From the NCBI GenBank assembly GCA_902601705.1, contig CACKNV010000003.1, positions 1 to 64,000 of the forward strand: a stretch of DNA of 64,000 bases. Direction: 5' to 3'. This stretch comes from an uncultured Pelagibacteraceae bacterium (GTDB lineage: Bacteria > Pseudomonadota > Alphaproteobacteria > Pelagibacterales > Pelagibacteraceae). The notes under the pieces were generated by a model, which worked only from the letters and a program-made list of their open reading frames with translations, did not search any database and was not told the origin of the DNA. Shown piece after piece: positions 1 to 64,000 of this stretch; within the stretch, counting starts at the first letter, position 1, and each line of letters starts with the position of its first letter. The translations under genes were made by a program, and so were the position numbers.

Positions 1-267
1 TTTTCCCCATCTTTTTAAAGTTTCAACAAATTGTCTTATCATCTCATAATGAGATAAATTTGAATTCTTTAACATCTGAGGTGACGATTTATTTACAATC
101 AGTGCCATAGCTTCAGGAATAATTCCAGGGCTTAACCTGCATCTAGCATCAAATCTATCTAGTTCATCGAGATTATCATTGGTTAAGACAGCGCCAATTT
201 GAATTATCTGTCCCCAATATTTATTGGAGGAACTGGTTTCGAAATCATAAAAGACAAAATTAGACAT
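1..267 (-). CDS. sbcB: Exodeoxyribonuclease I, N-terminal part (runs off left edge)
   Basis: The first 89 codons are visible; the rest lies beyond the left edge. The protein opens MSNFVFYDFETSS, the ExoI motif of DEDD-family 3'-5' exonucleases, in which Asp and Glu of DFET bind the catalytic metal. It continues with IIQIGAVLTNDNLDELDRF, typical of SbcB. ExoI degrades single-stranded DNA 3'-5' and works in mismatch repair and recombination. The start ATG is 7 bases beyond the stop of... no other gene intervenes before rmuC, which follows closely downstream on the opposite reading order, so the two genes form a DNA-maintenance pair on the minus strand. The family call is firm; only the C-terminal domains cannot be checked. 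Confidence 0.82.
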   Translation of the reverse strand, partial: MSNFVFYDFETSSSNKYWGQIIQIGAVLTNDNLDELDRFDARCRLSPGIIPEAMALIVNKSSPQMLKNSNLSHYEMIRQFVETLKRWGK

Positions 268-274
268 ATTAAAT

Positions 275-1303
275 CTACTTAAGAATTTTTATCTTTTCTG
301 AATTTTCCTCTAATGTTTCTTTTACCTTTTGGGGGTCTTTAATATTAGAAAGTGTATTCATTATTGATCTTGCATCTCTTCCAAAACCATCAGTTGCGGT
401 CATAGCTTGTTCAAGTTTTTTCCTTAAATCTTTTATCCCATCAAAATGTTTGTCAAATCTTGAACTTATATTTCTTAAATCGCTATAAATTTGCGTAGCA
501 TGTTGTTGTACTTTTAATGTCTGAAATCCTAAATAATAAGATTGTAACAGTGCAGATAAAGTATTTGGACCTGATATTGTAACTTTATACTTTGTTCTTA
601 ATTCTTGAAGCAATAGTTCTTTTGTTTTTGGATCTCTATAACTTGACAGTTCTGCAAAAAGTCCTTCTGTTGGAACATAGACAATTGCAAAATCTGTACT
701 TTTCGGTGGAGCTATATATTTCATGTTAACAGCTTTTGCTTTTAATCTGAAAGCGGCTGCTAAATCTTTTCTCGCTTCAGCTTGAGCATCTTTATCATTA
801 GCATTATAGGCATCATCAATAGCCTTATATTTTTCTACAGGCCAATGGCTGTCAATAGGAAGTAAGACATCTTGTAGTTTTATAGCAAACTCGACTGTCT
901 CGGATGTGTCTTCCTTCATTTTCACATTTGCTATAAATTGTGATGCTGGAAGTAAATCTTTTAATAGGGCTCCTAACCCAAATTCAGCTAGTGTACCGTA
1001 AGTTTTTACACCACTTAAAATTTTACTAAAATTATCCTGGCTTTTATTTAGTTCACTTACTTGACGATTAAATACTCCAACCTTTTCATCTACTTTTGTA
1101 AGAGCTCCTGTCATGTCTTTTGCAATTTCTTTACTCATGGAACCAAATGACTGACTAAAAGAATTTTTCAAAGAGCTTACTTCATCTTTAAAAATCTGGC
1201 TGTTGTCAATTTGGTCTGGTTGTTTACGTTTTATTAAGAATATAACGGCAATAAGATTAGCAATTAACAAACATATTATGAGTAAACCTACTATCGAATC
1301 CAT
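275..1303 (-). CDS. rmuC: DNA recombination protein RmuC homologue
   Basis: This 342-residue protein has an N-terminal membrane anchor (about residues 4-26), a short helical and coiled-coil stretch (about 35-95), and then the RmuC domain. Landmarks of that domain are GLGALLKDLLPASQF, LPIDSHWPVEKY and FAIVYVPTEGLFAEL. RmuC proteins are related to restriction-endonuclease-fold nucleases and limit inversions at short inverted repeats; the exact biochemistry is poorly known. The length is somewhat short for the family. It starts with ATG and lies upstream of sbcB on the same strand (7-base gap), which suggests co-transcription. Confidence 0.85.
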   Translation of the reverse strand: MDSIVGLLIICLLIANLIAVIFLIKRKQPDQIDNSQIFKDEVSSLKNSFSQSFGSMSKEIAKDMTGALTKVDEKVGVFNRQVSELNKSQDNFSKILSGVKTYGTLAEFGLGALLKDLLPASQFIANVKMKEDTSETVEFAIKLQDVLLPIDSHWPVEKYKAIDDAYNANDKDAQAEARKDLAAAFRLKAKAVNMKYIAPPKSTDFAIVYVPTEGLFAELSSYRDPKTKELLLQELRTKYKVTISGPNTLSALLQSYYLGFQTLKVQQHATQIYSDLRNISSRFDKHFDGIKDLRKKLEQAMTATDGFGRDARSIMNTLSNIKDPQKVKETLEENSEKIKILK

Positions 1304-1329
1304 AAATCATTATACATCATTTAGAATAA

Positions 1330-2277
1330 TTAAATATATTTTATAATATTTTTAGCTGGAAAAGTTTTTTTAATCCAAGATGGAGGAATATTTTTAAAAC
1401 CTTTATAAGCAGCAAAATAAGCACCAACAAAGTTAGCCCTAGAGCAATTACATCCTCCAGCTTTAATAGTTTTATTAATAGCTGATTTATAGTTATTTGA
1501 ACTAATCATTGCATGTATAGAACCCATGAAAGTGCCTGGATAACTACAGGCCTTACCAAATTTTCTCACTACTTTTGTGTGATTTTGTTTTTTTAATATT
1601 AAGATTTTTTTAATGTTTTTTATTACATCTTTAAAATATCTATTTTTTTTATATTTCTTCACAAAAAACTGGACTGGGTCTTTCTTGTTATCATTTGCTA
1701 AACTAATGATCTTAAGTTTAGCTAAAGCATATGTTTCATTTATTTTCGAATTAGCTACACTTTTTATAACCCTCTTTAGATCCGTCTCTGAATTATTATA
1801 AAGAAAATAAGGTAGTGCTGCGCAATAACCATCAGACTCGTTAACTTTTTTGCCTCCAGTTGCGGTCTTGTTAGTTTTTATGTTTTGTATAGTTTCTAAT
1901 ATGTTTTGATGTATCCAAGGACCATTAATTGGTCTTTTCCATTTTATTTTTTTATATTTTTTTCTGAGTTTTAAATTCTTCCAATAAGCAGAACCTGGTC
2001 CGAAGTTTTTGACAATATTCCTTTTAAAATTTTTTAAAATATTTGACTTTTTCTTTGTTGAAATTAATGTTCTAAACATTACCTGCCCAACGTCATTGTA
2101 ACCAGAAACTTTGCCTGTTTTGATTGAGTAAAATGGACTTTTATTTTTTTTTAAAAATGTAATTTCTTTTTTTCCTTTAATGTGTTGATTTAATTTTTTA
2201 GGATCGTAAACCCAATGCAAAGGTCTTGCGGCTGCATCTGCAACTGTTGCGCCTAGAAAAATATGTAAATTATCCAT
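1330..2277 (-). CDS. ADP-ribosylglycohydrolase (DraG/SelJ) family protein
   Basis: A 315-residue all-alpha protein of the ADP-ribosylglycohydrolase superfamily. The N-terminus (IFLGATVADAAARPLHWVYD) matches the family's first helix. The middle carries NESDGYCAALPY and the C-terminal metal-site region is GGCNCSRANFVGAYFAAYKG. In canonical DraG enzymes that last motif is GGDTDT, with Asp residues binding two Mg ions. As I recall, a subfamily related to selenoprotein J has GGDNCSR. Here the first Asp is Cys276, so metal binding may be altered. It may remove ADP-ribose from a protein or small molecule, but the substrate is not deducible. It is 4 bases downstream of the rlmN-like gene, probably in one transcript. 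Confidence 0.7.
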   Translation of the reverse strand: MDNLHIFLGATVADAAARPLHWVYDPKKLNQHIKGKKEITFLKKNKSPFYSIKTGKVSGYNDVGQVMFRTLISTKKKSNILKNFKRNIVKNFGPGSAYWKNLKLRKKYKKIKWKRPINGPWIHQNILETIQNIKTNKTATGGKKVNESDGYCAALPYFLYNNSETDLKRVIKSVANSKINETYALAKLKIISLANDNKKDPVQFFVKKYKKNRYFKDVIKNIKKILILKKQNHTKVVRKFGKACSYPGTFMGSIHAMISSNNYKSAINKTIKAGGCNCSRANFVGAYFAAYKGFKNIPPSWIKKTFPAKNIIKYI

Positions 2278-2281
2278 TTTC

Positions 2282-3361
2282 CTAAGCTTTCTTATTTGCT
2301 AAGGATCCGCAAGATGCGTTGATGTCTCTACCTCTGCTTCTTCTAAAAAGAGATAAAAAACCATTGTCTTGAATAATTTTTGAAAATTTGTCGATGTTGT
2401 CTTGTGAGGCAGGTTTAAAACTTTTATTTTCAAGTGGATTAAATTCAATCAGATTTAATTTTGATGGAACTTTTTTCATTATCTTCACTAATTCTTTAGC
2501 GTGTTCTTCGGTCATATTTTCCTCCAAACAAATCCATTCAATAAAAATAGGTAATTTCGTTTTATCATAATATTTTTTTAATTGAGGTATTAAAGAATTT
2601 ATAGAGTATTTTTCATTTATAGGCATAATCTCAGATCTATGTTTTGGAATTGAGCTATGTAAGCTCCATGCTAAATAAACATTAAGTTCTTTTGCAGCCC
2701 ACTCAATAGCATCTATATTGTCTTTTTTAATTCCAACGCCAACAGTGCTTACAGTTATTCTTGTTCTTCCGTACTCAAGTCCATCTTTGTTTTTTGAATT
2801 ATCTATTGCTACTTTAACATTATCTAAATTTAAAAAAGGTGACCCCTCTCCCATCAAGACTTGATTGGTAATTTTTTTTTGTGTCGACCAATCGTTAATA
2901 TAATCTTTACATAAAATAATTTGAGTAATAATTTCACTTGGAGTTAGATTTCTAACTAATTTTTTTGAAATTTGTGCTGTGGCACAAAACTCGCATGATA
3001 AATAACACCCTACAGAGACTGATAAACAAATTGTATATCGACTTTGTGACTTATCAGGTATTAGAACAGTTTCTACGTTTCTTTTATCTTTTAATTCAAG
3101 AAGAAATTTTATAGTTCCATCTTTAGATTTTTGAATATCAATTATTTTAGGTTTTTCTAAAGAAATAAGGTTTTTAATTTTTTCTCTTAATTCAAGTCCA
3201 AATGTTGTAAGTTCATCAAAATTTTTTATGTTTTTTTTATAAACAGCATTGAACATTTGCTGTGCTCGCATTTTTGCTTTTTTATCATCGATTTCTGCTT
3301 TTTCTATTAGAAAATTTTTTAGTTGATCAAAATTTAGATCGTAAAAATTTTGTTTATTCAT
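2282..3361 (-). CDS. Divergent RlmN-type radical SAM methyltransferase
   Basis: A 359-residue radical-SAM protein of the RlmN/Cfr family, which methylates C2 or C8 of adenine in 23S rRNA (and tRNA for RlmN). The iron-sulfur motif CX3CX2C is at Cys119, Cys123 and Cys126. The C-terminal Cys351 (DINASCGSL) matches the cysteine that forms the thioester-like protein-RNA adduct. The RNLTPSEIITQI and NLIEFNPL segments are family-typical. The usual SAM-binding MGMGEP motif reads MGEGSP (170-175) and the usual ND near the C-terminal half is absent. It is therefore either the genome's only RlmN, diverged, or a second paralogue. The start ATG is supported by homology from residue 3 onward. Confidence 0.75.
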   Translation of the reverse strand: MNKQNFYDLNFDQLKNFLIEKAEIDDKKAKMRAQQMFNAVYKKNIKNFDELTTFGLELREKIKNLISLEKPKIIDIQKSKDGTIKFLLELKDKRNVETVLIPDKSQSRYTICLSVSVGCYLSCEFCATAQISKKLVRNLTPSEIITQIILCKDYINDWSTQKKITNQVLMGEGSPFLNLDNVKVAIDNSKNKDGLEYGRTRITVSTVGVGIKKDNIDAIEWAAKELNVYLAWSLHSSIPKHRSEIMPINEKYSINSLIPQLKKYYDKTKLPIFIEWICLEENMTEEHAKELVKIMKKVPSKLNLIEFNPLENKSFKPASQDNIDKFSKIIQDNGFLSLFRRSRGRDINASCGSLANKKA

Positions 3362-3382
3362 TAAAAAATATATTAAAGACTT

Positions 3383-3406
3383 GAGTGGGGTATTGAAACC
3401 CCACTC
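3383..3406 (-). terminator. Intrinsic terminator after the small gene at 3419-3610
   Basis: A perfect 9-base-pair inverted repeat (GAGTGGGGT / ACCCCACTC) with a 6-base loop lies 12 bases after the stop of the upstream small gene on the minus strand. A T-rich stretch follows in that direction. GC-rich stems stand out sharply in this AT-rich DNA. It separates the small gene from the rlmN-like gene. Confidence 0.7.
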
Positions 3407-3418
3407 TATAAAGATTTA

Positions 3419-3610
3419 TTAAAGTTTTGTTCGATCAGTTTTTAAATGCTTGAGTACTTTTCCAGCATTTTTACCTTCCTTAATTAAATAGCCGCTTGTT
3501 CCGTTGGCATTTGCCTCTGGAGCTTCGACTTTTTTATTAAGTTGCTGTGTAAGTTTAGCCCTCTGACTGTTTCGGCTGAACTCACCAAGCAAACGTGAAA
3601 ATCTATTCAT
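3419..3610 (-). CDS. Small basic protein of unknown function
   Basis: A 63-residue polar protein (MNRFSRLLGEFSRNSQRAKL at its N-terminus, GKNAGKVLKHLK near its C-terminus) with no membrane segment, no cysteine and a basic charge. I do not recognise a family. The chosen ATG at 3610 follows a clear AGGAG five bases upstream, unusual for this genome, and a GTG lies directly before it. A strong terminator follows, so this is probably a separate, well-expressed transcript. An Ala/Asn/Gly linker around residues 31-40 suggests two short segments. Confidence 0.65.
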   Translation of the reverse strand: MNRFSRLLGEFSRNSQRAKLTQQLNKKVEAPEANANGTSGYLIKEGKNAGKVLKHLKTDRTKL

Positions 3611-3650
3611 CACATCTCCTTTCTTTTCAACCTACTTTGTAACTCTCTAT

Positions 3651-3683
3651 AGAGTCCCGCATGTAGATGCGGAGTCTTTTTTT
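3651..3683 (+). terminator. Candidate plus-strand intrinsic terminator without an upstream gene
   Basis: The hairpin CCGCAT-GTAG-ATGCGG is extended outward by AGAGT/AGTCT with one bulged C and one G-G mismatch, and is followed at once by seven T residues on the plus strand. It has the form of a rho-independent terminator. However, the only adjacent gene upstream runs on the minus strand, so the transcript it would end is unidentified. On the minus strand it would be a 5' leader hairpin for the small gene at 3419-3610. Confidence 0.45.
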
Positions 3684-3731
3684 CCATGACATATGGATAA
3701 GTAAACTTTAATATAAGTTATAACTTTGTCA

Positions 3732-3887
3732 ATGAATAATAAAACGCTTGGAATAATCATTATTGTCTTCGGAGGTTTGGTGCTCTATTCAGATCAGGAA
3801 TATAGTATGTTGGTTTCAGCTATAGCAATAGGTATTGGAAGTGGAATTTTTTTCTGGAAAGATAAAAAAAATGATATAGACACTTAA
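3732..3887 (+). CDS. Small two-segment membrane protein
   Basis: A 51-codon reading frame starting ATG. It encodes two hydrophobic segments, about residues 5-19 (LGIIIIVFGGLVLYS) and 27-42 (LVSAIAIGIGSGIFFW), and ends in a charged KDKKNDIDT tail. The stop lies one base before the ATG of the flavodoxin-fold oxidoreductase at 3889, so the two are probably co-transcribed and may be translationally coupled. No family is recognised. The membrane topology and close spacing support a real gene; there is no strong Shine-Dalgarno site. Confidence 0.55.
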   Translation: MNNKTLGIIIIVFGGLVLYSDQEYSMLVSAIAIGIGSGIFFWKDKKNDIDT

Positions 3888-3888
3888 C

Positions 3889-4467
3889 ATGTCTAAGAAA
3901 ATCTTCATTGTTTACGGACATCACAATACTGAAAAGTCTTTTAACGCTTCGATCAGAGATGCTTTTATAGATGAAGCAAAAAAGTTAAATCATAAAATAG
4001 ATCTTATAAACTTACACGATGAAAAACCTCTTCCATTCTTTGATGGAACCGGTCCAAATGATCAGATATTAAATTATAGAAAAAGGTTAGAGGAAAGTGA
4101 TGTACTATTCATGATTTCACCATGTTATAATTTGAGAGCAACTGCAATTTTAGAAAATTGGATAGACCTTACTTTAGCGCCTAAATGGTTTTTTTCATTT
4201 AAGAGGCTTGTGGGTAATTGGGGTTATCCAGTTGCTGGAGCTATGAAGAATAAGAAAGCTATTATGTCAATGTCTTACGGTGGAAATTGGTTTTCAATTC
4301 AAACCTGGTTTCAAAATATACCATTTAGAAGAATCAAAGCTGGAGTGCTTAAATTGGGAGGAATGAAAACAACTTATGTAAGATTTTATGAAGTTCTTCC
4401 CGGAATGACTCAACAAAAATTTGATAATCATATGCAGAAAGTAAGGAAATTAGTGCGAAATTTATGA
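3889..4467 (+). CDS. NAD(P)H dehydrogenase (quinone), flavodoxin-like fold
   Basis: A 192-residue protein of the flavodoxin-like NQO/MdaB/YwrO family. It has the FMN/FAD-binding N-terminal strand KIFIVYGHHNTEKSFNASI, the DVLFMISPCYNLRATAILENWID segment at the isoalloxazine site, and a KKAIMSMSYGG stretch typical of these oxidoreductases. It probably reduces quinones or related electrophiles with NAD(P)H in the cytoplasm. It follows the 51-residue membrane protein by one base and precedes another membrane protein. Exact substrate is unknown; the family call is secure. Confidence 0.75.
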   Translation: MSKKIFIVYGHHNTEKSFNASIRDAFIDEAKKLNHKIDLINLHDEKPLPFFDGTGPNDQILNYRKRLEESDVLFMISPCYNLRATAILENWIDLTLAPKWFFSFKRLVGNWGYPVAGAMKNKKAIMSMSYGGNWFSIQTWFQNIPFRRIKAGVLKLGGMKTTYVRFYEVLPGMTQQKFDNHMQKVRKLVRNL

Positions 4468-4504
4468 TAATTTAAATTTTTTTTAAAAAGTATATAAATA
4501 CTTT

Positions 4505-4951
4505 ATGGAAAGTTTTAAAAATTGGATGACAGAAGCTGCGAACATTATGTTCGATGACAGTAAAAATGATTTAAGAAGCTTACCGAAGTCTGTGAGACTT
4601 CAAATTTTGATAGTATTATCATTTGTTTGGTCAACTGTTTTTAGTTTATATGTTTTTAGCGTAACTTCATTTATTTTTGGCTGGGCTGGAGTAGTTATGG
4701 CTCACATAGGTTTAATTATTGCCGTGTATCTAACTTTTAAATTTTTCCATAAAAAACAAGAACAGCCTATCAGCGTCTTTCAATCAGGAAATTATAATCC
4801 AGCTAAAATTTTTGCAATTTTTTTTATAGTTTTTTTTATTTTCATCTTCACAAAAGGTATAGATGTTTTAACTAGGACTAATTCTTACGAAACTCCATAC
4901 TCTGGTCCTGATACGACTACTGAAGAAAGAATTAAAAGATTTGTAAAATAG
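4505..4951 (+). CDS. Integral membrane protein of unknown function
   Basis: A 148-residue protein with a soluble N-terminal 30 residues (MESFKNWMTEAANIMFDDSK) and then three likely membrane helices, near residues 32-55, 58-78 and 103-120. A polar tail follows. I recognise no family. It sits between the quinone oxidoreductase and the fumarylacetoacetase-family gene on the same strand with gaps of 37 and 24 bases, so it is likely part of the same transcript. A weak AT-rich hairpin abuts its ATG. Confidence 0.6.
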   Translation: MESFKNWMTEAANIMFDDSKNDLRSLPKSVRLQILIVLSFVWSTVFSLYVFSVTSFIFGWAGVVMAHIGLIIAVYLTFKFFHKKQEQPISVFQSGNYNPAKIFAIFFIVFFIFIFTKGIDVLTRTNSYETPYSGPDTTTEERIKRFVK

Positions 4952-4975
4952 ATAATTCTTATCTAAAATTATTAC

Positions 4976-5815
4976 ATGAGATTATTAAGAGTCGGAGACA
5001 TTGGGCGAGAAAAAGTTGCAGCTTTGGATGATGATAATATCATGCGAGATCTTTCTTCTCACATTAGAGACTTAAATCCTGAAACTATAAATTTTGATAA
5101 TTTGAAAAAATTACAACAAATTAAATTGGAAGAATTACCGGAAATTAAAAAAAATATTCGAGTCGGGTCTTGTATTAATAGGCCAAGTAATATTCTTTGC
5201 ATCGGCTTAAATTATTCACTCCATGCTGAGCAAACAGGATCTAAACTTCCAGATTTTCCAATAGTATTTAATAAAAGTCCCGACTGTCTCCAAGGACCTT
5301 TTGATCCAATTAAAAAGAAAAAAACACAAGAAAAATTAGACTATGAAGTCGAGCTTGCTGTTGTGGTAGGGAAAGAAGCATCAAACGTTTTAGAAGAAGA
5401 AGCTCTAGATTATGTTTTTGGCTATTTTATATTGAATGATATTTCTGATCGTCATGTTCAAAAAGTAATAGGTAATGGACATTGGACATTGGGAAAATCC
5501 TGGTGCGCTCCCGCTGGTGGAGTTTTGATAACAAAAGAACATATTAAAGACGTCAACAATATTAATTTATCTTTAAGTGTTAACGGTGAAATCAGGCAAA
5601 ACGGAAATACTAAAAATATGATATTTAAACTGAAATATCTAATTTCACATATTAGTAAATATTTAACTTTAAAACCCGGTACTATTATATCGACGGGCAC
5701 ACCTGCTGGAACGGGTATGGAACAAAAACCACAAAAATTTCTTCAAATAGGTGATAAGCTCCATCTTAAAGTTGATCATCTTGGAGAACAGAAATATGAG
5801 ATCGTAGAAGCATAA
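4976..5815 (+). CDS. Fumarylacetoacetate hydrolase family protein
   Basis: A 279-residue enzyme of the FAH/HpcE superfamily. The metal-binding triad is visible as Glu124 and Glu126 in LDYEVELAVVVGK and Asp155 in FILNDISDRH. The C-terminal LKPGTIISTGTPAGTG loop is family-typical. Such enzymes hydrolyse or decarboxylate acylpyruvates and 2-hydroxy-2,4-dienoates in aromatic, sugar-acid or oxaloacetate metabolism. The substrate cannot be told from sequence. Its TAA overlaps the ATG of the next small gene (TAATG), a sign of translational coupling. Confidence 0.82.
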   Translation: MRLLRVGDIGREKVAALDDDNIMRDLSSHIRDLNPETINFDNLKKLQQIKLEELPEIKKNIRVGSCINRPSNILCIGLNYSLHAEQTGSKLPDFPIVFNKSPDCLQGPFDPIKKKKTQEKLDYEVELAVVVGKEASNVLEEEALDYVFGYFILNDISDRHVQKVIGNGHWTLGKSWCAPAGGVLITKEHIKDVNNINLSLSVNGEIRQNGNTKNMIFKLKYLISHISKYLTLKPGTIISTGTPAGTGMEQKPQKFLQIGDKLHLKVDHLGEQKYEIVEA

Positions 5816-5925
5816 TGTCTAAAAGATATAGTGGAAAAAGTTTTAAAGATTCAAGTGTAATGAAAAAGGCTAAATTAACTTTGAAAGAGAAAAGAAAATT
5901 GAAAAGAGAAAAGAAGAAGAAATAA
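5815..5925 (+). CDS. 36-residue highly basic peptide
   Basis: A 37-codon frame encoding MSKRYSGKSFKDSSV followed by an almost wholly Lys/Arg/Glu tail ending in KREKKKK. Its ATG overlaps the stop of the upstream FAH-family gene as TAATG, and its own TAA overlaps the ATG of the SRAP gene as TAATG. This double coupling makes a real gene likely despite its size. A nucleic-acid or ribosome contact would fit the charge, but that is inference. I recognise no family. Confidence 0.55.
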   Translation: MSKRYSGKSFKDSSVMKKAKLTLKEKRKLKREKKKK

Positions 5926-6551
5926 TGTGTGGAAGATTTACTATAAGAAAGCCTGTTACTAAAACAGTCGATATCGTTAAAACAAACATTAAGGTTGAAG
6001 ATAGTGATAATTATAATGCACATCCTACTCAACAACTTCCAGTCATAAAGTCTTATACAAATGGAAAAGCACTTGAATTATGTGAATGGGGATTAGTCCC
6101 TGCTTGGTCAAAAAAACTAGATAAATTCTCTCCTCTTATCAATGCTAGGAAAGAAACTTTAATGGAAAAAGTTACATTTAAAAACCTTATTCAAACTTCA
6201 AGATGTATCGTGCCTGCGGATGGGTATTATGAATGGAAAAGAGAAGATAAAACTAAAACTCCATATTATTTTACTAAAGAAAATGATGAACTGATGTTTT
6301 TTGCAGCTATATACCAAAACAAACAATTTTGCCTAATTACTAGAGAAGCAACTGAAAAAATAAGTGTAATTCATCATAGAGAGCCTTTAATTATTAATCA
6401 AAGTCAAATAAACAACTATTTAAATGTTAAAAAAGATGCCATGGAAATTTTAAACTCAATTAAACCACCAGAGCTTAAGTTTCATGAGATATCAAAAGAT
6501 ATTAATAACCCAGTAAATAATGACCCTGCTTTAATTAAACCTTTAAATTAA
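5925..6551 (+). CDS. yedK: SRAP-domain DNA-protein crosslink protein (HMCES/YedK family)
   Basis: A 208-residue SOS-response-associated-peptidase protein. Cys2 (MCGRF) becomes the N-terminal residue after Met removal and forms a thiazolidine with abasic sites in single-stranded DNA. Supporting residues are Asn73 and Arg75 in NARKE, Glu103 in DGYYEWKRE and His150 in VIHHREP. The protein shields abasic sites from cleavage. The start is fixed because Cys must be residue 2, and it overlaps the stop of the 36-residue peptide. The next gene starts directly after its stop. Confidence 0.9.
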   Translation: MCGRFTIRKPVTKTVDIVKTNIKVEDSDNYNAHPTQQLPVIKSYTNGKALELCEWGLVPAWSKKLDKFSPLINARKETLMEKVTFKNLIQTSRCIVPADGYYEWKREDKTKTPYYFTKENDELMFFAAIYQNKQFCLITREATEKISVIHHREPLIINQSQINNYLNVKKDAMEILNSIKPPELKFHEISKDINNPVNNDPALIKPLN

Positions 6552-7361
6552 ATGAATTTATCTATCTCACCAGGAAAAAATAATGTTGGAGCTTATATCA
6601 ACGACATTAATTTAAAATTCCTAGATAAAGATCAAGCAATAGAAATCAAAAAGATTTTAAACCAATTTGGTGTGATATTTATTAAAGGACAAAATCTTGA
6701 TCCTGAAACTTATCAAAATTTTGCAAAAATTATAGGTCAACCTGTGGTGTATCCAAGACTTAAAGGCCTTGATGAAAAATATCCATTTATAAATGTAATC
6801 GAGAGAAAGCCTGATGATAAAAATTTAAGCTTTGGTTCTAGCTGGCTTCACCAAGATACAAGTTATTTATCTGATGACAGACCAAGATACACAATGTTAA
6901 TGGGTAAGGAGATACCTATTGGTCAAGGTAATACTATATTCTCATCTGGTTTTAATGCTTACGACAAATTACCAGATGATATCAAAGAAAAAATTAAAAA
7001 TGCTACTGGAGTTTTTTCATCGGCAGGTCCTATAGCAGTAACAAGACTTGAACGAGAAAAAGAAATGGGCATCAAATCATCAGAAAGTATGGAAGCTGAA
7101 CACCCAATAGTTATTACAGTTGATGGAAAGAAAACCTTATATATATCTCCAGGACATTTAATAAAAATTAAAAATGTAAAAGAAGACGAGGCTGAATATT
7201 TAAAGAATTATTTAATAGATCACGTAAACAAAGAAGAGTTCATATTTTCATATGAGTGGACTAAAGGTGATATCTGTCTCTGGGATAATTTAAGCATTCT
7301 GCATATGGCTAGTGAAATAAAAAACTGCAGAAGAGTTATGCATAGAATAACGATTAAATAA
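6552..7361 (+). CDS. TauD/TfdA-type Fe(II)/2-oxoglutarate dioxygenase
   Basis: A 269-residue dioxygenase. The iron ligands are His100 and Asp102 (WLHQDTSY) and the distal His251 (CLWDNLSILH), with an Arg-rich RRVMHR segment positioned to bind 2-oxoglutarate. The family includes taurine, 2,4-D and alkylsulfate dioxygenases. SAR11-type organisms use sulfonates and other organosulfur compounds, so taurine-like substrates are conceivable but unproven. The usual WDNR motif reads WDNL. It abuts the SRAP gene with no gap and converges on purK. Confidence 0.82.
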   Translation: MNLSISPGKNNVGAYINDINLKFLDKDQAIEIKKILNQFGVIFIKGQNLDPETYQNFAKIIGQPVVYPRLKGLDEKYPFINVIERKPDDKNLSFGSSWLHQDTSYLSDDRPRYTMLMGKEIPIGQGNTIFSSGFNAYDKLPDDIKEKIKNATGVFSSAGPIAVTRLEREKEMGIKSSESMEAEHPIVITVDGKKTLYISPGHLIKIKNVKEDEAEYLKNYLIDHVNKEEFIFSYEWTKGDICLWDNLSILHMASEIKNCRRVMHRITIK

Positions 7362-8405
7362 TTATTTTTTTAAAACTGTAAGATGTCCCATTTTTCTTTT
7401 ATCTTTAATTGATTTTTTTTCATAGTCATAAAAAAATTCATCTTTATTAAATTTTTTTGATCTATAGGTTTCGATATCTTTTCCTAAGACGTTGAACATT
7501 TCAGCGTTAGAAATTTTTTCTACTTTTTCTAGACCTAAATCACATACTGCTCTCACATGATTTTCAAATTGACTGATATTAAAAGCATTTATTGTTAAGT
7601 GGCCTGAATTATGAACTCTTGGCGCAATTTCATTAACTAATAAATTATCATCATAGTCGATGAAATATTCTACACACATCGTGCCAACATAATCTAATTT
7701 TTCTGAAATAAGTTTTGCATTACTTTGTGCTTCAACAAAAATTTCTTTATTTATATCCGCAGGGATTTTTGAGAAATTTAAGATTTGATCCTTATGAATA
7801 TTTTCTATGGGTTCATAAATATAAGTTTTACCATTTAAATATCTTGTTATTACAACTGATATCTCTTTCTTTAAGTTTACTTTTTTTTCTAAAATATAAT
7901 CAGCTGTGAAACACCAATCTTTTTTTATATCATCAAGAGAGTTTAAAACGAATTGACCGTGCCCATCATAACCAAGTGTATTTGACTTTAAAATTCCAGG
8001 TAATAAATTTTTATTCTTTTCAACATCTCCAGCTTCTTTAATAAAAGCCCAGTCTGTAGTTTTTATGCCTAAATCATTTACAAAAGTTTTTTCTAACTTT
8101 CTATTTTGAATTATTTTATTTATTTCAGGTTTAGGTAAGACCTTTCTCTTTAATTCAATCTTTTTTAGAATATCTACTGGTATGTTTTCAAATTCAAAGG
8201 TTACGATATTAACTTTATCAATAAATTCTTTAATCTTACTTTCATCATAGTATTTAGAATAAATAAATTCATTAGAATAATTTTGTGCAGGACCTTGTTC
8301 ATCATCAGAAATGACGACTGTTTTTACGTTAATTTTTTTTGCTGCTTGACAAAGCAGTGAACCTAATTGTCCTGAGCCTATAATCCCTAAAGTGATGTCA
8401 GACAT
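7362..8405 (-). CDS. purK: N5-carboxyaminoimidazole ribonucleotide synthase
   Basis: A 347-residue ATP-grasp enzyme that makes N5-CAIR from AIR, bicarbonate and ATP in purine synthesis. The N-terminal Rossmann-like GIIGSGQLGSLLCQAA motif, the GYDGHGQFVL segment and the metal-site CVEYFIDYDDNLLVNEIAPRVHNSGH stretch (split here by family alignment) are diagnostic. It starts with ATG three bases after the purE stop, so purE and purK form one operon feeding the same pathway step. Confidence 0.95.
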   Translation of the reverse strand: MSDITLGIIGSGQLGSLLCQAAKKINVKTVVISDDEQGPAQNYSNEFIYSKYYDESKIKEFIDKVNIVTFEFENIPVDILKKIELKRKVLPKPEINKIIQNRKLEKTFVNDLGIKTTDWAFIKEAGDVEKNKNLLPGILKSNTLGYDGHGQFVLNSLDDIKKDWCFTADYILEKKVNLKKEISVVITRYLNGKTYIYEPIENIHKDQILNFSKIPADINKEIFVEAQSNAKLISEKLDYVGTMCVEYFIDYDDNLLVNEIAPRVHNSGHLTINAFNISQFENHVRAVCDLGLEKVEKISNAEMFNVLGKDIETYRSKKFNKDEFFYDYEKKSIKDKRKMGHLTVLKK

Positions 8406-8408
8406 TTG

Positions 8409-8897
8409 TTATTTAGGTTTTTTTTTAATAGATTGAGTTTGGAGCCTTCTCCATCTTTCCAAATTTGATTTTACTTTTGTATCAAAGTTACCAATTATTG
8501 AAGCGGCTATAATACCTGCATTAAATGCACCATCGATTGCAAGGCATCCTACTGGGACACCTTTTGGCATTTGCGCCATGGACAGCAAGCTATCAAGGCC
8601 TTTTATTTTTTTAGTCTCCATTGGCACACCGAGAACTGGTAAAGTGGTTAAAGAAGCAACCATGCCTGCTAAATGTGCAGCTCCTCCTGCTCCTGCTACG
8701 ATTACACCAAAACCATTTTTTTCTGCTGTTTCTGCAAACTGAAACATTCGCTTCGGAGTTCGGTGGGCACTAACAATTAAAGTTTGGTATTTTACTTTTA
8801 GTAATTTGAGAATTTTTTCGCAGTCTTTCATTACGGAATAATCACTTTGTGAACCCATAATAATGGCTACTTTATTATTTTGTTTCTTAGTTTTCAC
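8409..8897 (-). CDS. purE: N5-CAIR mutase (class I PurE)
   Basis: A 162-residue enzyme that converts N5-CAIR to CAIR after PurK. Family motifs are IMGSQSDYSVMKD, the active-site SAHRTP and the glycine-rich GVIVAGAGGAAHLAGM. The likely start is GTG at 8897, preceded by no good Shine-Dalgarno site. An alternative in-frame ATG (at the IIMGSQSD segment) would cut into the first strand and is unlikely. It is first in the purE-purK operon. Confidence 0.95.
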   Translation of the reverse strand: MKTKKQNNKVAIIMGSQSDYSVMKDCEKILKLLKVKYQTLIVSAHRTPKRMFQFAETAEKNGFGVIVAGAGGAAHLAGMVASLTTLPVLGVPMETKKIKGLDSLLSMAQMPKGVPVGCLAIDGAFNAGIIAASIIGNFDTKVKSNLERWRRLQTQSIKKKPK

Positions 8898-8931
8898 AGA
8901 TTAATTTAACAATTATGAGCCTAAAAACAAT

Positions 8932-8951
8932 GGCCTAATGTTTATTAGGCC
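8932..8951 (-). terminator. Intrinsic terminator of the 39-residue basic protein gene
   Basis: A perfect 8-base-pair stem GGCCTAAT / ATTAGGCC with a 4-base loop, followed on the minus strand by ATTGTTTTT. It lies 25 bases past the stop of the small gene at 8977-9096 and before purE, giving that small gene its own transcript end. Confidence 0.75.
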
Positions 8952-8976
8952 GCTAAATAGTAATGGAGGAAAGATG

Positions 8977-9096
8977 TTAAGCTCTTGCTCTAAAAAGTAA
9001 AGCTTTTGGGGAGTTTTGAAGCTCGAATAAAGAAACTCTTCTTAATTTTCTAGTAGTTGATTTGTTTTTACTTTTTTTAATTGCTTTTAATTTCAT
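8977..9096 (-). CDS. 39-residue basic protein of unknown function
   Basis: A 40-codon frame (MKLKAIKKSKNKSTTRKLRR then VSLFELQNSPKALLFRARA). The first half is Lys/Arg rich and the second half more hydrophobic. It has a good Shine-Dalgarno sequence (AAAGGA about five bases before ATG) and a strong terminator. It occupies an otherwise empty 300-base gap between ybgC and purE. Size and charge resemble small ribosome-associated proteins, but there is no Cys and it is not L36. Function unknown. Confidence 0.6.
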   Translation of the reverse strand: MKLKAIKKSKNKSTTRKLRRVSLFELQNSPKALLFRARA

Positions 9097-9203
9097 ATTT
9101 CCTTTTTAGTTTAATTTCAGAGGTTTAAGTAATGCTAAAATTGCAAACTTGATTTGAATTTAGCCTTAGATTTAGGCAAAGATTTGACTTCTTTTAGTTA
9201 AAT

Positions 9204-9596
9204 TTATATTTTTTTTAATAAATCTTGCGGAAGTTTAATAACAGACCCATTGCTGTCTATAACTGCTAATTCAACCTGTGCTGTAACTAGTGTTTCATTA
9301 TCTCTAGAAACTTCTTGTAATAAATTAAGTCTTACAGGTGATTTTTTTATGACTTTAGTTTCGACCTGTAAATGGTCCTCAAAATTTGCAGATTTTAGGT
9401 ATTTAACATTGCATTCTCTTACGACAAAGATGGCATCAAATTGGTGTCTCAACTGTTGGTGGGTTAATTTTAAATGATCATAAATCATTTCTGTTCGTGC
9501 TCGTTCAATAAAATGTAAATATCTAGCATAATAAACGATACCCCCTGCATCAGTATCCTCATAGTAAACTTTTGTTTTAAAAATATGGCCTGCCAT
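9204..9596 (-). CDS. ybgC: YbgC-type acyl-CoA thioesterase (hotdog fold)
   Basis: A 130-residue 4-hydroxybenzoyl-CoA-thioesterase-family protein. The catalytic-loop segment YYEDTDAGGIVYYARYL with Asp16 and the helix FIERARTEMI are diagnostic. YbgC hydrolyses acyl-CoA or acyl-ACP and is usually linked to the Tol-Pal envelope system. I chose ATG at 9596 (MAGHIFKTKV) because family homology begins there; an upstream TTG at 9632 would add 12 unconserved residues. No tolQRAB genes are adjacent here. Confidence 0.88.
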   Translation of the reverse strand: MAGHIFKTKVYYEDTDAGGIVYYARYLHFIERARTEMIYDHLKLTHQQLRHQFDAIFVVRECNVKYLKSANFEDHLQVETKVIKKSPVRLNLLQEVSRDNETLVTAQVELAVIDSNGSVIKLPQDLLKKI

Positions 9597-9708
9597 ACAA
9601 TTGACAATAAGCTTTAAAGAGTTCCATTTCAACAGAGATAAGATAATTTTCTTTTTTTTGACTAATTTATGCCAAGCAAAACGCAGAATCTTTAATTAAC
9701 TTTTAATT

Positions 9709-9912
9709 ATGAAAACATTATCTATTATATCATTATTGCTTTTGTTAACAAACTGTGCGAGTGGAAACATGGCAAAAGTAAAAATTGGCAAACGTTGCAC
9801 AATTGCTGATGCAAACCAGTTACAAGAGTCTTCTTATATTTGGGTAGTAAGCAAAGAAGCTCAGAAAGATTTTGACAAAAGAATTAATAAGTCAAATTGT
9901 CAAGACAGCTAA
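9709..9912 (+). CDS. Small lipoprotein of unknown function
   Basis: A 67-residue protein with a lipoprotein signal (MKTLSIISLLLLLTNC); the lipobox Cys is residue 16 and is preceded by LTN, so Asn sits at the unusual -1 position. The mature part is only about 50 residues and contains two more cysteines (Cys29 and Cys64 region) that could pair in the periplasm. I recognise no family. The downstream hairpin at 9941-9972 may end its transcript. Confidence 0.55.
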   Translation: MKTLSIISLLLLLTNCASGNMAKVKIGKRCTIADANQLQESSYIWVVSKEAQKDFDKRINKSNCQDS

Positions 9913-9937
9913 ATAGTTATTTAAATTGAAATAATTT

Positions 9938-10123
9938 ATGATAATAAGGGGTATGAACTTACCCCTTATTATTGCTTGTATCGTAATCGTTTTAGCTCTA
10001 ATAATTCTTCCTTTAGTTGTCTCCTATAAAGCTGAAAATAAAGAAAAAAATAACAAAAATGAGTGGAATAAAATTAAAGAATATGGGAATAAACTTAACA
10101 ACAAAACTAGAGAAAAATATTAA
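9938..10123 (+). CDS. Small single-pass membrane protein
   Basis: A 61-residue frame with one long hydrophobic segment (about LPLIIACIVIVLALIILPLVV) followed by a Lys/Asn/Glu-rich cytoplasm-type tail (YKAENKEKNNKNEWNK). A second in-frame ATG at 9953 would give 56 residues and lies in the loop of a 12-base-pair hairpin that also contains the only Shine-Dalgarno-like AAGGGG. Which start is used is uncertain. It is followed nine bases later by the metallo-beta-lactamase-fold gene. Function unknown. Confidence 0.5.
   Translation: MIIRGMNLPLIIACIVIVLALIILPLVVSYKAENKEKNNKNEWNKIKEYGNKLNNKTREKY
9941..9972 (+). promoter_or_regulatory. 12-bp hairpin overlapping the start of a membrane-protein gene
   Basis: ATAATAAGGGGT at 9941-9952 and ACCCCTTATTAT at 9961-9972 are perfect inverted copies separated by ATGAACTT. 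The loop holds the ATG at 9953 and the stem holds the AAGGGG motif. It could be a terminator for the upstream lipoprotein gene, although the following T content is low. It could instead be an RNA fold that hides the ribosome site of the downstream gene. Confidence 0.5.
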
Positions 10124-10131
10124 TAGAAATA

Positions 10132-11217
10132 ATGATAAAATTTTCATCATTTCTTCTTATTATTCTTTTTTTTAATATAGAACTTGTTGCAATGGATCAA
10201 AAACCTTACCACCATATTTATAAAGATGGTAAGTTATTTGCTTTTAGAAACCTTGAAGGTGGCCCAAAAAGAGATCCTAATTTTAAATGGAATTGGAAAG
10301 TTTTCAGAGAAGAGAAGAAGAAACTTAAGATCGATTATCCGCCCGAACATGTGATTGATAGGGAAATAGTTTTAAGAAATCTTGAAAAATATAAATCTGA
10401 TTCTTACGTAATGTGGCTTGATCATGCGAGCTTCATAATTAAACTTGGAGACACTACAATTATTACTGATCCAGTTTTCGAAAAGAATTATGGACCTATG
10501 ATATTTGGTCCTAAGAAATACGTAGAGTCTCCTTTGACTCTTAAAGAACTTCCTAAGATAGATTTATTTTTGCTAACACACAATCATTATGATCACATGA
10601 GTATTCGTACGATAAAAAACTTTCCTTATAAGAATGCTGGAGTTCTTGTACCTCTTAAGCTTGGGAAATATTTTACGAAAAATGGGTATAAAAAAGATAC
10701 TGTTAGAGAAATGGATTGGTTTGACAAAATTAAAATTAATGATGAAATCACGGTAACTATGCTTCCAAGCCAACACTGGTCCAAGCGGTGGATTTGGGGA
10801 GATGGAAATACAAATAGAACACTTTGGGGGAGTTTTTTAATTGAATACAAAGATAAAAAAATCTTTTTTGCTTGTGATACTGGACCAGCACCATTTTATA
10901 AAGAATTAGGAAAAAAATTTGGTCCTATCGATTTGGGTTTTGGAAATTTAGGCGCCTATAATTTCTATCCAATTATACCAGTCAAGGATAAATCTACAGC
11001 TCACGCAAACCCTGAAGAGCTTTTATCTTTAATGAAAGATCTAAAGGTAAAAAAAGTTATAGGGATGCATTGGGGTACAGCAATTTTAAGTTTAGAACCT
11101 ATTTGGGAACCTCCAGTAAGGTTTAAAGAAAATGCTGAAAAGTTTGGCTACAAAAAAGAAGAGGCAATTATATTTAAAATTGGTGAGATTAAAAAATTAG
11201 AAGATCTTATTAACTGA
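10132..11217 (+). CDS. Exported metallo-beta-lactamase-fold hydrolase (UlaG/NAPE-PLD-like)
   Basis: A 361-residue protein with a signal peptide (IKFSSFLLIILFFNIELVA). The metal-binding motif is HNHYDH in FLLTHNHYDHMSI, and further ligands lie in PSQHWSKRW and FACDTG and IGMHWGT. Similarity in WLDHASFIIKLGDTTIITDPVF is to the RomA/NAPE-PLD branch, which cleaves phospholipid-like phosphodiesters, though bacterial substrates are mostly unknown. It likely acts in the periplasm. Its last 8 bases overlap the convergent coiled-coil gene. Confidence 0.78.
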   Translation: MIKFSSFLLIILFFNIELVAMDQKPYHHIYKDGKLFAFRNLEGGPKRDPNFKWNWKVFREEKKKLKIDYPPEHVIDREIVLRNLEKYKSDSYVMWLDHASFIIKLGDTTIITDPVFEKNYGPMIFGPKKYVESPLTLKELPKIDLFLLTHNHYDHMSIRTIKNFPYKNAGVLVPLKLGKYFTKNGYKKDTVREMDWFDKIKINDEITVTMLPSQHWSKRWIWGDGNTNRTLWGSFLIEYKDKKIFFACDTGPAPFYKELGKKFGPIDLGFGNLGAYNFYPIIPVKDKSTAHANPEELLSLMKDLKVKKVIGMHWGTAILSLEPIWEPPVRFKENAEKFGYKKEEAIIFKIGEIKKLEDLIN

Positions 11218-12436
11218 CTTTTCTTTTATTTCTCTCGCTATCTAATAATTTCGTCAATGAATCAACCATTATATCAGAAGCTTTAAAAATTTCATTTGGT
11301 TGAAATTCATGAGTTGTATGGTTTTCAGGATTAGTTTTGTCCTCAATAATTATTCCTTCATCCGGTGAATTATTTTTAATATAAATTAAAATTAACCAAT
11401 CAGCTTCGATCGCATCATCCCATTTTATATAAATTTCTCCTGTTTCAAATCTTTTATCAATGCATCTCATGATACTTAAATATTTTGGAATATATTTTTT
11501 ATTTAATTGAAAGCACAAGCTATGAGCTGATCGGTAAAAACTTTCAAGAGCGTATTCGATTTTTTCTCTTTCTTCATTATAATTTCTCTCTTTTTCTAAT
11601 AACGTTGCTTTATCATCGGTTTCTTCTACTTTAATGCCTAAACTTGCAACTCGTTCTCTTATTGCTTCATTTATTTTTTGCTCTCTGATTAACTTGTACT
11701 TTTCTTTTATTTTATCAATACGTTGTTGAACTTCCTCGTAAGACTCCCTTTGTTGAGTAAAAACAAATTTTTCAAGATTTTTGATTTCTAATTCTTCTCT
11801 TTTTCTAAAAAGATCAATTTTTTTCTCTAATTTGATTTGCTCTAAAAATTGCCTTTGTTTTTCAGCTCTTTCTTTTCTAAGCTCAGCCTGTTCTAATTTT
11901 ATAAATCTTTGTAAATCTAGTTTTCTCTCTTTTTCAAGTTTTTGCTCTTCTTTAAGCTCATTTTTTTTTGCCTCTAAAGCTAATTTTTCCTGTTTTAGTA
12001 ATCTTTTTTGAGCGTCTTTTTTTTCTTGTTCCATAAACTTAAGTTTTATTTTCTTTTGTTTTTCTCGCTCTTCTAAAATAATTTTTTTTATCCCTGAAAC
12101 TTTATTGGAAATACCTATAAAAAATGTTTGTAATGTTTGATCTAAATTTATATTAAATCTAAATATAGATTTAACTTTATCATTAAGTCTTAATAAGCCT
12201 GAAACTAAAGCTCTTGTTTTTTGAGGTTTTTTATTTGATTTCTTTAATTTAAAATTTTTCTTTAATTTTACTTTTGTAGTTCTTCTTGTTTTTTTCTTTA
12301 CTGGTCTTTTCGATTTTTTACTTTTTCGAATTTTCTTATTTTTTAATTTTTTTCTTTTTTCTCTAAATCTACGAATTAAGGATTTTTTTTGTTTTTTTTT
12401 GTTAACCTTTTTAGGTTTTTTTTTCCTCTTTTTCAT
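11210..12436 (-). CDS. Lys/Arg-rich coiled-coil protein of unknown function
   Basis: A 408-residue protein of three parts. Residues 1-75 are a histone-tail-like Lys/Arg stretch (MKKRKKKPKKVNKKKQKK and on). About 115-285 is a long charged coiled coil rich in Glu, Lys, Gln and Leu. The last 125 residues form a compact-looking domain with IYIKWDDAIEADWLILIYIKN. No signal peptide or membrane helix. I do not recognise the family. The architecture would fit binding to DNA, RNA or anionic membrane, but that is inference. It lies upstream of the convergent hydrolase and 26 bases after cfa on the same strand. Confidence 0.6.
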   Translation of the reverse strand: MKKRKKKPKKVNKKKQKKSLIRRFREKRKKLKNKKIRKSKKSKRPVKKKTRRTTKVKLKKNFKLKKSNKKPQKTRALVSGLLRLNDKVKSIFRFNINLDQTLQTFFIGISNKVSGIKKIILEEREKQKKIKLKFMEQEKKDAQKRLLKQEKLALEAKKNELKEEQKLEKERKLDLQRFIKLEQAELRKERAEKQRQFLEQIKLEKKIDLFRKREELEIKNLEKFVFTQQRESYEEVQQRIDKIKEKYKLIREQKINEAIRERVASLGIKVEETDDKATLLEKERNYNEEREKIEYALESFYRSAHSLCFQLNKKYIPKYLSIMRCIDKRFETGEIYIKWDDAIEADWLILIYIKNNSPDEGIIIEDKTNPENHTTHEFQPNEIFKASDIMVDSLTKLLDSERNKRKVS

Positions 12437-12462
12437 AACGACTATTTATTAAATAGCACTTT

Positions 12463-13668
12463 TTATGAATATATATAGTCTCTTGTACGGTGGGCTGATT
12501 GAAAGTTCTTAACAATTTGTAATTGAAAAACAACTAGATCTCTATATCTAAACGCTGCTGCGCAACTTGCCATATAGAATTCCCACATTTTTACAAATTT
12601 TTCATCAAATAAATCTTTTACCTCTTTTTTTCTCTCTAAAAATCGTTCTAACCAGCTTTCTAATGTTTTATCATAATGTCTTATTAACGTTTCAGTGTCT
12701 GAAACAATTAAACCAGTTTTTTCAATCGGATTTATTATTTGGCTGAAAGAAGGGCAAATACCTCCTGGAAATATATATTTTTGGATAAATTTATTTGGTG
12801 CTGTGGGTTTATCTACTACTCCTATAGTATGTAATAAAAATATCCCTTCATCTTTCAGTAGTTTGTTCATTGATTTAAAAAAGGTGTTGTAAAATTTTCT
12901 ACCAACATGCTCGAACATTCCTACAGAATAAATTCGATCATATTTCCCCTTTGCCTCTCTATAATCGATTAGTTCAAATTTAACTTGATTATCTAAATTA
13001 AGTTCTTTTGCTTTACGTTTACAATATTCTATTTGATTTTTACTTAAAGAAATTCCAGTTACTTCACATCCTTTTTGTTTAGCTATTTCAAAAGCCATAC
13101 CACCCCAACCACAACCAACTTCTAAAATTTTTTGTCCTTCTTTAATGTCCAATTTTTTTACAATATGATCTATTTTATTTTGTTGAGCTTCCTCTAATGT
13201 TTTAGTGCCATTTTTCCAATACGCACACGAATATAGTCTATGAGTTTTGTCTAAAAAAATATCATAGAGTTTTTCGCCTCTAGTTCCACCAATATCATAA
13301 TGATGCTCGACATTTTTTCTTGATTTACCTGGTAAATTAAAATTCGTTACTGTTCTCCATAATTGAAATATTTTTTTTGCAATTATACTTGTTGTTGAAA
13401 TTTCACCGCGTCCTAAATTCTTAATAAGTTCCATTAGAAAATCTTTCATTGAAGCGTTTTCAATTTCAATTTCATTTCTCATATAGGCTTCTGGAAATTC
13501 AAGCTCAGGATCTAATAACAACTTCCAGCTGAGATTATTTTTTAGTAATTTAACAGTAATTGGTTTTTCTTTTCGTGGATTACCGCAAATATATTTTTGT
13601 CCGTTTGCATCAACTAAAATAATTCCACCTTCTTTATAAATTTTTGTAAATATGTTCGCCAAAATCAT
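12463..13668 (-). CDS. cfa: Cyclopropane-fatty-acyl-phospholipid synthase
   Basis: A 401-residue SAM-dependent methyltransferase that cyclopropanates unsaturated acyl chains in membrane phospholipids. The SAM-binding motif is ILEVGCGWGGMAFEIA, and KTHRLYSCAYWKNGTKTLEEAQ plus YSVGMFEHVG are family signatures. The C-terminal QLQIVKNFQSAHRTRDYIY is also typical. Substrate chains would come from the fabA/fabB pathway found at 60-62 kb. It starts 3 bases after the DapA-family gene and is likely co-transcribed with it. Confidence 0.9.
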   Translation of the reverse strand: MILANIFTKIYKEGGIILVDANGQKYICGNPRKEKPITVKLLKNNLSWKLLLDPELEFPEAYMRNEIEIENASMKDFLMELIKNLGRGEISTTSIIAKKIFQLWRTVTNFNLPGKSRKNVEHHYDIGGTRGEKLYDIFLDKTHRLYSCAYWKNGTKTLEEAQQNKIDHIVKKLDIKEGQKILEVGCGWGGMAFEIAKQKGCEVTGISLSKNQIEYCKRKAKELNLDNQVKFELIDYREAKGKYDRIYSVGMFEHVGRKFYNTFFKSMNKLLKDEGIFLLHTIGVVDKPTAPNKFIQKYIFPGGICPSFSQIINPIEKTGLIVSDTETLIRHYDKTLESWLERFLERKKEVKDLFDEKFVKMWEFYMASCAAAFRYRDLVVFQLQIVKNFQSAHRTRDYIYS

Positions 13669-13671
13669 AAT

Positions 13672-14556
13672 TTAAGCCGCCAAATTTTTTTCTGTAACAA
13701 ATTCTAATTTGTTTAATTTATCAATTAGTTCCCTCTGTTTTTCTTCAGATAATAAAACCAGTGGTGGTAAAATATTCTTAAAATTTTCATCTTTAGTCGA
13801 TAAAAAACTATGAAGAGCAGAGATCAAATTATATTGATCAAACGTTTCTCTTACATTGATTAATTTTTCATTTTTAGATTGTGAAATTTTATTTTCAAAG
13901 TCATCAAAAACTTTTCTAGCTAAAGAATGAGTAACGTTAGTTACAGCTGATATACAACCTGAACATCCGAGCTCTAAACCTTTTAAAAGTTTTGCCTCTG
14001 AACCTGGAAACATCAGAAAATTTGGTAACTTCAAATTTTCAAATAAATTATAACTAGAATCTTTACACCCAATTATATTTTCTGGAAAATCTTTAACAAG
14101 TTTTGTCACCATTTCAGCTGAAAATTTGTAACCACTCAGCTTTTCAAAATTATAAAGAATAATTTTTATTTTGGGAATAACCGTAATTAATCTTGCATAG
14201 AAATCAAAAACTCCTTCATCCGTATTCCCTTTGTAATAAGCTGGAGGCATAATTAAAAACTCTCTAAAATTATATTCCATTGCATAACTAATTAGATCAA
14301 TATTTTCATTTAGAGAATTATTTCCAGTCCCTAAAAAAAATTGTTTTCTTAACTTATGGCTGGAAATTTTAGCTACAAGTTCTTTCTTTTCATTTGTTGA
14401 AATTAATTGGCTTTGACCTGTTGAACCAAAAAAGAAAATTCCATGCAAGCCGTTTTGAATGGCTTTACTCGCATGATTAATCGTTGCATCAATATTCAAT
14501 GTTCTATCGGCATTAAGAACACTCAATCCAGCTGCGTATACTCCTTTTTTAATCAT
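13672..14556 (-). CDS. DapA/NanA-family class I aldolase or synthase
   Basis: A 294-residue TIM-barrel protein of the dihydrodipicolinate-synthase/N-acetylneuraminate-lyase family. The Schiff-base lysine is in IIGCKDSSYN, the partner Tyr is in IILYNFEKLSGYKF, and the pyruvate-carboxylate loop is GSTGQSQLIST. The N-terminus IKKGVYAAGLSVLNAD departs from genuine DapA, so it is probably a catabolic or side-branch aldolase acting on a 2-oxo acid. Substrate not determinable. It is immediately upstream of cfa. Confidence 0.78.
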   Translation of the reverse strand: MIKKGVYAAGLSVLNADRTLNIDATINHASKAIQNGLHGIFFFGSTGQSQLISTNEKKELVAKISSHKLRKQFFLGTGNNSLNENIDLISYAMEYNFREFLIMPPAYYKGNTDEGVFDFYARLITVIPKIKIILYNFEKLSGYKFSAEMVTKLVKDFPENIIGCKDSSYNLFENLKLPNFLMFPGSEAKLLKGLELGCSGCISAVTNVTHSLARKVFDDFENKISQSKNEKLINVRETFDQYNLISALHSFLSTKDENFKNILPPLVLLSEEKQRELIDKLNKLEFVTEKNLAA

Positions 14557-14603
14557 AATCTTACCTAAATTATTCTATCTAAGTTATATTATTAAATTTA
14601 AAA

Positions 14604-15560
14604 ATGAAAGTTTTAGTAATTCAACCAAAAATTGGCATGGGAGATATGGTAATTTATTTGCCCTATATACATGCAATTTCAAAAAAATATCAATCACCAG
14701 TGTCCATTTTAGTAAAAGAAAACTCTCGTGCTAGTCAACTTTTAGCGCAAGATAAATACATTAAAGAAATTTTAATATTGGATAGAACAAAAAATAATTC
14801 TGGAAAACACGATGGTCTATCAGGATTCTTTAAATTAAGTAAAGATCTAAAATTAAAAGAATTTGATAAAGTTTTTATTTTTAATAGCTCTTTGAGATAC
14901 TTTTTAATTTCTAAAATGGCTGGAATAAAAAATGTCTCTCAATATCCATTATTTAGAAAAAAAGATAATGTTGTAACATCTGCTAAAATTTTTACAGAAA
15001 ATGAATTAGAAGATATTGTTTCGACACAACCAAAGCTTATAATAAGCGATGATAAAGTAAAAGAAGCTAAACAAAAGTTTTCTAAAGAGTTTAAACATAT
15101 ATGTTTAGGCATATCTGCTAGTGGCCCTACAAAAAGATGGAACATTAAAAACTTTTTAAAGCTCTGTATTAATATTAACGCAAGAATACCTTCAAAATTT
15201 TATTTAGCAGGAGGCAATAACGATAAGGACTTAATTGATCAGTTCCTTAACTCAAAACTGTCAAATAACTGTATTTCATTTAAAGACTTAAAAATAAGTG
15301 AAACATTGCCCATTATTAAAAACTGTAACCTTTATATTGGTAATGATACCGGTTGGTTACATATATCATCAGCATTGGGTATAAAATGTTTAGCCCTATT
15401 TATGGATAGCCCAGTCCAAGCTTATGGAAAATACTCAAAAAATATTGAAGTAATTGTGCCTGAAGGCGAAACAGAAGAGACCACGACACATGATACTTTA
15501 GGGGCAGATAAAATACCATTTGAAAAAGTTTTTAATAAATCGATTGAACTTTTAAACTAG
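14604..15560 (+). CDS. Glycosyltransferase family 9 (heptosyltransferase-like)
   Basis: A 318-residue GT-B glycosyltransferase of family 9. The N-terminus MKVLVIQPKIGMGDMVIYLPYIHA and the C-terminal nucleotide-sugar site CNLYIGNDTGWLHISSALG match the ADP-heptose:LPS heptosyltransferase group. GLSASGPTKRW is the family's central loop. It probably adds a sugar to surface polysaccharide or LPS core at the inner membrane. No other LPS gene is adjacent. Its stop overlaps the convergent J-domain gene by 4 bases. Confidence 0.82.
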   Translation: MKVLVIQPKIGMGDMVIYLPYIHAISKKYQSPVSILVKENSRASQLLAQDKYIKEILILDRTKNNSGKHDGLSGFFKLSKDLKLKEFDKVFIFNSSLRYFLISKMAGIKNVSQYPLFRKKDNVVTSAKIFTENELEDIVSTQPKLIISDDKVKEAKQKFSKEFKHICLGISASGPTKRWNIKNFLKLCININARIPSKFYLAGGNNDKDLIDQFLNSKLSNNCISFKDLKISETLPIIKNCNLYIGNDTGWLHISSALGIKCLALFMDSPVQAYGKYSKNIEVIVPEGETEETTTHDTLGADKIPFEKVFNKSIELLN

Positions 15561-16066
15561 CTAAAGTCAGTCTTAATTATTTTTTCTTTCGCCTCATTAA
15601 CAAGTTGACTCAACCTCTCAGTTTTTACATCTCTATTCATGTCTGGATGGATTTTTTTTTGGAGCTGGTTGGCAGCTTTTAATACATCTTCTTTGGTGCA
15701 GCCTTTTTTTAAACCAAGCAACTTATAAGCTTCGTCGTTCGTCACGCTTGATGATCCTTGAGTTTGACCGAACTGCCCCTCTGAAAATCTCCCAGAATTT
15801 TTCAAAAATTGAATTAGTCTCCACAGCTGGAACATTTGTAAAGCTGTAAAACCTTTTATTTTTAATCCACTTAAAATTACAAATAAAAAAGGAAGCGAAA
15901 AGATATATTTTCCACCAATAGTTAAAAGCAGAGCTAAAATTAATGAAAAATAAACTGCAATTTTTTTAATTGTAGTAGCTATCTTTTTTGAACTGGTTCT
16001 AGCAAACCAATTCAAAAATAAATAAATAATGACAAAGATGATAATTCCTATTAGAAACAAATTCAT
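15557..16066 (-). CDS. Membrane-anchored J-domain protein (DnaJ/Tim14-like)
   Basis: A 169-residue protein with an N-terminal membrane helix (2-20) and a second hydrophobic hairpin (about 35-70), ending in a J domain: DEAYKLLGLKKGCTKEDVLKAANQLQKKIHPDMNRD. The HPD tripeptide that stimulates DnaK ATPase is intact. The arrangement resembles alphaproteobacterial and mitochondrial Tim14-type proteins, which recruit Hsp70 to a membrane. The client is unknown. Confidence 0.82.
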   Translation of the reverse strand: MNLFLIGIIIFVIIYLFLNWFARTSSKKIATTIKKIAVYFSLILALLLTIGGKYIFSLPFLFVILSGLKIKGFTALQMFQLWRLIQFLKNSGRFSEGQFGQTQGSSSVTNDEAYKLLGLKKGCTKEDVLKAANQLQKKIHPDMNRDVKTERLSQLVNEAKEKIIKTDFS

Positions 16067-16079
16067 ATAATTTTCAAAT

Positions 16080-18164
16080 ATGAGTATACCAAAACTAAAA
16101 AAAATTAAGAGTGAGAAAAAGTATCACGATCTGACTTTAACTGATGAATATGCTTGGGTTGATCAGCCTAATATCCTTGAAGTGTTGAAAGATGCAAACA
16201 AACTTGATCCGGAAGTTAAAAATTACATAAGTGCTAATAATAAAATTACAGAAGACTATTTTAAAGATGTTAAAGATTTGCAAGACAATTTGTTTCAAGA
16301 GATAAAGTCTAAAATTAAATTAGACGATACCTCTTTAAAGTTCAAAGATAAAAAATATTTTTATTGGGCCAAGACAGAAGCCAAAGGAAATTACGGAAAA
16401 AGAATTAGACAATTAATTGATGGTTCTAAACCAGAGGAAGTTTATTTTGATGGTGACCTTGAAAAGAAAAATTATGGATCTGAATATTTTGGTGTTGGTT
16501 CAGTTAGCACCTCACATTGTGATAATTACATGGCCTATTCTTTAGACTTAAAAGGATCTGAATATTATACAATTTATTTACGAGATTTAAGAACTGGAAA
16601 AAATGAGAATGATATAATTGATAATACTAGCGGAGGAATAACATGGTCTTTGGATAATAGAAGTTTTTTTTATTCAAGGTTAGATAAATTTCACAGACCA
16701 AGGCAAATTTTTAAACATGTTCTAGGCACACCGATAAAAGAAGATAAACTTATATTTGAGGAAAAAGATGAGACCTTTACTTGTGGAATAAGTCTCTCAT
16801 CTGATGAAAAGTTTTTTATAATTTCAACTTCAGATCATATTACAACTGAAGAATATTATTTTTCATCTAATGCTGTAGATATAAAACCAACTTTATTTAA
16901 AAAAAGAAAAAAAGACGTTAGATATTCTCTCGACTCTTGGAAAGGTTATTTTTATGTGCATACAAATGAAGATGCTAGAGATTACAAAATACTGAGATGT
17001 AAAACTGATCAAATTGATAAACTTGAGACTTTTTTACCTGCCAAAAAAGAGACAGTGATCGGAGGTTTAGATTTTCTAGACGATTACATTTTACGAGCGG
17101 AGAAATCTGATGCTATTTCTAAATTATATGTAAGAAACATAAAAACTAATAAAGAAGAAGAAATAAAAATTTCTGACGAAGCGATAGGTGTTCCTGGAGC
17201 TTCTTTGATGCAAAAAGATACGAATACTTCAAAAATTAGAGTAAGTTGGGAAAGTATGGCTACGCCTGGTAAGATTTATGAATACGATATTGTTTCAAAA
17301 GAAAAAAAATTAGTAAAAGAAACTGAAATCCCTTCAGGACATGATCCTAAAAAATATGTTGTTGAAAGAATTAAAGCAAAGTCTCATGACGGACGAATGA
17401 TTCCTATAAGTTTGGTCAGATTAAAAAATGCTAAGCAGGACGGAAAGTCAAAAGTGCTACTTTATGCATACGGCGCCTACAAACATAGCATCTCTCCATC
17501 TTTTAGTGCTTCAAGATTTTGTCTTGTTGATAGAGGAATTACTTTTGCCATAGCGCATGTAAGAGGTGGTGGAGATCTTGGTGATGTTTGGCACGAAGAA
17601 GGAAAAAAGAAATTAAAAAAAAATACTTTTTTAGACTACATCGCTTGTGCAAATCATTTAATTGAACAACGCTATACATATAAAGGTGGACTTTGTTTTT
17701 ATGGTGGAAGTGCTGGTGGACTTACAGGCGGTGCGGTAGCCAACATGGCACCTGATTTATTTTTTTCAATGCTTCTTCTTGTGCCTTTCGTTGATACAAT
17801 GACAACAATGTTGAATGATAAATTACCCTTAACACCAGCTGAATGGGAACTGTGGGGAAATCCTATTAAGAGCAAAGAATATTTTGAATATATTCTTTCT
17901 TACGCGCCCTACAATAATCTTGAAAAAAAGGATTACCCTTCTTTATTAATTACAACATCTTTATTCGATAACCGTGTTCTTTATTCTGAGCCTGTAAAAT
18001 ATATTGCAAAACTTAGAGATGTTAAAACTGATAATAATACTCAATTACTAAAGTGTAAAATGGAAGCTGCTGGTCATGGTGGTATGAGTGGAAGAGATAA
18101 TGCAATCACAGAATTAGCCGAAGAGTATTCTTTTATTTTAAAGTCTGCAAAAATTTTAAACTAA
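16080..18164 (+). CDS. ptrB: Oligopeptidase B (S9 family serine peptidase)
   Basis: A 694-residue peptidase with an N-terminal beta-propeller (about 70-420) and a C-terminal alpha/beta hydrolase domain. The catalytic triad reads as Ser544 in GGSAGG, Asp630 in FDNRVLYSEP and His666 in AAGHGGMSGR. Oligopeptidase B cuts small peptides after Arg or Lys in the cytoplasm. Length and the HVRGGGDLGDVWHEEGK segment are typical. It starts 13 bases from the divergent J-domain gene. Confidence 0.92.
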   Translation: MSIPKLKKIKSEKKYHDLTLTDEYAWVDQPNILEVLKDANKLDPEVKNYISANNKITEDYFKDVKDLQDNLFQEIKSKIKLDDTSLKFKDKKYFYWAKTEAKGNYGKRIRQLIDGSKPEEVYFDGDLEKKNYGSEYFGVGSVSTSHCDNYMAYSLDLKGSEYYTIYLRDLRTGKNENDIIDNTSGGITWSLDNRSFFYSRLDKFHRPRQIFKHVLGTPIKEDKLIFEEKDETFTCGISLSSDEKFFIISTSDHITTEEYYFSSNAVDIKPTLFKKRKKDVRYSLDSWKGYFYVHTNEDARDYKILRCKTDQIDKLETFLPAKKETVIGGLDFLDDYILRAEKSDAISKLYVRNIKTNKEEEIKISDEAIGVPGASLMQKDTNTSKIRVSWESMATPGKIYEYDIVSKEKKLVKETEIPSGHDPKKYVVERIKAKSHDGRMIPISLVRLKNAKQDGKSKVLLYAYGAYKHSISPSFSASRFCLVDRGITFAIAHVRGGGDLGDVWHEEGKKKLKKNTFLDYIACANHLIEQRYTYKGGLCFYGGSAGGLTGGAVANMAPDLFFSMLLLVPFVDTMTTMLNDKLPLTPAEWELWGNPIKSKEYFEYILSYAPYNNLEKKDYPSLLITTSLFDNRVLYSEPVKYIAKLRDVKTDNNTQLLKCKMEAAGHGGMSGRDNAITELAEEYSFILKSAKILN

Positions 18165-18168
18165 AGAT

Positions 18169-18196
18169 CTTGAAAATTTAAAATCAATTCCCATAT
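18169..18196 (+). promoter_or_regulatory. Sigma-32-type heat-shock promoter upstream of hsp20
   Basis: CTTGAAA at 18169-18175 and CCCATAT at 18190-18196 are separated by 14 bases. This closely matches the RpoH consensus (CTTGAAA, 13-15 bases, CCCCATNT). Transcription would begin near 18203, giving a leader of about 50 bases before the hsp20 ATG. It lies just after the ptrB stop. Confidence 0.7.
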
Positions 18197-18202
18197 CTAA
18201 TT

Positions 18203-18254
18203 TATTGGTCGCCAACTGGGGCCAATAATTAACCTTGCTAACAAAGGAGGATAT
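18203..18254 (+). promoter_or_regulatory. ROSE-like RNA thermometer in the hsp20 leader
   Basis: Two hairpins fill the leader. The first pairs TTGGTC (18205-18210) with GGCCAA (18220-18225), continued by CC/GG around loop AACT. The second pairs CCTT-CT (18233-18239, with G18237 bulged) with the Shine-Dalgarno AGGAGG (18245-18250). The TTGCT-to-AGGA pairing with a bulged G is the hallmark of ROSE elements that precede hsp20 genes in proteobacteria. Heating would open the helix and free the ribosome site. Confidence 0.65.
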
Positions 18255-18698
18255 ATGACAAGTAAGGATCTATCGATCTTTAATTCACTTAGACCTTTTA
18301 GCATTGGATTCGATGATATGTTTGATCAATTCGAGTCGATGTTAGGAAATGGCAGTCTTGCAGTACAAAGCAATTATCCGCCATACAACATCCGAAAAGC
18401 AGGTAAAGATAAGTATGCTATAGAAGTAGCAGTTGCTGGCTTTAATAAAGACGATGTTGAAGTTGAATACGAAGATAATCTTTTAACAGTGAAAACAAAA
18501 GAAGTTAAAAGATCAGAAGAAAAAGATGGTAGTGAAGTTATTCATCGAGGAATATCTCAAAGATCTTTTGCTAGATCATTTACAATTGCAGATGATGTAA
18601 AAGTGAATGGTGCTGAATTAAAAGATGGTTTGCTAACTATTTCTTGCGAAAAAATCATACCTGAAATAAAGAAAAAAAGACTTATTGAAATTAAATAA
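18255..18698 (+). CDS. ibpA: Small heat-shock protein Hsp20 (IbpA type)
   Basis: A 147-residue alpha-crystallin-domain chaperone. The N-terminal LRPFSIGFDDMFDQFESML is the class A IbpA type; the crystallin domain spans about 36-130 with AVAGFNKDDVEVEYEDNLLTVK and FARSFTIADDVKVNGAELKDGLLTI. The C-terminal IPE segment anchors oligomers. It holds denatured proteins for refolding by DnaK. The start has a very strong AGGAGG, which is rare here, and sits under a heat-shock promoter and thermometer. Confidence 0.93.
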   Translation: MTSKDLSIFNSLRPFSIGFDDMFDQFESMLGNGSLAVQSNYPPYNIRKAGKDKYAIEVAVAGFNKDDVEVEYEDNLLTVKTKEVKRSEEKDGSEVIHRGISQRSFARSFTIADDVKVNGAELKDGLLTISCEKIIPEIKKKRLIEIK

Positions 18699-18705
18699 GT
18701 TTACC

Positions 18706-18735
18706 TTACTTGCGGAGTTTATACTCCGCAGGTAA
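18706..18735. terminator. Bidirectional intrinsic terminator between hsp20 and a lipoprotein gene
   Basis: A 13-base-pair stem (TTACTTGCGGAGT / ACTCCGCAGGTAA, with one T-G pair) and a 4-base loop lies between the converging stops at 18698 and 18738. A- and T-rich flanks on both sides suit termination in either direction. Confidence 0.8.
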
Positions 18736-18737
18736 TT

Positions 18738-19043
18738 TTAAAAACAGTTTTTACTGCTAAAACCAACTACAATATTTTTAGGATTTACCTCAAATTTTCG
18801 TTCACACTTAATTTTATATTTTTCAGTAAAGTAAACGTAATTTCTATTTCTGGTTTTTAAAAATTCCACTTTGTCAGGTTGTCCATAAAAACTTTTTAAA
18901 TCCTCCTCGGATTTATTTAACCATTTGCTTAGTTCTTTTTTTTCTAATTCTGTAGTTTGGTCAATTTTTTGCGATACTGTCTGACATCCAGCTAATAGAA
19001 TAAATAAAATTGTGCATAAAATTGTAACGAAAGAATTTTTCAT
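18738..19043 (-). CDS. Small lipoprotein of unknown function
   Basis: A 101-residue protein with a lipoprotein signal peptide ending in ILLAGC (Cys19), a good lipobox. The mature part begins QTVSQKIDQTTELEKKEL and contains WLNKSEEDLKSFYGQPDKVEF, which resembles short outer-membrane lipoproteins of the SmpA/OmlA or BamE style only loosely. Two further cysteines lie near the C-terminus and may pair. Function unknown. The gene converges on hsp20 and diverges from the purine permease. Confidence 0.62.
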   Translation of the reverse strand: MKNSFVTILCTILFILLAGCQTVSQKIDQTTELEKKELSKWLNKSEEDLKSFYGQPDKVEFLKTRNRNYVYFTEKYKIKCERKFEVNPKNIVVGFSSKNCF

Positions 19044-19055
19044 TTTATCCCTATG

Positions 19056-19074
19056 TTATAACGAAAAGTTATAA
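19056..19074. repeat. Short inverted repeat between divergent genes
   Basis: TTATAAC at 19056-19062 and GTTATAA at 19068-19074 are perfect inverted copies with a 5-base spacer. They lie 13 bases upstream of the lipoprotein start and about 100 bases upstream of the permease. It could be an operator for a dimeric repressor, but AT-rich chance repeats are common here. Confidence 0.35.
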
Positions 19075-19176
19075 ACAGATATATTTACTATTAGTTGAAT
19101 CGCAGCAGCTATGACTGATTTAACTAAGATTTTATTGTGCTTATAGAGTAATAAACTTGTAACGGAGGTTTATTTT

Positions 19177-20487
19177 ATGATGAACAAATATTTTGAGTAT
19201 AGAAAACACAAAACAAATTTTAGAACAGAAGTAATTGCTGGCGTAACAACTTTCCTTACAATGGCATATATTATGTTCTTGAATCCTTTTATTCTCTCTG
19301 GTGAGTTTGCTGGAACAGAAAAAGGTTTTTTTGATTTTGGAGCAGTATTCACTGCAACAATTTTAGCAACCGCTGTAGCTTGTTTTATCATGGCATTCCA
19401 TGGAAAAACTTGGCCGGTAGGATTAGCACCAGGTATGGGTATCAACGCATTTGTTGCTTACGGCGTTGTTGCTGGACAAGGTTACACGCCCCAAGCCGCA
19501 TTAGGTGCTGTTCTTGTTGCTGGTGTAATCTTCTTAGCAATATCATTAACGCCAATTAGAGCTTGGTTAATTAACTCGATTCCAAAGAGTTTAAAACTTG
19601 GAATAGGTGCTGGTATCGGATTATTCTTAGCAATTATCGGTCTGGAGATTATGGGAGTAGTTGGTGATCACCCTGTAACATTAGTTACATTAGGTGATAT
19701 TAAAAATCCTTTAGTGCTTCTAGCATGTGCAACTTTTGTATTCATGATTGTTCTTGAGAAAATGAAAGTTAAAGGAAACATTATAATAGGTATTTTACTC
19801 TTTAGTATAATTGCATGGGCAACTGGCTTAGCTAAATTTAATGGGGTAGTAGGATCAATCCCTCCAATGACTTACTTATTTGAGTTTGATCTTAGAGCTG
19901 CATTCACTGCCGGTATGGCTTCAATCGTTTTCACTTTATTATTTATTGACTTTTTTGATACAGCAGGAACATTAACTTCGGTGGCTAATGTTGCAGGAAA
20001 AGTTGATAGAAAAGGTAAAGTACAAGACATAGATAAAGCAATGTTATCAGATAGTGTTGGTACAGTTGCAGGAGCTATGATGGGTACAACGACTGTAACA
20101 AGTTATGTAGAATCTGGTTCTGGTGTGAAAGCTGGTGGAAGAACAGGAATGACTTCTTTAGTCATTGGTGTTTTATTCTTGGCTTGTTTATTCTTTGCAC
20201 CCTTAGCAACAAGCTTGCCAAAAGAAATAGATGGAGCAGCTTTACTTTATGTTGCAATTTTATTTGTAAGAAATATTACCGATATAGATTGGAACGATAT
20301 AGCTGAGTCTGGTCCAGCTGTACTTGCTATGATAGTTATGCCGCTTACTTACAGTATTAGTAACGGTATCGCTTTAGCATTCATTGCTTACGCATTAATA
20401 AGAATTTTTACTGGTAAATTTGGTAAGACTTCGCCTGCAATTTGGGTAATTGCAGCAGCTAGTGTCTTAAGCTTTTACGTAGGTTAA
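19177..20487 (+). CDS. NCS2-family purine permease (AzgA type)
   Basis: A 436-residue membrane protein with about twelve or more helices. The N-terminal RTEVIAGVTTFLTMAYIMFLNPFIL, GLAPGMGINAFVAYGVV and FDTAGTLTSVANVAG segments are diagnostic of the adenine/guanine/hypoxanthine permeases of the AzgA group. It would import purine bases by proton symport. A GGAGG eight bases before the ATG supports the start. The purine phosphoribosyltransferase gene converges on it, which suggests linked salvage. Confidence 0.9.
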   Translation: MMNKYFEYRKHKTNFRTEVIAGVTTFLTMAYIMFLNPFILSGEFAGTEKGFFDFGAVFTATILATAVACFIMAFHGKTWPVGLAPGMGINAFVAYGVVAGQGYTPQAALGAVLVAGVIFLAISLTPIRAWLINSIPKSLKLGIGAGIGLFLAIIGLEIMGVVGDHPVTLVTLGDIKNPLVLLACATFVFMIVLEKMKVKGNIIIGILLFSIIAWATGLAKFNGVVGSIPPMTYLFEFDLRAAFTAGMASIVFTLLFIDFFDTAGTLTSVANVAGKVDRKGKVQDIDKAMLSDSVGTVAGAMMGTTTVTSYVESGSGVKAGGRTGMTSLVIGVLFLACLFFAPLATSLPKEIDGAALLYVAILFVRNITDIDWNDIAESGPAVLAMIVMPLTYSISNGIALAFIAYALIRIFTGKFGKTSPAIWVIAAASVLSFYVG

Positions 20488-20494
20488 TAATTTT

Positions 20495-20516
20495 AGGGCC
20501 GGTTAAGGCTGGCCCT
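20495..20516. terminator. Intrinsic terminator between permease and phosphoribosyltransferase genes
   Basis: AGGGCCGG at 20495-20502 pairs with CTGGCCCT at 20509-20516 (one G-T pair) around a 6-base loop. It sits between two converging genes, and AT-rich flanks on both sides allow use in both directions. Confidence 0.7.
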
Positions 20517-21044
20517 TTAACTTCCTTGATGTTTTTTAATTAAATCTTCTACTCTTACTTCCTCATAATGTTCAAAAGGTTGAACAATCCAGGGATTGCT
20601 ATTTAGTTTCTGAGCACAATAATCAGGTTCAAAAGTAGAGTCTCTCTTTTTCCAAAGGACAGCTGTTTTTATTGATTTAATGTTTTCTTTTAAGGGTGGA
20701 TACTTTTTGAGCCAATCAATACTTTTATTTAATGTTACTCCTGTATCAGAAAGGTCATCGCACAAAAGAATATTTCCCCTCATTTCTTGTACTGTTGAGC
20801 TCATTTCTCTTGAGAAAACTAGCTCGCCTTGTTGGTCTTCGATTCCTCCTCCAGAATAAGATTCCACAGCCAAGTAAGCACATTTAAGTTTAAACACCCT
20901 GCTTAATACATCTATAATAGGAGCTCCGCCCCTCATAATACCAATTAACATATCAGGCTTATATCCGCTTTGATGAATTTGTATTGCTAGTTTTTCTACG
21001 ATTAGATTATACTCTTTCCAATCAATAATAAGTTTATCTGCCAT
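20517..21044 (-). CDS. Purine phosphoribosyltransferase
   Basis: A 175-residue type I phosphoribosyltransferase. The PRPP-binding motif is ILLCDDLSDTGVTL, and the GIMRGGAPIIDVLSRVF loop contacts pyrophosphate. It resembles the xanthine/hypoxanthine-type enzymes that convert a free purine base and PRPP to a nucleotide. Base preference is not predictable from sequence. The converging NCS2 permease would supply the substrate. Confidence 0.8.
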   Translation of the reverse strand: MADKLIIDWKEYNLIVEKLAIQIHQSGYKPDMLIGIMRGGAPIIDVLSRVFKLKCAYLAVESYSGGGIEDQQGELVFSREMSSTVQEMRGNILLCDDLSDTGVTLNKSIDWLKKYPPLKENIKSIKTAVLWKKRDSTFEPDYCAQKLNSNPWIVQPFEHYEEVRVEDLIKKHQGS

Positions 21045-21077
21045 GAAAAAAATTAGTTTATTTTAAAGGAGTTGTAA

Positions 21078-21365
21078 ATGAAAGGTTATGTAGTTTGTGT
21101 TTATAAAAGTATAGATAATGAGGAAAAGTTAAATGAATACGCTGTCAAAGCTAAAGCAGCAGTTGAAAAATATAAGGGAAAATTTTTAATTAGAGGCGGA
21201 AGATCTTCATCTAACGAGGGCGATAAATCTCCAAGAACAGTTGTAATTGAGTTTCCATCCTATGATGAAGCTAATAACTTTTACAATTCAAAAGAGTATC
21301 AAGATGCACATTCTATTCTTGAAGGCTACGCAGAACGTCAGCATCAAACGATTGAAGGCGCTTAA
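21078..21365 (+). CDS. DUF1330-family small protein
   Basis: A 95-residue protein of the DUF1330 ferredoxin-like fold family. The segments GYVVCVYKSIDNEEKLNEYA, KFLIRGGR and VVIEFPSYDEANNFYNSKEY (within the limit of the family consensus) are recognisable. These proteins resemble dimeric alpha-beta barrel oxygenase or stress-protein folds, but no activity is established. It starts 33 bases from the divergent phosphoribosyltransferase gene, with AAAGGAG as a good ribosome site. Its end overlaps the next gene by 4 bases. Confidence 0.8.
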   Translation: MKGYVVCVYKSIDNEEKLNEYAVKAKAAVEKYKGKFLIRGGRSSSNEGDKSPRTVVIEFPSYDEANNFYNSKEYQDAHSILEGYAERQHQTIEGA

Positions 21366-21985
21366 TATTGGATTGGTTCATCGTCAATACTGCGCCAGAG
21401 ATACCACGTAGCAACTGAACAATAAGGTGTAAATTTTTTATAAAGTTTATTTAAAAAACTTTTTGGAGGAAAGTATTTTTTCTTATAATTATTTGATATT
21501 GCTCTTAATAGGCCAATATCTTGTAAAGGCCAAATATTAGATCGATTGTAAGTGAATAGTAAAATCATTTCTGCGCTCCATCTACCTATTTGTCTCAAAG
21601 ATGATAAGTATTGAATGGCTTCCTCGTCATTCATATTTTTGATTAATTTTGGATCAAATTCTTTCTTTACAAATTTAATTGACAATTCTTTTATTCCTAA
21701 AGCTTTTTGTCTACTTAGACCACAGGATTTAAGTTGAGATATTGATAATTTCGAAACTTTCAAGGGATTAATTCTTTTAGTTTTTTTTTGAAATTTTTTA
21801 AATACTGAGTTAGCAGCTGATACACTTATCTGCTGACCGACTATACTTTTACATAAAGAGTAAAAAATATCTTTTCTAGTAGTCAAAAATTTATCATTGT
21901 ATTTAATGATAAGTCTTTTTAAAACTTTATCTCTTTTAGATAAAGTTTTAACTGCTTTTGACCAATAACTTGGATATTTACTCAC
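21362..21985 (-). CDS. alkA: DNA-3-methyladenine glycosylase II (AlkA/HhH-GPD)
   Basis: A 207-residue base-excision glycosylase of the helix-hairpin-helix GPD superfamily. It has IVGQQISVSAANSVF, the HhH segment YLSSLRQIGRWSAEMIL and the catalytic Asp in WPLQDIGLLRA. It would remove alkylated purines from DNA. I prefer the GTG at 21985, which overlaps the stop of the upstream transporter gene as GTGA. A longer frame from 22102 would run 120 bases inside that transporter and adds a Cys-rich unconserved stretch. Confidence 0.85.
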   Translation of the reverse strand: MSKYPSYWSKAVKTLSKRDKVLKRLIIKYNDKFLTTRKDIFYSLCKSIVGQQISVSAANSVFKKFQKKTKRINPLKVSKLSISQLKSCGLSRQKALGIKELSIKFVKKEFDPKLIKNMNDEEAIQYLSSLRQIGRWSAEMILLFTYNRSNIWPLQDIGLLRAISNNYKKKYFPPKSFLNKLYKKFTPYCSVATWYLWRSIDDEPIQY

Positions 21986-22860
21986 GGTCTCGGACTTACA
22001 ACTTGTTTTTTGAGTTGTGACTCTCTCATAAAAATAATTGCAGAACTTACAATAATTAAACCAGCTCCCAAAAGAGTCAGTATTTTTGGTATTTCGCCCC
22101 AAATGAAATATCCTAATAATATTGCAAATACTAAATTTAAATATTTTGTCGGTGTAACTAATGATGCCTCAGCTATTCTTAATGATACTGTAAGCAAAAT
22201 ATTTGCTACTGAACCGATTATGCCAGTGAAAATTAAAAGAAACAGATCAAATTTTGATGGCATAATCCAGCCAAAAGGAAGTGTTGCTAAACCAACTACC
22301 ATGCTTAGTAAAGAAAAGTATAAGGCAATTCTATAATTAGGCTCTGTAGATGATAAGCTTCTAATGCTTAGAGCTACGCAGGCAAAGAAAATACAAAAAA
22401 TTATTGGAAATAAGTAATAAATATTTAATTCTTCATAAGCTGGTTTTATAATCATTAACATTCCAACAAAACCAATCAAAACTGCAGACCATCTTCTAAT
22501 ACCCACTTTTTCAGATAAAAAAAATATTGAACCTAACGTAACGAAAATTGGCCCTCCAAAAGTCAAACTTACAACATCTGCTAAAGGTATCTCTCTCAAA
22601 GCAATAAAAAGTGCAACAATTGCTAGAGTGCCTGTTACAGCTCTGAAAGCATGTAATTTAGGTCTTGCAGTTTTATAAAAAGTTTTAAATTCACTCCTAG
22701 GTACAAGCATTAAAATTGGTATCAAACCAAAAAAAAATCTTGCAAATAACACTTCACCTACAGGAAACTGGTCTAGCCATTTAACGCAAGCATCCATCAT
22801 GGCAAAACATGCCACAGATGCAACCCCGTACAATACGCCTAATTGATTTCGTGTTAACAA
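21982..22860 (-). CDS. EamA/DMT-family transporter
   Basis: A 292-residue inner-membrane protein with ten predicted helices in two EamA repeats. LYGVASVACFAMMDACVKWL starts the first and an equivalent region near residues 150-180 starts the second. The family exports or imports small metabolites; SAR11-type genomes carry many such genes. The start is TTG at 22860, with GAGGA seven bases upstream. The stop overlaps alkA by 4 bases, so the two are coupled. Confidence 0.85.
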   Translation of the reverse strand: MLTRNQLGVLYGVASVACFAMMDACVKWLDQFPVGEVLFARFFFGLIPILMLVPRSEFKTFYKTARPKLHAFRAVTGTLAIVALFIALREIPLADVVSLTFGGPIFVTLGSIFFLSEKVGIRRWSAVLIGFVGMLMIIKPAYEELNIYYLFPIIFCIFFACVALSIRSLSSTEPNYRIALYFSLLSMVVGLATLPFGWIMPSKFDLFLLIFTGIIGSVANILLTVSLRIAEASLVTPTKYLNLVFAILLGYFIWGEIPKILTLLGAGLIIVSSAIIFMRESQLKKQVVSPRP

Positions 22861-22893
22861 TTTAATATCCTCACAACTCTATATAATTACTTT

Positions 22894-23343
22894 ATGAAGA
22901 AATGTACACTTGCTCTTGGTTGTTTTTGGAAACCTGAGGAAAACTTCAAAAACAAGCAAGGTATAATTGAAACAGAGGTCGGCTATGCTGGTGGATTATC
23001 CGATAAAGTTACATATGAGGAAGTGTGTAAAGGAGATACTGGTCATGCAGAAGTTGTTAGATTGACTTTTGATGAAAAAATAATTTCGTTTAAAAAAATT
23101 TTAGATTTATTTTTTAAAATGCACGACCCAACTCAAAAAGATATGCAATATCCAGATGTTGGCACTCAATATCGAAGTGAAATATTTTATGAAGATGATA
23201 GTCAAAAAGCTGAAGCTAAAGAAATTTTAGAAATATTTAACAAGGAGCTAAATGGGAAAATTCAAACTAATATTTCAGAAATTAAAAATTATTGTAAAGC
23301 TGAAGAATATCATCAAAAATATATTGAAAAAAACAGGCGATGA
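22894..23343 (+). CDS. msrA: Peptide-methionine (S)-S-oxide reductase
   Basis: A 149-residue MsrA that repairs oxidised methionine. The catalytic cysteine is Cys10 in LALGCFWKPEENF, and EVGYAGG, GDTGHAEVV and DPTQKDMQYPDVGTQYRS are family landmarks. It is shorter at both ends than E. coli MsrA, like other compact bacterial MsrA. A second Cys near 137 (YCKAEEYHQKY) may resolve the sulfenic acid. Its stop overlaps the sulfurtransferase start. Confidence 0.93.
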   Translation: MKKCTLALGCFWKPEENFKNKQGIIETEVGYAGGLSDKVTYEEVCKGDTGHAEVVRLTFDEKIISFKKILDLFFKMHDPTQKDMQYPDVGTQYRSEIFYEDDSQKAEAKEILEIFNKELNGKIQTNISEIKNYCKAEEYHQKYIEKNRR

Positions 23344-24152
23344 ATCAATTAGTAACTACAGACTGGTTAGATAAGAACATAGCAAATGTCAAAATTCTCG
23401 ATGCTAGTTGGCATCTTCCAAATGCTAATAGAAATTCGTTTGAAGAATACAAAACAGAACATATCGTTAACTCTATATTCTTTGATATTGATAAAAATTC
23501 AAACCAAAAAACTAATCTTCCACATATGCTTCCGTCTAAGGAAGATTGGGAGATGATTGTATCTGGTTTAGGAATATCTAATACAGATCACATAATTGTC
23601 TATGACAACTCAGATGTTTTTAGCTCTTGTAGGGTTTGGTACACTTTTTTGTATTTTGGTCATGACCCAAAACTTATCTCAGTTTTAGACGGAGGTCTTA
23701 AAAAATGGATAAATGAAAAACGTCCAACTACTAAAGAAATAGTTAACTTTGATAGATCTAAATATATTGCAGTTGAAAATACGTCTCTTGTAATAAATAA
23801 AGATGAAGTAAATAAAAATATTACTAATAATAAATTTCAATTACTAGACGCCAGAGGAGAACAAAGATTTTTAGGCTTGCAGCCTGAACCTCGAAAAGAA
23901 CTTAAAAGCGGAAACATAAAAGGATCAATTAACCTGCCTTTCCAAAAACTTTTAAGAGAAGATAGAACTTTAAAAAAAAAAGAGGACTTAATTGAGATTT
24001 TCAAATCAAAAAAAGTATCAATTGAAAAAGAAATGGCTTTTACATGTGGTTCTGGAGTTACAGCATGTATTTTAGGTCTAGCTAATTCTATTATAAGTGG
24101 TAAAAAACCTATTATCTATGACGGTTCATGGGCAGAATACGGATTAGATTAA
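23340..24152 (+). CDS. sseA: Thiosulfate/3-mercaptopyruvate sulfurtransferase
   Basis: A 270-residue protein with two rhodanese domains. The second holds the active-site loop CGSGVTA with Cys236, the sequence typical of 3-mercaptopyruvate sulfurtransferases rather than thiosulfate rhodaneses (CRKG). It would move sulfur to thiol or cyanide acceptors in the cytoplasm. It overlaps msrA by 4 bases (ATGA) and is followed by the RND genes, so all may share a transcript. Confidence 0.88.
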   Translation: MNQLVTTDWLDKNIANVKILDASWHLPNANRNSFEEYKTEHIVNSIFFDIDKNSNQKTNLPHMLPSKEDWEMIVSGLGISNTDHIIVYDNSDVFSSCRVWYTFLYFGHDPKLISVLDGGLKKWINEKRPTTKEIVNFDRSKYIAVENTSLVINKDEVNKNITNNKFQLLDARGEQRFLGLQPEPRKELKSGNIKGSINLPFQKLLREDRTLKKKEDLIEIFKSKKVSIEKEMAFTCGSGVTACILGLANSIISGKKPIIYDGSWAEYGLD

Positions 24153-24158
24153 AAAAAT

Positions 24159-25031
24159 ATGAAAACTTCATCAAAAATTAAAACTTTTCTAATAATTTTT
24201 TTCATAGCTATTTTTGCAATCATAACAGCGAGGCACTTTATAGGTCTTCATTTTAAAAAAAAATTTAGCGTGAGACCAGCTCCAGGTGTAATCGTTTCTA
24301 CAGTTCAAAAATCACTTTTTTATAAAAGTATAGAAACTTTTGGTACTGCAATTGCTCAGAACTCAAAAGCCTACAGGGTTCAAGCAAGTAATATTAATGG
24401 AAAGCTTAATCTAGAAAATAGATTCGTAAAAAAAGGAGAAAAAATACTTACATTAAAAGATGGGGGAAGCTTAATAGCAGATTTTGCTGGCAAGGTAGGG
24501 AAGAGGGAAATAGCTCAAGGCGTCTTGGGCTCAGAAAGTTTAATTATTACACTTGATGATCTTAAGAAAATTGTAATTGATATAAAAGTTCCTGAAAATT
24601 ATGTAGGTGTTCTTAAAACAGGGCTAAAAGCTGAGGTTACTAGTTCTGCTTACAAAAAAATTTTTAACGGTAAAATAGAAACAATTAGTTCTCGTATTGA
24701 CCCTTCTACTAGATCGATTCTTTCAAGAATAATAGTCGATAATTCGAATTTTGAAATTATTCCAGGTCAACTAATGACTGTAAAGATTATTTATGATGAA
24801 AAAAATCAAATTGGTGTGCCGGAAAGCGCTGTGACAATTCAAGGAAATACAGCATTCGTTTATACAGTAAATGAAGACACCGCTGAAAAAAAGAATATTG
24901 AAATTGGTAAAAGAAATTTTGGTAAAGTTTCTGTTATATCTGGATTAAATGAGGGGGATCTTGTGATCAGTGAAGGTGTGTCTAAAGTAAGAGATAAAGG
25001 TAAAATAAAGATTATTACTTCAACCAAATAA
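24159..25031 (+). CDS. RND efflux periplasmic adaptor (membrane fusion protein)
   Basis: A 290-residue HlyD/AcrA-family adaptor. It has an N-terminal membrane anchor or signal (about 9-27), a lipoyl-like beta domain (GKLNLENRFVKKGEKILTL, IAQGVLGS) and a C-terminal membrane-proximal domain (TIQGNTAFVYTVNEDTAEKK). The usual alpha-helical hairpin is missing, which makes it short. It would link the following pump to an outer-membrane channel. The pump gene starts at its stop codon with no gap. Confidence 0.85.
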   Translation: MKTSSKIKTFLIIFFIAIFAIITARHFIGLHFKKKFSVRPAPGVIVSTVQKSLFYKSIETFGTAIAQNSKAYRVQASNINGKLNLENRFVKKGEKILTLKDGGSLIADFAGKVGKREIAQGVLGSESLIITLDDLKKIVIDIKVPENYVGVLKTGLKAEVTSSAYKKIFNGKIETISSRIDPSTRSILSRIIVDNSNFEIIPGQLMTVKIIYDEKNQIGVPESAVTIQGNTAFVYTVNEDTAEKKNIEIGKRNFGKVSVISGLNEGDLVISEGVSKVRDKGKIKIITSTK

Positions 25032-28000
25032 ATGTTTTTAACTGACCTTTCAATCAAAAGACCTGTCGTAGCCTCAGTAATGAGTTTGGTTTTAGTTATA
25101 TTTGGTTTAGTTACTTTTCAAGAAATACCAACAGATGAATTGCCTGATGTGCAGCCACCAGTTGTTACAATTCAAACTGAATATAGAGGAGCTTCGGCTG
25201 AAATAGTTGATACACAAATTACACAAAAAATTGAAGATTTTGTTGGAGGAACTCCAGGATTGGAGACTATTGACTCTTTCAGCGAAGATGAGAGTTCAAG
25301 AATTACTCTAACTTTTGAAACTGATTTAGATTTAGATGATGTTACTAACGATGTTAGAAGTTCTGTGTCTAGAGTTTTAGATAACTTACCAGAAGGAGCT
25401 GAACAACCAGAAATATTTAAACAAAGTGCAGGTATGCGTACAACAATGTGGTTATCTTTTAATTCTGAAACTATGTCTGACTTGGAGCTAACTGACTACG
25501 CAGATAGGTATTTAACGGATACATTTTCTACAGTTGATGGAGTAGGTCGAGTTAGACTAGGTGGTCAAAGAGAATTATCACTAAGGATTTGGTTAGACCC
25601 TATTGCGCTTGCTGCAAGAGATTTAACTACTGAAGAAGTTGAAAATGTACTAAGAAAAGAAAATGTAGAATTTCCAGCAGGAAGAATAGAGTCAAAAGAT
25701 ATTGATCTTACGATTAAATTAAATAAAGCCTACAGTAATTTAGAAAATTATAAAAATTTACCCCTTAAAAGAGCAACTGACGGATCAATAATTACACTTT
25801 CTGATGTAGCAAGAGTAGAGCTTGGTGCAGAGTCCACACGTACTTTATTTAAAGGAAACGGAAAGCAAGTAGTAGGAATAGGAATTTACCAGCAATCAGA
25901 TGCTAACACTATTGCTGTTGCTGATGGAATTAAAAAAAAAATTAAAGAGCTCAAACCTAGCTTACCCCCGAATACAACTTTAGAAGTTTCATTTGATAGA
26001 AGTAATTATATTAAAGCTGCAATTAAAGAAGTTTATAAAACTCTTTTTATTGCTTTAATTTTAGTAACTATAATTATTTACCTTTTTTTGGGAAATATAA
26101 GAGCCCTGGTGGTTCCTTTAGTAGCTTTACCAGTCTCATTAATTTCAACTTTTTTAGCAATTTATATTTTTGATTTTTCAATCAATCTCTTTACTCTTAT
26201 GGCTTTAGTGTTGGCGATTGGAATTGTTGTAGATGATGCGATTGTAATGTTAGAAAACATTGTAAGAAGGATAGAGTTAGGGGACACCCCACTTGTTGCA
26301 GCATTTAAAGGAGCTAAGCAAGTTTCATTCGCAATTATCGCGACAACAGTTGTTTTAGTTGCTGTCTTTGTTCCATTAATTTTTATTAAAGGAATTACAG
26401 GTGTACTATTTACACAAACTGCAATCACACTTGCAGCCGCTGTCATTATATCAAGTTTTGTGGCTTTATCTTTGAGCCCAATGTTGGCAAGTAAATTTCT
26501 TAAACAAAATATGAATAAGTCAAAAATAGTTTTAAAATTTGAGAAATTTTTAAAGAATTTAACTTATTTATATAAAGTATCTTTGCTAGGTTGGATCAAA
26601 AAAAGAACAACGATAACAATCTTTCTATTAGCCACATTAGCTTTAACTTTATTTTTTTTCAATTTTACAAAAAAAGAATTAATTGCTCCTGAAGATAGAG
26701 GGGCGTTCTTTGTAATCGTAAAAGCACCTCAAGGTTCCGGCTTTAATTTTACGAAGGATAGAGCTGAGGAAATTGAAGGTCTTTTATTACCTAATGTAGG
26801 TAAAGGGGAGTACAGAAAATTGATTATGAGAGTGCCAGGGTTTGGTAAATCTGCAAAACAAGTAAATAGTGGTTTTATTATTGTGCTACTTGAGCCTTGG
26901 AAAAAAAGAGATCGTCACGGTGTTCAAATAATGAGAGAATCTTTTGGGGAAATTTCAAAAGTACCAGGTGTGTTAGCTTTTCCAATTATGCCTCAAGGAA
27001 TAAGAACAGGGGGAATTGAGAGCCCTGTGCAATTTGTTATTTTAGGAAATACGTACGATCAACTTATTGAATGGAAAGAAATCATTAAAAAAGAGGCAAG
27101 AAAAAATCCAGGACTCACCTCGGTAGAAGATGACTTCGATTTAAACAAGCCTCAATTAAATGTTAAAATTGATCAAAAGAAAGCTGCTGACCTAGGAGTT
27201 TCAACCGAGGATATAGGCAAAACCATTGAAACAATTTTCGGATCAAGAAGGGTTACAAATTTTACTAGAGACGGTAAAGAATATTCTATTATTCTCCAAG
27301 GAGATATTAAAGATAGACAGGAGCCTGATAGCATTAGTAAAGTTTTTGTTAGATCAAAGAACAATAATAAACTTGTATCGATCTCTAATCTAGTAGCATA
27401 TGACGAGGAAGGTCAATCACCTTTCCTTGCAAGATATAATAGGCAAAAGGCTGTAACTATTTCAGCAAGATTAGTTGGTGACTATTCACTGGATGAAGCG
27501 CTTAAATTTTTAGTTGAAGTAGTTGAACAAAATACTCCTCAAGCCAAAATAGCTTATAAGGGTGAAAGCGAGGAGTATAAAAAGACTAACACTGAATTGT
27601 ATGTAATTTTTGCACTTGCTTTGATAACAGCTTATCTCGCAATGAGCGCACAGTTTGAAAGTTGGAAACATCCATTTACAATAATGCTAACTGTGCCAAT
27701 GGCTATACTTGGTGGTTTATTGGGTTTACTAGTGGTCGGTTCATCTCTAAACGTTTATAGTCAAATAGCTCTTATAATTCTCATAGGATTGTCCGCAAAA
27801 AATGGAATTCTAATTGTCGAATTTGCAAATCAATTAAGAAAAGAAGGTAAAAATATAGAAGTTGCTGTATTTGAAGCAGCGGCAATAAGATTAAGACCTA
27901 TACTTATGACAAGTTTATCTACAATCATAGGAGTCTTGCCTTTAATCCTTGGAACAGGCCCGGGCGCAGCAAGTAGACTTACGGTAGGGATAACTATATT

Positions 28001-28127
28001 TGGTGGAATGCTTTTTTCTACTTTCTTTACACTTTATGTAATTCCCACTATTTATACGATTATCGGAAAGAATACTAAGAGAATTGATGCTGTTGAGATT
28101 GATCTGATTAAGCAACTTAAAAAATAA
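25032..28127 (+). CDS. RND-family efflux pump permease (AcrB/MexF type)
   Basis: A 1031-residue inner-membrane proton-driven exporter. The N-terminus MFLTDLSIKRPVVASVMSLV and the two large periplasmic loops are family-typical. The proton-relay aspartates are Asp401 and Asp402 in GIVVDDAIVMLEN (AcrB Asp407/408). GLSAKNGILIVEFA marks helix 10. Length matches the family. No TolC-type gene is adjacent, so an outer-membrane partner is encoded elsewhere. Substrates could be toxic compounds or metabolites. Confidence 0.93.
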   Translation: MFLTDLSIKRPVVASVMSLVLVIFGLVTFQEIPTDELPDVQPPVVTIQTEYRGASAEIVDTQITQKIEDFVGGTPGLETIDSFSEDESSRITLTFETDLDLDDVTNDVRSSVSRVLDNLPEGAEQPEIFKQSAGMRTTMWLSFNSETMSDLELTDYADRYLTDTFSTVDGVGRVRLGGQRELSLRIWLDPIALAARDLTTEEVENVLRKENVEFPAGRIESKDIDLTIKLNKAYSNLENYKNLPLKRATDGSIITLSDVARVELGAESTRTLFKGNGKQVVGIGIYQQSDANTIAVADGIKKKIKELKPSLPPNTTLEVSFDRSNYIKAAIKEVYKTLFIALILVTIIIYLFLGNIRALVVPLVALPVSLISTFLAIYIFDFSINLFTLMALVLAIGIVVDDAIVMLENIVRRIELGDTPLVAAFKGAKQVSFAIIATTVVLVAVFVPLIFIKGITGVLFTQTAITLAAAVIISSFVALSLSPMLASKFLKQNMNKSKIVLKFEKFLKNLTYLYKVSLLGWIKKRTTITIFLLATLALTLFFFNFTKKELIAPEDRGAFFVIVKAPQGSGFNFTKDRAEEIEGLLLPNVGKGEYRKLIMRVPGFGKSAKQVNSGFIIVLLEPWKKRDRHGVQIMRESFGEISKVPGVLAFPIMPQGIRTGGIESPVQFVILGNTYDQLIEWKEIIKKEARKNPGLTSVEDDFDLNKPQLNVKIDQKKAADLGVSTEDIGKTIETIFGSRRVTNFTRDGKEYSIILQGDIKDRQEPDSISKVFVRSKNNNKLVSISNLVAYDEEGQSPFLARYNRQKAVTISARLVGDYSLDEALKFLVEVVEQNTPQAKIAYKGESEEYKKTNTELYVIFALALITAYLAMSAQFESWKHPFTIMLTVPMAILGGLLGLLVVGSSLNVYSQIALIILIGLSAKNGILIVEFANQLRKEGKNIEVAVFEAAAIRLRPILMTSLSTIIGVLPLILGTGPGAASRLTVGITIFGGMLFSTFFTLYVIPTIYTIIGKNTKRIDAVEIDLIKQLKK

Positions 28128-28716
28128 TATACTTATTTTTATCTAAATTTTTCTTACAAAGTGTTAATTGTTTTCTATATTTGTTTGCCATATCCTTAAC
28201 TGATTTTGCATAGATAATAGCTTTCTTGTCTTTTGAATAATTTTTATAATCACCCCAGCCTTTATAATAAGCTAAATACTGCTTATATGGATCCTTCTTA
28301 GAAATTTTTAAAATCTTATTAGTTTTATGAATATACCAACCAATAAAATCAACGGAGTCTTTAAATCTTGCTCTTGTTGCTAATGGGCTATTTGTTTCTC
28401 GTTTATATTGTTCCCATGTTCCTTTTACTGCTTGTGAGTAACCAAATGAACTTGAAGGTCTTTTAAAAGGAATAACTTTAAATAATTTTTTTCGTGGTGG
28501 CTTAGCCAACCAATTGAAATCACTTTCCTTTTTGACAAAGGCTAATTGTAAATGAATAGGTGCTCCCCATCTTTCATACGAAGCTTTTGCATGTTTATAC
28601 CAAAGATATCTTTCCTCAAAAATTGCACAACTATTTTGCGTATTTTTTGGAATCGAAGAGCATGCGCTAAAAATAAATAAAATTAAGATTAAAATAATTT
28701 TTTTAAAATGAATCAC
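28117..28716 (-). CDS. Lytic transglycosylase-like lipoprotein
   Basis: A 199-residue protein with a lipobox (LFIFSAC, Cys19). It carries an SLT-type lysozyme-fold domain: FVKKESDFNWLAKPP holds the catalytic Glu, SFGYSQAVKGTWEQY follows, and YYKGWGDYKNYSKDKK resembles the fold's C-terminal part. It likely cleaves peptidoglycan glycan strands in the periplasm. The start is GTG. It overlaps the end of the convergent RND gene by 11 bases. Confidence 0.72.
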   Translation of the reverse strand: MIHFKKIILILILFIFSACSSIPKNTQNSCAIFEERYLWYKHAKASYERWGAPIHLQLAFVKKESDFNWLAKPPRKKLFKVIPFKRPSSSFGYSQAVKGTWEQYKRETNSPLATRARFKDSVDFIGWYIHKTNKILKISKKDPYKQYLAYYKGWGDYKNYSKDKKAIIYAKSVKDMANKYRKQLTLCKKNLDKNKYIIF

Positions 28717-28736
28717 TTTCTAATTTATACTAGAAA

Positions 28737-29240
28737 TTAATTAAGCTTTCTCCACTTTTCTGGCATCATAAAAGATCCTTCCCATACGCCGAGCTTATTT
28801 TCTTTTGCGTAATCTTCATCTCTCACATAATCCTTTGAATATCTTTTGTAGGCTATTGCATTACCGTTCCTTACCATCCATTTGTTAAGATTAATTTTAT
28901 CCTTATAACAAGTGGCTAAAAATCTTTTGTATCTATCTTTTGATGAAGATATGCATTTAATTTTTGAATAATTAATTTTATCTATTAATTTTTTTTTTGC
29001 TATAACGCCACATGAATAATTTTTACTAAATTCAAAACCAATTATTGCTGAAATTTTTAAAAATGGTTTTTTACATTGTTGTTTAATTTCTGGTGCATCA
29101 ATCCCTTCCAGTCTTATTTTTTTATTATTAATATGCACAGTGTCACCATCAATTATTTTTGGTACCCCATAAATTTCTGTACTGTATAACGGTTGAGCTA
29201 AGAAAAACGTTATAATTAATATTAAAGATGTTTTCGCCAT
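28737..29240 (-). CDS. Exported thermonuclease-family protein (SNase fold)
   Basis: A 167-residue protein with a signal peptide (about 1-21). The staphylococcal-nuclease domain shows KIIDGDTVHINNKKIRLEGIDAPEIKQ, with the Asp and Arg positions of the active site, and KLGVWEGSFMMPEKWRK at the end. It would cut DNA or RNA outside the cytoplasm, possibly for nutrient scavenging. Four cysteines could form disulfides. It overlaps the upstream VanZ-like gene by 19 bases. Confidence 0.82.
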   Translation of the reverse strand: MAKTSLILIITFFLAQPLYSTEIYGVPKIIDGDTVHINNKKIRLEGIDAPEIKQQCKKPFLKISAIIGFEFSKNYSCGVIAKKKLIDKINYSKIKCISSSKDRYKRFLATCYKDKINLNKWMVRNGNAIAYKRYSKDYVRDEDYAKENKLGVWEGSFMMPEKWRKLN

Positions 29241-29617
29241 TTTATAAAACTGTTAATTAATAAAATTATAACTACTCCAGTAAAATTAGCTATTAAATCG
29301 TACAATTCAAAAGCTCTATTAGGAACTATTAAGTGAAAAATTTCTAATATGCACGAAATAAATAGAATAAATAGATAATTAGTAAAAATATTTTCAATTC
29401 TTAATCTGACTATTATTACTAATACAGTAATATAAGAAAAAAAAATTAAATGGTTTATAGATGATCCAATTGGATTAGTTATTAAATTTGGTTGTTGGCC
29501 TAAGTTGCCATATAAAAAATATCCTATTAAACTTCCGGGAAATAAATACAGAATAAGTAAAACTAGTAATGAAAAATAGTAAACATACTCTGTTAATTTA
29601 AATATAGTATTTTTCAT
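29222..29617 (-). CDS. VanZ-family membrane protein
   Basis: A 131-residue protein with four predicted membrane helices. The N-terminus TEYVYYFSLLVLLILYLFPG and the C-terminal FELYDLIANFTGVVIILLINSFI match VanZ-like proteins, of unknown biochemical role (VanZ itself affects teicoplanin resistance). SNQ... residues such as DHFIHF are weak here, so assignment is by overall pattern. It is coupled to the nuclease gene through a 19-base overlap. Confidence 0.68.
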   Translation of the reverse strand: MKNTIFKLTEYVYYFSLLVLLILYLFPGSLIGYFLYGNLGQQPNLITNPIGSSINHLIFFSYITVLVIIVRLRIENIFTNYLFILFISCILEIFHLIVPNRAFELYDLIANFTGVVIILLINSFIKWRKHL

Positions 29618-29657
29618 TAATGATTAAATATAGTACATAATAGCTATTTTAACTATT

Positions 29658-30377
29658 ATGACTAAATTAATTCTCACAAGACATGGACAAAGTGTTTGGA
29701 ATGCAGAAAATAGGTTTACAGGTTGGGTAGATGTAGATCTTTCAGATAAAGGGGTCCTGGAAGCAGAAAAATCAGGTCAGATTATAAAAGATTTAAACAT
29801 TAACATAGATATCTCTTATACGTCGTATTTAAAAAGGGCGATTAAAACACTAACAACTATTCTTAAAAAAAATAATCTAGAACTTAAATTCAATACTGCT
29901 TGGCAACTTAATGAAAGGCACTATGGATCTTTAACGGGTTTAAACAAAGAAGATACAAAGAATAAAATTGGTGAAGAACAATTCAAAAAGTACAGGAGAT
30001 CCTGGGATGTAGCTCCTCCTCCAATGGAGGGAAAAAGTGAATACCTAAATTTATTTAGTCCGCTGAATGCTAGTATACCTGTGGGAATGACCCCATTGAC
30101 TGAGTCCTTAAAAAGTACATATGACAGGGTGGTACCTTTTTATGAAGATGAAATTAAGAAAAATCTTTTAGAAAATAAGAATATTTTAATTTCAGCTCAC
30201 GGAAACTCCTTAAGAGCTTTATGTAAATATTTATTTAATATTTCGGATACAAAAATAAATGAATTGGAAATACCAACAGGTAATCCGCTGTTAATTGAAT
30301 TTAGTGATAATTTAAAAATTGAAAAATATTATTATTTAGACAAGTCCAGAGCTAGGGATATAATTTTTAATCAATAA
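29658..30377 (+). CDS. gpmA: 2,3-bisphosphoglycerate-dependent phosphoglycerate mutase
   Basis: A 239-residue histidine phosphatase-fold enzyme that interconverts 3- and 2-phosphoglycerate. LTRHGQSVWNAENRFTGWVD holds the phosphorylated His near residue 8; ERHYGSLTGLNK and the second active-site His in ISAHGNSLRAL are intact. It serves glycolysis or gluconeogenesis. The converging murU gene overlaps its last 11 bases. Confidence 0.94.
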   Translation: MTKLILTRHGQSVWNAENRFTGWVDVDLSDKGVLEAEKSGQIIKDLNINIDISYTSYLKRAIKTLTTILKKNNLELKFNTAWQLNERHYGSLTGLNKEDTKNKIGEEQFKKYRRSWDVAPPPMEGKSEYLNLFSPLNASIPVGMTPLTESLKSTYDRVVPFYEDEIKKNLLENKNILISAHGNSLRALCKYLFNISDTKINELEIPTGNPLLIEFSDNLKIEKYYYLDKSRARDIIFNQ

Positions 30378-31062
30378 TATTAAGACTTTGAATTTTCCTA
30401 TACATATCAGAAGTGTTTAAGTGGTAAAATTTTTGGTTACTTTCTAAGCCCAGTAAGTTTTTATCTTTTATTAATTTATTCCATATTTTATTCAATGAAA
30501 AAACTTCTGATTTTTCATTCGTGAAAACACTTCTGTTAATAATTTGCAATCCAGTAAAAATAAATTGATTTACACTATCCTTAGAAATTTTTTTATCATT
30601 TAAATTAAAATCTCCTTTAAAGGAAGGATCAATGGATAATTTCTTGTTCACTAAAAGTAATGTCGGTTTATTATTCTTTAAAAAAATAGCCTCAAGGCTC
30701 TTTAATTCTGCTAGATAATGTTTACTCCAAACAGTATCTGGATTAATTACAAAAAAAGGATTGTCACCAAAATTTTGTGTACCTTTAAGTACACCCCCAC
30801 CTGTGTCTAATAAATTTTCTTCATTAGAAATTGTAATCTTAACTTTAAATTTCTTTCTATTAATAAATGATTTAATCTGATCAGGAAGATAATGAACATT
30901 AATACTTATTTCTTGCACACCATGACTGATAAATAAATTTATTGCTCTTTCTAATAATGTATAATTATTTATTTCTAATAATGGTTTAGGAGTTTTTAGT
31001 GTCAAAGGCTGCATTCTTTTTCCTAATCCTGCTGCTAAAATCATTCCATGTTTAATATTCAT
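30367..31062 (-). CDS. murU: N-acetylmuramate-1-phosphate uridylyltransferase
   Basis: A 231-residue nucleotidyltransferase with the N-terminal GMILAAGLGKRMQPLTLKTPKP motif that binds the nucleotide, and DTGGGVLKGTQNFGDNPFFVINPDT. It acts after AmgK in the MurNAc recycling route that bypasses de novo UDP-MurNAc synthesis. It overlaps amgK by 4 bases and follows tsaE, the same order as in other alphaproteobacteria. Assignment from family and gene order. Confidence 0.85.
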   Translation of the reverse strand: MNIKHGMILAAGLGKRMQPLTLKTPKPLLEINNYTLLERAINLFISHGVQEISINVHYLPDQIKSFINRKKFKVKITISNEENLLDTGGGVLKGTQNFGDNPFFVINPDTVWSKHYLAELKSLEAIFLKNNKPTLLLVNKKLSIDPSFKGDFNLNDKKISKDSVNQFIFTGLQIINRSVFTNEKSEVFSLNKIWNKLIKDKNLLGLESNQKFYHLNTSDMYRKIQSLNIID

Positions 31063-32021
31063 ATTTTATTTAATTTTTTGAGTTTTTTAATAGATAAGTA
31101 TTTGTAAAATAATAATTTTAAATTTTTGAGTGCTGGGTTTTGTAATCTTTTTTCTATGAGCATCCATGTATAAGGTAAAAATTTAAGATAATGATTTTTG
31201 TTATCTCTTTTGTATAAACGTACGAATATTCCTAATATTTTTAGATTTCTTTGCACGGACAAAATATCAAAGTCATTTTTTAATTTTTGTATATGATCGT
31301 TTTTAAGTTTTGAATTCTTATGGTAAAAATCTAAAAGTTGATTTTGTAATTTGCTCGGTAATTTTATTCTTACGTCGTCAATTAAGGATGCAATATCATA
31401 CAAAGGATTTCCAATAATTGCATCCTGGCTATCAATTATTCCTAATTTGTTTTTATTAATCATTACATTTGAAATATGAAAATCTCTATGCACGAATGTA
31501 TTATTTTTGAAATTCAATTTTTTATATATTTTATTTAATTCAGATCTAAGAATTTTCTTGATTTTACTAATCTTTTTGTTTTTGACAGCATAGTTTAAGT
31601 ACCAATCAAAAAACAAATCAGACTCTTTGTGAAGATTAGATAATGTATAATTTGGTATTTTAATTTTTAGTTTTTCAAATTTATAAAGTTTTTTTACTTT
31701 TATTTTTTGTACCTTAATTAATAATTTTATTAGTGATTTATAGCTATTAAGTTTATTTTTTTTTGAAATTACGTGATCGTAGAAGGATTTTTCGCCTAGA
31801 TCAGATATTTCGATCATATCGTTTTTATAATGATTGCTTAGCAATTTTGGAGCATTAATCCTGTTGCGGTTAAGAATATTATTTATCACCACATACACTG
31901 CAAGATTTTTAAATTTTTCTTTTTTAGCAGAGACAATGATTGAGGTTTTGTTGTTTTTTTTTAATCTATAAAATTCTCTAAATGAAGCATCTCCTGAAAT
32001 TTTTTTCAATTTATATTTCAT
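31059..32021 (-). CDS. amgK: Anomeric MurNAc/GlcNAc kinase
   Basis: A 320-residue aminoglycoside-phosphotransferase-fold kinase. The catalytic loop HRDFHISNVMINKNKLGIID and the metal-binding DSQDAIIGNPLYDIASL are clear. In the tsaE-amgK-murU block it phosphorylates recycled MurNAc at the anomeric carbon. I use ATG at 32021; a TTG two codons upstream is also possible. Overlaps tsaE by 11 bases and murU by 4. Confidence 0.85.
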   Translation of the reverse strand: MKYKLKKISGDASFREFYRLKKNNKTSIIVSAKKEKFKNLAVYVVINNILNRNRINAPKLLSNHYKNDMIEISDLGEKSFYDHVISKKNKLNSYKSLIKLLIKVQKIKVKKLYKFEKLKIKIPNYTLSNLHKESDLFFDWYLNYAVKNKKISKIKKILRSELNKIYKKLNFKNNTFVHRDFHISNVMINKNKLGIIDSQDAIIGNPLYDIASLIDDVRIKLPSKLQNQLLDFYHKNSKLKNDHIQKLKNDFDILSVQRNLKILGIFVRLYKRDNKNHYLKFLPYTWMLIEKRLQNPALKNLKLLFYKYLSIKKLKKLNKI

Positions 32022-32463
32022 TTTCAAAATCTTTCCATTTGTTTATTCCATTTATTTTCATTTTTCTTTCCTTATCATTTTCTCCGTACTCTAAATGAAT
32101 TTCTAATTTATTAGTCAATGGTGTTTTAATTAAGTCTGGCCATTCTATAATTTTTATTGTTTTTTCATTTTCTGAAAAAATATCAAGATGATCTAATTCA
32201 TTGGCTTTTTTAATTCGATAAAGATCATAATGCATAATCTTAAGATCTTTAATTTCATATTCATAAAGTAAGTTAAATGTAGGACTCAACACTTCTGTTT
32301 CTTTAAGTCCTTTTTGATTTTGTAAGTTGTTAATTAAAAATCTTGTGAATGTAGTCTTCCCTACACCGATTTCACCTTTTAAGAAAATGCAATCTCCATT
32401 TTCTAACTTTTTTAAAATTGATTTAGATATTAAATTTAAATGGTCTAAAGATTTAACAATCAT
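32011..32463 (-). CDS. tsaE: tRNA t6A synthesis ATPase TsaE
   Basis: A 150-residue P-loop protein. The Walker A motif is LKGEIGVGKTTFTR; LSPTFNLLYEYE and MHYDLYRI are TsaE signatures. It works with TsaB and TsaD to make N6-threonylcarbamoyladenosine on tRNAs reading ANN codons. The protein is essential in many bacteria. It heads the tsaE-amgK-murU operon, 9 bases downstream of ahcY. Confidence 0.92.
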   Translation of the reverse strand: MIVKSLDHLNLISKSILKKLENGDCIFLKGEIGVGKTTFTRFLINNLQNQKGLKETEVLSPTFNLLYEYEIKDLKIMHYDLYRIKKANELDHLDIFSENEKTIKIIEWPDLIKTPLTNKLEIHLEYGENDKERKMKINGINKWKDFENEI

Positions 32464-32472
32464 TAGCTACTG

Positions 32473-33762
32473 CTAGTAGCGATAAGTATCTGGTTTAAAT
32501 GGTCCTGATGGTTTAACGCTAATATAATCGGCTTGCTCTTTTGACATTTTTGTTAGTTTAGCTCCCACTTTTTCTAAATGAAGCATTGCAACTTTTTCAT
32601 CAAGATGTTTAGGAAGTACATAAACTTTTTTCTCGTATTTATTTGAATTATTCCACAATTCAATTTGAGCAATAACTTGATTTGTGAATGAAGCGCTCAT
32701 CACAAAACTAGGATGTCCTGTAGCACATCCTAAATTTACTAATCTTCCTTCAGCTAAAAGTATAATCCTTTTTTTACTAGGCAGTTCAATTTCATGAACT
32801 TGTGGTTTTATCTCGTCCCACTTATAATTTTTCAATGCTTCAACTTGAATTTCGTTGTCAAAGTGACCAATGTTACAAAGTATTGCTCTGTCTTTCATAT
32901 TTCTCATGTGATCTGCTGTAACTATATCTTTATTTCCTGTAGCAGTTACAACTATATCAGCGTCTTTAATAGCTTCATCCATAACAACAACTTCGTAACC
33001 TTCCATAGCTGCTTGCAACGCACATATAGGGTCTGTCTCGGTAACCATAACTCTTGCACCTGCTTGACGTAATGAAGCTGCGCTTCCTTTACCAACATCC
33101 CCAAATCCAGCTACGATGGCTACTTTACCTGACATCATGACATCAGTAGCTCTTTTTATACCGTCTACTAAACTTTCTCTACAACCATAAAGGTTGTCGA
33201 ATTTAGATTTTGTTACTGAGTCATTTACATTTATAGCAGGGATTAATAATTCTTTATTAGACTCCATTTTTTTAAGTGCTAAAACTCCAGTTGTAGTTTC
33301 TTCTGAAACTCCCTTTACATCTTTTAATAAATTTTTATATTCTTTGTGCATTAAGGAAGTAAGATCACCACCATCATCTAAAATCATATTTGGTTTCCAA
33401 TCTTTCTTTCCTTCAATGGTTTGTTTAACACACCACCAGTACTCTTCTTCGGTCTCACCTTTCCAAGCAAATATAGGAATCCCTGCTTTGGCTATTGCTG
33501 CTGCTGCATGATCTTGCGTAGAGAATATGTTACAAGATGACCATCTCACCTCTGCTCCTAACTCCACTAGAGTTTCAATTAAAACTGCGGTTTGAATTGT
33601 CATATGAAGACAACCTAGGATTTTTGCACCCTTTAAAGGTTTTTTACCTTTATATTCTTTTCTTAAAGCCATAAGTCCTGGCATTTCAGTCTCAGCGAGA
33701 GAAATTTCTTTTCTTCCAAAATCTGCCTGATTAATATCTTTTACTTTATAATCCTGAGCCAT
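32473..33762 (-). CDS. ahcY: S-adenosylhomocysteine hydrolase
   Basis: A 429-residue NAD-dependent enzyme that splits S-adenosylhomocysteine into adenosine and homocysteine. [16 protein letters not shown], the NAD-binding [20 protein letters not shown] and the C-terminal [12 protein letters not shown] are diagnostic. I chose ATG at 33762 ([10 protein letters not shown]) over an upstream TTG, as family similarity begins there. It lies downstream of chvG and upstream of tsaE on the same strand. No riboswitch fits in the 48-base gap before it. Confidence 0.95.
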
Positions 33763-33810
33763 ATTGAAAAAGTTATTATCAACATAAGTAAATCTTAGCA
33801 AGAAATAATG

Positions 33811-35331
33811 TTAGGACAATTTAGGAAGCAAAACCTCAACCTGTGCTCCTTTTGTATTAAGCCTATTTGAAGCTGCTATTGTACCCTTATGTAATTGAAC
33901 AATATTTTTTACGATATTTAAGCCTAAACCAGAATGTTTTCCAAAACTTGCAGGCCTGTTGCTGTAAAAACGTTTAAAAATTTTTTGTGGTGATGTTTCG
34001 GTAAAACCAGGACCCTCATCTTTAACTGATAATATTATATTATTCGAAGTTTCTTCTAGACCAATTTCAATTTTTTGATTTTCTTGACTGAATGAAATTG
34101 CATTATCTAACAAATTTGCAATCACTTGTTCTATTCGGTTGCTTATTCCAAATATGATATATCCATTTTTACTTTTAATTTTATTTATTACACTTATTTT
34201 AATTTTTTTATTTTGGTTAATAAGGTCTTGGTTAAAATCTTCTACTACAGAACTAATAATTTCAACCAAATTAATTTTACTCATTTTTTCACGAGATAAA
34301 GATGCTTCGTCTTTTAGCATTTGAGTGTAATCAGTTATTAATCTTTCAATTCGTTCCGCGTCATGATTTATTATTTTAAGAAGTTTTTCCTCCTCATTTT
34401 TTTCTGTTGTCTTGTCTAAAAGTTCTGAAGCACTTTTTAAAGATGCAAGTGGATTTCTTATTTCGTGAGCTAAATCGTTTGAGAATGTCTCTGCTCTATT
34501 AGTCCGTTGTTGTAATTCTTTAGTCATTTCATCAATTGACTGGGTTAGTTTTCCAATTTCATCGTCTCTTACAAAAACTTTATTTATATCAATTGTTTGA
34601 TTGGATTTTTTTTTAATTCCATCACTAAATTTAACCAAAAGTCCAATTGGTTTAAGAATATATTTATTCAAAAATAGAGAAAAAATTAAAATCACGATTA
34701 CAACAGCAATCATAGTTCTTATTATGAATGCTTTTCTCTCTTTAACCGCAGTGGTGATGTCGTTCGCTTGTTCTGAAACTACAATGTATCCAATATCATT
34801 ATTTTGAAATTTAATTTTACTTAGTGTGCTTACAAAAAAATCATTTTTTTCATCATTAGTGATGGTCATTATTTCATCATTATATTTATTTGTAATGATA
34901 TCTTTGATTTCATCTATTTCCTCTTCTTCAAGTCTTTCTTCAACCTCAGGAGAAATTGTTTCACTTCCTAAAGTCTCCTCAAAAATTATATCTGATCCTG
35001 TGAAAACACTTTGATCCAAATCTAAAATATTAGTATCTCCAATAAGATTTCCGGATAAATCATAAAATTGAACACGGTCCAAACTTTGAAACAAAAATCT
35101 TGTGGAAAGCAAGAAATCTCTAATTCCTTCTTTAGTGTATTCTATATTAAGTCTTTCGAGGTTATCCTTTGTATTATTAATAACTATTTTGTGATTATTT
35201 GATCTTTCTTTTACTAAGGTAGGTTGAATTGCTTCAAGATATATAATTGTAAAAAGTCCTAAAACAGAAAAGACTGTTAGGTTTATTATTAAAAACTTCT
35301 TTAAAATAGAAGCTGATTTTTTTTGTTTCAT
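33811..35331 (-). CDS. chvG: Sensor histidine kinase ChvG
   Basis: A 506-residue membrane kinase with two helices (about 10-31 and 203-225) flanking a periplasmic sensor region. A HAMP linker, an H-box (FSNDLAHEIRNPLASLKSA) and an ATPase domain ending GLGLNIVKNIVQLHKG follow. It is the alphaproteobacterial ChvG/ExoS type that senses acid or envelope stress. Its ATG overlaps the stop of chvI (TAATG), so regulator and kinase are coupled. Confidence 0.88.
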   Translation of the reverse strand: MKQKKSASILKKFLIINLTVFSVLGLFTIIYLEAIQPTLVKERSNNHKIVINNTKDNLERLNIEYTKEGIRDFLLSTRFLFQSLDRVQFYDLSGNLIGDTNILDLDQSVFTGSDIIFEETLGSETISPEVEERLEEEEIDEIKDIITNKYNDEIMTITNDEKNDFFVSTLSKIKFQNNDIGYIVVSEQANDITTAVKERKAFIIRTMIAVVIVILIFSLFLNKYILKPIGLLVKFSDGIKKKSNQTIDINKVFVRDDEIGKLTQSIDEMTKELQQRTNRAETFSNDLAHEIRNPLASLKSASELLDKTTEKNEEEKLLKIINHDAERIERLITDYTQMLKDEASLSREKMSKINLVEIISSVVEDFNQDLINQNKKIKISVINKIKSKNGYIIFGISNRIEQVIANLLDNAISFSQENQKIEIGLEETSNNIILSVKDEGPGFTETSPQKIFKRFYSNRPASFGKHSGLGLNIVKNIVQLHKGTIAASNRLNTKGAQVEVLLPKLS

Positions 35332-36029
35332 TAGCTAACATTCCATCTATACCCACTTCCATATCTAGTTTCAATTGCAGAAAACTTTTCATCAACCTTT
35401 TTAAACTTTTTTCTTATTCTTTTTACATGGCTATCAATTGTTCTGTCTTCAATTTCCGTATTTTCCTTATAAGCTATATCCATTAAGTGAGCTCTTTCCT
35501 TTATAACCCCTGGTCTTTTAGCTAATTCTTTGACAATTAAAAATTCTGTAGTGGTCAACTTATCTGGCAGAGCTTTTCCATTCCATTCGCACTCTAATTG
35601 AGCAGGGTCCAATTTTAATTTTCCGTGGCTAATTATATTTTTTGTCTCATCGACAGTGTTAGTTTTTTTTCTTAATTGAACTCTAATTCGTTCAACTAAA
35701 ACTTTAGTAGAAAAACCTCCAGATTTTTTGACAAAATCATCAGCTCCCAACTTTAAACCTAGCAGTTCATCAACTTCATCATCTTTTGATGTTAAAAAGA
35801 TTATTGGGATTGACATTTTTTTTTTAAGTTTTTTTAACAACTCTTCTCCATCCATCCTTGGCATTTTGATATCTAGAATTGCTAGGTCAGGTGGGTTTCT
35901 AGTTAATCCAATTAAAGCGGACTCTCCGTCGATATAAGTTTGAACTTTGAAACCTTCTCTTTCCAAAGCCATACTTATACTTGTTAGTATATTTCTATCA
36001 TCATCTACTAAAGCAATTGTTTGAGTCAT
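35331..36029 (-). CDS. chvI: Response regulator ChvI
   Basis: A 232-residue OmpR-type regulator. The receiver domain has the phosphoacceptor Asp53 in LAILDIKMPRMDG, and Lys near 105 in FLTSKDD. The winged-helix DNA-binding domain ends with RTIDSHVKRIRKKFKK and IETRYGSGYRW. It pairs with the adjacent ChvG. The gene begins 39 bases after polA and may share its transcript. Confidence 0.92.
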   Translation of the reverse strand: MTQTIALVDDDRNILTSISMALEREGFKVQTYIDGESALIGLTRNPPDLAILDIKMPRMDGEELLKKLKKKMSIPIIFLTSKDDEVDELLGLKLGADDFVKKSGGFSTKVLVERIRVQLRKKTNTVDETKNIISHGKLKLDPAQLECEWNGKALPDKLTTTEFLIVKELAKRPGVIKERAHLMDIAYKENTEIEDRTIDSHVKRIRKKFKKVDEKFSAIETRYGSGYRWNVS

Positions 36030-36068
36030 ATTTTTATTCTCTTAATTATGTTGTCAAAATTTAGGCGT

Positions 36069-38834
36069 TTAATGGGCCTCTCCCCAATTGTTTCCAGAGT
36101 TAATACTGACTTCTAAAGGTATAGAAAACATATGATGATCCGAACTTGAAACTGACGTCATTGCTTCTTTTATAATTTTTTTTACTTCACTCTCATCTTT
36201 TTTTAAACACTCAAAAATAAGTTCATCGTGTATTTGTAAAAGCATTTTTGCTTTCTTTTTTTCTTCAAGAACCTTATCAATTTTAATCATTGCCAATCTA
36301 ATAATATCTGCAGCAGATCCTTGTATTGGAGCATTAATTGCTGCTCTTTCCTGAAATGATCGAACGCTAAAATTTTTATCATTAATTCCTCTTAAGTGAA
36401 TTCTTCTTCCAAAAATATTTGTTACATAACCCTGCTTCCTACAAGTTTTAATTGTTGTATTCATATAATCTTTAATCTCAGGAAATTTTTTAAAATACGA
36501 ATTTATGAAACTTAAAGCTTCTTCATTTGACACCGATATTTGTTTTGCTAATCCATATTGTGTTATTCCATAAATAATTCCAAAATTAATGGCCTTTGCT
36601 TTTCGTCTAAATTCATCTGTCACTTTAGCAATCGGAACATCAAAGACTTGGCTCGCTGTTAAAGAGTGTATATCCTGATTGTTTTTAAAAGCTCTCTTTA
36701 ATTCTTTGACATCAGCCATGTCAGCAAGAATTCTCATCTCTATTTGGTTGTAGTCTGCTGAAATAAGTAAATTATTTTTGTCCGCTACAAATGCTTTTCT
36801 TATTTCTTTTCCATCTGAAGTTTTTATAGGAATATTTTGTAAATTTGGATCACTCGAGGCTAGCCTACCAGTATTGGTTGCTGCAAGTAAGAAGGAAGTG
36901 TGAACTCTTTTTGTTTTATCATTTATATGATCTTGTAAAGCATCTGTGTAGGTGCTTTTTAGTTTTGAAACCTGCCGCCATTCTAAAACTAAATTAGGAA
37001 ATTTATGTCCTGTTGAAGCTAAATCTTCTAAGATTTTAGCACTCGTAGCTAAACTACCTTTTTTTGTTTTTTTTAATTTAGCTATTTTCAGTTCATTATA
37101 AATAATTTCTCCCAGTTGTTTTGGTGAACCGATATTGAATTTTTTACCTGATATTTTGTAAATTTCTTTTTCGATAGTTATCAATCTTTCCTCAAATTTT
37201 TTAGAAAGTTTTTTAAGATAAGTGTCATCAACTTTTATACCGTTAATCTCAAGCTTTGAGAGGATTTTGATCATTGGTTTTTCAAACTCCTCGTAAACTC
37301 TTTCTAACTTTTCCTCAGATACTCTTTCAGATAAAACTTCGTATAATCTTAGAGTTATGTCTGCATCTTCAGCAGCATATTCAGTCGCAGGTTTAATATC
37401 TATATCTGCAAAATTTAATTGTTTTTTTCCCGTGCCTACTAAATCTTTATACGAAATAGTTTTATGGCCAAGGTGCAATTCAGATAGAGTATCCATGTTG
37501 TGTCTGTTGTTTCCAGCATCTAATGTATAAGAAAGTAACATAGTGTCTTCTAACGAGCTTAATTCGATGCCGTTATTTCTAAATATAATAAAATCATATT
37601 TTATATTTTGGCCGACTTTTTTTATACTTGGATCTTCTAAAATTGGTTTAAGTTTATTTAAAACTACATCCTTTTTTAATTCCGTTCTCTCTTTATGACC
37701 TACTGGAATATAGAAAGCCTCGTTGGCCCCATAACATACTGATACACCCACAAGATTTGCTTCTTGTGGATTTAGAGAAGAAGTTTCAGTATCAACAGCT
37801 ATAACTGATTTTTCATTTAGTTTTTTTATTAATTCATCAAGTTGTTTTTCTTTTGAAATGGTTTTGTAGGTCTTAGTATTTATCTTATTATTTTTTTTTA
37901 CTAAAGTTTTATCGTTAAAGTCTTTATTTGTTGGCTCACCATAAAAACTAATTGCTTGGCTTAGCAACCTATTAAACTCCATATCTCTTAAAAAATCATA
38001 TAGTTTATTTTTATTTATATCTTTAATTATAAATTCAGCTGCATCGTTCTTGAGTGGGACATCATTTTTCAAAGTAACTAATTGCTTACTAATTATGGCT
38101 TTGTCTTTGTTAGACAGTAATGTTTCTCGTCTTTTATTCTGGGGTATTTCTGATGCCTTTTTCAATAAATTTTCTAGAGTTTTATATTTATTGATAAGTT
38201 CTGCAGCTGTTTTAATTCCAATTCCAGGAACCCCTGGAACATTGTCTGAACTGTCTCCAGCAAGTGATTGTACATCAACCACTTGACCTGGTTTAACTCC
38301 AAATTTTTCGACTACTTCTTTTTCACCTATTAATTTACTTTTCATGGGATCAAACAATCTGATTTTATTTGATACCAACTGCATTAAATCTTTATCCGAT
38401 GAAATTACGGTAACCTTTGCACCTGCCTCTGTAATTTTTTTTGCATAAGTTGCTATGAGATCATCTGCTTCGTAATTTGAAAGTTCAATAGATGGTAAGT
38501 TAAAAGCCTCAACAGATTTTCTTATATATTCAAATTGAGGAGCTAAATCGTCCGGTGCTTCCGCTCTATTTGCTTTGTAGTCACTATAAATCTCGTTTCT
38601 AAAATTTTTTCTAGCTGAGTCAAATATGACGGCAAAATGGGTTGGTTTATTTTTTGAGTCATCAGATCTGACGTCTTCTAAAAGTTTAAAAAGCATCGAG
38701 CAAAACCCACTTACAGCTCCTGTGGGCAGTCCATCACTTTTTCTAGAAAGAGGCGGTAACGCATAATAAGCTCTAAAGATATAACCTGATCCATCTATAA
38801 GATAAAAATGATCTGTTTTTTTTATTGAACTCAT
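36069..38834 (-). CDS. polA: DNA polymerase I
   Basis: A 921-residue three-domain polymerase. The 5'-nuclease domain covers about 1-290; the 3'-5' exonuclease domain has an intact DTETSSL metal motif near 347; the polymerase domain has motif A (ISADYNQIEMRILA), motif B (RRKAKAINFGIIYG) and motif C (LLQIHDELIFE). It fills gaps and removes RNA primers. All active sites look intact, so proofreading is likely retained. It lies upstream of chvI. Confidence 0.96.
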   Translation of the reverse strand: MSSIKKTDHFYLIDGSGYIFRAYYALPPLSRKSDGLPTGAVSGFCSMLFKLLEDVRSDDSKNKPTHFAVIFDSARKNFRNEIYSDYKANRAEAPDDLAPQFEYIRKSVEAFNLPSIELSNYEADDLIATYAKKITEAGAKVTVISSDKDLMQLVSNKIRLFDPMKSKLIGEKEVVEKFGVKPGQVVDVQSLAGDSSDNVPGVPGIGIKTAAELINKYKTLENLLKKASEIPQNKRRETLLSNKDKAIISKQLVTLKNDVPLKNDAAEFIIKDINKNKLYDFLRDMEFNRLLSQAISFYGEPTNKDFNDKTLVKKNNKINTKTYKTISKEKQLDELIKKLNEKSVIAVDTETSSLNPQEANLVGVSVCYGANEAFYIPVGHKERTELKKDVVLNKLKPILEDPSIKKVGQNIKYDFIIFRNNGIELSSLEDTMLLSYTLDAGNNRHNMDTLSELHLGHKTISYKDLVGTGKKQLNFADIDIKPATEYAAEDADITLRLYEVLSERVSEEKLERVYEEFEKPMIKILSKLEINGIKVDDTYLKKLSKKFEERLITIEKEIYKISGKKFNIGSPKQLGEIIYNELKIAKLKKTKKGSLATSAKILEDLASTGHKFPNLVLEWRQVSKLKSTYTDALQDHINDKTKRVHTSFLLAATNTGRLASSDPNLQNIPIKTSDGKEIRKAFVADKNNLLISADYNQIEMRILADMADVKELKRAFKNNQDIHSLTASQVFDVPIAKVTDEFRRKAKAINFGIIYGITQYGLAKQISVSNEEALSFINSYFKKFPEIKDYMNTTIKTCRKQGYVTNIFGRRIHLRGINDKNFSVRSFQERAAINAPIQGSAADIIRLAMIKIDKVLEEKKKAKMLLQIHDELIFECLKKDESEVKKIIKEAMTSVSSSDHHMFSIPLEVSINSGNNWGEAH

Positions 38835-38876
38835 ATATATATATTACATTGAATTCATATCTAAGATTAAATAATT

Positions 38877-39806
38877 ATGTCTAATAATGCTTTAACTGTT
38901 GAAAATCTTAATAAAATCTATTCTAACTCTAAAACAAAAAAAGAAACCAAAGCTCTCACGGATTTAACTTTTAAGGTTAAAGAGGGAGAAGTGTTCGGAT
39001 TGCTTGGGCCAAATGGAGCTGGCAAAACGACTTTTTTAAGTATTTTAGGCGGGACTGTTACAAAAACATCTGGGCATGTTAATGTCTGGGGGTTTGACAT
39101 AGATAAAAATCCAAGACAAGTTAAGGCCTCTTTAGGAATCGTTCCTCAAGAAGTTAACTTAGATGCCTTCTTCAGCCCCAAACAATTATTAGAATTACAA
39201 GCTGGTCTTTATGGAATTGCAAAAAAAGATAGAATTTCAGATTTAATACTTAAATTAGTTGCTTTGGAAGATAAAGCAAATGCTTACTCGAGAAGTTTAT
39301 CTGGTGGAATGAAAAGAAGACTATTAATTGCAAAAGCAATGGTACATCAGCCCCCTATTTTAATTTTAGATGAACCCACTGCGGGAGTAGATGTGGAGCT
39401 AAGAAATAACCTCTGGGAAAATGTGAAAAAACTTAATAATGAGGGAGTCACAATAATCTTAACTACTCACTATCTTTTAGAGGCTCAGGAAATGTGTGAT
39501 CGCATTGCTATAATTAATAAAGGTAATTTAGTTGCTTTAGATACAACTGAAAAACTTTTACAAAGAATAAAAACAAAAAAAATTAATTTTAGAGTTAAAA
39601 AAGTAGATTTAAATCTCCCTTTGGTTATGAAAGGAATTAAGTTTAAAATTATTTCGGAAAATCAAATTTCTGCAACATACGAAAAAAATACATTAAATTT
39701 TGGTGAAATAATAAATTATTTTAATCAAAATAACTTAAAAATTGAGGATATTTCTACTGATGATGGAGATTTAGAAGATGTATTTGTTCAATTAACAAAG
39801 CACTAG
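38877..39806 (+). CDS. ABC transporter ATP-binding protein (no adjacent permease)
   Basis: A 309-residue ABC ATPase. Walker A is GPNGAGKTT (44-52), the signature is LSGGMKRRL (141-149) and Walker B is ILILDEPT (161-168). The C-terminal region resembles ABC-2-type drug or polysaccharide exporter ATPases (YadG/YhhJ-like). The next gene, bioY, is a vitamin transporter component and not its evident permease, so the partner must be encoded elsewhere. It starts 43 bases from divergent polA. Confidence 0.82.
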   Translation: MSNNALTVENLNKIYSNSKTKKETKALTDLTFKVKEGEVFGLLGPNGAGKTTFLSILGGTVTKTSGHVNVWGFDIDKNPRQVKASLGIVPQEVNLDAFFSPKQLLELQAGLYGIAKKDRISDLILKLVALEDKANAYSRSLSGGMKRRLLIAKAMVHQPPILILDEPTAGVDVELRNNLWENVKKLNNEGVTIILTTHYLLEAQEMCDRIAIINKGNLVALDTTEKLLQRIKTKKINFRVKKVDLNLPLVMKGIKFKIISENQISATYEKNTLNFGEIINYFNQNNLKIEDISTDDGDLEDVFVQLTKH

Positions 39807-39837
39807 ATTTTAATGAAAAAAATGTTTATCTAATAAT

Positions 39838-40389
39838 ATGGAGTTAGTAAAAAACTTAAAACAGTCTAAACTAGTAAAATATGTTTTCATTGCTTTAATT
39901 GGAAGTATAGCTTTGGCTGTTTCCTCAAAAATTAGAATTCCTTTCTACCCTGTACCGATGACAATGCAAACACTAGTGGTTTTAATAGTTGGTATAGGTT
40001 TTGGTTGGAAACTTGGTTTAGCTACAGTTTCTCTATATCTGTTTGAAGGTATAATTGGATTACCTGTTTTCTCTGGAACACCAGAAAAAGGCGTTGGATT
40101 AATTTACTTTACCGGCCCTACAATGGGTTACCTTCTGGGTTTCCTTGTAGCTGTTTATATATCTGGTAAATTTATTTACGATGATAATTTATTAAAAAAC
40201 TTTTTTAAAATTTTGCTTGCTACAAGTTTTATTTATATTTTAGGTTTGACTTGGTTAGGAAATTTAATTGGTTGGGATAAGCCTATTTTTCAATTAGGAG
40301 CACAACCATTTTTACTTGCAGAACTTTTTAAAATTCTTATTGCTACATTTGCGATAAATCAAATCAAAAAAATAAAAAAATTTATATAA
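39838..40389 (+). CDS. bioY: BioY biotin-binding transporter subunit
   Basis: A 183-residue membrane protein with about six helices. IPFYPVPMTMQTLVVLIVG, FEGIIGLPVF and FTGPTMGYLLGFLVAVYI are BioY signatures. It is the S component of ECF-type biotin uptake and can work alone or with BioMN. No bioMN genes are adjacent; the ATPase just upstream is not of the BioM type. Suggests import of biotin or a precursor by this organism. Confidence 0.9.
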   Translation: MELVKNLKQSKLVKYVFIALIGSIALAVSSKIRIPFYPVPMTMQTLVVLIVGIGFGWKLGLATVSLYLFEGIIGLPVFSGTPEKGVGLIYFTGPTMGYLLGFLVAVYISGKFIYDDNLLKNFFKILLATSFIYILGLTWLGNLIGWDKPIFQLGAQPFLLAELFKILIATFAINQIKKIKKFI

Positions 40390-40391
40390 TC

Positions 40392-40991
40392 TTATCTAGG
40401 AGATCTTTTAGAAAGTATTCTTTGTAGGGTTCTTCTGTGCATTTTGAGTCGTCTAGCTGTTTCAGAGACATTTCTATTACACAACTCAAATACACGGTGT
40501 ATATGCTCCCACTTAACTCTATCAGCAGACATAGGGTTTTCTGGTGGTCTTGCTTTGGACTCAGGTGAAGCTAACAATGCCGACTCGACATCATCAGCAT
40601 CTACAGGCTTAGCTATATAATCTATTGCGCCTGCTTTAACAGCTGCTACAGCTGTAGGTAGATTCCCGTATCCCGTTAACATAACTATTCTTGAGTCATT
40701 CTTAATTTTTGATAGCTCCTTAACTACATCTAAACCATTACCGTCTTCGAGCCTAAGATCAACACAAGCAAACCCTGGAGGTGTGTGTTTTACTATATTA
40801 AGTCCCTCAGCCACCGTTTTAGCCTCTTTTACTTGAAAACCCTTCTTTTCCATGGCTCTTGCAAGCCTGCCTCTAAGAGGGTCATCATCATCTAATATAA
40901 GCAGAGTTTTATCCTCAAAATCGGATAAATTTAGCTGCTCTGGCATATTTTTTTGTGCTCTCATGCATACAGATATAGGCACTGTGGACAT
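40392..40991 (-). CDS. regA: Redox response regulator RegA/PrrA
   Basis: A 199-residue response regulator: receiver domain with phosphoacceptor Asp78 in ACVDLRLEDGNGL and Lys in YIAKP, then a Fis-type helix-turn-helix ending MHRRTLQRILSKRSPR, which is almost invariant in alphaproteobacterial RegA/ActR/PrrA. It controls respiration and redox balance under the kinase RegB, encoded at 44225-45511. The start could be ATG 40991 or an inner Met near residue 16 (MPEQLNLSDFEDK). It is divergent from the polyamine operon. Confidence 0.9.
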   Translation of the reverse strand: MSTVPISVCMRAQKNMPEQLNLSDFEDKTLLILDDDDPLRGRLARAMEKKGFQVKEAKTVAEGLNIVKHTPPGFACVDLRLEDGNGLDVVKELSKIKNDSRIVMLTGYGNLPTAVAAVKAGAIDYIAKPVDADDVESALLASPESKARPPENPMSADRVKWEHIHRVFELCNRNVSETARRLKMHRRTLQRILSKRSPR

Positions 40992-41035
40992 AATTTCAAC
41001 AGCTTAAATTGGCTTTTTTTTCTTTACATAAAGTC

Positions 41036-41072
41036 AAAAAAACCTTAAACGCAAATTAATCAAGGTTTTTTT
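41036..41072 (+). terminator. Terminator-like hairpin in the leader of the polyamine operon
   Basis: AAAAAAACCTT at 41036-41046 pairs with AAGGTTTTTTT at 41062-41072 around a 15-base loop. It has the form of an intrinsic terminator in either direction. It lies between two divergent genes (regA and speC-like), where no gene end needs it. An attenuator or small-RNA end is therefore possible. Confidence 0.55.
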
Positions 41073-41122
41073 TACTAAATTTTTTAAAAAACCTTTGTGT
41101 AAACTAACGGGGGACACATGAA

Positions 41123-42304
41123 ATGCGAAAATTTAAAACAGTTAACGAATTAGTTAACTCACTAAAACCAGATTATCCCGTATATTGCATACGGCCAAAC
41201 GAGATTAAAAAATCCGTGAATTTTTTCAAAGAGAATTTTCCAGGGAAAATTCTTTATGCTGTAAAAACTAATCCACATGAGAAAATTATTAAGCAAATAA
41301 TTGCTAATGGAATTGAAGAATTTGATGTTGCTTCTCTTAATGAAATAAAATTAATAAAAAAAATTAATACCAAAGCAAAGCTTCATTTTATGCATACTGT
41401 AAAATGTAAAGAAAGCATTTCTTCAGCTTACTTTAATTATGGTGTTAAAAGTTTTTCATTAGATACTAAGGATGAATTAAGAAAAATTTTGGATGCTACC
41501 AATCAAGCAAAAGATTTAGAATTATTTGTAAGAATTGCAATTTCAAACGAGCATGCAGAAATTGATCTATCAAGAAAATTTGGAGCATTGCCATCTGAAG
41601 CATTAGGTTTAGTAAGGTTATGTAAAGAACATTCAAAGAAATTAGGAATTAGTTTTCATGTTGGTTCTCAATGTATGCATAAAATTTCTTATTCAAAAGG
41701 AATTAAAGAAATAGGAAGTATAATTAAAAAAACAAAAATAATTCCTGATACAATAAATGTTGGAGGGGGATTCCCTTCTTTATATCCAGATTTAAATCCT
41801 GAACCGCTAATTAATTATATTAATGAAATTAAAAAAGAACTACACAATCTTAAACTTGAGTCTTTACCAGAGATAATTTGTGAACCTGGTAGAGCTATTG
41901 TTGCAGAGAGTGGATCAGCGATAGTTAAGGTAATTTTAAGAAAAAAAAATAATCTTTATATAAACGATGGAACATATGGTTCTTTATTTGATGCTGGTGC
42001 TCCAAACTTTGTATTACCATCAAAGATGATCACAGATGGGAGAATTCAATCAAAAAAATTGACAGCATTTAGTTTTTTTGGTCCAACTTGTGATGGATTA
42101 GATTTCATGAAGGGCCCTTTTTTATTACCAAATAATATTAAAGAAGGCGATTACATTGAATTAGGTCAATTAGGAGCTTACAGTTTAACTTTTAGAACAA
42201 ATTTTAACGGATTTTACTCAAACGAAATTCATGAATTAAGTGATAAACCAATTATGTCTCTTTACGATGAAACAAAAGATAAAGTTGGTTCTTTAGTAGC
42301 TTAA
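41123..42304 (+). CDS. Fold type III PLP decarboxylase (ornithine/arginine-type)
   Basis: A 393-residue alanine-racemase-fold decarboxylase. PLP binds Lys48 in ILYAVKTNPHEKII. The active-site Cys323 is in FFGPTCDGLDFMKGP, and the phosphate-binding glycine loop is VGGGFPSLYPD. Known members decarboxylate ornithine, lysine, arginine, diaminopimelate or carboxynorspermidine; substrate cannot be told safely. It starts the operon with the DHS-like and agmatinase-like genes, so arginine to agmatine or ornithine to putrescine both fit. GGGGG nine bases upstream is the ribosome site. Confidence 0.85.
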   Translation: MRKFKTVNELVNSLKPDYPVYCIRPNEIKKSVNFFKENFPGKILYAVKTNPHEKIIKQIIANGIEEFDVASLNEIKLIKKINTKAKLHFMHTVKCKESISSAYFNYGVKSFSLDTKDELRKILDATNQAKDLELFVRIAISNEHAEIDLSRKFGALPSEALGLVRLCKEHSKKLGISFHVGSQCMHKISYSKGIKEIGSIIKKTKIIPDTINVGGGFPSLYPDLNPEPLINYINEIKKELHNLKLESLPEIICEPGRAIVAESGSAIVKVILRKKNNLYINDGTYGSLFDAGAPNFVLPSKMITDGRIQSKKLTAFSFFGPTCDGLDFMKGPFLLPNNIKEGDYIELGQLGAYSLTFRTNFNGFYSNEIHELSDKPIMSLYDETKDKVGSLVA

Positions 42305-43353
42305 TGGATAAAAAAGATAGTTCCAAAATTGGGCACAACAAAAAATCTCTTCTTAAAAAACCAGTAGAGCATATTGATATTAAATCTTTTGATGCTAGAA
42401 AAATTATAGAAGGAATGGCAAAAATGTCCTTTACTTCTAGAGATACAGCTAGAGCAGCGGATATTTTTAATGAGATGCTTAAAGATAAAGATTGTTCAAT
42501 TTTTTTAACCTTGGCAGGCTCAACATCTGCTGGTGGCTGTATGAATCTATACACTGATTTAGTAAAGCACAATATGGTCGATGCGATTGTAGCAACTGGC
42601 GCTTCAATAATTGATATGGATTTTTTTGAAGCATTAGGTTTTAAACATTATCAGGGTTCTCAATTTCAAGATGATAATGAACTACGTAATAACTATATAG
42701 ATAGAATTTATGATACTTATATTGATGAAGAAGAACTGCAGGCATGTGATCAAAAAATTTGCGATATTGCTAACACGCTTGAACCTAGGTCATATACTTC
42801 GAGAGAATTTATCAAAGAATTAGGGAAATACTTAAAGAGTAAAGGAAAAAAAAAAGACTCCTTAATCGAAGCTGCCTATGACAATGATGTTCCAATATTC
42901 TGCCCAGCTTTTACAGATAGTTCTGCTGGTTTTGGATTAGTCATGCATCAAGAACAAAATCCAAACAAGCATTTAACGATAGACTCAATTCGAGAGTTTA
43001 GAGAATTAACTGAGATTAAATTAAAATCTAAACAATCTGGTCTATTAATGATTGGTGGAGGTGTACCAAAAAATTTTATTCAAGATACAGTTGTTTGTGC
43101 AGAATTATTGGGTAAAAAAGTGGACATGCATAAATATGCTATACAAATAACAGTCGCTGATACACGCGATGGTGCATGTAGTAGTTCGACATTAAAGGAA
43201 GCTAGTTCATGGGGAAAAGTAGATACTACAAAAGAGCAAATGGTTTTTGCCGAAGCTACAAGTGTATTGCCATTAATTGCTAGCGATGCGTATCATCGAA
43301 AAAATTGGAAGAATAGAGAAAAGAGAAGTTTTTCAAAAGTTTTTAAATCATAA
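42304..43353 (+). CDS. Deoxyhypusine synthase homologue (probable spermidine/homospermidine-type enzyme)
   Basis: A 349-residue protein of the deoxyhypusine synthase family, NAD-dependent aminobutyl transferases. The conserved Trp-Gly-Lys is present (Trp303, Lys305), as are Glu299 and GGGVPKNFIQDTV. From memory of the human enzyme, His288 and Asp316, which bind spermidine, are replaced by Asn257 and Cys292. Bacteria lack eIF5A, so the role is probably polyamine synthesis with a small-molecule acceptor. The ATG overlaps the decarboxylase stop (TAATG). Confidence 0.8.
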   Translation: MDKKDSSKIGHNKKSLLKKPVEHIDIKSFDARKIIEGMAKMSFTSRDTARAADIFNEMLKDKDCSIFLTLAGSTSAGGCMNLYTDLVKHNMVDAIVATGASIIDMDFFEALGFKHYQGSQFQDDNELRNNYIDRIYDTYIDEEELQACDQKICDIANTLEPRSYTSREFIKELGKYLKSKGKKKDSLIEAAYDNDVPIFCPAFTDSSAGFGLVMHQEQNPNKHLTIDSIREFRELTEIKLKSKQSGLLMIGGGVPKNFIQDTVVCAELLGKKVDMHKYAIQITVADTRDGACSSSTLKEASSWGKVDTTKEQMVFAEATSVLPLIASDAYHRKNWKNREKRSFSKVFKS

Positions 43354-44238
43354 ATGGAATATCTAAGTCAAAAAAAAGGTTTTTTAGGTTTAGATGCTGT
43401 GCTTAATAAAAATCCAAAAGTTGTTGTTGTCCCTTTTGGTTTGGAGAAAACTGTAAGTTATGGTGGCGGAACTAAAAATGGTCCAAAGGAAATTATAAAG
43501 GCTTCACATCAAGTTGAATTATTTGATGAAGAGTTAAAAAAAGAACCTTACAAAGAAATAGGAATTAAAACTATAAAGCCTTTTGCAATAAAAAAAGAAA
43601 TCAAAAAAGCTCTAGACCAACTATCTAATATTAATAAAGAAATAATTAAAGAAAATAAGTTTCCATTAGTATTAGGAGGAGAGCATTCTTTAACTCCTGG
43701 TTCTATCAAACCTTTTACAAATAAATTTGACAATTTAACTCTACTTCATTTTGATGCTCACGCAGATCTGAGGGATAGTTATCAAGGAGAAAAGTTTTCA
43801 CACGCATCTACAATAAAACGATGCTTAGATTTTAATAATGTCAATGTTGTTTCAATTGGTATTAGAAATTTATCTAATTCTGAAATGAATTTTTATAATT
43901 ATAATAGAGATAAAATACAAATATTTTGGGGCAAAGACAAAAAAAATTACGATATTAATAAAATTGGAAAAATCTTTAAAAATAAAACTGTTTACATTAC
44001 TTTTGACGTAGATGGCTTTGATGCTAGTGTAATGCCAGCTACTGGTACACCCGAACCTGGAGGCCTTCTTTGGGAAGATGTTTTGCCAATTATTAAAAAA
44101 GTTTGCCAAGTATCAAATGTGGTAGGAGCAGATATAAATGAATTAGCTCCAATTAAAAACTTTAACTCTTATAATTTTTTAGTAGCTAAATTAGCTTATA
44201 AAATTTTATCTTATACTTTCGAGTTTAAGAATTTGTAA
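43354..44238 (+). CDS. speB: Agmatinase-type ureohydrolase
   Basis: A 294-residue dimanganese hydrolase of the arginase/agmatinase family. Metal ligands are His111 (LVLGGEHSL), Asp134, His136 and Asp138 (HFDAHADLR), and Asp218 and Asp220 (TFDVDGFDA), with the closing ATGTPEPGG loop. It would release urea from agmatine (or another guanidino compound) to give putrescine. It starts directly after the DHS-like gene. Overlaps the convergent regB by 14 bases. Confidence 0.87.
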   Translation: MEYLSQKKGFLGLDAVLNKNPKVVVVPFGLEKTVSYGGGTKNGPKEIIKASHQVELFDEELKKEPYKEIGIKTIKPFAIKKEIKKALDQLSNINKEIIKENKFPLVLGGEHSLTPGSIKPFTNKFDNLTLLHFDAHADLRDSYQGEKFSHASTIKRCLDFNNVNVVSIGIRNLSNSEMNFYNYNRDKIQIFWGKDKKNYDINKIGKIFKNKTVYITFDVDGFDASVMPATGTPEPGGLLWEDVLPIIKKVCQVSNVVGADINELAPIKNFNSYNFLVAKLAYKILSYTFEFKNL

Positions 44239-45511
44239 AACTATTAGAAGACCAAGTTAAAATTACTAATGCACCTCCTAAATCACTATTTCTTCTAAAC
44301 GCTAATTTTGCACCTTTTCTTTCTAATAAAGTTTTACCCAAGAAACTTCCAAGACCAAGACCAGAATTAGAATTAAGTTCTTTTGATTTAGACTTAATAT
44401 ACGGTTCTCCTATTTTTTCTATAATATCTTCTGGTATACCTGGCCCGTCATCATTAATTTTTATCTCAATAATTTTTTGGTCACTCTTTAAGTTGATTTG
44501 AACTTTACTCTTTGAAAACTTCACAGCATTACCTATAAAATTTCTTAGGCCATAAATCATCTCGGGTGTCCTTCGTATGGATATTTTATTTTTATCATTA
44601 TCGACTATAAGTTCGATATTTTTTGATGAGGTTTCTTGAAAAGAGTCTATGATTTCTAAGAGTAAGTCCTCAAATTTGATTAAGCTTAAGAAATTATCTT
44701 CCTCTATTTGTTTTTTTGAAATCTTTTTTAATATTTCACTACATCTTCTAGTTTGACTTATGAGCAAATCAATATCTTTAGAATACTCTTGATCATTTCC
44801 AATTTCTTTTTTTAACTCTTTAGCCACAACAGTAATTGTGGCTAAAGGCGTTCCTAAGGAATGAGCGGCAGCGGCAGCTTGTCCTCCTAATGACTCCAAC
44901 TCATATTCCTTAGAAATTACCTCTTGTAATTTGTTTAATGCTTCCGATCTTTTTTTTGTTTCACCTGCAAATCTAATTCCGAAATAGCTTAAGAAAATTA
45001 ATCCAATCAAAATTGAGATAAGTATCCCTATCGTATAATAATTCGGGACTGCAAAAATATTAGAGTCTAATCCAGGTAAAGGTAAATGAGTGAATGAAAT
45101 AACAAATAATAAAAGAGAGGTTATTAGCCCCAATATAATTGTTGTACCCATGCTAAGAAATGTAGAAGAAACAATTGTCGGTATAATCATCAATATTGAA
45201 AAGGGATTTAAAATACCCCCAGTTAAGTATAAAAGAGCACTTAGTTGAAATAAGTCGTATAAAAGAAACAATGAAGCATAAGTATCTTTTAATTGATTAA
45301 CTTTTACTCTAAATTGGAGAAACAAATTTGTTAATAATCCAACGAAAATTACAATGATACTCTCTTTAAGTGGAAATTTTAAATCGAGATAAAAAAAAAC
45401 GATATTAACTGCAATAAATTGACCAAAAATAGCTATATATCTTAATATTGTAAGAGTATTTTTATCTAAATTTAAATTCTCTTTTGTTCTAAAGAGAGTT
45501 GCAAAATCCAT
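44225..45511 (-). CDS. regB: Redox sensor histidine kinase RegB/PrrB
   Basis: A 428-residue kinase with about six membrane helices in the first 185 residues. The GGILNPF motif near 98-104 matches the quinone-binding site of RegB. The H-box is AAAAHSLGTPLATI with His217, and Cys257 in QTRRCSEIL corresponds to the redox-active cysteine. ATPase boxes end GLGLGSFLGKTLLE. It phosphorylates RegA (40392-40991). I use ATG at 45511; TTG at 45517 is possible. It follows gyrB by 7 bases. Confidence 0.9.
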   Translation of the reverse strand: MDFATLFRTKENLNLDKNTLTILRYIAIFGQFIAVNIVFFYLDLKFPLKESIIVIFVGLLTNLFLQFRVKVNQLKDTYASLFLLYDLFQLSALLYLTGGILNPFSILMIIPTIVSSTFLSMGTTIILGLITSLLLFVISFTHLPLPGLDSNIFAVPNYYTIGILISILIGLIFLSYFGIRFAGETKKRSEALNKLQEVISKEYELESLGGQAAAAAHSLGTPLATITVVAKELKKEIGNDQEYSKDIDLLISQTRRCSEILKKISKKQIEEDNFLSLIKFEDLLLEIIDSFQETSSKNIELIVDNDKNKISIRRTPEMIYGLRNFIGNAVKFSKSKVQINLKSDQKIIEIKINDDGPGIPEDIIEKIGEPYIKSKSKELNSNSGLGLGSFLGKTLLERKGAKLAFRRNSDLGGALVILTWSSNSFTNS

Positions 45512-45518
45512 AATCAAA

Positions 45519-47591
<2,073 letters not shown>

Positions 47592-47708
47592 TTATTATAA
47601 CATTATTTCAATAGAATATAAAATCACTGTAGACCATAATGACTTAAAACTATTAAGTAGCAACAATTATAGAGCTAAAAATAAAAAAAAAATTGAAAAT
47701 TAATAATT

Positions 47709-48824
47709 TTAGATTTTCATTGGCATTATGACATAATAACTATTTTTGTCAGCAATATCCTCAATTAGAACAGGTGAAACTGAGTCTTTTAAATTAATCC
47801 TCAAATTTTTATCTTCAACTTCAGAAGCAATATCAATCAGGTATTTTGAATTAAAACTTATATTTAAATTTTCAGAACTAAATTCAGCTTTTATTTTTTC
47901 ATTTCCTTCCCCGGAATTTGCGCTATTAACTGAGAGCTGAATATTATCTTTGTAAATTGATAATTTGACACCTTCTTTTCTATCAAGTGAAACACTGGCA
48001 ACTCTCTCAATAGAGCTTATAAAATCTTTTGATGATACGATCAATGTTTTATCATTATTTGTTGGCACAACTTTTTTATAATCTGGAAATTTTCCATCTA
48101 TAACTTTTGATATTAATTTCATATTGCCTAAAGAAAACTTTACCTTGTTATCACTGGTTTGCATTAATAGTTTTTCTGCTGTTTCTGATAAAAGGGAACA
48201 TAGTTGGAAAACTGTTTTTCTCGGTAATATCAAAGAACTAAAATCTGTTGTATTTTCTATTTCTAAGCTACTTGAAGATAACCTATGACTATCTGTTGCC
48301 ACTCCAGTAAGAAAATTTCTACCGTGAGCCTCTGTTAGATGCAAAAATATGCCATTTAAATAATGTCTGGTATCATCATTTGATATTGATATTCTTGTTT
48401 TATTTAAGAGTTTGAGAAACCTTTGATTGTTTAAAGAAATTTCTTGGCCTTCAAATTCGTCTGCAAAAGTAGGAAAATTATCAGTAGGAAGACATAAAAG
48501 ATTAAAGTCTGCATTTTCACTTCTTAAACTAAGTTTATTTTCTGATTTTAAATTAAAATTTAACTCTGCATTAGATGAAATTTTTCTTAAAATATCATAA
48601 AGTATTGCTGCGGATGTAGTGGTGCTTCCCTCCTTTATAATTTTAACATCGCTAACTTCATCATAAAAGATAATATCAAGATCTGTTGCTATAATTGATA
48701 ATTTATTATTTTTAAGTTGTAATAAAACATTTGAGAGTATCGGAAGAGTATTTTTTTTTTCAACTACACCTTGAACAAAATTTAATGATTTTAATAAAAT
48801 ATCTCTTTTTACAACAAATTGCAT
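47709..48824 (-). CDS. dnaN: DNA polymerase III beta clamp
   Basis: A 371-residue sliding clamp of three similar domains. The N-terminal MQFVVKRDILLKSLNFVQGVVEKKNTLPILSNV and the C-terminal SVSPVLIEDIADKNSYYVIMPMK (family-typical ending in MPM plus a hydrophobic) are diagnostic. It tethers polymerase III to DNA. It lies two bases after dnaA's stop, so dnaA and dnaN are one unit. No recF follows; gyrB is next after a 132-base gap that contains no recognisable gene. Confidence 0.96.
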   Translation of the reverse strand: MQFVVKRDILLKSLNFVQGVVEKKNTLPILSNVLLQLKNNKLSIIATDLDIIFYDEVSDVKIIKEGSTTTSAAILYDILRKISSNAELNFNLKSENKLSLRSENADFNLLCLPTDNFPTFADEFEGQEISLNNQRFLKLLNKTRISISNDDTRHYLNGIFLHLTEAHGRNFLTGVATDSHRLSSSSLEIENTTDFSSLILPRKTVFQLCSLLSETAEKLLMQTSDNKVKFSLGNMKLISKVIDGKFPDYKKVVPTNNDKTLIVSSKDFISSIERVASVSLDRKEGVKLSIYKDNIQLSVNSANSGEGNEKIKAEFSSENLNISFNSKYLIDIASEVEDKNLRINLKDSVSPVLIEDIADKNSYYVIMPMKI

Positions 48825-48826
48825 GG

Positions 48827-50218
48827 TTATTGTTCTAATAATAAACTTTTAATCTGACTGATGTTTTTTTTCATTTCATCGTCCTGTTCAGATAGTCTAG
48901 TAATAGTTTTAACAGCATGTATAACAGTTGTGTGATCACGATTAGCAAATCTTCTCCCTATCTCTGGTAAGGATCTAGTAGTCATTTTTTTTGCCAAATA
49001 CATAGCTATTTGTCTTGGCCTTGCTAAAGGCCTTGATCTTCTCTGTGAAAGCATTTCACTTAAAGCTATATTAAAATAATTAGAGACAATATTTTGGATC
49101 TTATCAACAGTTATTACTCTTATTTGACTAAAAACGTCTTTTAAAATATTTTTACAATCACTTATAGTTAAGTTTTTGTTGTGTACTCTGCTAAACGCAA
49201 TCACTCTATTGAGGACGCCTATTAGCTCCCTTATATTTGTTTTACTTTCACTAGCTATATAAGCAATTACTTCATCACTAAGATTTATATTTTCTTTAAA
49301 CTGACTTTGAATTTCTTCTATTTTCTTTTTTATAATTTTAATTTTTAGTTCTGTATCTGGTTCATCGATGTCAACTACTAATCCACCAGCTAATCTGGAT
49401 TTAATTCTATCTTGAATTCTGTCTAGTTTCATGGGTGGACGATCTGATGATATTATAATTTGCGAACCCTTATCCATAAGACTATTAAAAGTATGAAAAA
49501 ATTCCTCCTGCAAACTTTCTTTTCCGCTAATAAATTGGATATCATCAATTATAAAAACTGAGGATTTTCTAAAAAAATCTTTAAAATTTACCATATCATT
49601 TTTTTTTATGGATTTAATAAAATGATACATGAATCTTTCTGCAGAAATAAACATAACGTTATTGCTATTCTGGAGGGATAGGCCAATAGCGTTTAAAAGG
49701 TGTGTTTTTCCCAAACCAACGCCGCCGCATACATATAACGGATTATATCTTGATACATGTTCACAAACCTTTTTTGAATAAGATAACGCAATATCATTAC
49801 TTTTTCCCTGTATGAAGCTGTCAAAGTTTAAACTTGGGTTAAGTCGATTATAATTTAAAATTGAGTCCTTTATTTCAGTTACTTTATTGAGTTCGTCTAT
49901 TTTTATAAATTCTTGATTTTGTTTATTTTCCTCAATAATTTTAAATTCAATCCTATTCAAACTAAGTTTAAAACTTTTAACTTGCTCAAGTATTTTGTCT
50001 AAGTATCTTGATACTATCCAATCTCTAAAAAATCTAGTCGGCACACCAAGAATTAAATAGTCGTTGTATTCTTTGACTAAAGAAATTTTTTGTAACCAGC
50101 TATTATAAATTTCATTACCAAAAGTTTTTTTAAATGCGCTTTGTATATCTTCCCAATTTAATGTTTTTTCTTCTTCAGAAATGAATGCGTTTTGTTTTTT
50201 TATATTATTATTATCCAT
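48827..50218 (-). CDS. dnaA: Chromosomal replication initiator DnaA
   Basis: A 463-residue AAA+ initiator. Walker A is GGVGLGKTHLL, Walker B is VFIIDDIQFI, and the DNA-binding domain carries the signature RDHTTVIHAVKTI with LARPRQIAMYLAKK. It binds DnaA boxes and opens oriC. It is transcribed with dnaN. The 217-base region upstream contains no obvious TTATNCACA box, so the origin is not evident here. Confidence 0.97.
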   Translation of the reverse strand: MDNNNIKKQNAFISEEEKTLNWEDIQSAFKKTFGNEIYNSWLQKISLVKEYNDYLILGVPTRFFRDWIVSRYLDKILEQVKSFKLSLNRIEFKIIEENKQNQEFIKIDELNKVTEIKDSILNYNRLNPSLNFDSFIQGKSNDIALSYSKKVCEHVSRYNPLYVCGGVGLGKTHLLNAIGLSLQNSNNVMFISAERFMYHFIKSIKKNDMVNFKDFFRKSSVFIIDDIQFISGKESLQEEFFHTFNSLMDKGSQIIISSDRPPMKLDRIQDRIKSRLAGGLVVDIDEPDTELKIKIIKKKIEEIQSQFKENINLSDEVIAYIASESKTNIRELIGVLNRVIAFSRVHNKNLTISDCKNILKDVFSQIRVITVDKIQNIVSNYFNIALSEMLSQRRSRPLARPRQIAMYLAKKMTTRSLPEIGRRFANRDHTTVIHAVKTITRLSEQDDEMKKNISQIKSLLLEQ

Positions 50219-50282
50219 GTAATTAATTCTTAAAGAGATTCCTTTAAACGACTTTTGAAAATTATTTGCAACTAAGTATAGG

Positions 50283-50306
50283 TTGTAATCAAAAATAAAA
50301 TTACAA
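50283..50306. repeat. Inverted repeat upstream of dnaA
   Basis: TTGTAAT at 50283-50289 and ATTACAA at 50300-50306 are inverted copies with a 10-base spacer. In the same 217-base dnaA-rpsT gap, GGTTGTA occurs at 50281-50287 and again at 50310-50316. They may be operator sites for dnaA expression, but the small size and AT content allow chance. I see nothing else identifiable in the gap. Confidence 0.35.
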
Positions 50307-50435
50307 ATTGGTTGTAGAATAATCGTTCAGATAGAATTAAAAAAAAATTTCAACTAACTGAATTAAGTTCCTATATTTGGTAAGATGATTCTAAATATTG
50401 ATAAATTTTTTTGTAAGCGATCAACTTCGAATTGA

Positions 50436-50696
50436 TTATTTTGAAGAAATTTTTTTTGAAATTTTAGAAATTTTTCTTCCAGCAGTGTTTCTACTTATTA
50501 TACCAAATTTAGCAACCTGCATTAGAATTGATTGAAATTTCGAAAAATATTTCTTTGCTTCTGTCTTATTTTTTGCTTTTAGAAAAAGATCCATTTGCTT
50601 GACAGCAGTCTTGTACTTGCTTTTCCTAATTCTATTAACCTGGGTTTGTTTTTTAACCCTTCGCACTCTTCTGATTGCTGATTTAGTATTAGGCAT
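50436..50696 (-). CDS. rpsT: 30S ribosomal protein S20
   Basis: An 86-residue basic protein. MPNTKSAIRRVRRVKKQTQVN is the S20 N-terminus, and KKYFSKFQSILMQVAKFGII with NTAGRKISKISKKI completes the helical-bundle pattern. It binds 16S rRNA in the 30S subunit body. It lies between mutM and dnaA on the same strand, as in many alphaproteobacteria. Confidence 0.95.
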   Translation of the reverse strand: MPNTKSAIRRVRRVKKQTQVNRIRKSKYKTAVKQMDLFLKAKNKTEAKKYFSKFQSILMQVAKFGIISRNTAGRKISKISKKISSK

Positions 50697-50740
50697 TTTT
50701 TAGGATTATATATATGTGCATTTAAATACGGTCAACTTTA

Positions 50741-51610
50741 TTATTTCTGGCATTTATTACAAAAAAATGAAGCTCGATTAGCGATTGCAATTTTTTTTAT
50801 CTTACCTTCACATTTGACCTTTGAACAATTTTCATCTTTTTTTCCATAAACACTAAAATGCTGCTGAAATGAACCCTTTTTTCCACTGCTACTAGAAAAA
50901 TTTTTTATAGATGAACCTCCAAGCGCTATTGCTTTAGAAATTATTTTTTTTGAAAATTCTATAATTTTTTGGATTTCAAAATTTGTCAGTTTTTTGATTT
51001 TTTTTGCAGGTCTTACCCCGCTAAAAAAAAGAATTTCGTTTACATAAATATTACCAAGACCAGATATAAATTTTTGATCCATTAATAGATCTTTTATTGT
51101 TCTTTCTTTTCCCTTTATGTAATTTTTAAAGTAACCAATATTAAATTTAGTGCTTAAGGGTTCAGGTCCTAAATGTTTAAGGTGAATATTTTGATCAAGA
51201 TCGAGTCGATTTATAAACTTTATAAAACCAAATTTTCTTATATCATTATAAATCAATTTTTGATTATTTGATAAATCAAAGATTACACGATCATGTTTAT
51301 TGTCTTTCTCTTCATCAATTTCATAATAAAAACTCGTTTTGTATTTTTTATTTTTACGGTTTACAAAAAAAAATTTACCAGTCATGCCTAAATGTACTAA
51401 CATAACGATATCTTTATTAAAAAAAAACAGCAGATATTTAGATCTTCTAGAAATTTTTTTAAATTTTAGTCCAATGATTTTTTTGATTTTGTTTCTATTA
51501 ATTTTATACCTCAATCTTCCATCATTAATTTTGACTGCTTTTACAATTAAATTTTGCGTTTTATTAATTAAAGACCTTTTAACAACTTCAACTTCTGGTA
51601 ATTCTGGCAT
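50741..51610 (-). CDS. mutM: Formamidopyrimidine-DNA glycosylase
   Basis: A 289-residue Fpg/Nei-family enzyme that excises 8-oxoguanine. The N-terminus MPELPEVEVVKRSL supplies the catalytic Pro2 and Glu3. A zinc finger ends the protein (Cys-X4-Cys ... CNKCQK pattern) after GLGNIYVNEILFFSGVRPAKK. The start is fixed by Pro2. It is divergent from ubiE with only 11 bases between the start codons. Confidence 0.95.
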   Translation of the reverse strand: MPELPEVEVVKRSLINKTQNLIVKAVKINDGRLRYKINRNKIKKIIGLKFKKISRRSKYLLFFFNKDIVMLVHLGMTGKFFFVNRKNKKYKTSFYYEIDEEKDNKHDRVIFDLSNNQKLIYNDIRKFGFIKFINRLDLDQNIHLKHLGPEPLSTKFNIGYFKNYIKGKERTIKDLLMDQKFISGLGNIYVNEILFFSGVRPAKKIKKLTNFEIQKIIEFSKKIISKAIALGGSSIKNFSSSSGKKGSFQQHFSVYGKKDENCSKVKCEGKIKKIAIANRASFFCNKCQK

Positions 51611-51621
51611 ATAATTAGATT

Positions 51622-52326
51622 ATGAAAAGCACTATTCAAGATAAAGCAAAATTAGTCAATTCTGTATTTTCGGAAGTTTACAACAAATACGACTTAATGA
51701 ATGATGTTATGTCCTTGGGGATACATCGTATTTGGAAGGATAAATTTATTGACTGGATGAATCCTTCTCGTAACTCCACATTGATTGATGTCGCATCAGG
51801 CACTGGAGATATAGCGAAACTATTTTCTTTACGGATCAAAAATTTATCAACGGTCACTTGTATAGAGCCGAACGAAAATATGTTTAAGCAAGGAAAGAAA
51901 AATTTGATAAATTTTAAGAATATTAAATGGATTAGGTCTAAAGCTGAGAATTTACCTGTTGAAGATAATATCTACGACTTTTATTCAATTAGCTATGGTA
52001 TACGAAATGTTTCTGATATTAACAAAACTCTCGCGGAGGCTTATAGAGTTTTAAAGCCAGGTGGTCGTTTTATGTGTTTAGAATTTTCAAAAATAGATAA
52101 CGAACTATTAAATTTTTTATATAAAAATTATTCAAAGGCTATACCTGCTATAGGAAAATATATTGTAGGATCATCAAAACCTTATGAATATTTGGTCAAC
52201 AGTATAGATTCTTTTTATAATCAAGAACAACTTTTGGAACTAATAACCAAGAATGGGTTCAATAATGTAGAATACAGGAATCTCTCAAATGGTATTTCAG
52301 CTATACATTCTGGGTGGAAAATTTAA
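51622..52326 (+). CDS. ubiE: Ubiquinone/menaquinone C-methyltransferase UbiE
   Basis: A 234-residue SAM methyltransferase. The SAM motif is LIDVASGTGDIAKLF; YDLMNDVMSLGIHRIWKD and the C-terminal ISAIHSGWK are UbiE markers. It methylates the quinone ring in ubiquinone synthesis. Followed without gap by ubiB. It heads the ubiE-ubiB-coaBC-dut run. Confidence 0.95.
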   Translation: MKSTIQDKAKLVNSVFSEVYNKYDLMNDVMSLGIHRIWKDKFIDWMNPSRNSTLIDVASGTGDIAKLFSLRIKNLSTVTCIEPNENMFKQGKKNLINFKNIKWIRSKAENLPVEDNIYDFYSISYGIRNVSDINKTLAEAYRVLKPGGRFMCLEFSKIDNELLNFLYKNYSKAIPAIGKYIVGSSKPYEYLVNSIDSFYNQEQLLELITKNGFNNVEYRNLSNGISAIHSGWKI

Positions 52327-53886
52327 ATGTTAAAAAGAGTTTTTAAACTATTTCAAATCGCTAGGAAATTGTCTACCTCAGGTGCAATTGATACAATTAA
52401 TCAAGTACACCAAATACCGGTATCTATAAATTTATTTTTCAGTTTGATTTCTATTGGTTCAAAAAATACTCACTCTCAGTATAAAAATTCAGGTCAAAAT
52501 CTTTGTGAGGCACTTCAAGGAATGGGTACTACATTTATAAAACTTGGACAATTTTTAGCTACAAGGCCAGATATTATTGGAGAAGAAATGGCAAAAGATT
52601 TAGAAAAACTTCAAGATAAAGTGCCAGCATTTGAACTCTATGAAGCAAAAAAAGTTATAAAAAAAGAAATAGGTGAAAAGCAGTTTCAAAATATTATTGA
52701 GATAGGTGAGCCAATTGCTGCCGCCTCTATAGCTCAAGTTCATTTTGCCAAAATAAAAAATGAGAACGAGGAAAAGCAAGTAGCAATTAAAATTTTACGA
52801 CCTGATATCGAAAAACTATTTAATGAGGAATTGGATGCACTGATGTTATTTGCTTACATAGTTGAGAATACTGTTTCAAAAGCTAAAAGATTGAAATTAG
52901 TAGAGGTTGTACATCTTTTAAGAGAGATAACAAATATTGAGATGGATTTGAGGTTTGAAGCTGCAGCAGCTAATGAATTGTATGAAAATACTAAAAAAGA
53001 TATTGGGTTTAATGTTCCTAAAATTTATTGGAATTATACTACAAAAAAAATACTTACTTTGGATCAAGTAAATGGTGTTTCAATTAGAGAACAGGGAAAA
53101 TTAGAAAAGCAGGGTATAGATTTAAAACGTTTGGCAGAAAATCTGATTCAACATTTTTTAAAGCAGGCTGTTAGAGATGGTTTTTTCCACGGTGATATGC
53201 ATCAAGGAAATTTATTCGTAGACCCTAAAGGCAATATAATTCCTGTTGATTTTGGAATTATGGGAAGATTAGATAAAAATAATAGAAAATTTTTAGCTGA
53301 AATTTTATTTGGGTTTATTCAACGGGATTATGTTAAGGTCGCAGAAGTTCATTTTCAAGCAGGATTAGTTCCTCAAAACGCGTCTAAAGATGAATTCGCT
53401 CAGGCTTTACGTTCTGTTGGCGAGCCTATTTTTGGCCAATCTATAAAAGATATTTCTGGTGGAAATTTGCTTGCTCAATTATTTGAGATTACTGAAAAAT
53501 TTAATATGGCTACACAACCTCCATTGTTATTACTTCAGAAAACAATGGTTGTCGTAGAAGGAGTGGCGAGAAAATTGTATCCAGAGACTAATATTTGGGA
53601 AGTGTCTAAACCTGTTTTGGAAGATTGGCTTAAGAACTTAAAAAGTCCTAAATCCACAATTGATACAGCTTTTAACACGTCAGCTGAAATAATAAAGCGA
53701 ATCCCTAATTTTCCTATTTTAATGGATAAAGCCGAATATGCATTAAAACTTGTGGCAGAAGGGAAATTAAATTTAGGCATAAACAATAAAAACTTAGAAA
53801 TGGAACAGATGAAACTAAAAAATTTTAGAAATAATGTTGTAATTAGTTTTTTTGGTATTGTAATTGTCTTCTTGTTAGTATTTTAA
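52327..53886 (+). CDS. ubiB: Ubiquinone biosynthesis ATPase/kinase-like protein UbiB
   Basis: A 519-residue ABC1/ADCK atypical-kinase-family protein. GTTFIKLGQFLATRPDIIG is the Ala-rich KxGQ motif, AAASIAQVHFAKI is the modified P-loop, and DFGIMGRLD the metal site. A C-terminal membrane helix (about 500-517) anchors it. It helps release or move quinone intermediates. It abuts ubiE and precedes coaBC by 9 bases. Confidence 0.94.
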   Translation: MLKRVFKLFQIARKLSTSGAIDTINQVHQIPVSINLFFSLISIGSKNTHSQYKNSGQNLCEALQGMGTTFIKLGQFLATRPDIIGEEMAKDLEKLQDKVPAFELYEAKKVIKKEIGEKQFQNIIEIGEPIAAASIAQVHFAKIKNENEEKQVAIKILRPDIEKLFNEELDALMLFAYIVENTVSKAKRLKLVEVVHLLREITNIEMDLRFEAAAANELYENTKKDIGFNVPKIYWNYTTKKILTLDQVNGVSIREQGKLEKQGIDLKRLAENLIQHFLKQAVRDGFFHGDMHQGNLFVDPKGNIIPVDFGIMGRLDKNNRKFLAEILFGFIQRDYVKVAEVHFQAGLVPQNASKDEFAQALRSVGEPIFGQSIKDISGGNLLAQLFEITEKFNMATQPPLLLLQKTMVVVEGVARKLYPETNIWEVSKPVLEDWLKNLKSPKSTIDTAFNTSAEIIKRIPNFPILMDKAEYALKLVAEGKLNLGINNKNLEMEQMKLKNFRNNVVISFFGIVIVFLLVF

Positions 53887-53895
53887 TCTTAGATA

Positions 53896-55122
53896 ATGAC
53901 ATTAAAAAATAAAAAAATCTTAATAATTATAGGTGGTGGCATAGCCGCCTACAAATCACTAGATTTAATTAGATTGTTAAAAAAAAATCATGTGGAGGTG
54001 CGAACTATTCTTACAAAAAGTGGGAGAGAATTTGTTACACCTTTATCCTTATCAACACTAACTAAGTCAAAAACATTTGAAAATATATTTGATAGTGAGT
54101 CAGAAGCAGAAATAGATCACATAGCACTTTCTAGATGGGCTGACATTATTCTAGTAATACCAACGACTGCCAATTTTATGAGCAAACTATCATTAGGAAA
54201 AGCTGAAGACTTGGCCACGACTGTTTTGTTAGCTGCGGACAAAGATATTATTCTAGTACCAGCTATGAATGTCAGAATGTGGTTACATAAAGCCACTCAG
54301 TCAAATTTAAAAATTTTGCAAGACTTTGGTTATCTATTTATAGGTCCTGAAAAAGGTGAAATGGCATGTGGAGAATTTGGTGAGGGGAAAATGTCAAGCC
54401 CAAGACAGATTTTTTCATATCTAAAAAATTATTTTGATAAAAAAAATATTGTTAAGGAGAGAAATCTAAAAGCCTTAGTTACAGCAGGACCTACAAGAGA
54501 ATATATTGATCCAATTCGATATATCTCTAATGAGTCAAGTGGTAAACAAGGTTATGAAATTGCTATAGCGCTGAGTAAACTTGGTATAAAAACAACGTTA
54601 ATAACTGGACCATCTAAGCTTGCGCCTCCTAAAGGTATAAAAGTTAAAAAAATAATTTCTGCAGATGAAATGTTAAATGAGGTAAAAAAAACTTTGCCTG
54701 TAGATTTAGCCGTTTGTACCGCAGCAGTAGCTGATTTTAAACCTGCTGAAAAGAGTAAAAATAAAATTAAAAAAAAAAAATTAAATTTTAAATCAATAAA
54801 TTTTATAAAAAATAGTGATATTTTGGATTTTTTATCAAAAAATAATAGAAATAGACCTCAAATAGTTGCTGGTTTTTCTGCAGAAACTAAAAACGTAATT
54901 AAAAATTCTACACAAAAAATGAAAGATAAAAATTGTGATTTAATTTTTGCTAATGATGTCTCTAAAAAAGAGATAGGCTTTAATTCTGACTTTAATAAGG
55001 TTTCAATGATAGATCAAAAGGGAAATATAAAAATATTACCGAAAAATAAAAAAAGTTTTATTGCTAATAAAATTGCTCAAATTTTATTAGACAAATTATT
55101 TGATGACAGAAATATTAATTAA
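53896..55122 (+). CDS. coaBC: Bifunctional CoaBC (phosphopantothenoylcysteine decarboxylase/synthetase)
   Basis: A 408-residue fusion for coenzyme A synthesis. The N-terminal flavoprotein CoaC domain (1-180) has GGIAAYKSLDLIRLL and the active-site PAMNVRMW; the C-terminal CoaB domain begins ALVTAGPTREYIDPIRYISN. Both halves look intact. It overlaps dut by 23 bases, so the two are translated together. Confidence 0.95.
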   Translation: MTLKNKKILIIIGGGIAAYKSLDLIRLLKKNHVEVRTILTKSGREFVTPLSLSTLTKSKTFENIFDSESEAEIDHIALSRWADIILVIPTTANFMSKLSLGKAEDLATTVLLAADKDIILVPAMNVRMWLHKATQSNLKILQDFGYLFIGPEKGEMACGEFGEGKMSSPRQIFSYLKNYFDKKNIVKERNLKALVTAGPTREYIDPIRYISNESSGKQGYEIAIALSKLGIKTTLITGPSKLAPPKGIKVKKIISADEMLNEVKKTLPVDLAVCTAAVADFKPAEKSKNKIKKKKLNFKSINFIKNSDILDFLSKNNRNRPQIVAGFSAETKNVIKNSTQKMKDKNCDLIFANDVSKKEIGFNSDFNKVSMIDQKGNIKILPKNKKSFIANKIAQILLDKLFDDRNIN

Positions 55123-55543
55123 AAGGTTATCAAAAGATGTGACTTTACCTAAATACGAGACCGAAGGCTCGTCAGGTCTAGATTTGGCAGCTAATATAGC
55201 TGATCAAATTGAGATTCTCCCTGGCAAATCTGCAATTATTCCGACGGGATTAGCTGTTGCAATACCAAAAAGATTTGAAATTCAAATTAGGCCTAGGTCA
55301 GGTTTAGCAGCAAAAAGTCAAATTAGTATTTTAAATACCCCAGGTACCATTGATGCGGATTACAGAGGAGAGCTTAAAGTAATATTAATCAATCTTAGTG
55401 ATAAAACTTTCATTGTTGAAAAAGGATTGCGCATCGCACAAATGGTATTATGTCCAGTTATCAAAGCAAAATTAAAAGAAGTGGAAGTACTAGAAAGCAC
55501 AGAGCGTGGTTCTGGCGGATTTGGATCTACAGGAATTAAATAA
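55100..55543 (+). CDS. dut: Deoxyuridine triphosphatase (dUTPase)
   Basis: A 147-residue trimeric dUTPase. All five motifs are seen, including GSSGLDLAA, RPRSGLAAK, NTPGTIDADYRGE, RIAQMVL and the C-terminal RGSGGFGSTG arm. It lowers dUTP and supplies dUMP for thymidylate. It overlaps coaBC by 23 bases in another frame. Confidence 0.96.
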   Translation: MMTEILIKRLSKDVTLPKYETEGSSGLDLAANIADQIEILPGKSAIIPTGLAVAIPKRFEIQIRPRSGLAAKSQISILNTPGTIDADYRGELKVILINLSDKTFIVEKGLRIAQMVLCPVIKAKLKEVEVLESTERGSGGFGSTGIK

Positions 55544-55546
55544 TTA

Positions 55547-56296
55547 ATGAAATTAAATCTTAAAGAATTTAAAAGATTTGAAAAACAAATTATTTTAAAA
55601 AAAGTTGGGATATCAGGTCAAAAAAAAATTAAAAATGCAAAAGTTTTAATAATAGGAATAGGAGGGCTTGGCTGTCCATTGCTTTTATATTTAGCTTCTT
55701 CTGGTATTAATAATATTGGAATAGTAGATTATGATAAAATAGAATTAGGAAATTTAAACAGGCAAATTTTATTTGATACTTCCGATCTTGGAAAATATAA
55801 AGTTGATCAGGCAAAACATAAGATAAAAAAGATTTATAATCAAATAAAAATAAAAACGATAAAAATTAAAATTACTAAAAAAAATATTAAATCAATTTTA
55901 AAAGAATACGATATTATTTGTGATGGGACCGATAATTTTAATACAAGATTGATAATTAATGATTATTGTAAGAAAAATAAAAAAATTTTAATTTCGGCTG
56001 CGATAAGCAAGTTTAATGGTCATTTATTTAAGTTTAATTTTAAAAAGAAAATACCTTGTTTTAGATGTTTTATGCCCGAACAACCTGATCGAGAAATGAA
56101 TTGCGATGTAGATGGAATATTTCCACCAGTTGCAGGTATATTAGGAACTTTACAGGCAAACGAGGTATTAAAAACTATTTTAAATATTGAAGATGACCTA
56201 AATGAAAATTTTTTAATTTTTGACTCTCTAAAAATGATCTTAAGGAAGGCAAAAATACAAATTAATCCAAAATGCTTAAACATATGCAAAAGTTAG
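55547..56296 (+). CDS. moeB: MoeB/ThiF-family sulfur-carrier adenylyltransferase
   Basis: A 249-residue E1-like enzyme. The ATP-binding loop is IGIGGLGCPLLLYLASSG, Asp-rich metal site ICDGTDNFNTRLIIND, and zinc cysteines lie in CFRCFMPEQ and a C-terminal CX3C. It adenylates the C-terminus of a ubiquitin-like sulfur carrier (MoaD or ThiS). Which pathway is served cannot be told. It follows dut by 3 bases and overlaps the SH3 gene by 25. Confidence 0.87.
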   Translation: MKLNLKEFKRFEKQIILKKVGISGQKKIKNAKVLIIGIGGLGCPLLLYLASSGINNIGIVDYDKIELGNLNRQILFDTSDLGKYKVDQAKHKIKKIYNQIKIKTIKIKITKKNIKSILKEYDIICDGTDNFNTRLIINDYCKKNKKILISAAISKFNGHLFKFNFKKKIPCFRCFMPEQPDREMNCDVDGIFPPVAGILGTLQANEVLKTILNIEDDLNENFLIFDSLKMILRKAKIQINPKCLNICKS

Positions 56297-56727
56297 CAGT
56301 CTTTTTGATTATTTTTTTTTATTTTGGAAATGTGTTTTCTAATGAAGAGTATTTTTTAACTTTAAGAAATGAAAAAGTTAATTTACGTCAAGGTCCATCC
56401 TTTGATTACCCAGTAAAAATCTTTTATAAAAAAAAATTTTTGCCTGTTTTGGTTCAAGATAAATCTGAAAATTTTAGAAAAATTAGAGACCATGAAAACA
56501 ATTCAGGTTGGGTACATATTTCTCAATTATCAAAAAAAAAAGCAGCAATAGTAATTGATGATGAACTGATTTTATTCAATGATTCGACAATATATTCTAA
56601 TCCAATGGCTATTCTTAAAAAAGGAAGACTAGTTAGAATAAAAAAGTGTGAAGAGAATTGGTGTAAAATTAAAGCTGATAAATTTAATGGTTGGGTTAAG
56701 AAAAAGAGCTTATGGGGACTATTATAA
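56272..56727 (+). CDS. Exported SH3-domain protein
   Basis: A 151-residue protein with a signal peptide (KLAVFLIIFFYFGNVFS) and two bacterial SH3-type repeats: LRNEKVNLRQGPSFDYPV ... GWVHISQL and then IYSNPMAILKKGRLVRIKKC ... GWVKKKSLWG. Such domains often bind cell-wall peptides. The start ATG 56272 or the one at 56284 could be used. It overlaps moeB and ends the plus-strand run. Confidence 0.8.
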   Translation: MLKHMQKLAVFLIIFFYFGNVFSNEEYFLTLRNEKVNLRQGPSFDYPVKIFYKKKFLPVLVQDKSENFRKIRDHENNSGWVHISQLSKKKAAIVIDDELILFNDSTIYSNPMAILKKGRLVRIKKCEENWCKIKADKFNGWVKKKSLWGLL

Positions 56728-56732
56728 AAATT

Positions 56733-56954
56733 TTATGTTAAATATTTAGACCAAATTTTATCTAATAAATAGTACCAGAAACCATTTATTGTGGGCTCTA
56801 CAAGTGCTACTAATCCGGCTTCCCACAAACTAGCACCAGTTAAAACTGATACGACTGTCATTGCTATACAGACGTGTCCAATAGTATAAACTAGCGCTCT
56901 TCCAGCGCTAGTACTCGCAATTACCTTAAAAATACCTCTACTAAATTCAGTCAT
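56733..56954 (-). CDS. DUF2061-type small membrane protein
   Basis: A 73-residue protein with two hydrophobic segments. GRALVYTIGHVCIAMTVVSVLTG and LVEPTINGFWYYLLDKIWSKYL match the short DUF2061 pattern, whose role is unknown. Two bases separate it from the oxygenase gene upstream, so it is the last gene of the probable katG transcript. Confidence 0.72.
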   Translation of the reverse strand: MTEFSRGIFKVIASTSAGRALVYTIGHVCIAMTVVSVLTGASLWEAGLVALVEPTINGFWYYLLDKIWSKYLT

Positions 56955-56956
56955 AC

Positions 56957-57564
56957 TTAATTAATTGACACTTTGTTAAAAGGATTTTCTAATACACAAG
57001 CAACCAAGTGAATTCTATCTTGTTCGCCACCATTAAAAAAATTATGATATTTTGTATTATTAGTAATAGTCACTGATCCATCTGCCGGCATATGTTTTGC
57101 AACATCTTCTATTACCATTTTACATCCAGGATTTGTAATTATAGGAACATGGAGTCTCGGTTCTGGATCTCTATGCCAACTCAATGTAGACCTGGGTTCT
57201 TTTAATAAAATTCTCACCCTCCCAAGCTTAAATTTTTTTCTTAATACGTTATATACCTCTTCAAAATATGTATTTTTGAATTCAGGTAAAATTTCTGTAT
57301 ATTTGGACTCATCTATTGGCTTATCTCTCTTAACCTCTTTTCCAGACTCATCAGGAAATGTCCAGTATGTACCCCTTACGTTGTGTCCTTTAATAGAATT
57401 TGCATCCCCAGGATTTTTATTGATTGGAATGGCAGCAAAATTTGTAATTCCTAGCGTTTTAAATTTTTTATACTTTAGAACTCTATCAAGTTCAGCTCTT
57501 AATTTTTTGATATCGAATACAATGTCTGGAACTTTATAAAAATCTGAGAAGTGTTTCTCATCCA

Positions 57565-57565
<1 letters not shown>
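56957..57565 (-). CDS. Aspartyl/asparaginyl beta-hydroxylase-like 2OG oxygenase
   Basis: A 202-residue jelly-roll oxygenase of the AspH type. The iron ligands are in LSWHRDPEPRLHVPIITNPG (His-X-Asp) and a distal His in YHNFFNGGEQDRIHLVACV, with Arg nearby to bind 2-oxoglutarate. The substrate is unknown. Its ATG overlaps the katG stop as TAATG, so it is translationally coupled to a catalase-peroxidase and may act in the same stress response. Confidence 0.75.
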
Positions 57566-59761
<2,196 letters not shown>

Positions 59762-59782
59762 GAGAAAACAAGCGACAAACTG

Positions 59783-60190
59783 TCAATTTTTTAAATTAAT
59801 AAACACCTCTACGTTTTTAATTTTCTTGCCGTTTGGTGCTTTTGGAATTTTTTGTATAACTACCTCACTAGCATCTATGTCTATTAATTCTAAAGTTTCA
59901 TTATCATAAAAATGATGGTGATTAGTAATATTTGTATCAAAATAAGTTTTTTTTCCTCTGACATCTACCTCGCTTAAGTGTCCAGCGTTCTTAAAGGCGT
60001 GAACAGTATTATAAATTGTTGCGAGAGCAAATCTAGATGTTGTTTTTTTTGCTAAAAGCTTATCCAAGCTTTCAATTGTAAAATGAAATGTTTTGTCTCT
60101 TTCAAATAAAAATTTGGCGATTTCTACTCTTTGTTTAGTAGGTCTTAAACCTGATGATCTCAATTTCTTAAAAATGTCTATTTTTTTCAC
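59783..60190 (-). CDS. irr: Irr-like Fur-family regulator
   Basis: A 135-residue winged-helix metalloregulator. RPTKQRVEIAKFLF is the recognition-helix region and NTVHAFKNAGHL the dimer region. The metal or haem site shows three consecutive histidines (91-93) in NHHHFYDNETLELIDID, as in Irr. There is no cysteine, so the CXXC zinc site of Fur and PerR is absent. Irr responds to haem and iron; PerR-like peroxide sensing is the alternative. It starts with GTG and lies 46 bases upstream of katG. Confidence 0.8.
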   Translation of the reverse strand: MKKIDIFKKLRSSGLRPTKQRVEIAKFLFERDKTFHFTIESLDKLLAKKTTSRFALATIYNTVHAFKNAGHLSEVDVRGKKTYFDTNITNHHHFYDNETLELIDIDASEVVIQKIPKAPNGKKIKNVEVFINLKN

Positions 60191-60212
60191 TTTTTTTTAT
60201 GTATTTATCTAG

Positions 60213-60229
60213 TTTATAACAATTCTAAA
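60213..60229. promoter_or_regulatory. Irr/Fur-type operator between irr and fabA
   Basis: TTTATAA-CAA-TTCTAAA, flanked by G and C that extend the palindrome by one pair, is a near copy of the katG operator at 59745-59761. It lies 23 bases upstream of the irr GTG and about 50 bases upstream of fabA, so it could serve autoregulation and possibly affect the divergent fab operon. Confidence 0.6.
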
Positions 60230-60280
60230 CACAAATATATATGAAAGTTTTGCTAAATCAAGTAAAACAGTTTCTAAATC

Positions 60281-60784
60281 ATGCAAAAAAACAACTACAA
60301 CTATGATGACTTAATTTCGTGTGGAGAGGGAAAATTATTCGGCGAAGGGAATGCTAAACTTCCGCTACCACCAATGTTAATGTTTGATAGGATTACAGAA
60401 ATTAATCAGAATTCTGGAGAGTTTAAAAAAGGTTTTATAAAAGCCGAACTTGATATCAAAGACAATTTGTGGTTTTTTGATTGCCATTTTCAAAAAGATC
60501 CAGTTATGCCAGGATGTCTTGGGTTAGACGCTATGTGGCAATTGGTTGGATTTTATCTAGGATGGCTTGGCGAGCCAGGAAAAGGAAGGGCTTTAGGAGT
60601 AAATTCGGTCAAATTTACAGGAGAAGTTCTTAAAAATGTAAAAATGGCAACGTATGAAATTAATATGAAAAGAATTCTTAAAAAAGAGGGTACAACAGTT
60701 GGTTTGGCAAATGGGGTATTAAGTGCGGATGGTAAAATTATTTATCGTGCTGAAAATTTAAAAGTTGGATTATTTAAATCATGA
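60281..60784 (+). CDS. fabA: 3-hydroxydecanoyl-ACP dehydratase/isomerase
   Basis: A 167-residue hotdog-fold enzyme that dehydrates 3-hydroxydecanoyl-ACP and isomerises the double bond, starting anaerobic unsaturated fatty acid synthesis. Catalytic His69 ([14 protein letters not shown]) and Asp83 ([12 protein letters not shown]) are present. A short overlapping frame from 60241 is probably noise. fabB overlaps by 4 bases (ATGA). Confidence 0.96.
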
Positions 60785-61992
60785 GAAGAGTAGTAATTAC
60801 AGGTTTAGGAATAGTCTCTTGTCTTGGAAATAATCAAGAGGAAGTCTATCAATCATTGTTAAACTCAAAATCGGGAATTTCATACGCAGAGGAATACAAA
60901 GAACATAACCTTAAAAGTCATGTACATGGTAAACCTAATATAAAACTTTCAGATTTTGTAGATAGAAAAACAATTAGATTTATGGGATCTGGATCTGCCT
61001 ATAACTATATTGCTATGAAAGAAGCAATTAAGGATTCAGGCCTAGAGGAGAAAGAAGTTAGCAACTTCAAAACTGGAATTATAATGGGCTCCGGGGGGCC
61101 CTCGATTGAGAATGTAATTCTCGCTGCAGATAAAACTAGAGCAAAAACTCCAAAATTAATGGGTCCATTTATTGTGCCAAGAACTATGGGAAGTACAGCA
61201 TCAGCTACACTAGCGGTTCCATTTAAGATTAAAGGCACTAATTATACGATGAGTTCTGCTTGTGCCACAAGCGGACATTGTATTGGAAATTCAATGGAGC
61301 TAATTCAAATAGGTAAACAAGATATTATTTTTGCAGGCGGTAGTGAAGAAATACATTGGGCAATGACCGCAATGTTTGATGCGATGACAGCATTATCTTC
61401 AAAATACAATGATAAACCAGAAACTGCTTCAAGAGCTTACGATAAAACTAGAGATGGTTTTGTTATTGCCGGTGGAGCTGGTGTCTTGGTTCTTGAAGAA
61501 TATGAACATGCTAAAGCTAGAGGAGCAAAAATTTACGCCGAGCTCACAGGATATGGAGCAACTTCTGACGGTTACGACATGGTTGCGCCTTCTGGTGAGG
61601 GTGCCGTGAGGTGTATGAAAATGGCGATCGAAACTTCTAAGAATAAAATTGATTATATAAATACTCATGGAACATCAACACCCGTAGGTGATATAACAGA
61701 ATTAAATGCTATTAAAAAAACTTTTGTAGAAGATGTTCCAAAAATAAGTTCAACAAAATCTTTATCAGGTCATCCATTGGGAGCGGCATCAGTTCATGAA
61801 GCTATATACTGTTTAATTATGATGAAAAATAATTTTATCACTGGATCAGCTAATATAAATGAAATGGATGAGGAAGCTAAAAAGTTTCCTATAGTAACAA
61901 AAACTGAAAAAGGAGTTTCACTTAATACAGTTATGTCTAATAGTTTTGGTTTTGGAGGAACTAACGCTGCTTTGATTTTTGAAAAGGTTTAA
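60781..61992 (+). CDS. fabB: 3-oxoacyl-ACP synthase I
   Basis: A 403-residue condensing enzyme. The triad is Cys161 ([10 protein letters not shown]), His296 ([11 protein letters not shown]) and His331 ([12 protein letters not shown]). It extends the cis-unsaturated chain made by FabA. Coupled to fabA by a 4-base overlap and followed by fabI after 2 bases. Confidence 0.96.
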
Positions 61993-61994
61993 TT

Positions 61995-62780
61995 ATGAGT
62001 TTAATGAAAGGCAAAAAAGGCTTAATTATGGGAGTAGCTAACGAAAGATCAATTGCTTGGGGAATTTCTCAAAAACTTGCAGAAGCGGGCGCAGAGCTAG
62101 CTTTTACTTATCTTGGTGATGCTTTGAAAAAAAGAGTAGTTCCCTTAGCAGAAAAATTGAATTCAAAAGTAACTTTTAGTTGTGACGTCGAAAAGAAAGA
62201 AGAGATTGTTAAACTTTTTAAAGATATTAGAACAAAATGGGGTGAAATTGACTTTGTAGTTCATGCTGTAGCTTTCTCTGATAAATCAGAACTATCTGGA
62301 GAATACTTAAACACTACGAGAGAGAATTTTCTTAGAAGTATGCTTATATCATGTTTCTCATTCACAGAAGTTTCAAAAGAAGCATCTAAAATAATGAAAG
62401 ATGGTGGAAGTTTGTTAACTCTTACTTACGAGTCAACAAAAGCTATTCCAAATTACAATGTTATGGGAGTTTGTAAATCAGCATTAGAAGCTAGTGTGAA
62501 ATATTTAGCAAGAGATCTTGGTAAAAAAAAAATCAGAGTAAATGCTATTAGCGCAGGTCCGATTAAGACCTTAGCTGCATCAGCTATAGGAGATGCAAAA
62601 TTTTTATACAAATGGAATGAGGATCACTCATTCTTAAAAAGAAACGTAGACATCCATGATGTTGGTAATTCTGCTTTATATTTACTAAGTGACTTGGCTG
62701 GAGGAGTCACCGGTGAAATTCACTATGTGGACGCAGGTTATAATAAAGTAGGTATGCCGGATCCAAAGAATATCATCTAA
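61995..62780 (+). CDS. fabI: Enoyl-ACP reductase (NADH)
   Basis: A 261-residue short-chain-dehydrogenase enzyme that performs the last step of each elongation cycle. The N-terminal MGVANERSIAWGI binds NADH, and the catalytic Tyr145, Tyr154 and Lys161 (PNYNVMGVCKSAL) fit the FabI Tyr-X6-Lys pattern. It completes the fabA-fabB-fabI operon. It overlaps the convergent gene by 8 bases. Confidence 0.95.
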   Translation: MSLMKGKKGLIMGVANERSIAWGISQKLAEAGAELAFTYLGDALKKRVVPLAEKLNSKVTFSCDVEKKEEIVKLFKDIRTKWGEIDFVVHAVAFSDKSELSGEYLNTTRENFLRSMLISCFSFTEVSKEASKIMKDGGSLLTLTYESTKAIPNYNVMGVCKSALEASVKYLARDLGKKKIRVNAISAGPIKTLAASAIGDAKFLYKWNEDHSFLKRNVDIHDVGNSALYLLSDLAGGVTGEIHYVDAGYNKVGMPDPKNII

Positions 62781-63540
62781 ATACTCTTAAAGTTTTTAAA
62801 GTTTTTTCTACGCAGAAATTAGTAAGATTTTGAATTATGTTTGGATTAGTCAAACTAATTATATAATTTAAATTAACTATTTTTTTATAATTTGACTCAA
62901 TAAAAGATTCAAAATTTTTAAAACGATTAAAATCCCACTCATTTATATGCATTTGAGTTGATTGGATGCCAAATGGTAAAAAAATTTCTTTATAAAATAG
63001 TTGAGGAATAAATAAAATTTCACGCTTATAATATGGAAATAAACCGTAACCATCTATAACAATTTTAATTTGGGACTCTTTAAGTGCTTTTAAAGTATTT
63101 TCATCGTAAATATGGTTGGGAGCAAAGAAGCTTCTAATTTTAATATTTTCCCCCTCAAATTTTTTCAAACCAATTTTAATTTTTTTAAGTTGTGTATCAA
63201 AATCTAAACCGTAAAACTCTGAGTTTCCTCCGTAATTAAAGAAATCTTTTTTTTTTTCAGACTTTTGAGTATAAAGATGGTGACAACCATGCATTGCTAT
63301 TTCCCAGCCTTTGTTTTTCCAGCTCCTCACTCTTTCCCAAAATTTATTATTCCTTGAATGTTTTAATAGTTCTGGATCTTGATTAATAGGAATCACACCG
63401 AGTAAAGGTTTAATTTCATATTTATCAAATAACGACTCACATTTATCCATTAATTGCCAATTCATATTTTCGCAAATATCATCCATTCTTATAAGTAAGC
63501 CTGTATATTTTGAGAATTTTTTTTTTAAAAGATTAGTCAT
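62773..63540 (-). CDS. Polysaccharide deacetylase-like protein (DUF2334 type)
   Basis: A 255-residue protein of the NodB/DUF2334 carbohydrate-esterase fold. Asp20 and Asp21 (LIRMDDICENM) and His84, His87 and His88 (IAMHGCHHLY) are the expected metal-site residues. LLGVIPINQDPEL is also family-like. It may remove acetyl groups from a surface or wall polysaccharide. I chose ATG at 63540; a TTG at 63558 is less likely. The downstream unknown gene has the same strand. Confidence 0.72.
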   Translation of the reverse strand: MTNLLKKKFSKYTGLLIRMDDICENMNWQLMDKCESLFDKYEIKPLLGVIPINQDPELLKHSRNNKFWERVRSWKNKGWEIAMHGCHHLYTQKSEKKKDFFNYGGNSEFYGLDFDTQLKKIKIGLKKFEGENIKIRSFFAPNHIYDENTLKALKESQIKIVIDGYGLFPYYKREILFIPQLFYKEIFLPFGIQSTQMHINEWDFNRFKNFESFIESNYKKIVNLNYIISLTNPNIIQNLTNFCVEKTLKTLRVFR

Positions 63541-63569
63541 TATGTAATTATAGAACAATTTTAAAAAAT

Positions 63570-64000
63570 TTAAAGAATTAGATCAGAATTAAGAATATCA
63601 AAATTTTCTATATATTGAATATTATTACAATATAAATTTCTAGTTTTTGAAAATCCTACATATTTTTTTTTAAAAAAAAAGATATCTTCTTTATTCAGGA
63701 AATATTTAGATATTAGAAATACTTTAAAAGTTCTGCTTATAATATTTAAGATAATTTTAGAATTTTTTTCAAATAATTTCATATTAGAAATATATAATAA
63801 TTTAAAGATATTTAAGCCTTTTTTCTTTGCCTTCGTTCCTATGATTAAAATACTTTCACCAAAATCATCTTTCAGAAGAAGTTTTAAATAAATGTCATCT
63901 AGATAATTTTTTAGTACATCCCTTTTTTTTTCATCTAAATTTGAGAGTATTTCATCAACATTTCTAAAAATGGAAAATTTATTTTTTTTCCAAAAAAATA
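63570..64000 (-). CDS. Unrecognised protein, C-terminal part (runs off right edge)
   Basis: The frame is open to the right edge, giving the last 143 residues or so; the start lies beyond the window. It is AT-rich in codons, rich in Lys, Asn, Ile and Phe, and contains no motif I recognise. A GESILIIGTKAKKKGLNIFK segment suggests an alpha-beta enzyme. It is just upstream of the polysaccharide-deacetylase-like gene (29-base gap), so it may belong to a surface-sugar locus. An inner ATG at 63782 is unlikely to be the start because coding potential continues above it. Confidence 0.5.
   Translation of the reverse strand, partial: FFWKKNKFSIFRNVDEILSNLDEKKRDVLKNYLDDIYLKLLLKDDFGESILIIGTKAKKKGLNIFKLLYISNMKLFEKNSKIILNIISRTFKVFLISKYFLNKEDIFFFKKKYVGFSKTRNLYCNNIQYIENFDILNSDLIL

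Follow-up and report, generated by a model that had tools for sequence, protein, structure and literature searches.

The window analysed here is a 64,000-nucleotide stretch of contig CACKNV010000003.1 from an uncultured Pelagibacteraceae bacterium. Three consecutive genes in it encode a PLP decarboxylase, a deoxyhypusine synthase (DHS) homologue and an agmatinase-family ureohydrolase (Table 1). The first two genes share one base (42304), and the agmatinase gene begins at the base right after the DHS-homologue stop codon. The first-pass annotation had read these genes as one overlapping polyamine operon; the open reading frames lie at the positions in Table 1, their Pfam families match, and the gene content fits polyamine synthesis. 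The operon is flanked by a RegA/ActR-type regulator gene and a RegB/ActS-type kinase gene. The G+C content of the window ranged from 25 to 36% (2-kb windows). The genome comprises 1,079,329 bases in 15 contigs (94.85% complete), and when searched with the DHS-homologue protein it showed a single copy, that of the operon.

Table 1. Genes of the operon and its two flanks in the window.
Feature	Position	Strand	Supporting evidence
PLP decarboxylase, AR-fold, 393 aa	41123..42304	+	ORF; Pfam Orn_Arg_deC_N + Orn_DAP_Arg_deC
DHS homologue, 349 aa	42304..43353	+	ORF; Pfam DS 333.9 bits; NF002699
Agmatinase-family ureohydrolase, 294 aa	43354..44238	+	ORF; Pfam Arginase; TIGR01230
RegA/ActR-type regulator	40392-40991	opposite strand to operon	above NCBIfam cut-off
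RegB/ActS-type kinase	44225-45517	opposite strand to operon	above NCBIfam cut-off

The third gene product passed the agmatinase model TIGR01230 (200.5 bits, cut-off 174.3) and contains GGEHS, DAHAD and DVDGFD, which we take to be the ureohydrolase metal-site motifs. It most likely strips guanidino groups from caldomycin and/or agmatine. The PLP decarboxylase matched seven NCBIfam models, none of them at its cut-off. In vitro, homologues encoded in clusters of this kind by Ca. Pelagibacter ubique SCGC AAA797-I19 and Ca. Fonsibacter ubiquis were reported to decarboxylate arginine and not ornithine or lysine (PMC9992855). By analogy with these relatives, the decarboxylase of the window is most likely an arginine decarboxylase (ADC) and the source of agmatine.

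The middle protein had been called a DHS relative by the first-pass annotation. It has a DS domain and a DHS-like fold, yet every DHS model missed it: TIGR00321, NF002006, NF002630, NF002294 and NF003052 all stayed below their cut-offs (e.g., 236.7 vs. 304.25 bits). The AlphaFold2 model (pLDDT 91.0, pTM 0.90, 31 sequences; residues 287–292 with pLDDT <50) found DHS structures as its best PDB matches (8put_A with TM 0.76/0.85, besides numerous entries of human DHS), and the catalytic Lys (K305) is present along with the fold. The protein passed NF002699, the NCBIfam model of caldomycin synthase (CdmS), with 584.9 bits (cut-off 500), and missed NF001980, the model of SpeY-type homospermidine biosynthesis, with 192.4 bits (cut-off 450). 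The name of NF001980 suggests that it models Anabaena SpeY. The comparison with SpeY consists of this profile score and the identities printed in PMC10981699; two cyanobacterial plasmids searched for a SpeY comparator sequence gave none above the NF001980 cut-off.

Relatives were collected in a scan of 84,980 species genomes; it gave at least 585 matches, and the 80 best, two Thermus species among them, were kept. The window protein is 58% and 59% identical to the CdmS orthologues of these two species over 337–338 aa; the identity of CdmS to the compared SpeY, HSS and DHS proteins is given as 27–33% (PMC10981699). A tree was built from a subset of 71 rows (147 in all). Because the three rows of its outgroup sit on very long branches, only the branching within the family was used; G227 and G298, both short of the NF002699 cut-off, were outgroup rows and were left out of the agmatinase census. 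The alphaproteobacterial and Thermus rows grouped together, apart from three rows, the DHS of Haloferax and two other DHS homologues from alphaproteobacteria. The DHS homologue of the window is most likely a caldomycin synthase, which would couple agmatine with agmatine.

The residues of the active site were compared next to those of human DHS, whose 369-residue PDB chain was assumed to carry human numbering. The positions E299, W303, K305, N257 and C292 were confirmed, and in the alignment (counted by hand) N257 lies opposite human His288 and C292 opposite Asp316. In Thermus CdmS, the site residues Ser67, Glu136, Asp143, Phe204, Leu286, Glu293 and Lys299 were named from a docking model; Phe204 and Leu286 are the two aligned site positions that differ in properties from human Asp243 and Asp316 (PMC10981699). 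These seven correspond to S73, E142, D149, F210, C292, E299 and K305 of the window protein. Six of the seven are identical at a constant offset of +6, and the seventh (L286 to C292) is non-acidic, as in CdmS.

The residue count covered 142 other rows of the family (20 from the genus, 24 other alphaproteobacterial, 18 viral and 80 from named genomes or plasmids). L134 and L139 (stop codon in range), L186 (partial) and G013 (truncated gene) were omitted. S73, E142, D149, N257, E299, W303 and K305 were invariant in 142/142 rows, and across the CdmS family D205 and S293 are conserved as well as E299, W303 and K305. Position 210 was Phe in 127 of the 142; 13 rows, all of them viral, had Ile and two had Met. 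Every one of the 44 genus and class rows had Cys at position 292, as did all 18 viral rows and three of the 80 others; the other 77 had Leu. Haloferax DHS and the two other alphaproteobacterial DHS homologues each differ at 73, 149, 210 and 257. Residues 257 and 292 were considered as possible signs of a new activity. We rejected this, since their spread over the 142 rows makes Asn257 a mark of the whole family and Cys292 one that is characteristic of the rows from alphaproteobacteria and viruses.

The closest characterised system is that of Thermus thermophilus, in which CdmS (TTHA1570) joins two agmatines into caldomycin, leaves putrescine and spermidine untouched, and yields homospermidine together with the ureohydrolase TtSpeBap (PMC10981699). 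The window shares with it six of the seven site residues and a ureohydrolase partner, and the 58–59% identity was measured to orthologues of two other Thermus species. Thermus CdmS has Leu at the Asp316 position, whereas the window protein has Cys. The three genes of the window form one operon, and the activity that was assayed for Thermus is predicted for the window.

We propose, with a probability of roughly 0.78, that the operon encodes a route from arginine through agmatine and caldomycin to homospermidine, by way of guanidinylated intermediates. The PLP decarboxylase would convert arginine into agmatine, as its assayed relatives do; the CdmS-family protein would couple two agmatines into caldomycin; and the agmatinase would take off two ureas to give homospermidine. 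In sister genomes, agmatine-deiminase-family and N-carbamoylputrescine-amidase-like genes replace the agmatinase in the same operon slot. The first-pass annotation had expected aminobutyl groups to be joined to a diamine, giving homospermidine or another polyamine. Homospermidine stands as the likely product, but the substrate and chemistry are probably wrong, as the characterised Thermus relative uses agmatine only.

Clusters of this kind, and the decarboxylase activity of relatives, have already been published for Pelagibacter and Fonsibacter. In Ca. Pelagibacter and Ca. Fonsibacter, clusters of ODC/ADC, DHS/SpeY and either agmatinase or AIH/NCPAH appear to be the operon of the window; one cluster has agmatinase and the other AIH/NCPAH, the same alternative third step (PMC9992855). 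The DHS homologue is labelled there as SpeY, a homospermidine synthase, whereas we assign it to CdmS.

The third step was followed in a census. CdmS was found in 22 of 25 genus genomes (one a truncated copy below the cut-off). Thirteen of the 22 have an Arginase-family gene without PAD_porph (agmatine-deiminase family), nine have PAD_porph without an Arginase-family gene, and none has both or neither. In 9/9 genomes a nitrilase-like gene lies immediately downstream of CdmS, followed by PAD_porph and then the RegB kinase gene. One such pair (L054) scored above the Pfam cut-offs for CN_hydrolase and PAD_porph; its best NCBIfam names were N-carbamoylputrescine amidase and agmatine deiminase, both below cut-off. 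The operon decarboxylase adjoins CdmS in 21/22 genomes, and in the remaining one the contig stops inside CdmS. The three CdmS-negative genus genomes (59, 83 and 62% complete) contained neither an Arginase-family nor a PAD_porph gene.

In the class, NF002699 was matched in 27 of 387 genomes, 25 of them above cut-off. With the window's own genome excluded, TIGR01230 was above cut-off in 14/24 and PAD_porph in 11/24, and no genome lacked both. Both genes occurred in G340 only, or in three genomes if the weak below-cut-off agmatinase matches of G092 and G273 are counted. All 46 CdmS-positive alphaproteobacterial genomes examined thus have an agmatinase- or agmatine-deiminase-family gene, seldom both. 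The mere presence of a third-step gene says little, because relatives in the order that are free of CdmS often have these genes too (among 16: Arginase-family 12, PAD_porph 11, both 8, neither 1). The near-strict either/or pattern and, in the genus, the common operon slot are informative. If the protein is a caldomycin synthase, carbamoylated intermediates are expected in the genomes with the deiminase/amidase version.

The order of the steps may be questioned. Arginine decarboxylase and agmatinase could make putrescine from agmatine before the DHS homologue, as a SpeY-type homospermidine synthase, joins two putrescines; this is how the clusters of Pelagibacter and Fonsibacter were labelled (PMC9992855) and what was put forward for Zymomonas (PMC8594446). 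Both orders need the same three genes and fit the gene set equally, so we rejected gene content as a guide to the order. Agmatine as the coupled substrate is favoured because of the CdmS family membership and the site residues. The SpeY-type model was missed (192.4 vs. 450 bits), the assayed Thermus member does not act on putrescine or spermidine (PMC10981699), and Phe210 and Cys292 replace two acids of human DHS that are also missing in CdmS. Coupling of putrescine is therefore unlikely. In addition, most of the pyruvoyl ADC genes examined in one study lie in clusters with speY, whereas pyruvoyl ornithine decarboxylase (ODC) genes cluster with hss, speD/speE or casdh/casdc (PMC10407285); this favours coupling of agmatine, as it would be expected if those 'SpeY' enzymes need agmatine.

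Other activities of a DHS-like enzyme were also considered. SAR11 bacteria import many polyamines, and HTCC7211 fed with norspermidine showed more spermidine and homospermidine, for which the authors left a role of Dys2 possible (PMC8437039). A promiscuous transferase could move aminobutyl groups among spermidine, norspermidine, putrescine and agmatine, the operon serving to salvage imported polyamines. We regard this as distinctly improbable: a tight operon with its own decarboxylase and a guanidine-removing enzyme suggests biosynthesis, and the same authors prefer reversible SpeE for salvage. A deoxyhypusine-like modification of a bacterial protein, for which the fold shared with DHS might speak, is hardly credible given that the five DHS models were missed (e.g., 236.7 vs. 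304.25 bits) and that the characterised homologue works on small molecules.

Physiological data bear on the proposed caldomycin route in both directions. The SAR11 strain HTCC1062, which has the DHS homologue dys2, contains native homospermidine (PMC8437039), and this fits the route. HTCC7211 also has dys2, and its native polyamine was spermidine alone; the authors' conclusion was that homospermidine synthesis is not the primary function of dys2 in either of the two strains (PMC8437039). Both points count against the route, as do the limitation of agmatine assays to Thermus, whose enzyme is the sole CdmS-family member that we found assayed with agmatine in the literature (PMC10981699), and the naming of the guanidine-site residues from docking rather than from a structure or mutants. 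The compound list of PMC8437039 does not include caldomycin, and caldomycin does not react with o-phthalaldehyde (PMC10981699). If the DHS homologue is a caldomycin synthase, homospermidine is assembled in guanidinylated form, the feeding and metabolite data need re-reading, and caldomycin must be looked for.

Spermidine is probably made separately. Canonical spermidine genes, coupled with a loss of NAD-binding residues, had been named in the first-pass annotation as evidence against its reading; of this pair the spermidine genes were found, as a SpeD-SpeE fusion of 346 aa elsewhere in the window's genome. In E. coli, expressed fusions of this kind from HTCC1062 and HTCC7211 were functional (PMC11107197).

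Two IMG/VR scans yielded 19 distinct viral contigs with a CdmS homologue. A SpeD homologue lies beside CdmS in 18 of them (13 T4-like, five of a second type), and these 18 phage contigs with a SpeD homologue, CdmS and SpeB are new. Near-copies occur among them (the CdmS of L190 and L203 are 100% alike). PHROGs served to annotate the neighbouring genes on L185 (L185 and L203 denote one contig), and BLAST those on the remaining contigs. The 13 T4-like contigs have the order SpeD-CdmS-SpeB, with RegA-like and glycosyltransferase-like genes upstream in 12/13 and a sliding-clamp gene in 9/13; in L203 and L197, where the fetched stretch was long enough, Hsp20 and T4-type DNA polymerase genes follow downstream. 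The other five contigs (36–128 kb) have the order CdmS-SpeB-SpeD. Two of these were sampled in part: L211 has a T4-type DNA polymerase, and L212 a head-decoration match and a ribonucleotide reductase. The three metal motifs were present in 15/15 viral SpeB copies checked, one of which runs to the contig end; L197 carries a split SpeB, and SpeB is truncated where the contigs L181 and L195 end. No Spermine_synth match (SpeE) was found in any of the 19 viral records, many of which are fragments.

For two phage CdmS proteins tried, NF002699 was the best model, yet their scores (469.0 and 449.7 bits) were below the cut-off of 500; the L185 CdmS had no PHROG match. The 12 viral rows used in the tree formed one clade (100/100) on a long branch beside the alphaproteobacteria (97/79), and the group of viral and alphaproteobacterial rows also contains one Syntrophaceae sequence (99/100).

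Two cassette SpeD proteins were compared with 50,697 GenBank phages, and each matched 11 pelagiphages and one uncultured Pelagivirus. Among the matches is HTVC201P, which has an assayed pyruvoyl ADC (PMC9992855). A proline is described as fully conserved in bona fide AdoMetDCs and not in ADCs (PMC10407285). By our reading this would be the Pro of H-T-[WF]-P-E, which is present in three AdoMetDC-type rows aligned and replaced by Asp in all 18 cassette SpeD proteins. The HTVC201P ADC was placed in the ODC clade, for which four diagnostic residues are described (PMC10407285). The adjoining SpeB and the lack of a SpeE match in the 19 viral records, many of them incomplete, favour ADC activity for the cassette SpeD, and ODC activity is possible. 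Cellular SpeDA-SpeY-SpeB clusters of bacteria and archaea have the same gene content (PMC10407285), whereas the cassettes are found in phages.

SpeD suggests a SAR11 host, and its pelagiphage kinship points to marine phages; the best isolate matches of other genes were not close (L203 clamp loader, 62% to Methylophilales phage Melnitz; L197 polymerase, 48% to a cyanophage). The cassette phages have a CdmS homologue, whereas tblastn with the window and phage proteins found no DHS or CdmS in HTVC201P or any other of the 50,697 GenBank phages (records very near the window's genome were possibly excluded). A published BLASTP screen likewise found no DHS/SpeY in viruses, and among the titles and abstract openings listed in a search of open-access literature there was no report of phage-borne DHS/CdmS. 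The viral contig L186 (4.6 kb) has a host-like decarboxylase and CdmS (71% and 83%) and was set aside as a possible chimera because phage-like genes join the middle of the decarboxylase.

We lean slightly towards the view that two types of phage, probably marine, carry a predicted complete set (SpeD-derived pyruvoyl ADC, caldomycin synthase and ureohydrolase) that would lead from arginine through a bis-guanidino intermediate to homospermidine without free putrescine. The phage CdmS would be of alphaproteobacterial-like origin, and within a SAR11-like host the set would duplicate the operon of the window with a PLP-free decarboxylase. The cassettes suggest that viruses can bring their own full arginine-to-triamine route, and with three small genes the question of why phages need polyamines becomes directly testable.

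The gene for the caldomycin synthase family protein CdmS lies in its operon between a PLP decarboxylase and an agmatinase gene, and this operon in turn separates the RegA/ActR regulator gene from the RegB/ActS kinase gene. Putative gyrB, dnaN and dnaA genes appear to lie beside it, so the operon is possibly close to the replication origin. In ten relatives (L054–L063), nine from the genus and one, G418, from elsewhere in the family, the agmatinase's slot instead holds a nitrilase-like gene together with an agmatine-deiminase-family gene. A gene that looks like a nitrilase-family member (265 aa) directly follows the SpeD-SpeE fusion in the window's own genome.

The CdmS-family genes on two Nostocaceae plasmids, both typed as conjugative, encode proteins 58% identical to the window protein. 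The upstream gene is an ornithine aminotransferase in one and is annotated only as "aminotransferase" in the other; no decarboxylase or agmatinase was among the annotated neighbors within 6–8 kb per side, where the gene tables are incomplete. The Syntrophaceae CdmS is 69% identical to the window protein and clusters with alphaproteobacterial and viral sequences; horizontal transfer is possible. The DHS homologue of the class relative G227 falls outside the CdmS family (26%). Its neighbors are a remote homologue of agmatinase (31%) and a gene that seems to encode an AAT-fold decarboxylase.

A SpeD homologue adjoins CdmS on 18 IMG/VR phage contigs, in two gene orders, with SpeB also present wherever the contig extends to it. 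SpeE was not found in the records of these 18 contigs. The SpeB of one cassette is broken into two ORFs. On another viral contig (L186, 4.6 kb), phage-like genes (phrog_455) join a decarboxylase gene in its middle; this gene and the CdmS that follows it are both host-like, and the contig may be a chimera or a recombinant phage.

Coordinates of the operon surroundings and of related genes
Feature	Location	Source
Regulator gene to kinase gene, operon between	40392-45517	window
Putative gyrB, dnaN, dnaA	45519-50218	window
SpeD-SpeE fusion, 346 aa	L051:1004-2044	own genome, C6
Plasmid CdmS-family gene	L089:7998-9041	Nostocaceae
Plasmid CdmS-family gene	L090:5998-7041	Nostocaceae
CdmS	L167:5001-6041	Syntrophaceae
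DHS homologue locus	L088:6302-8142	G227
SpeD-CdmS phage contigs	L203, L190-L202, L174, L175, L177, L181	IMG/VR
Broken SpeB	L197:8989-9845	IMG/VR
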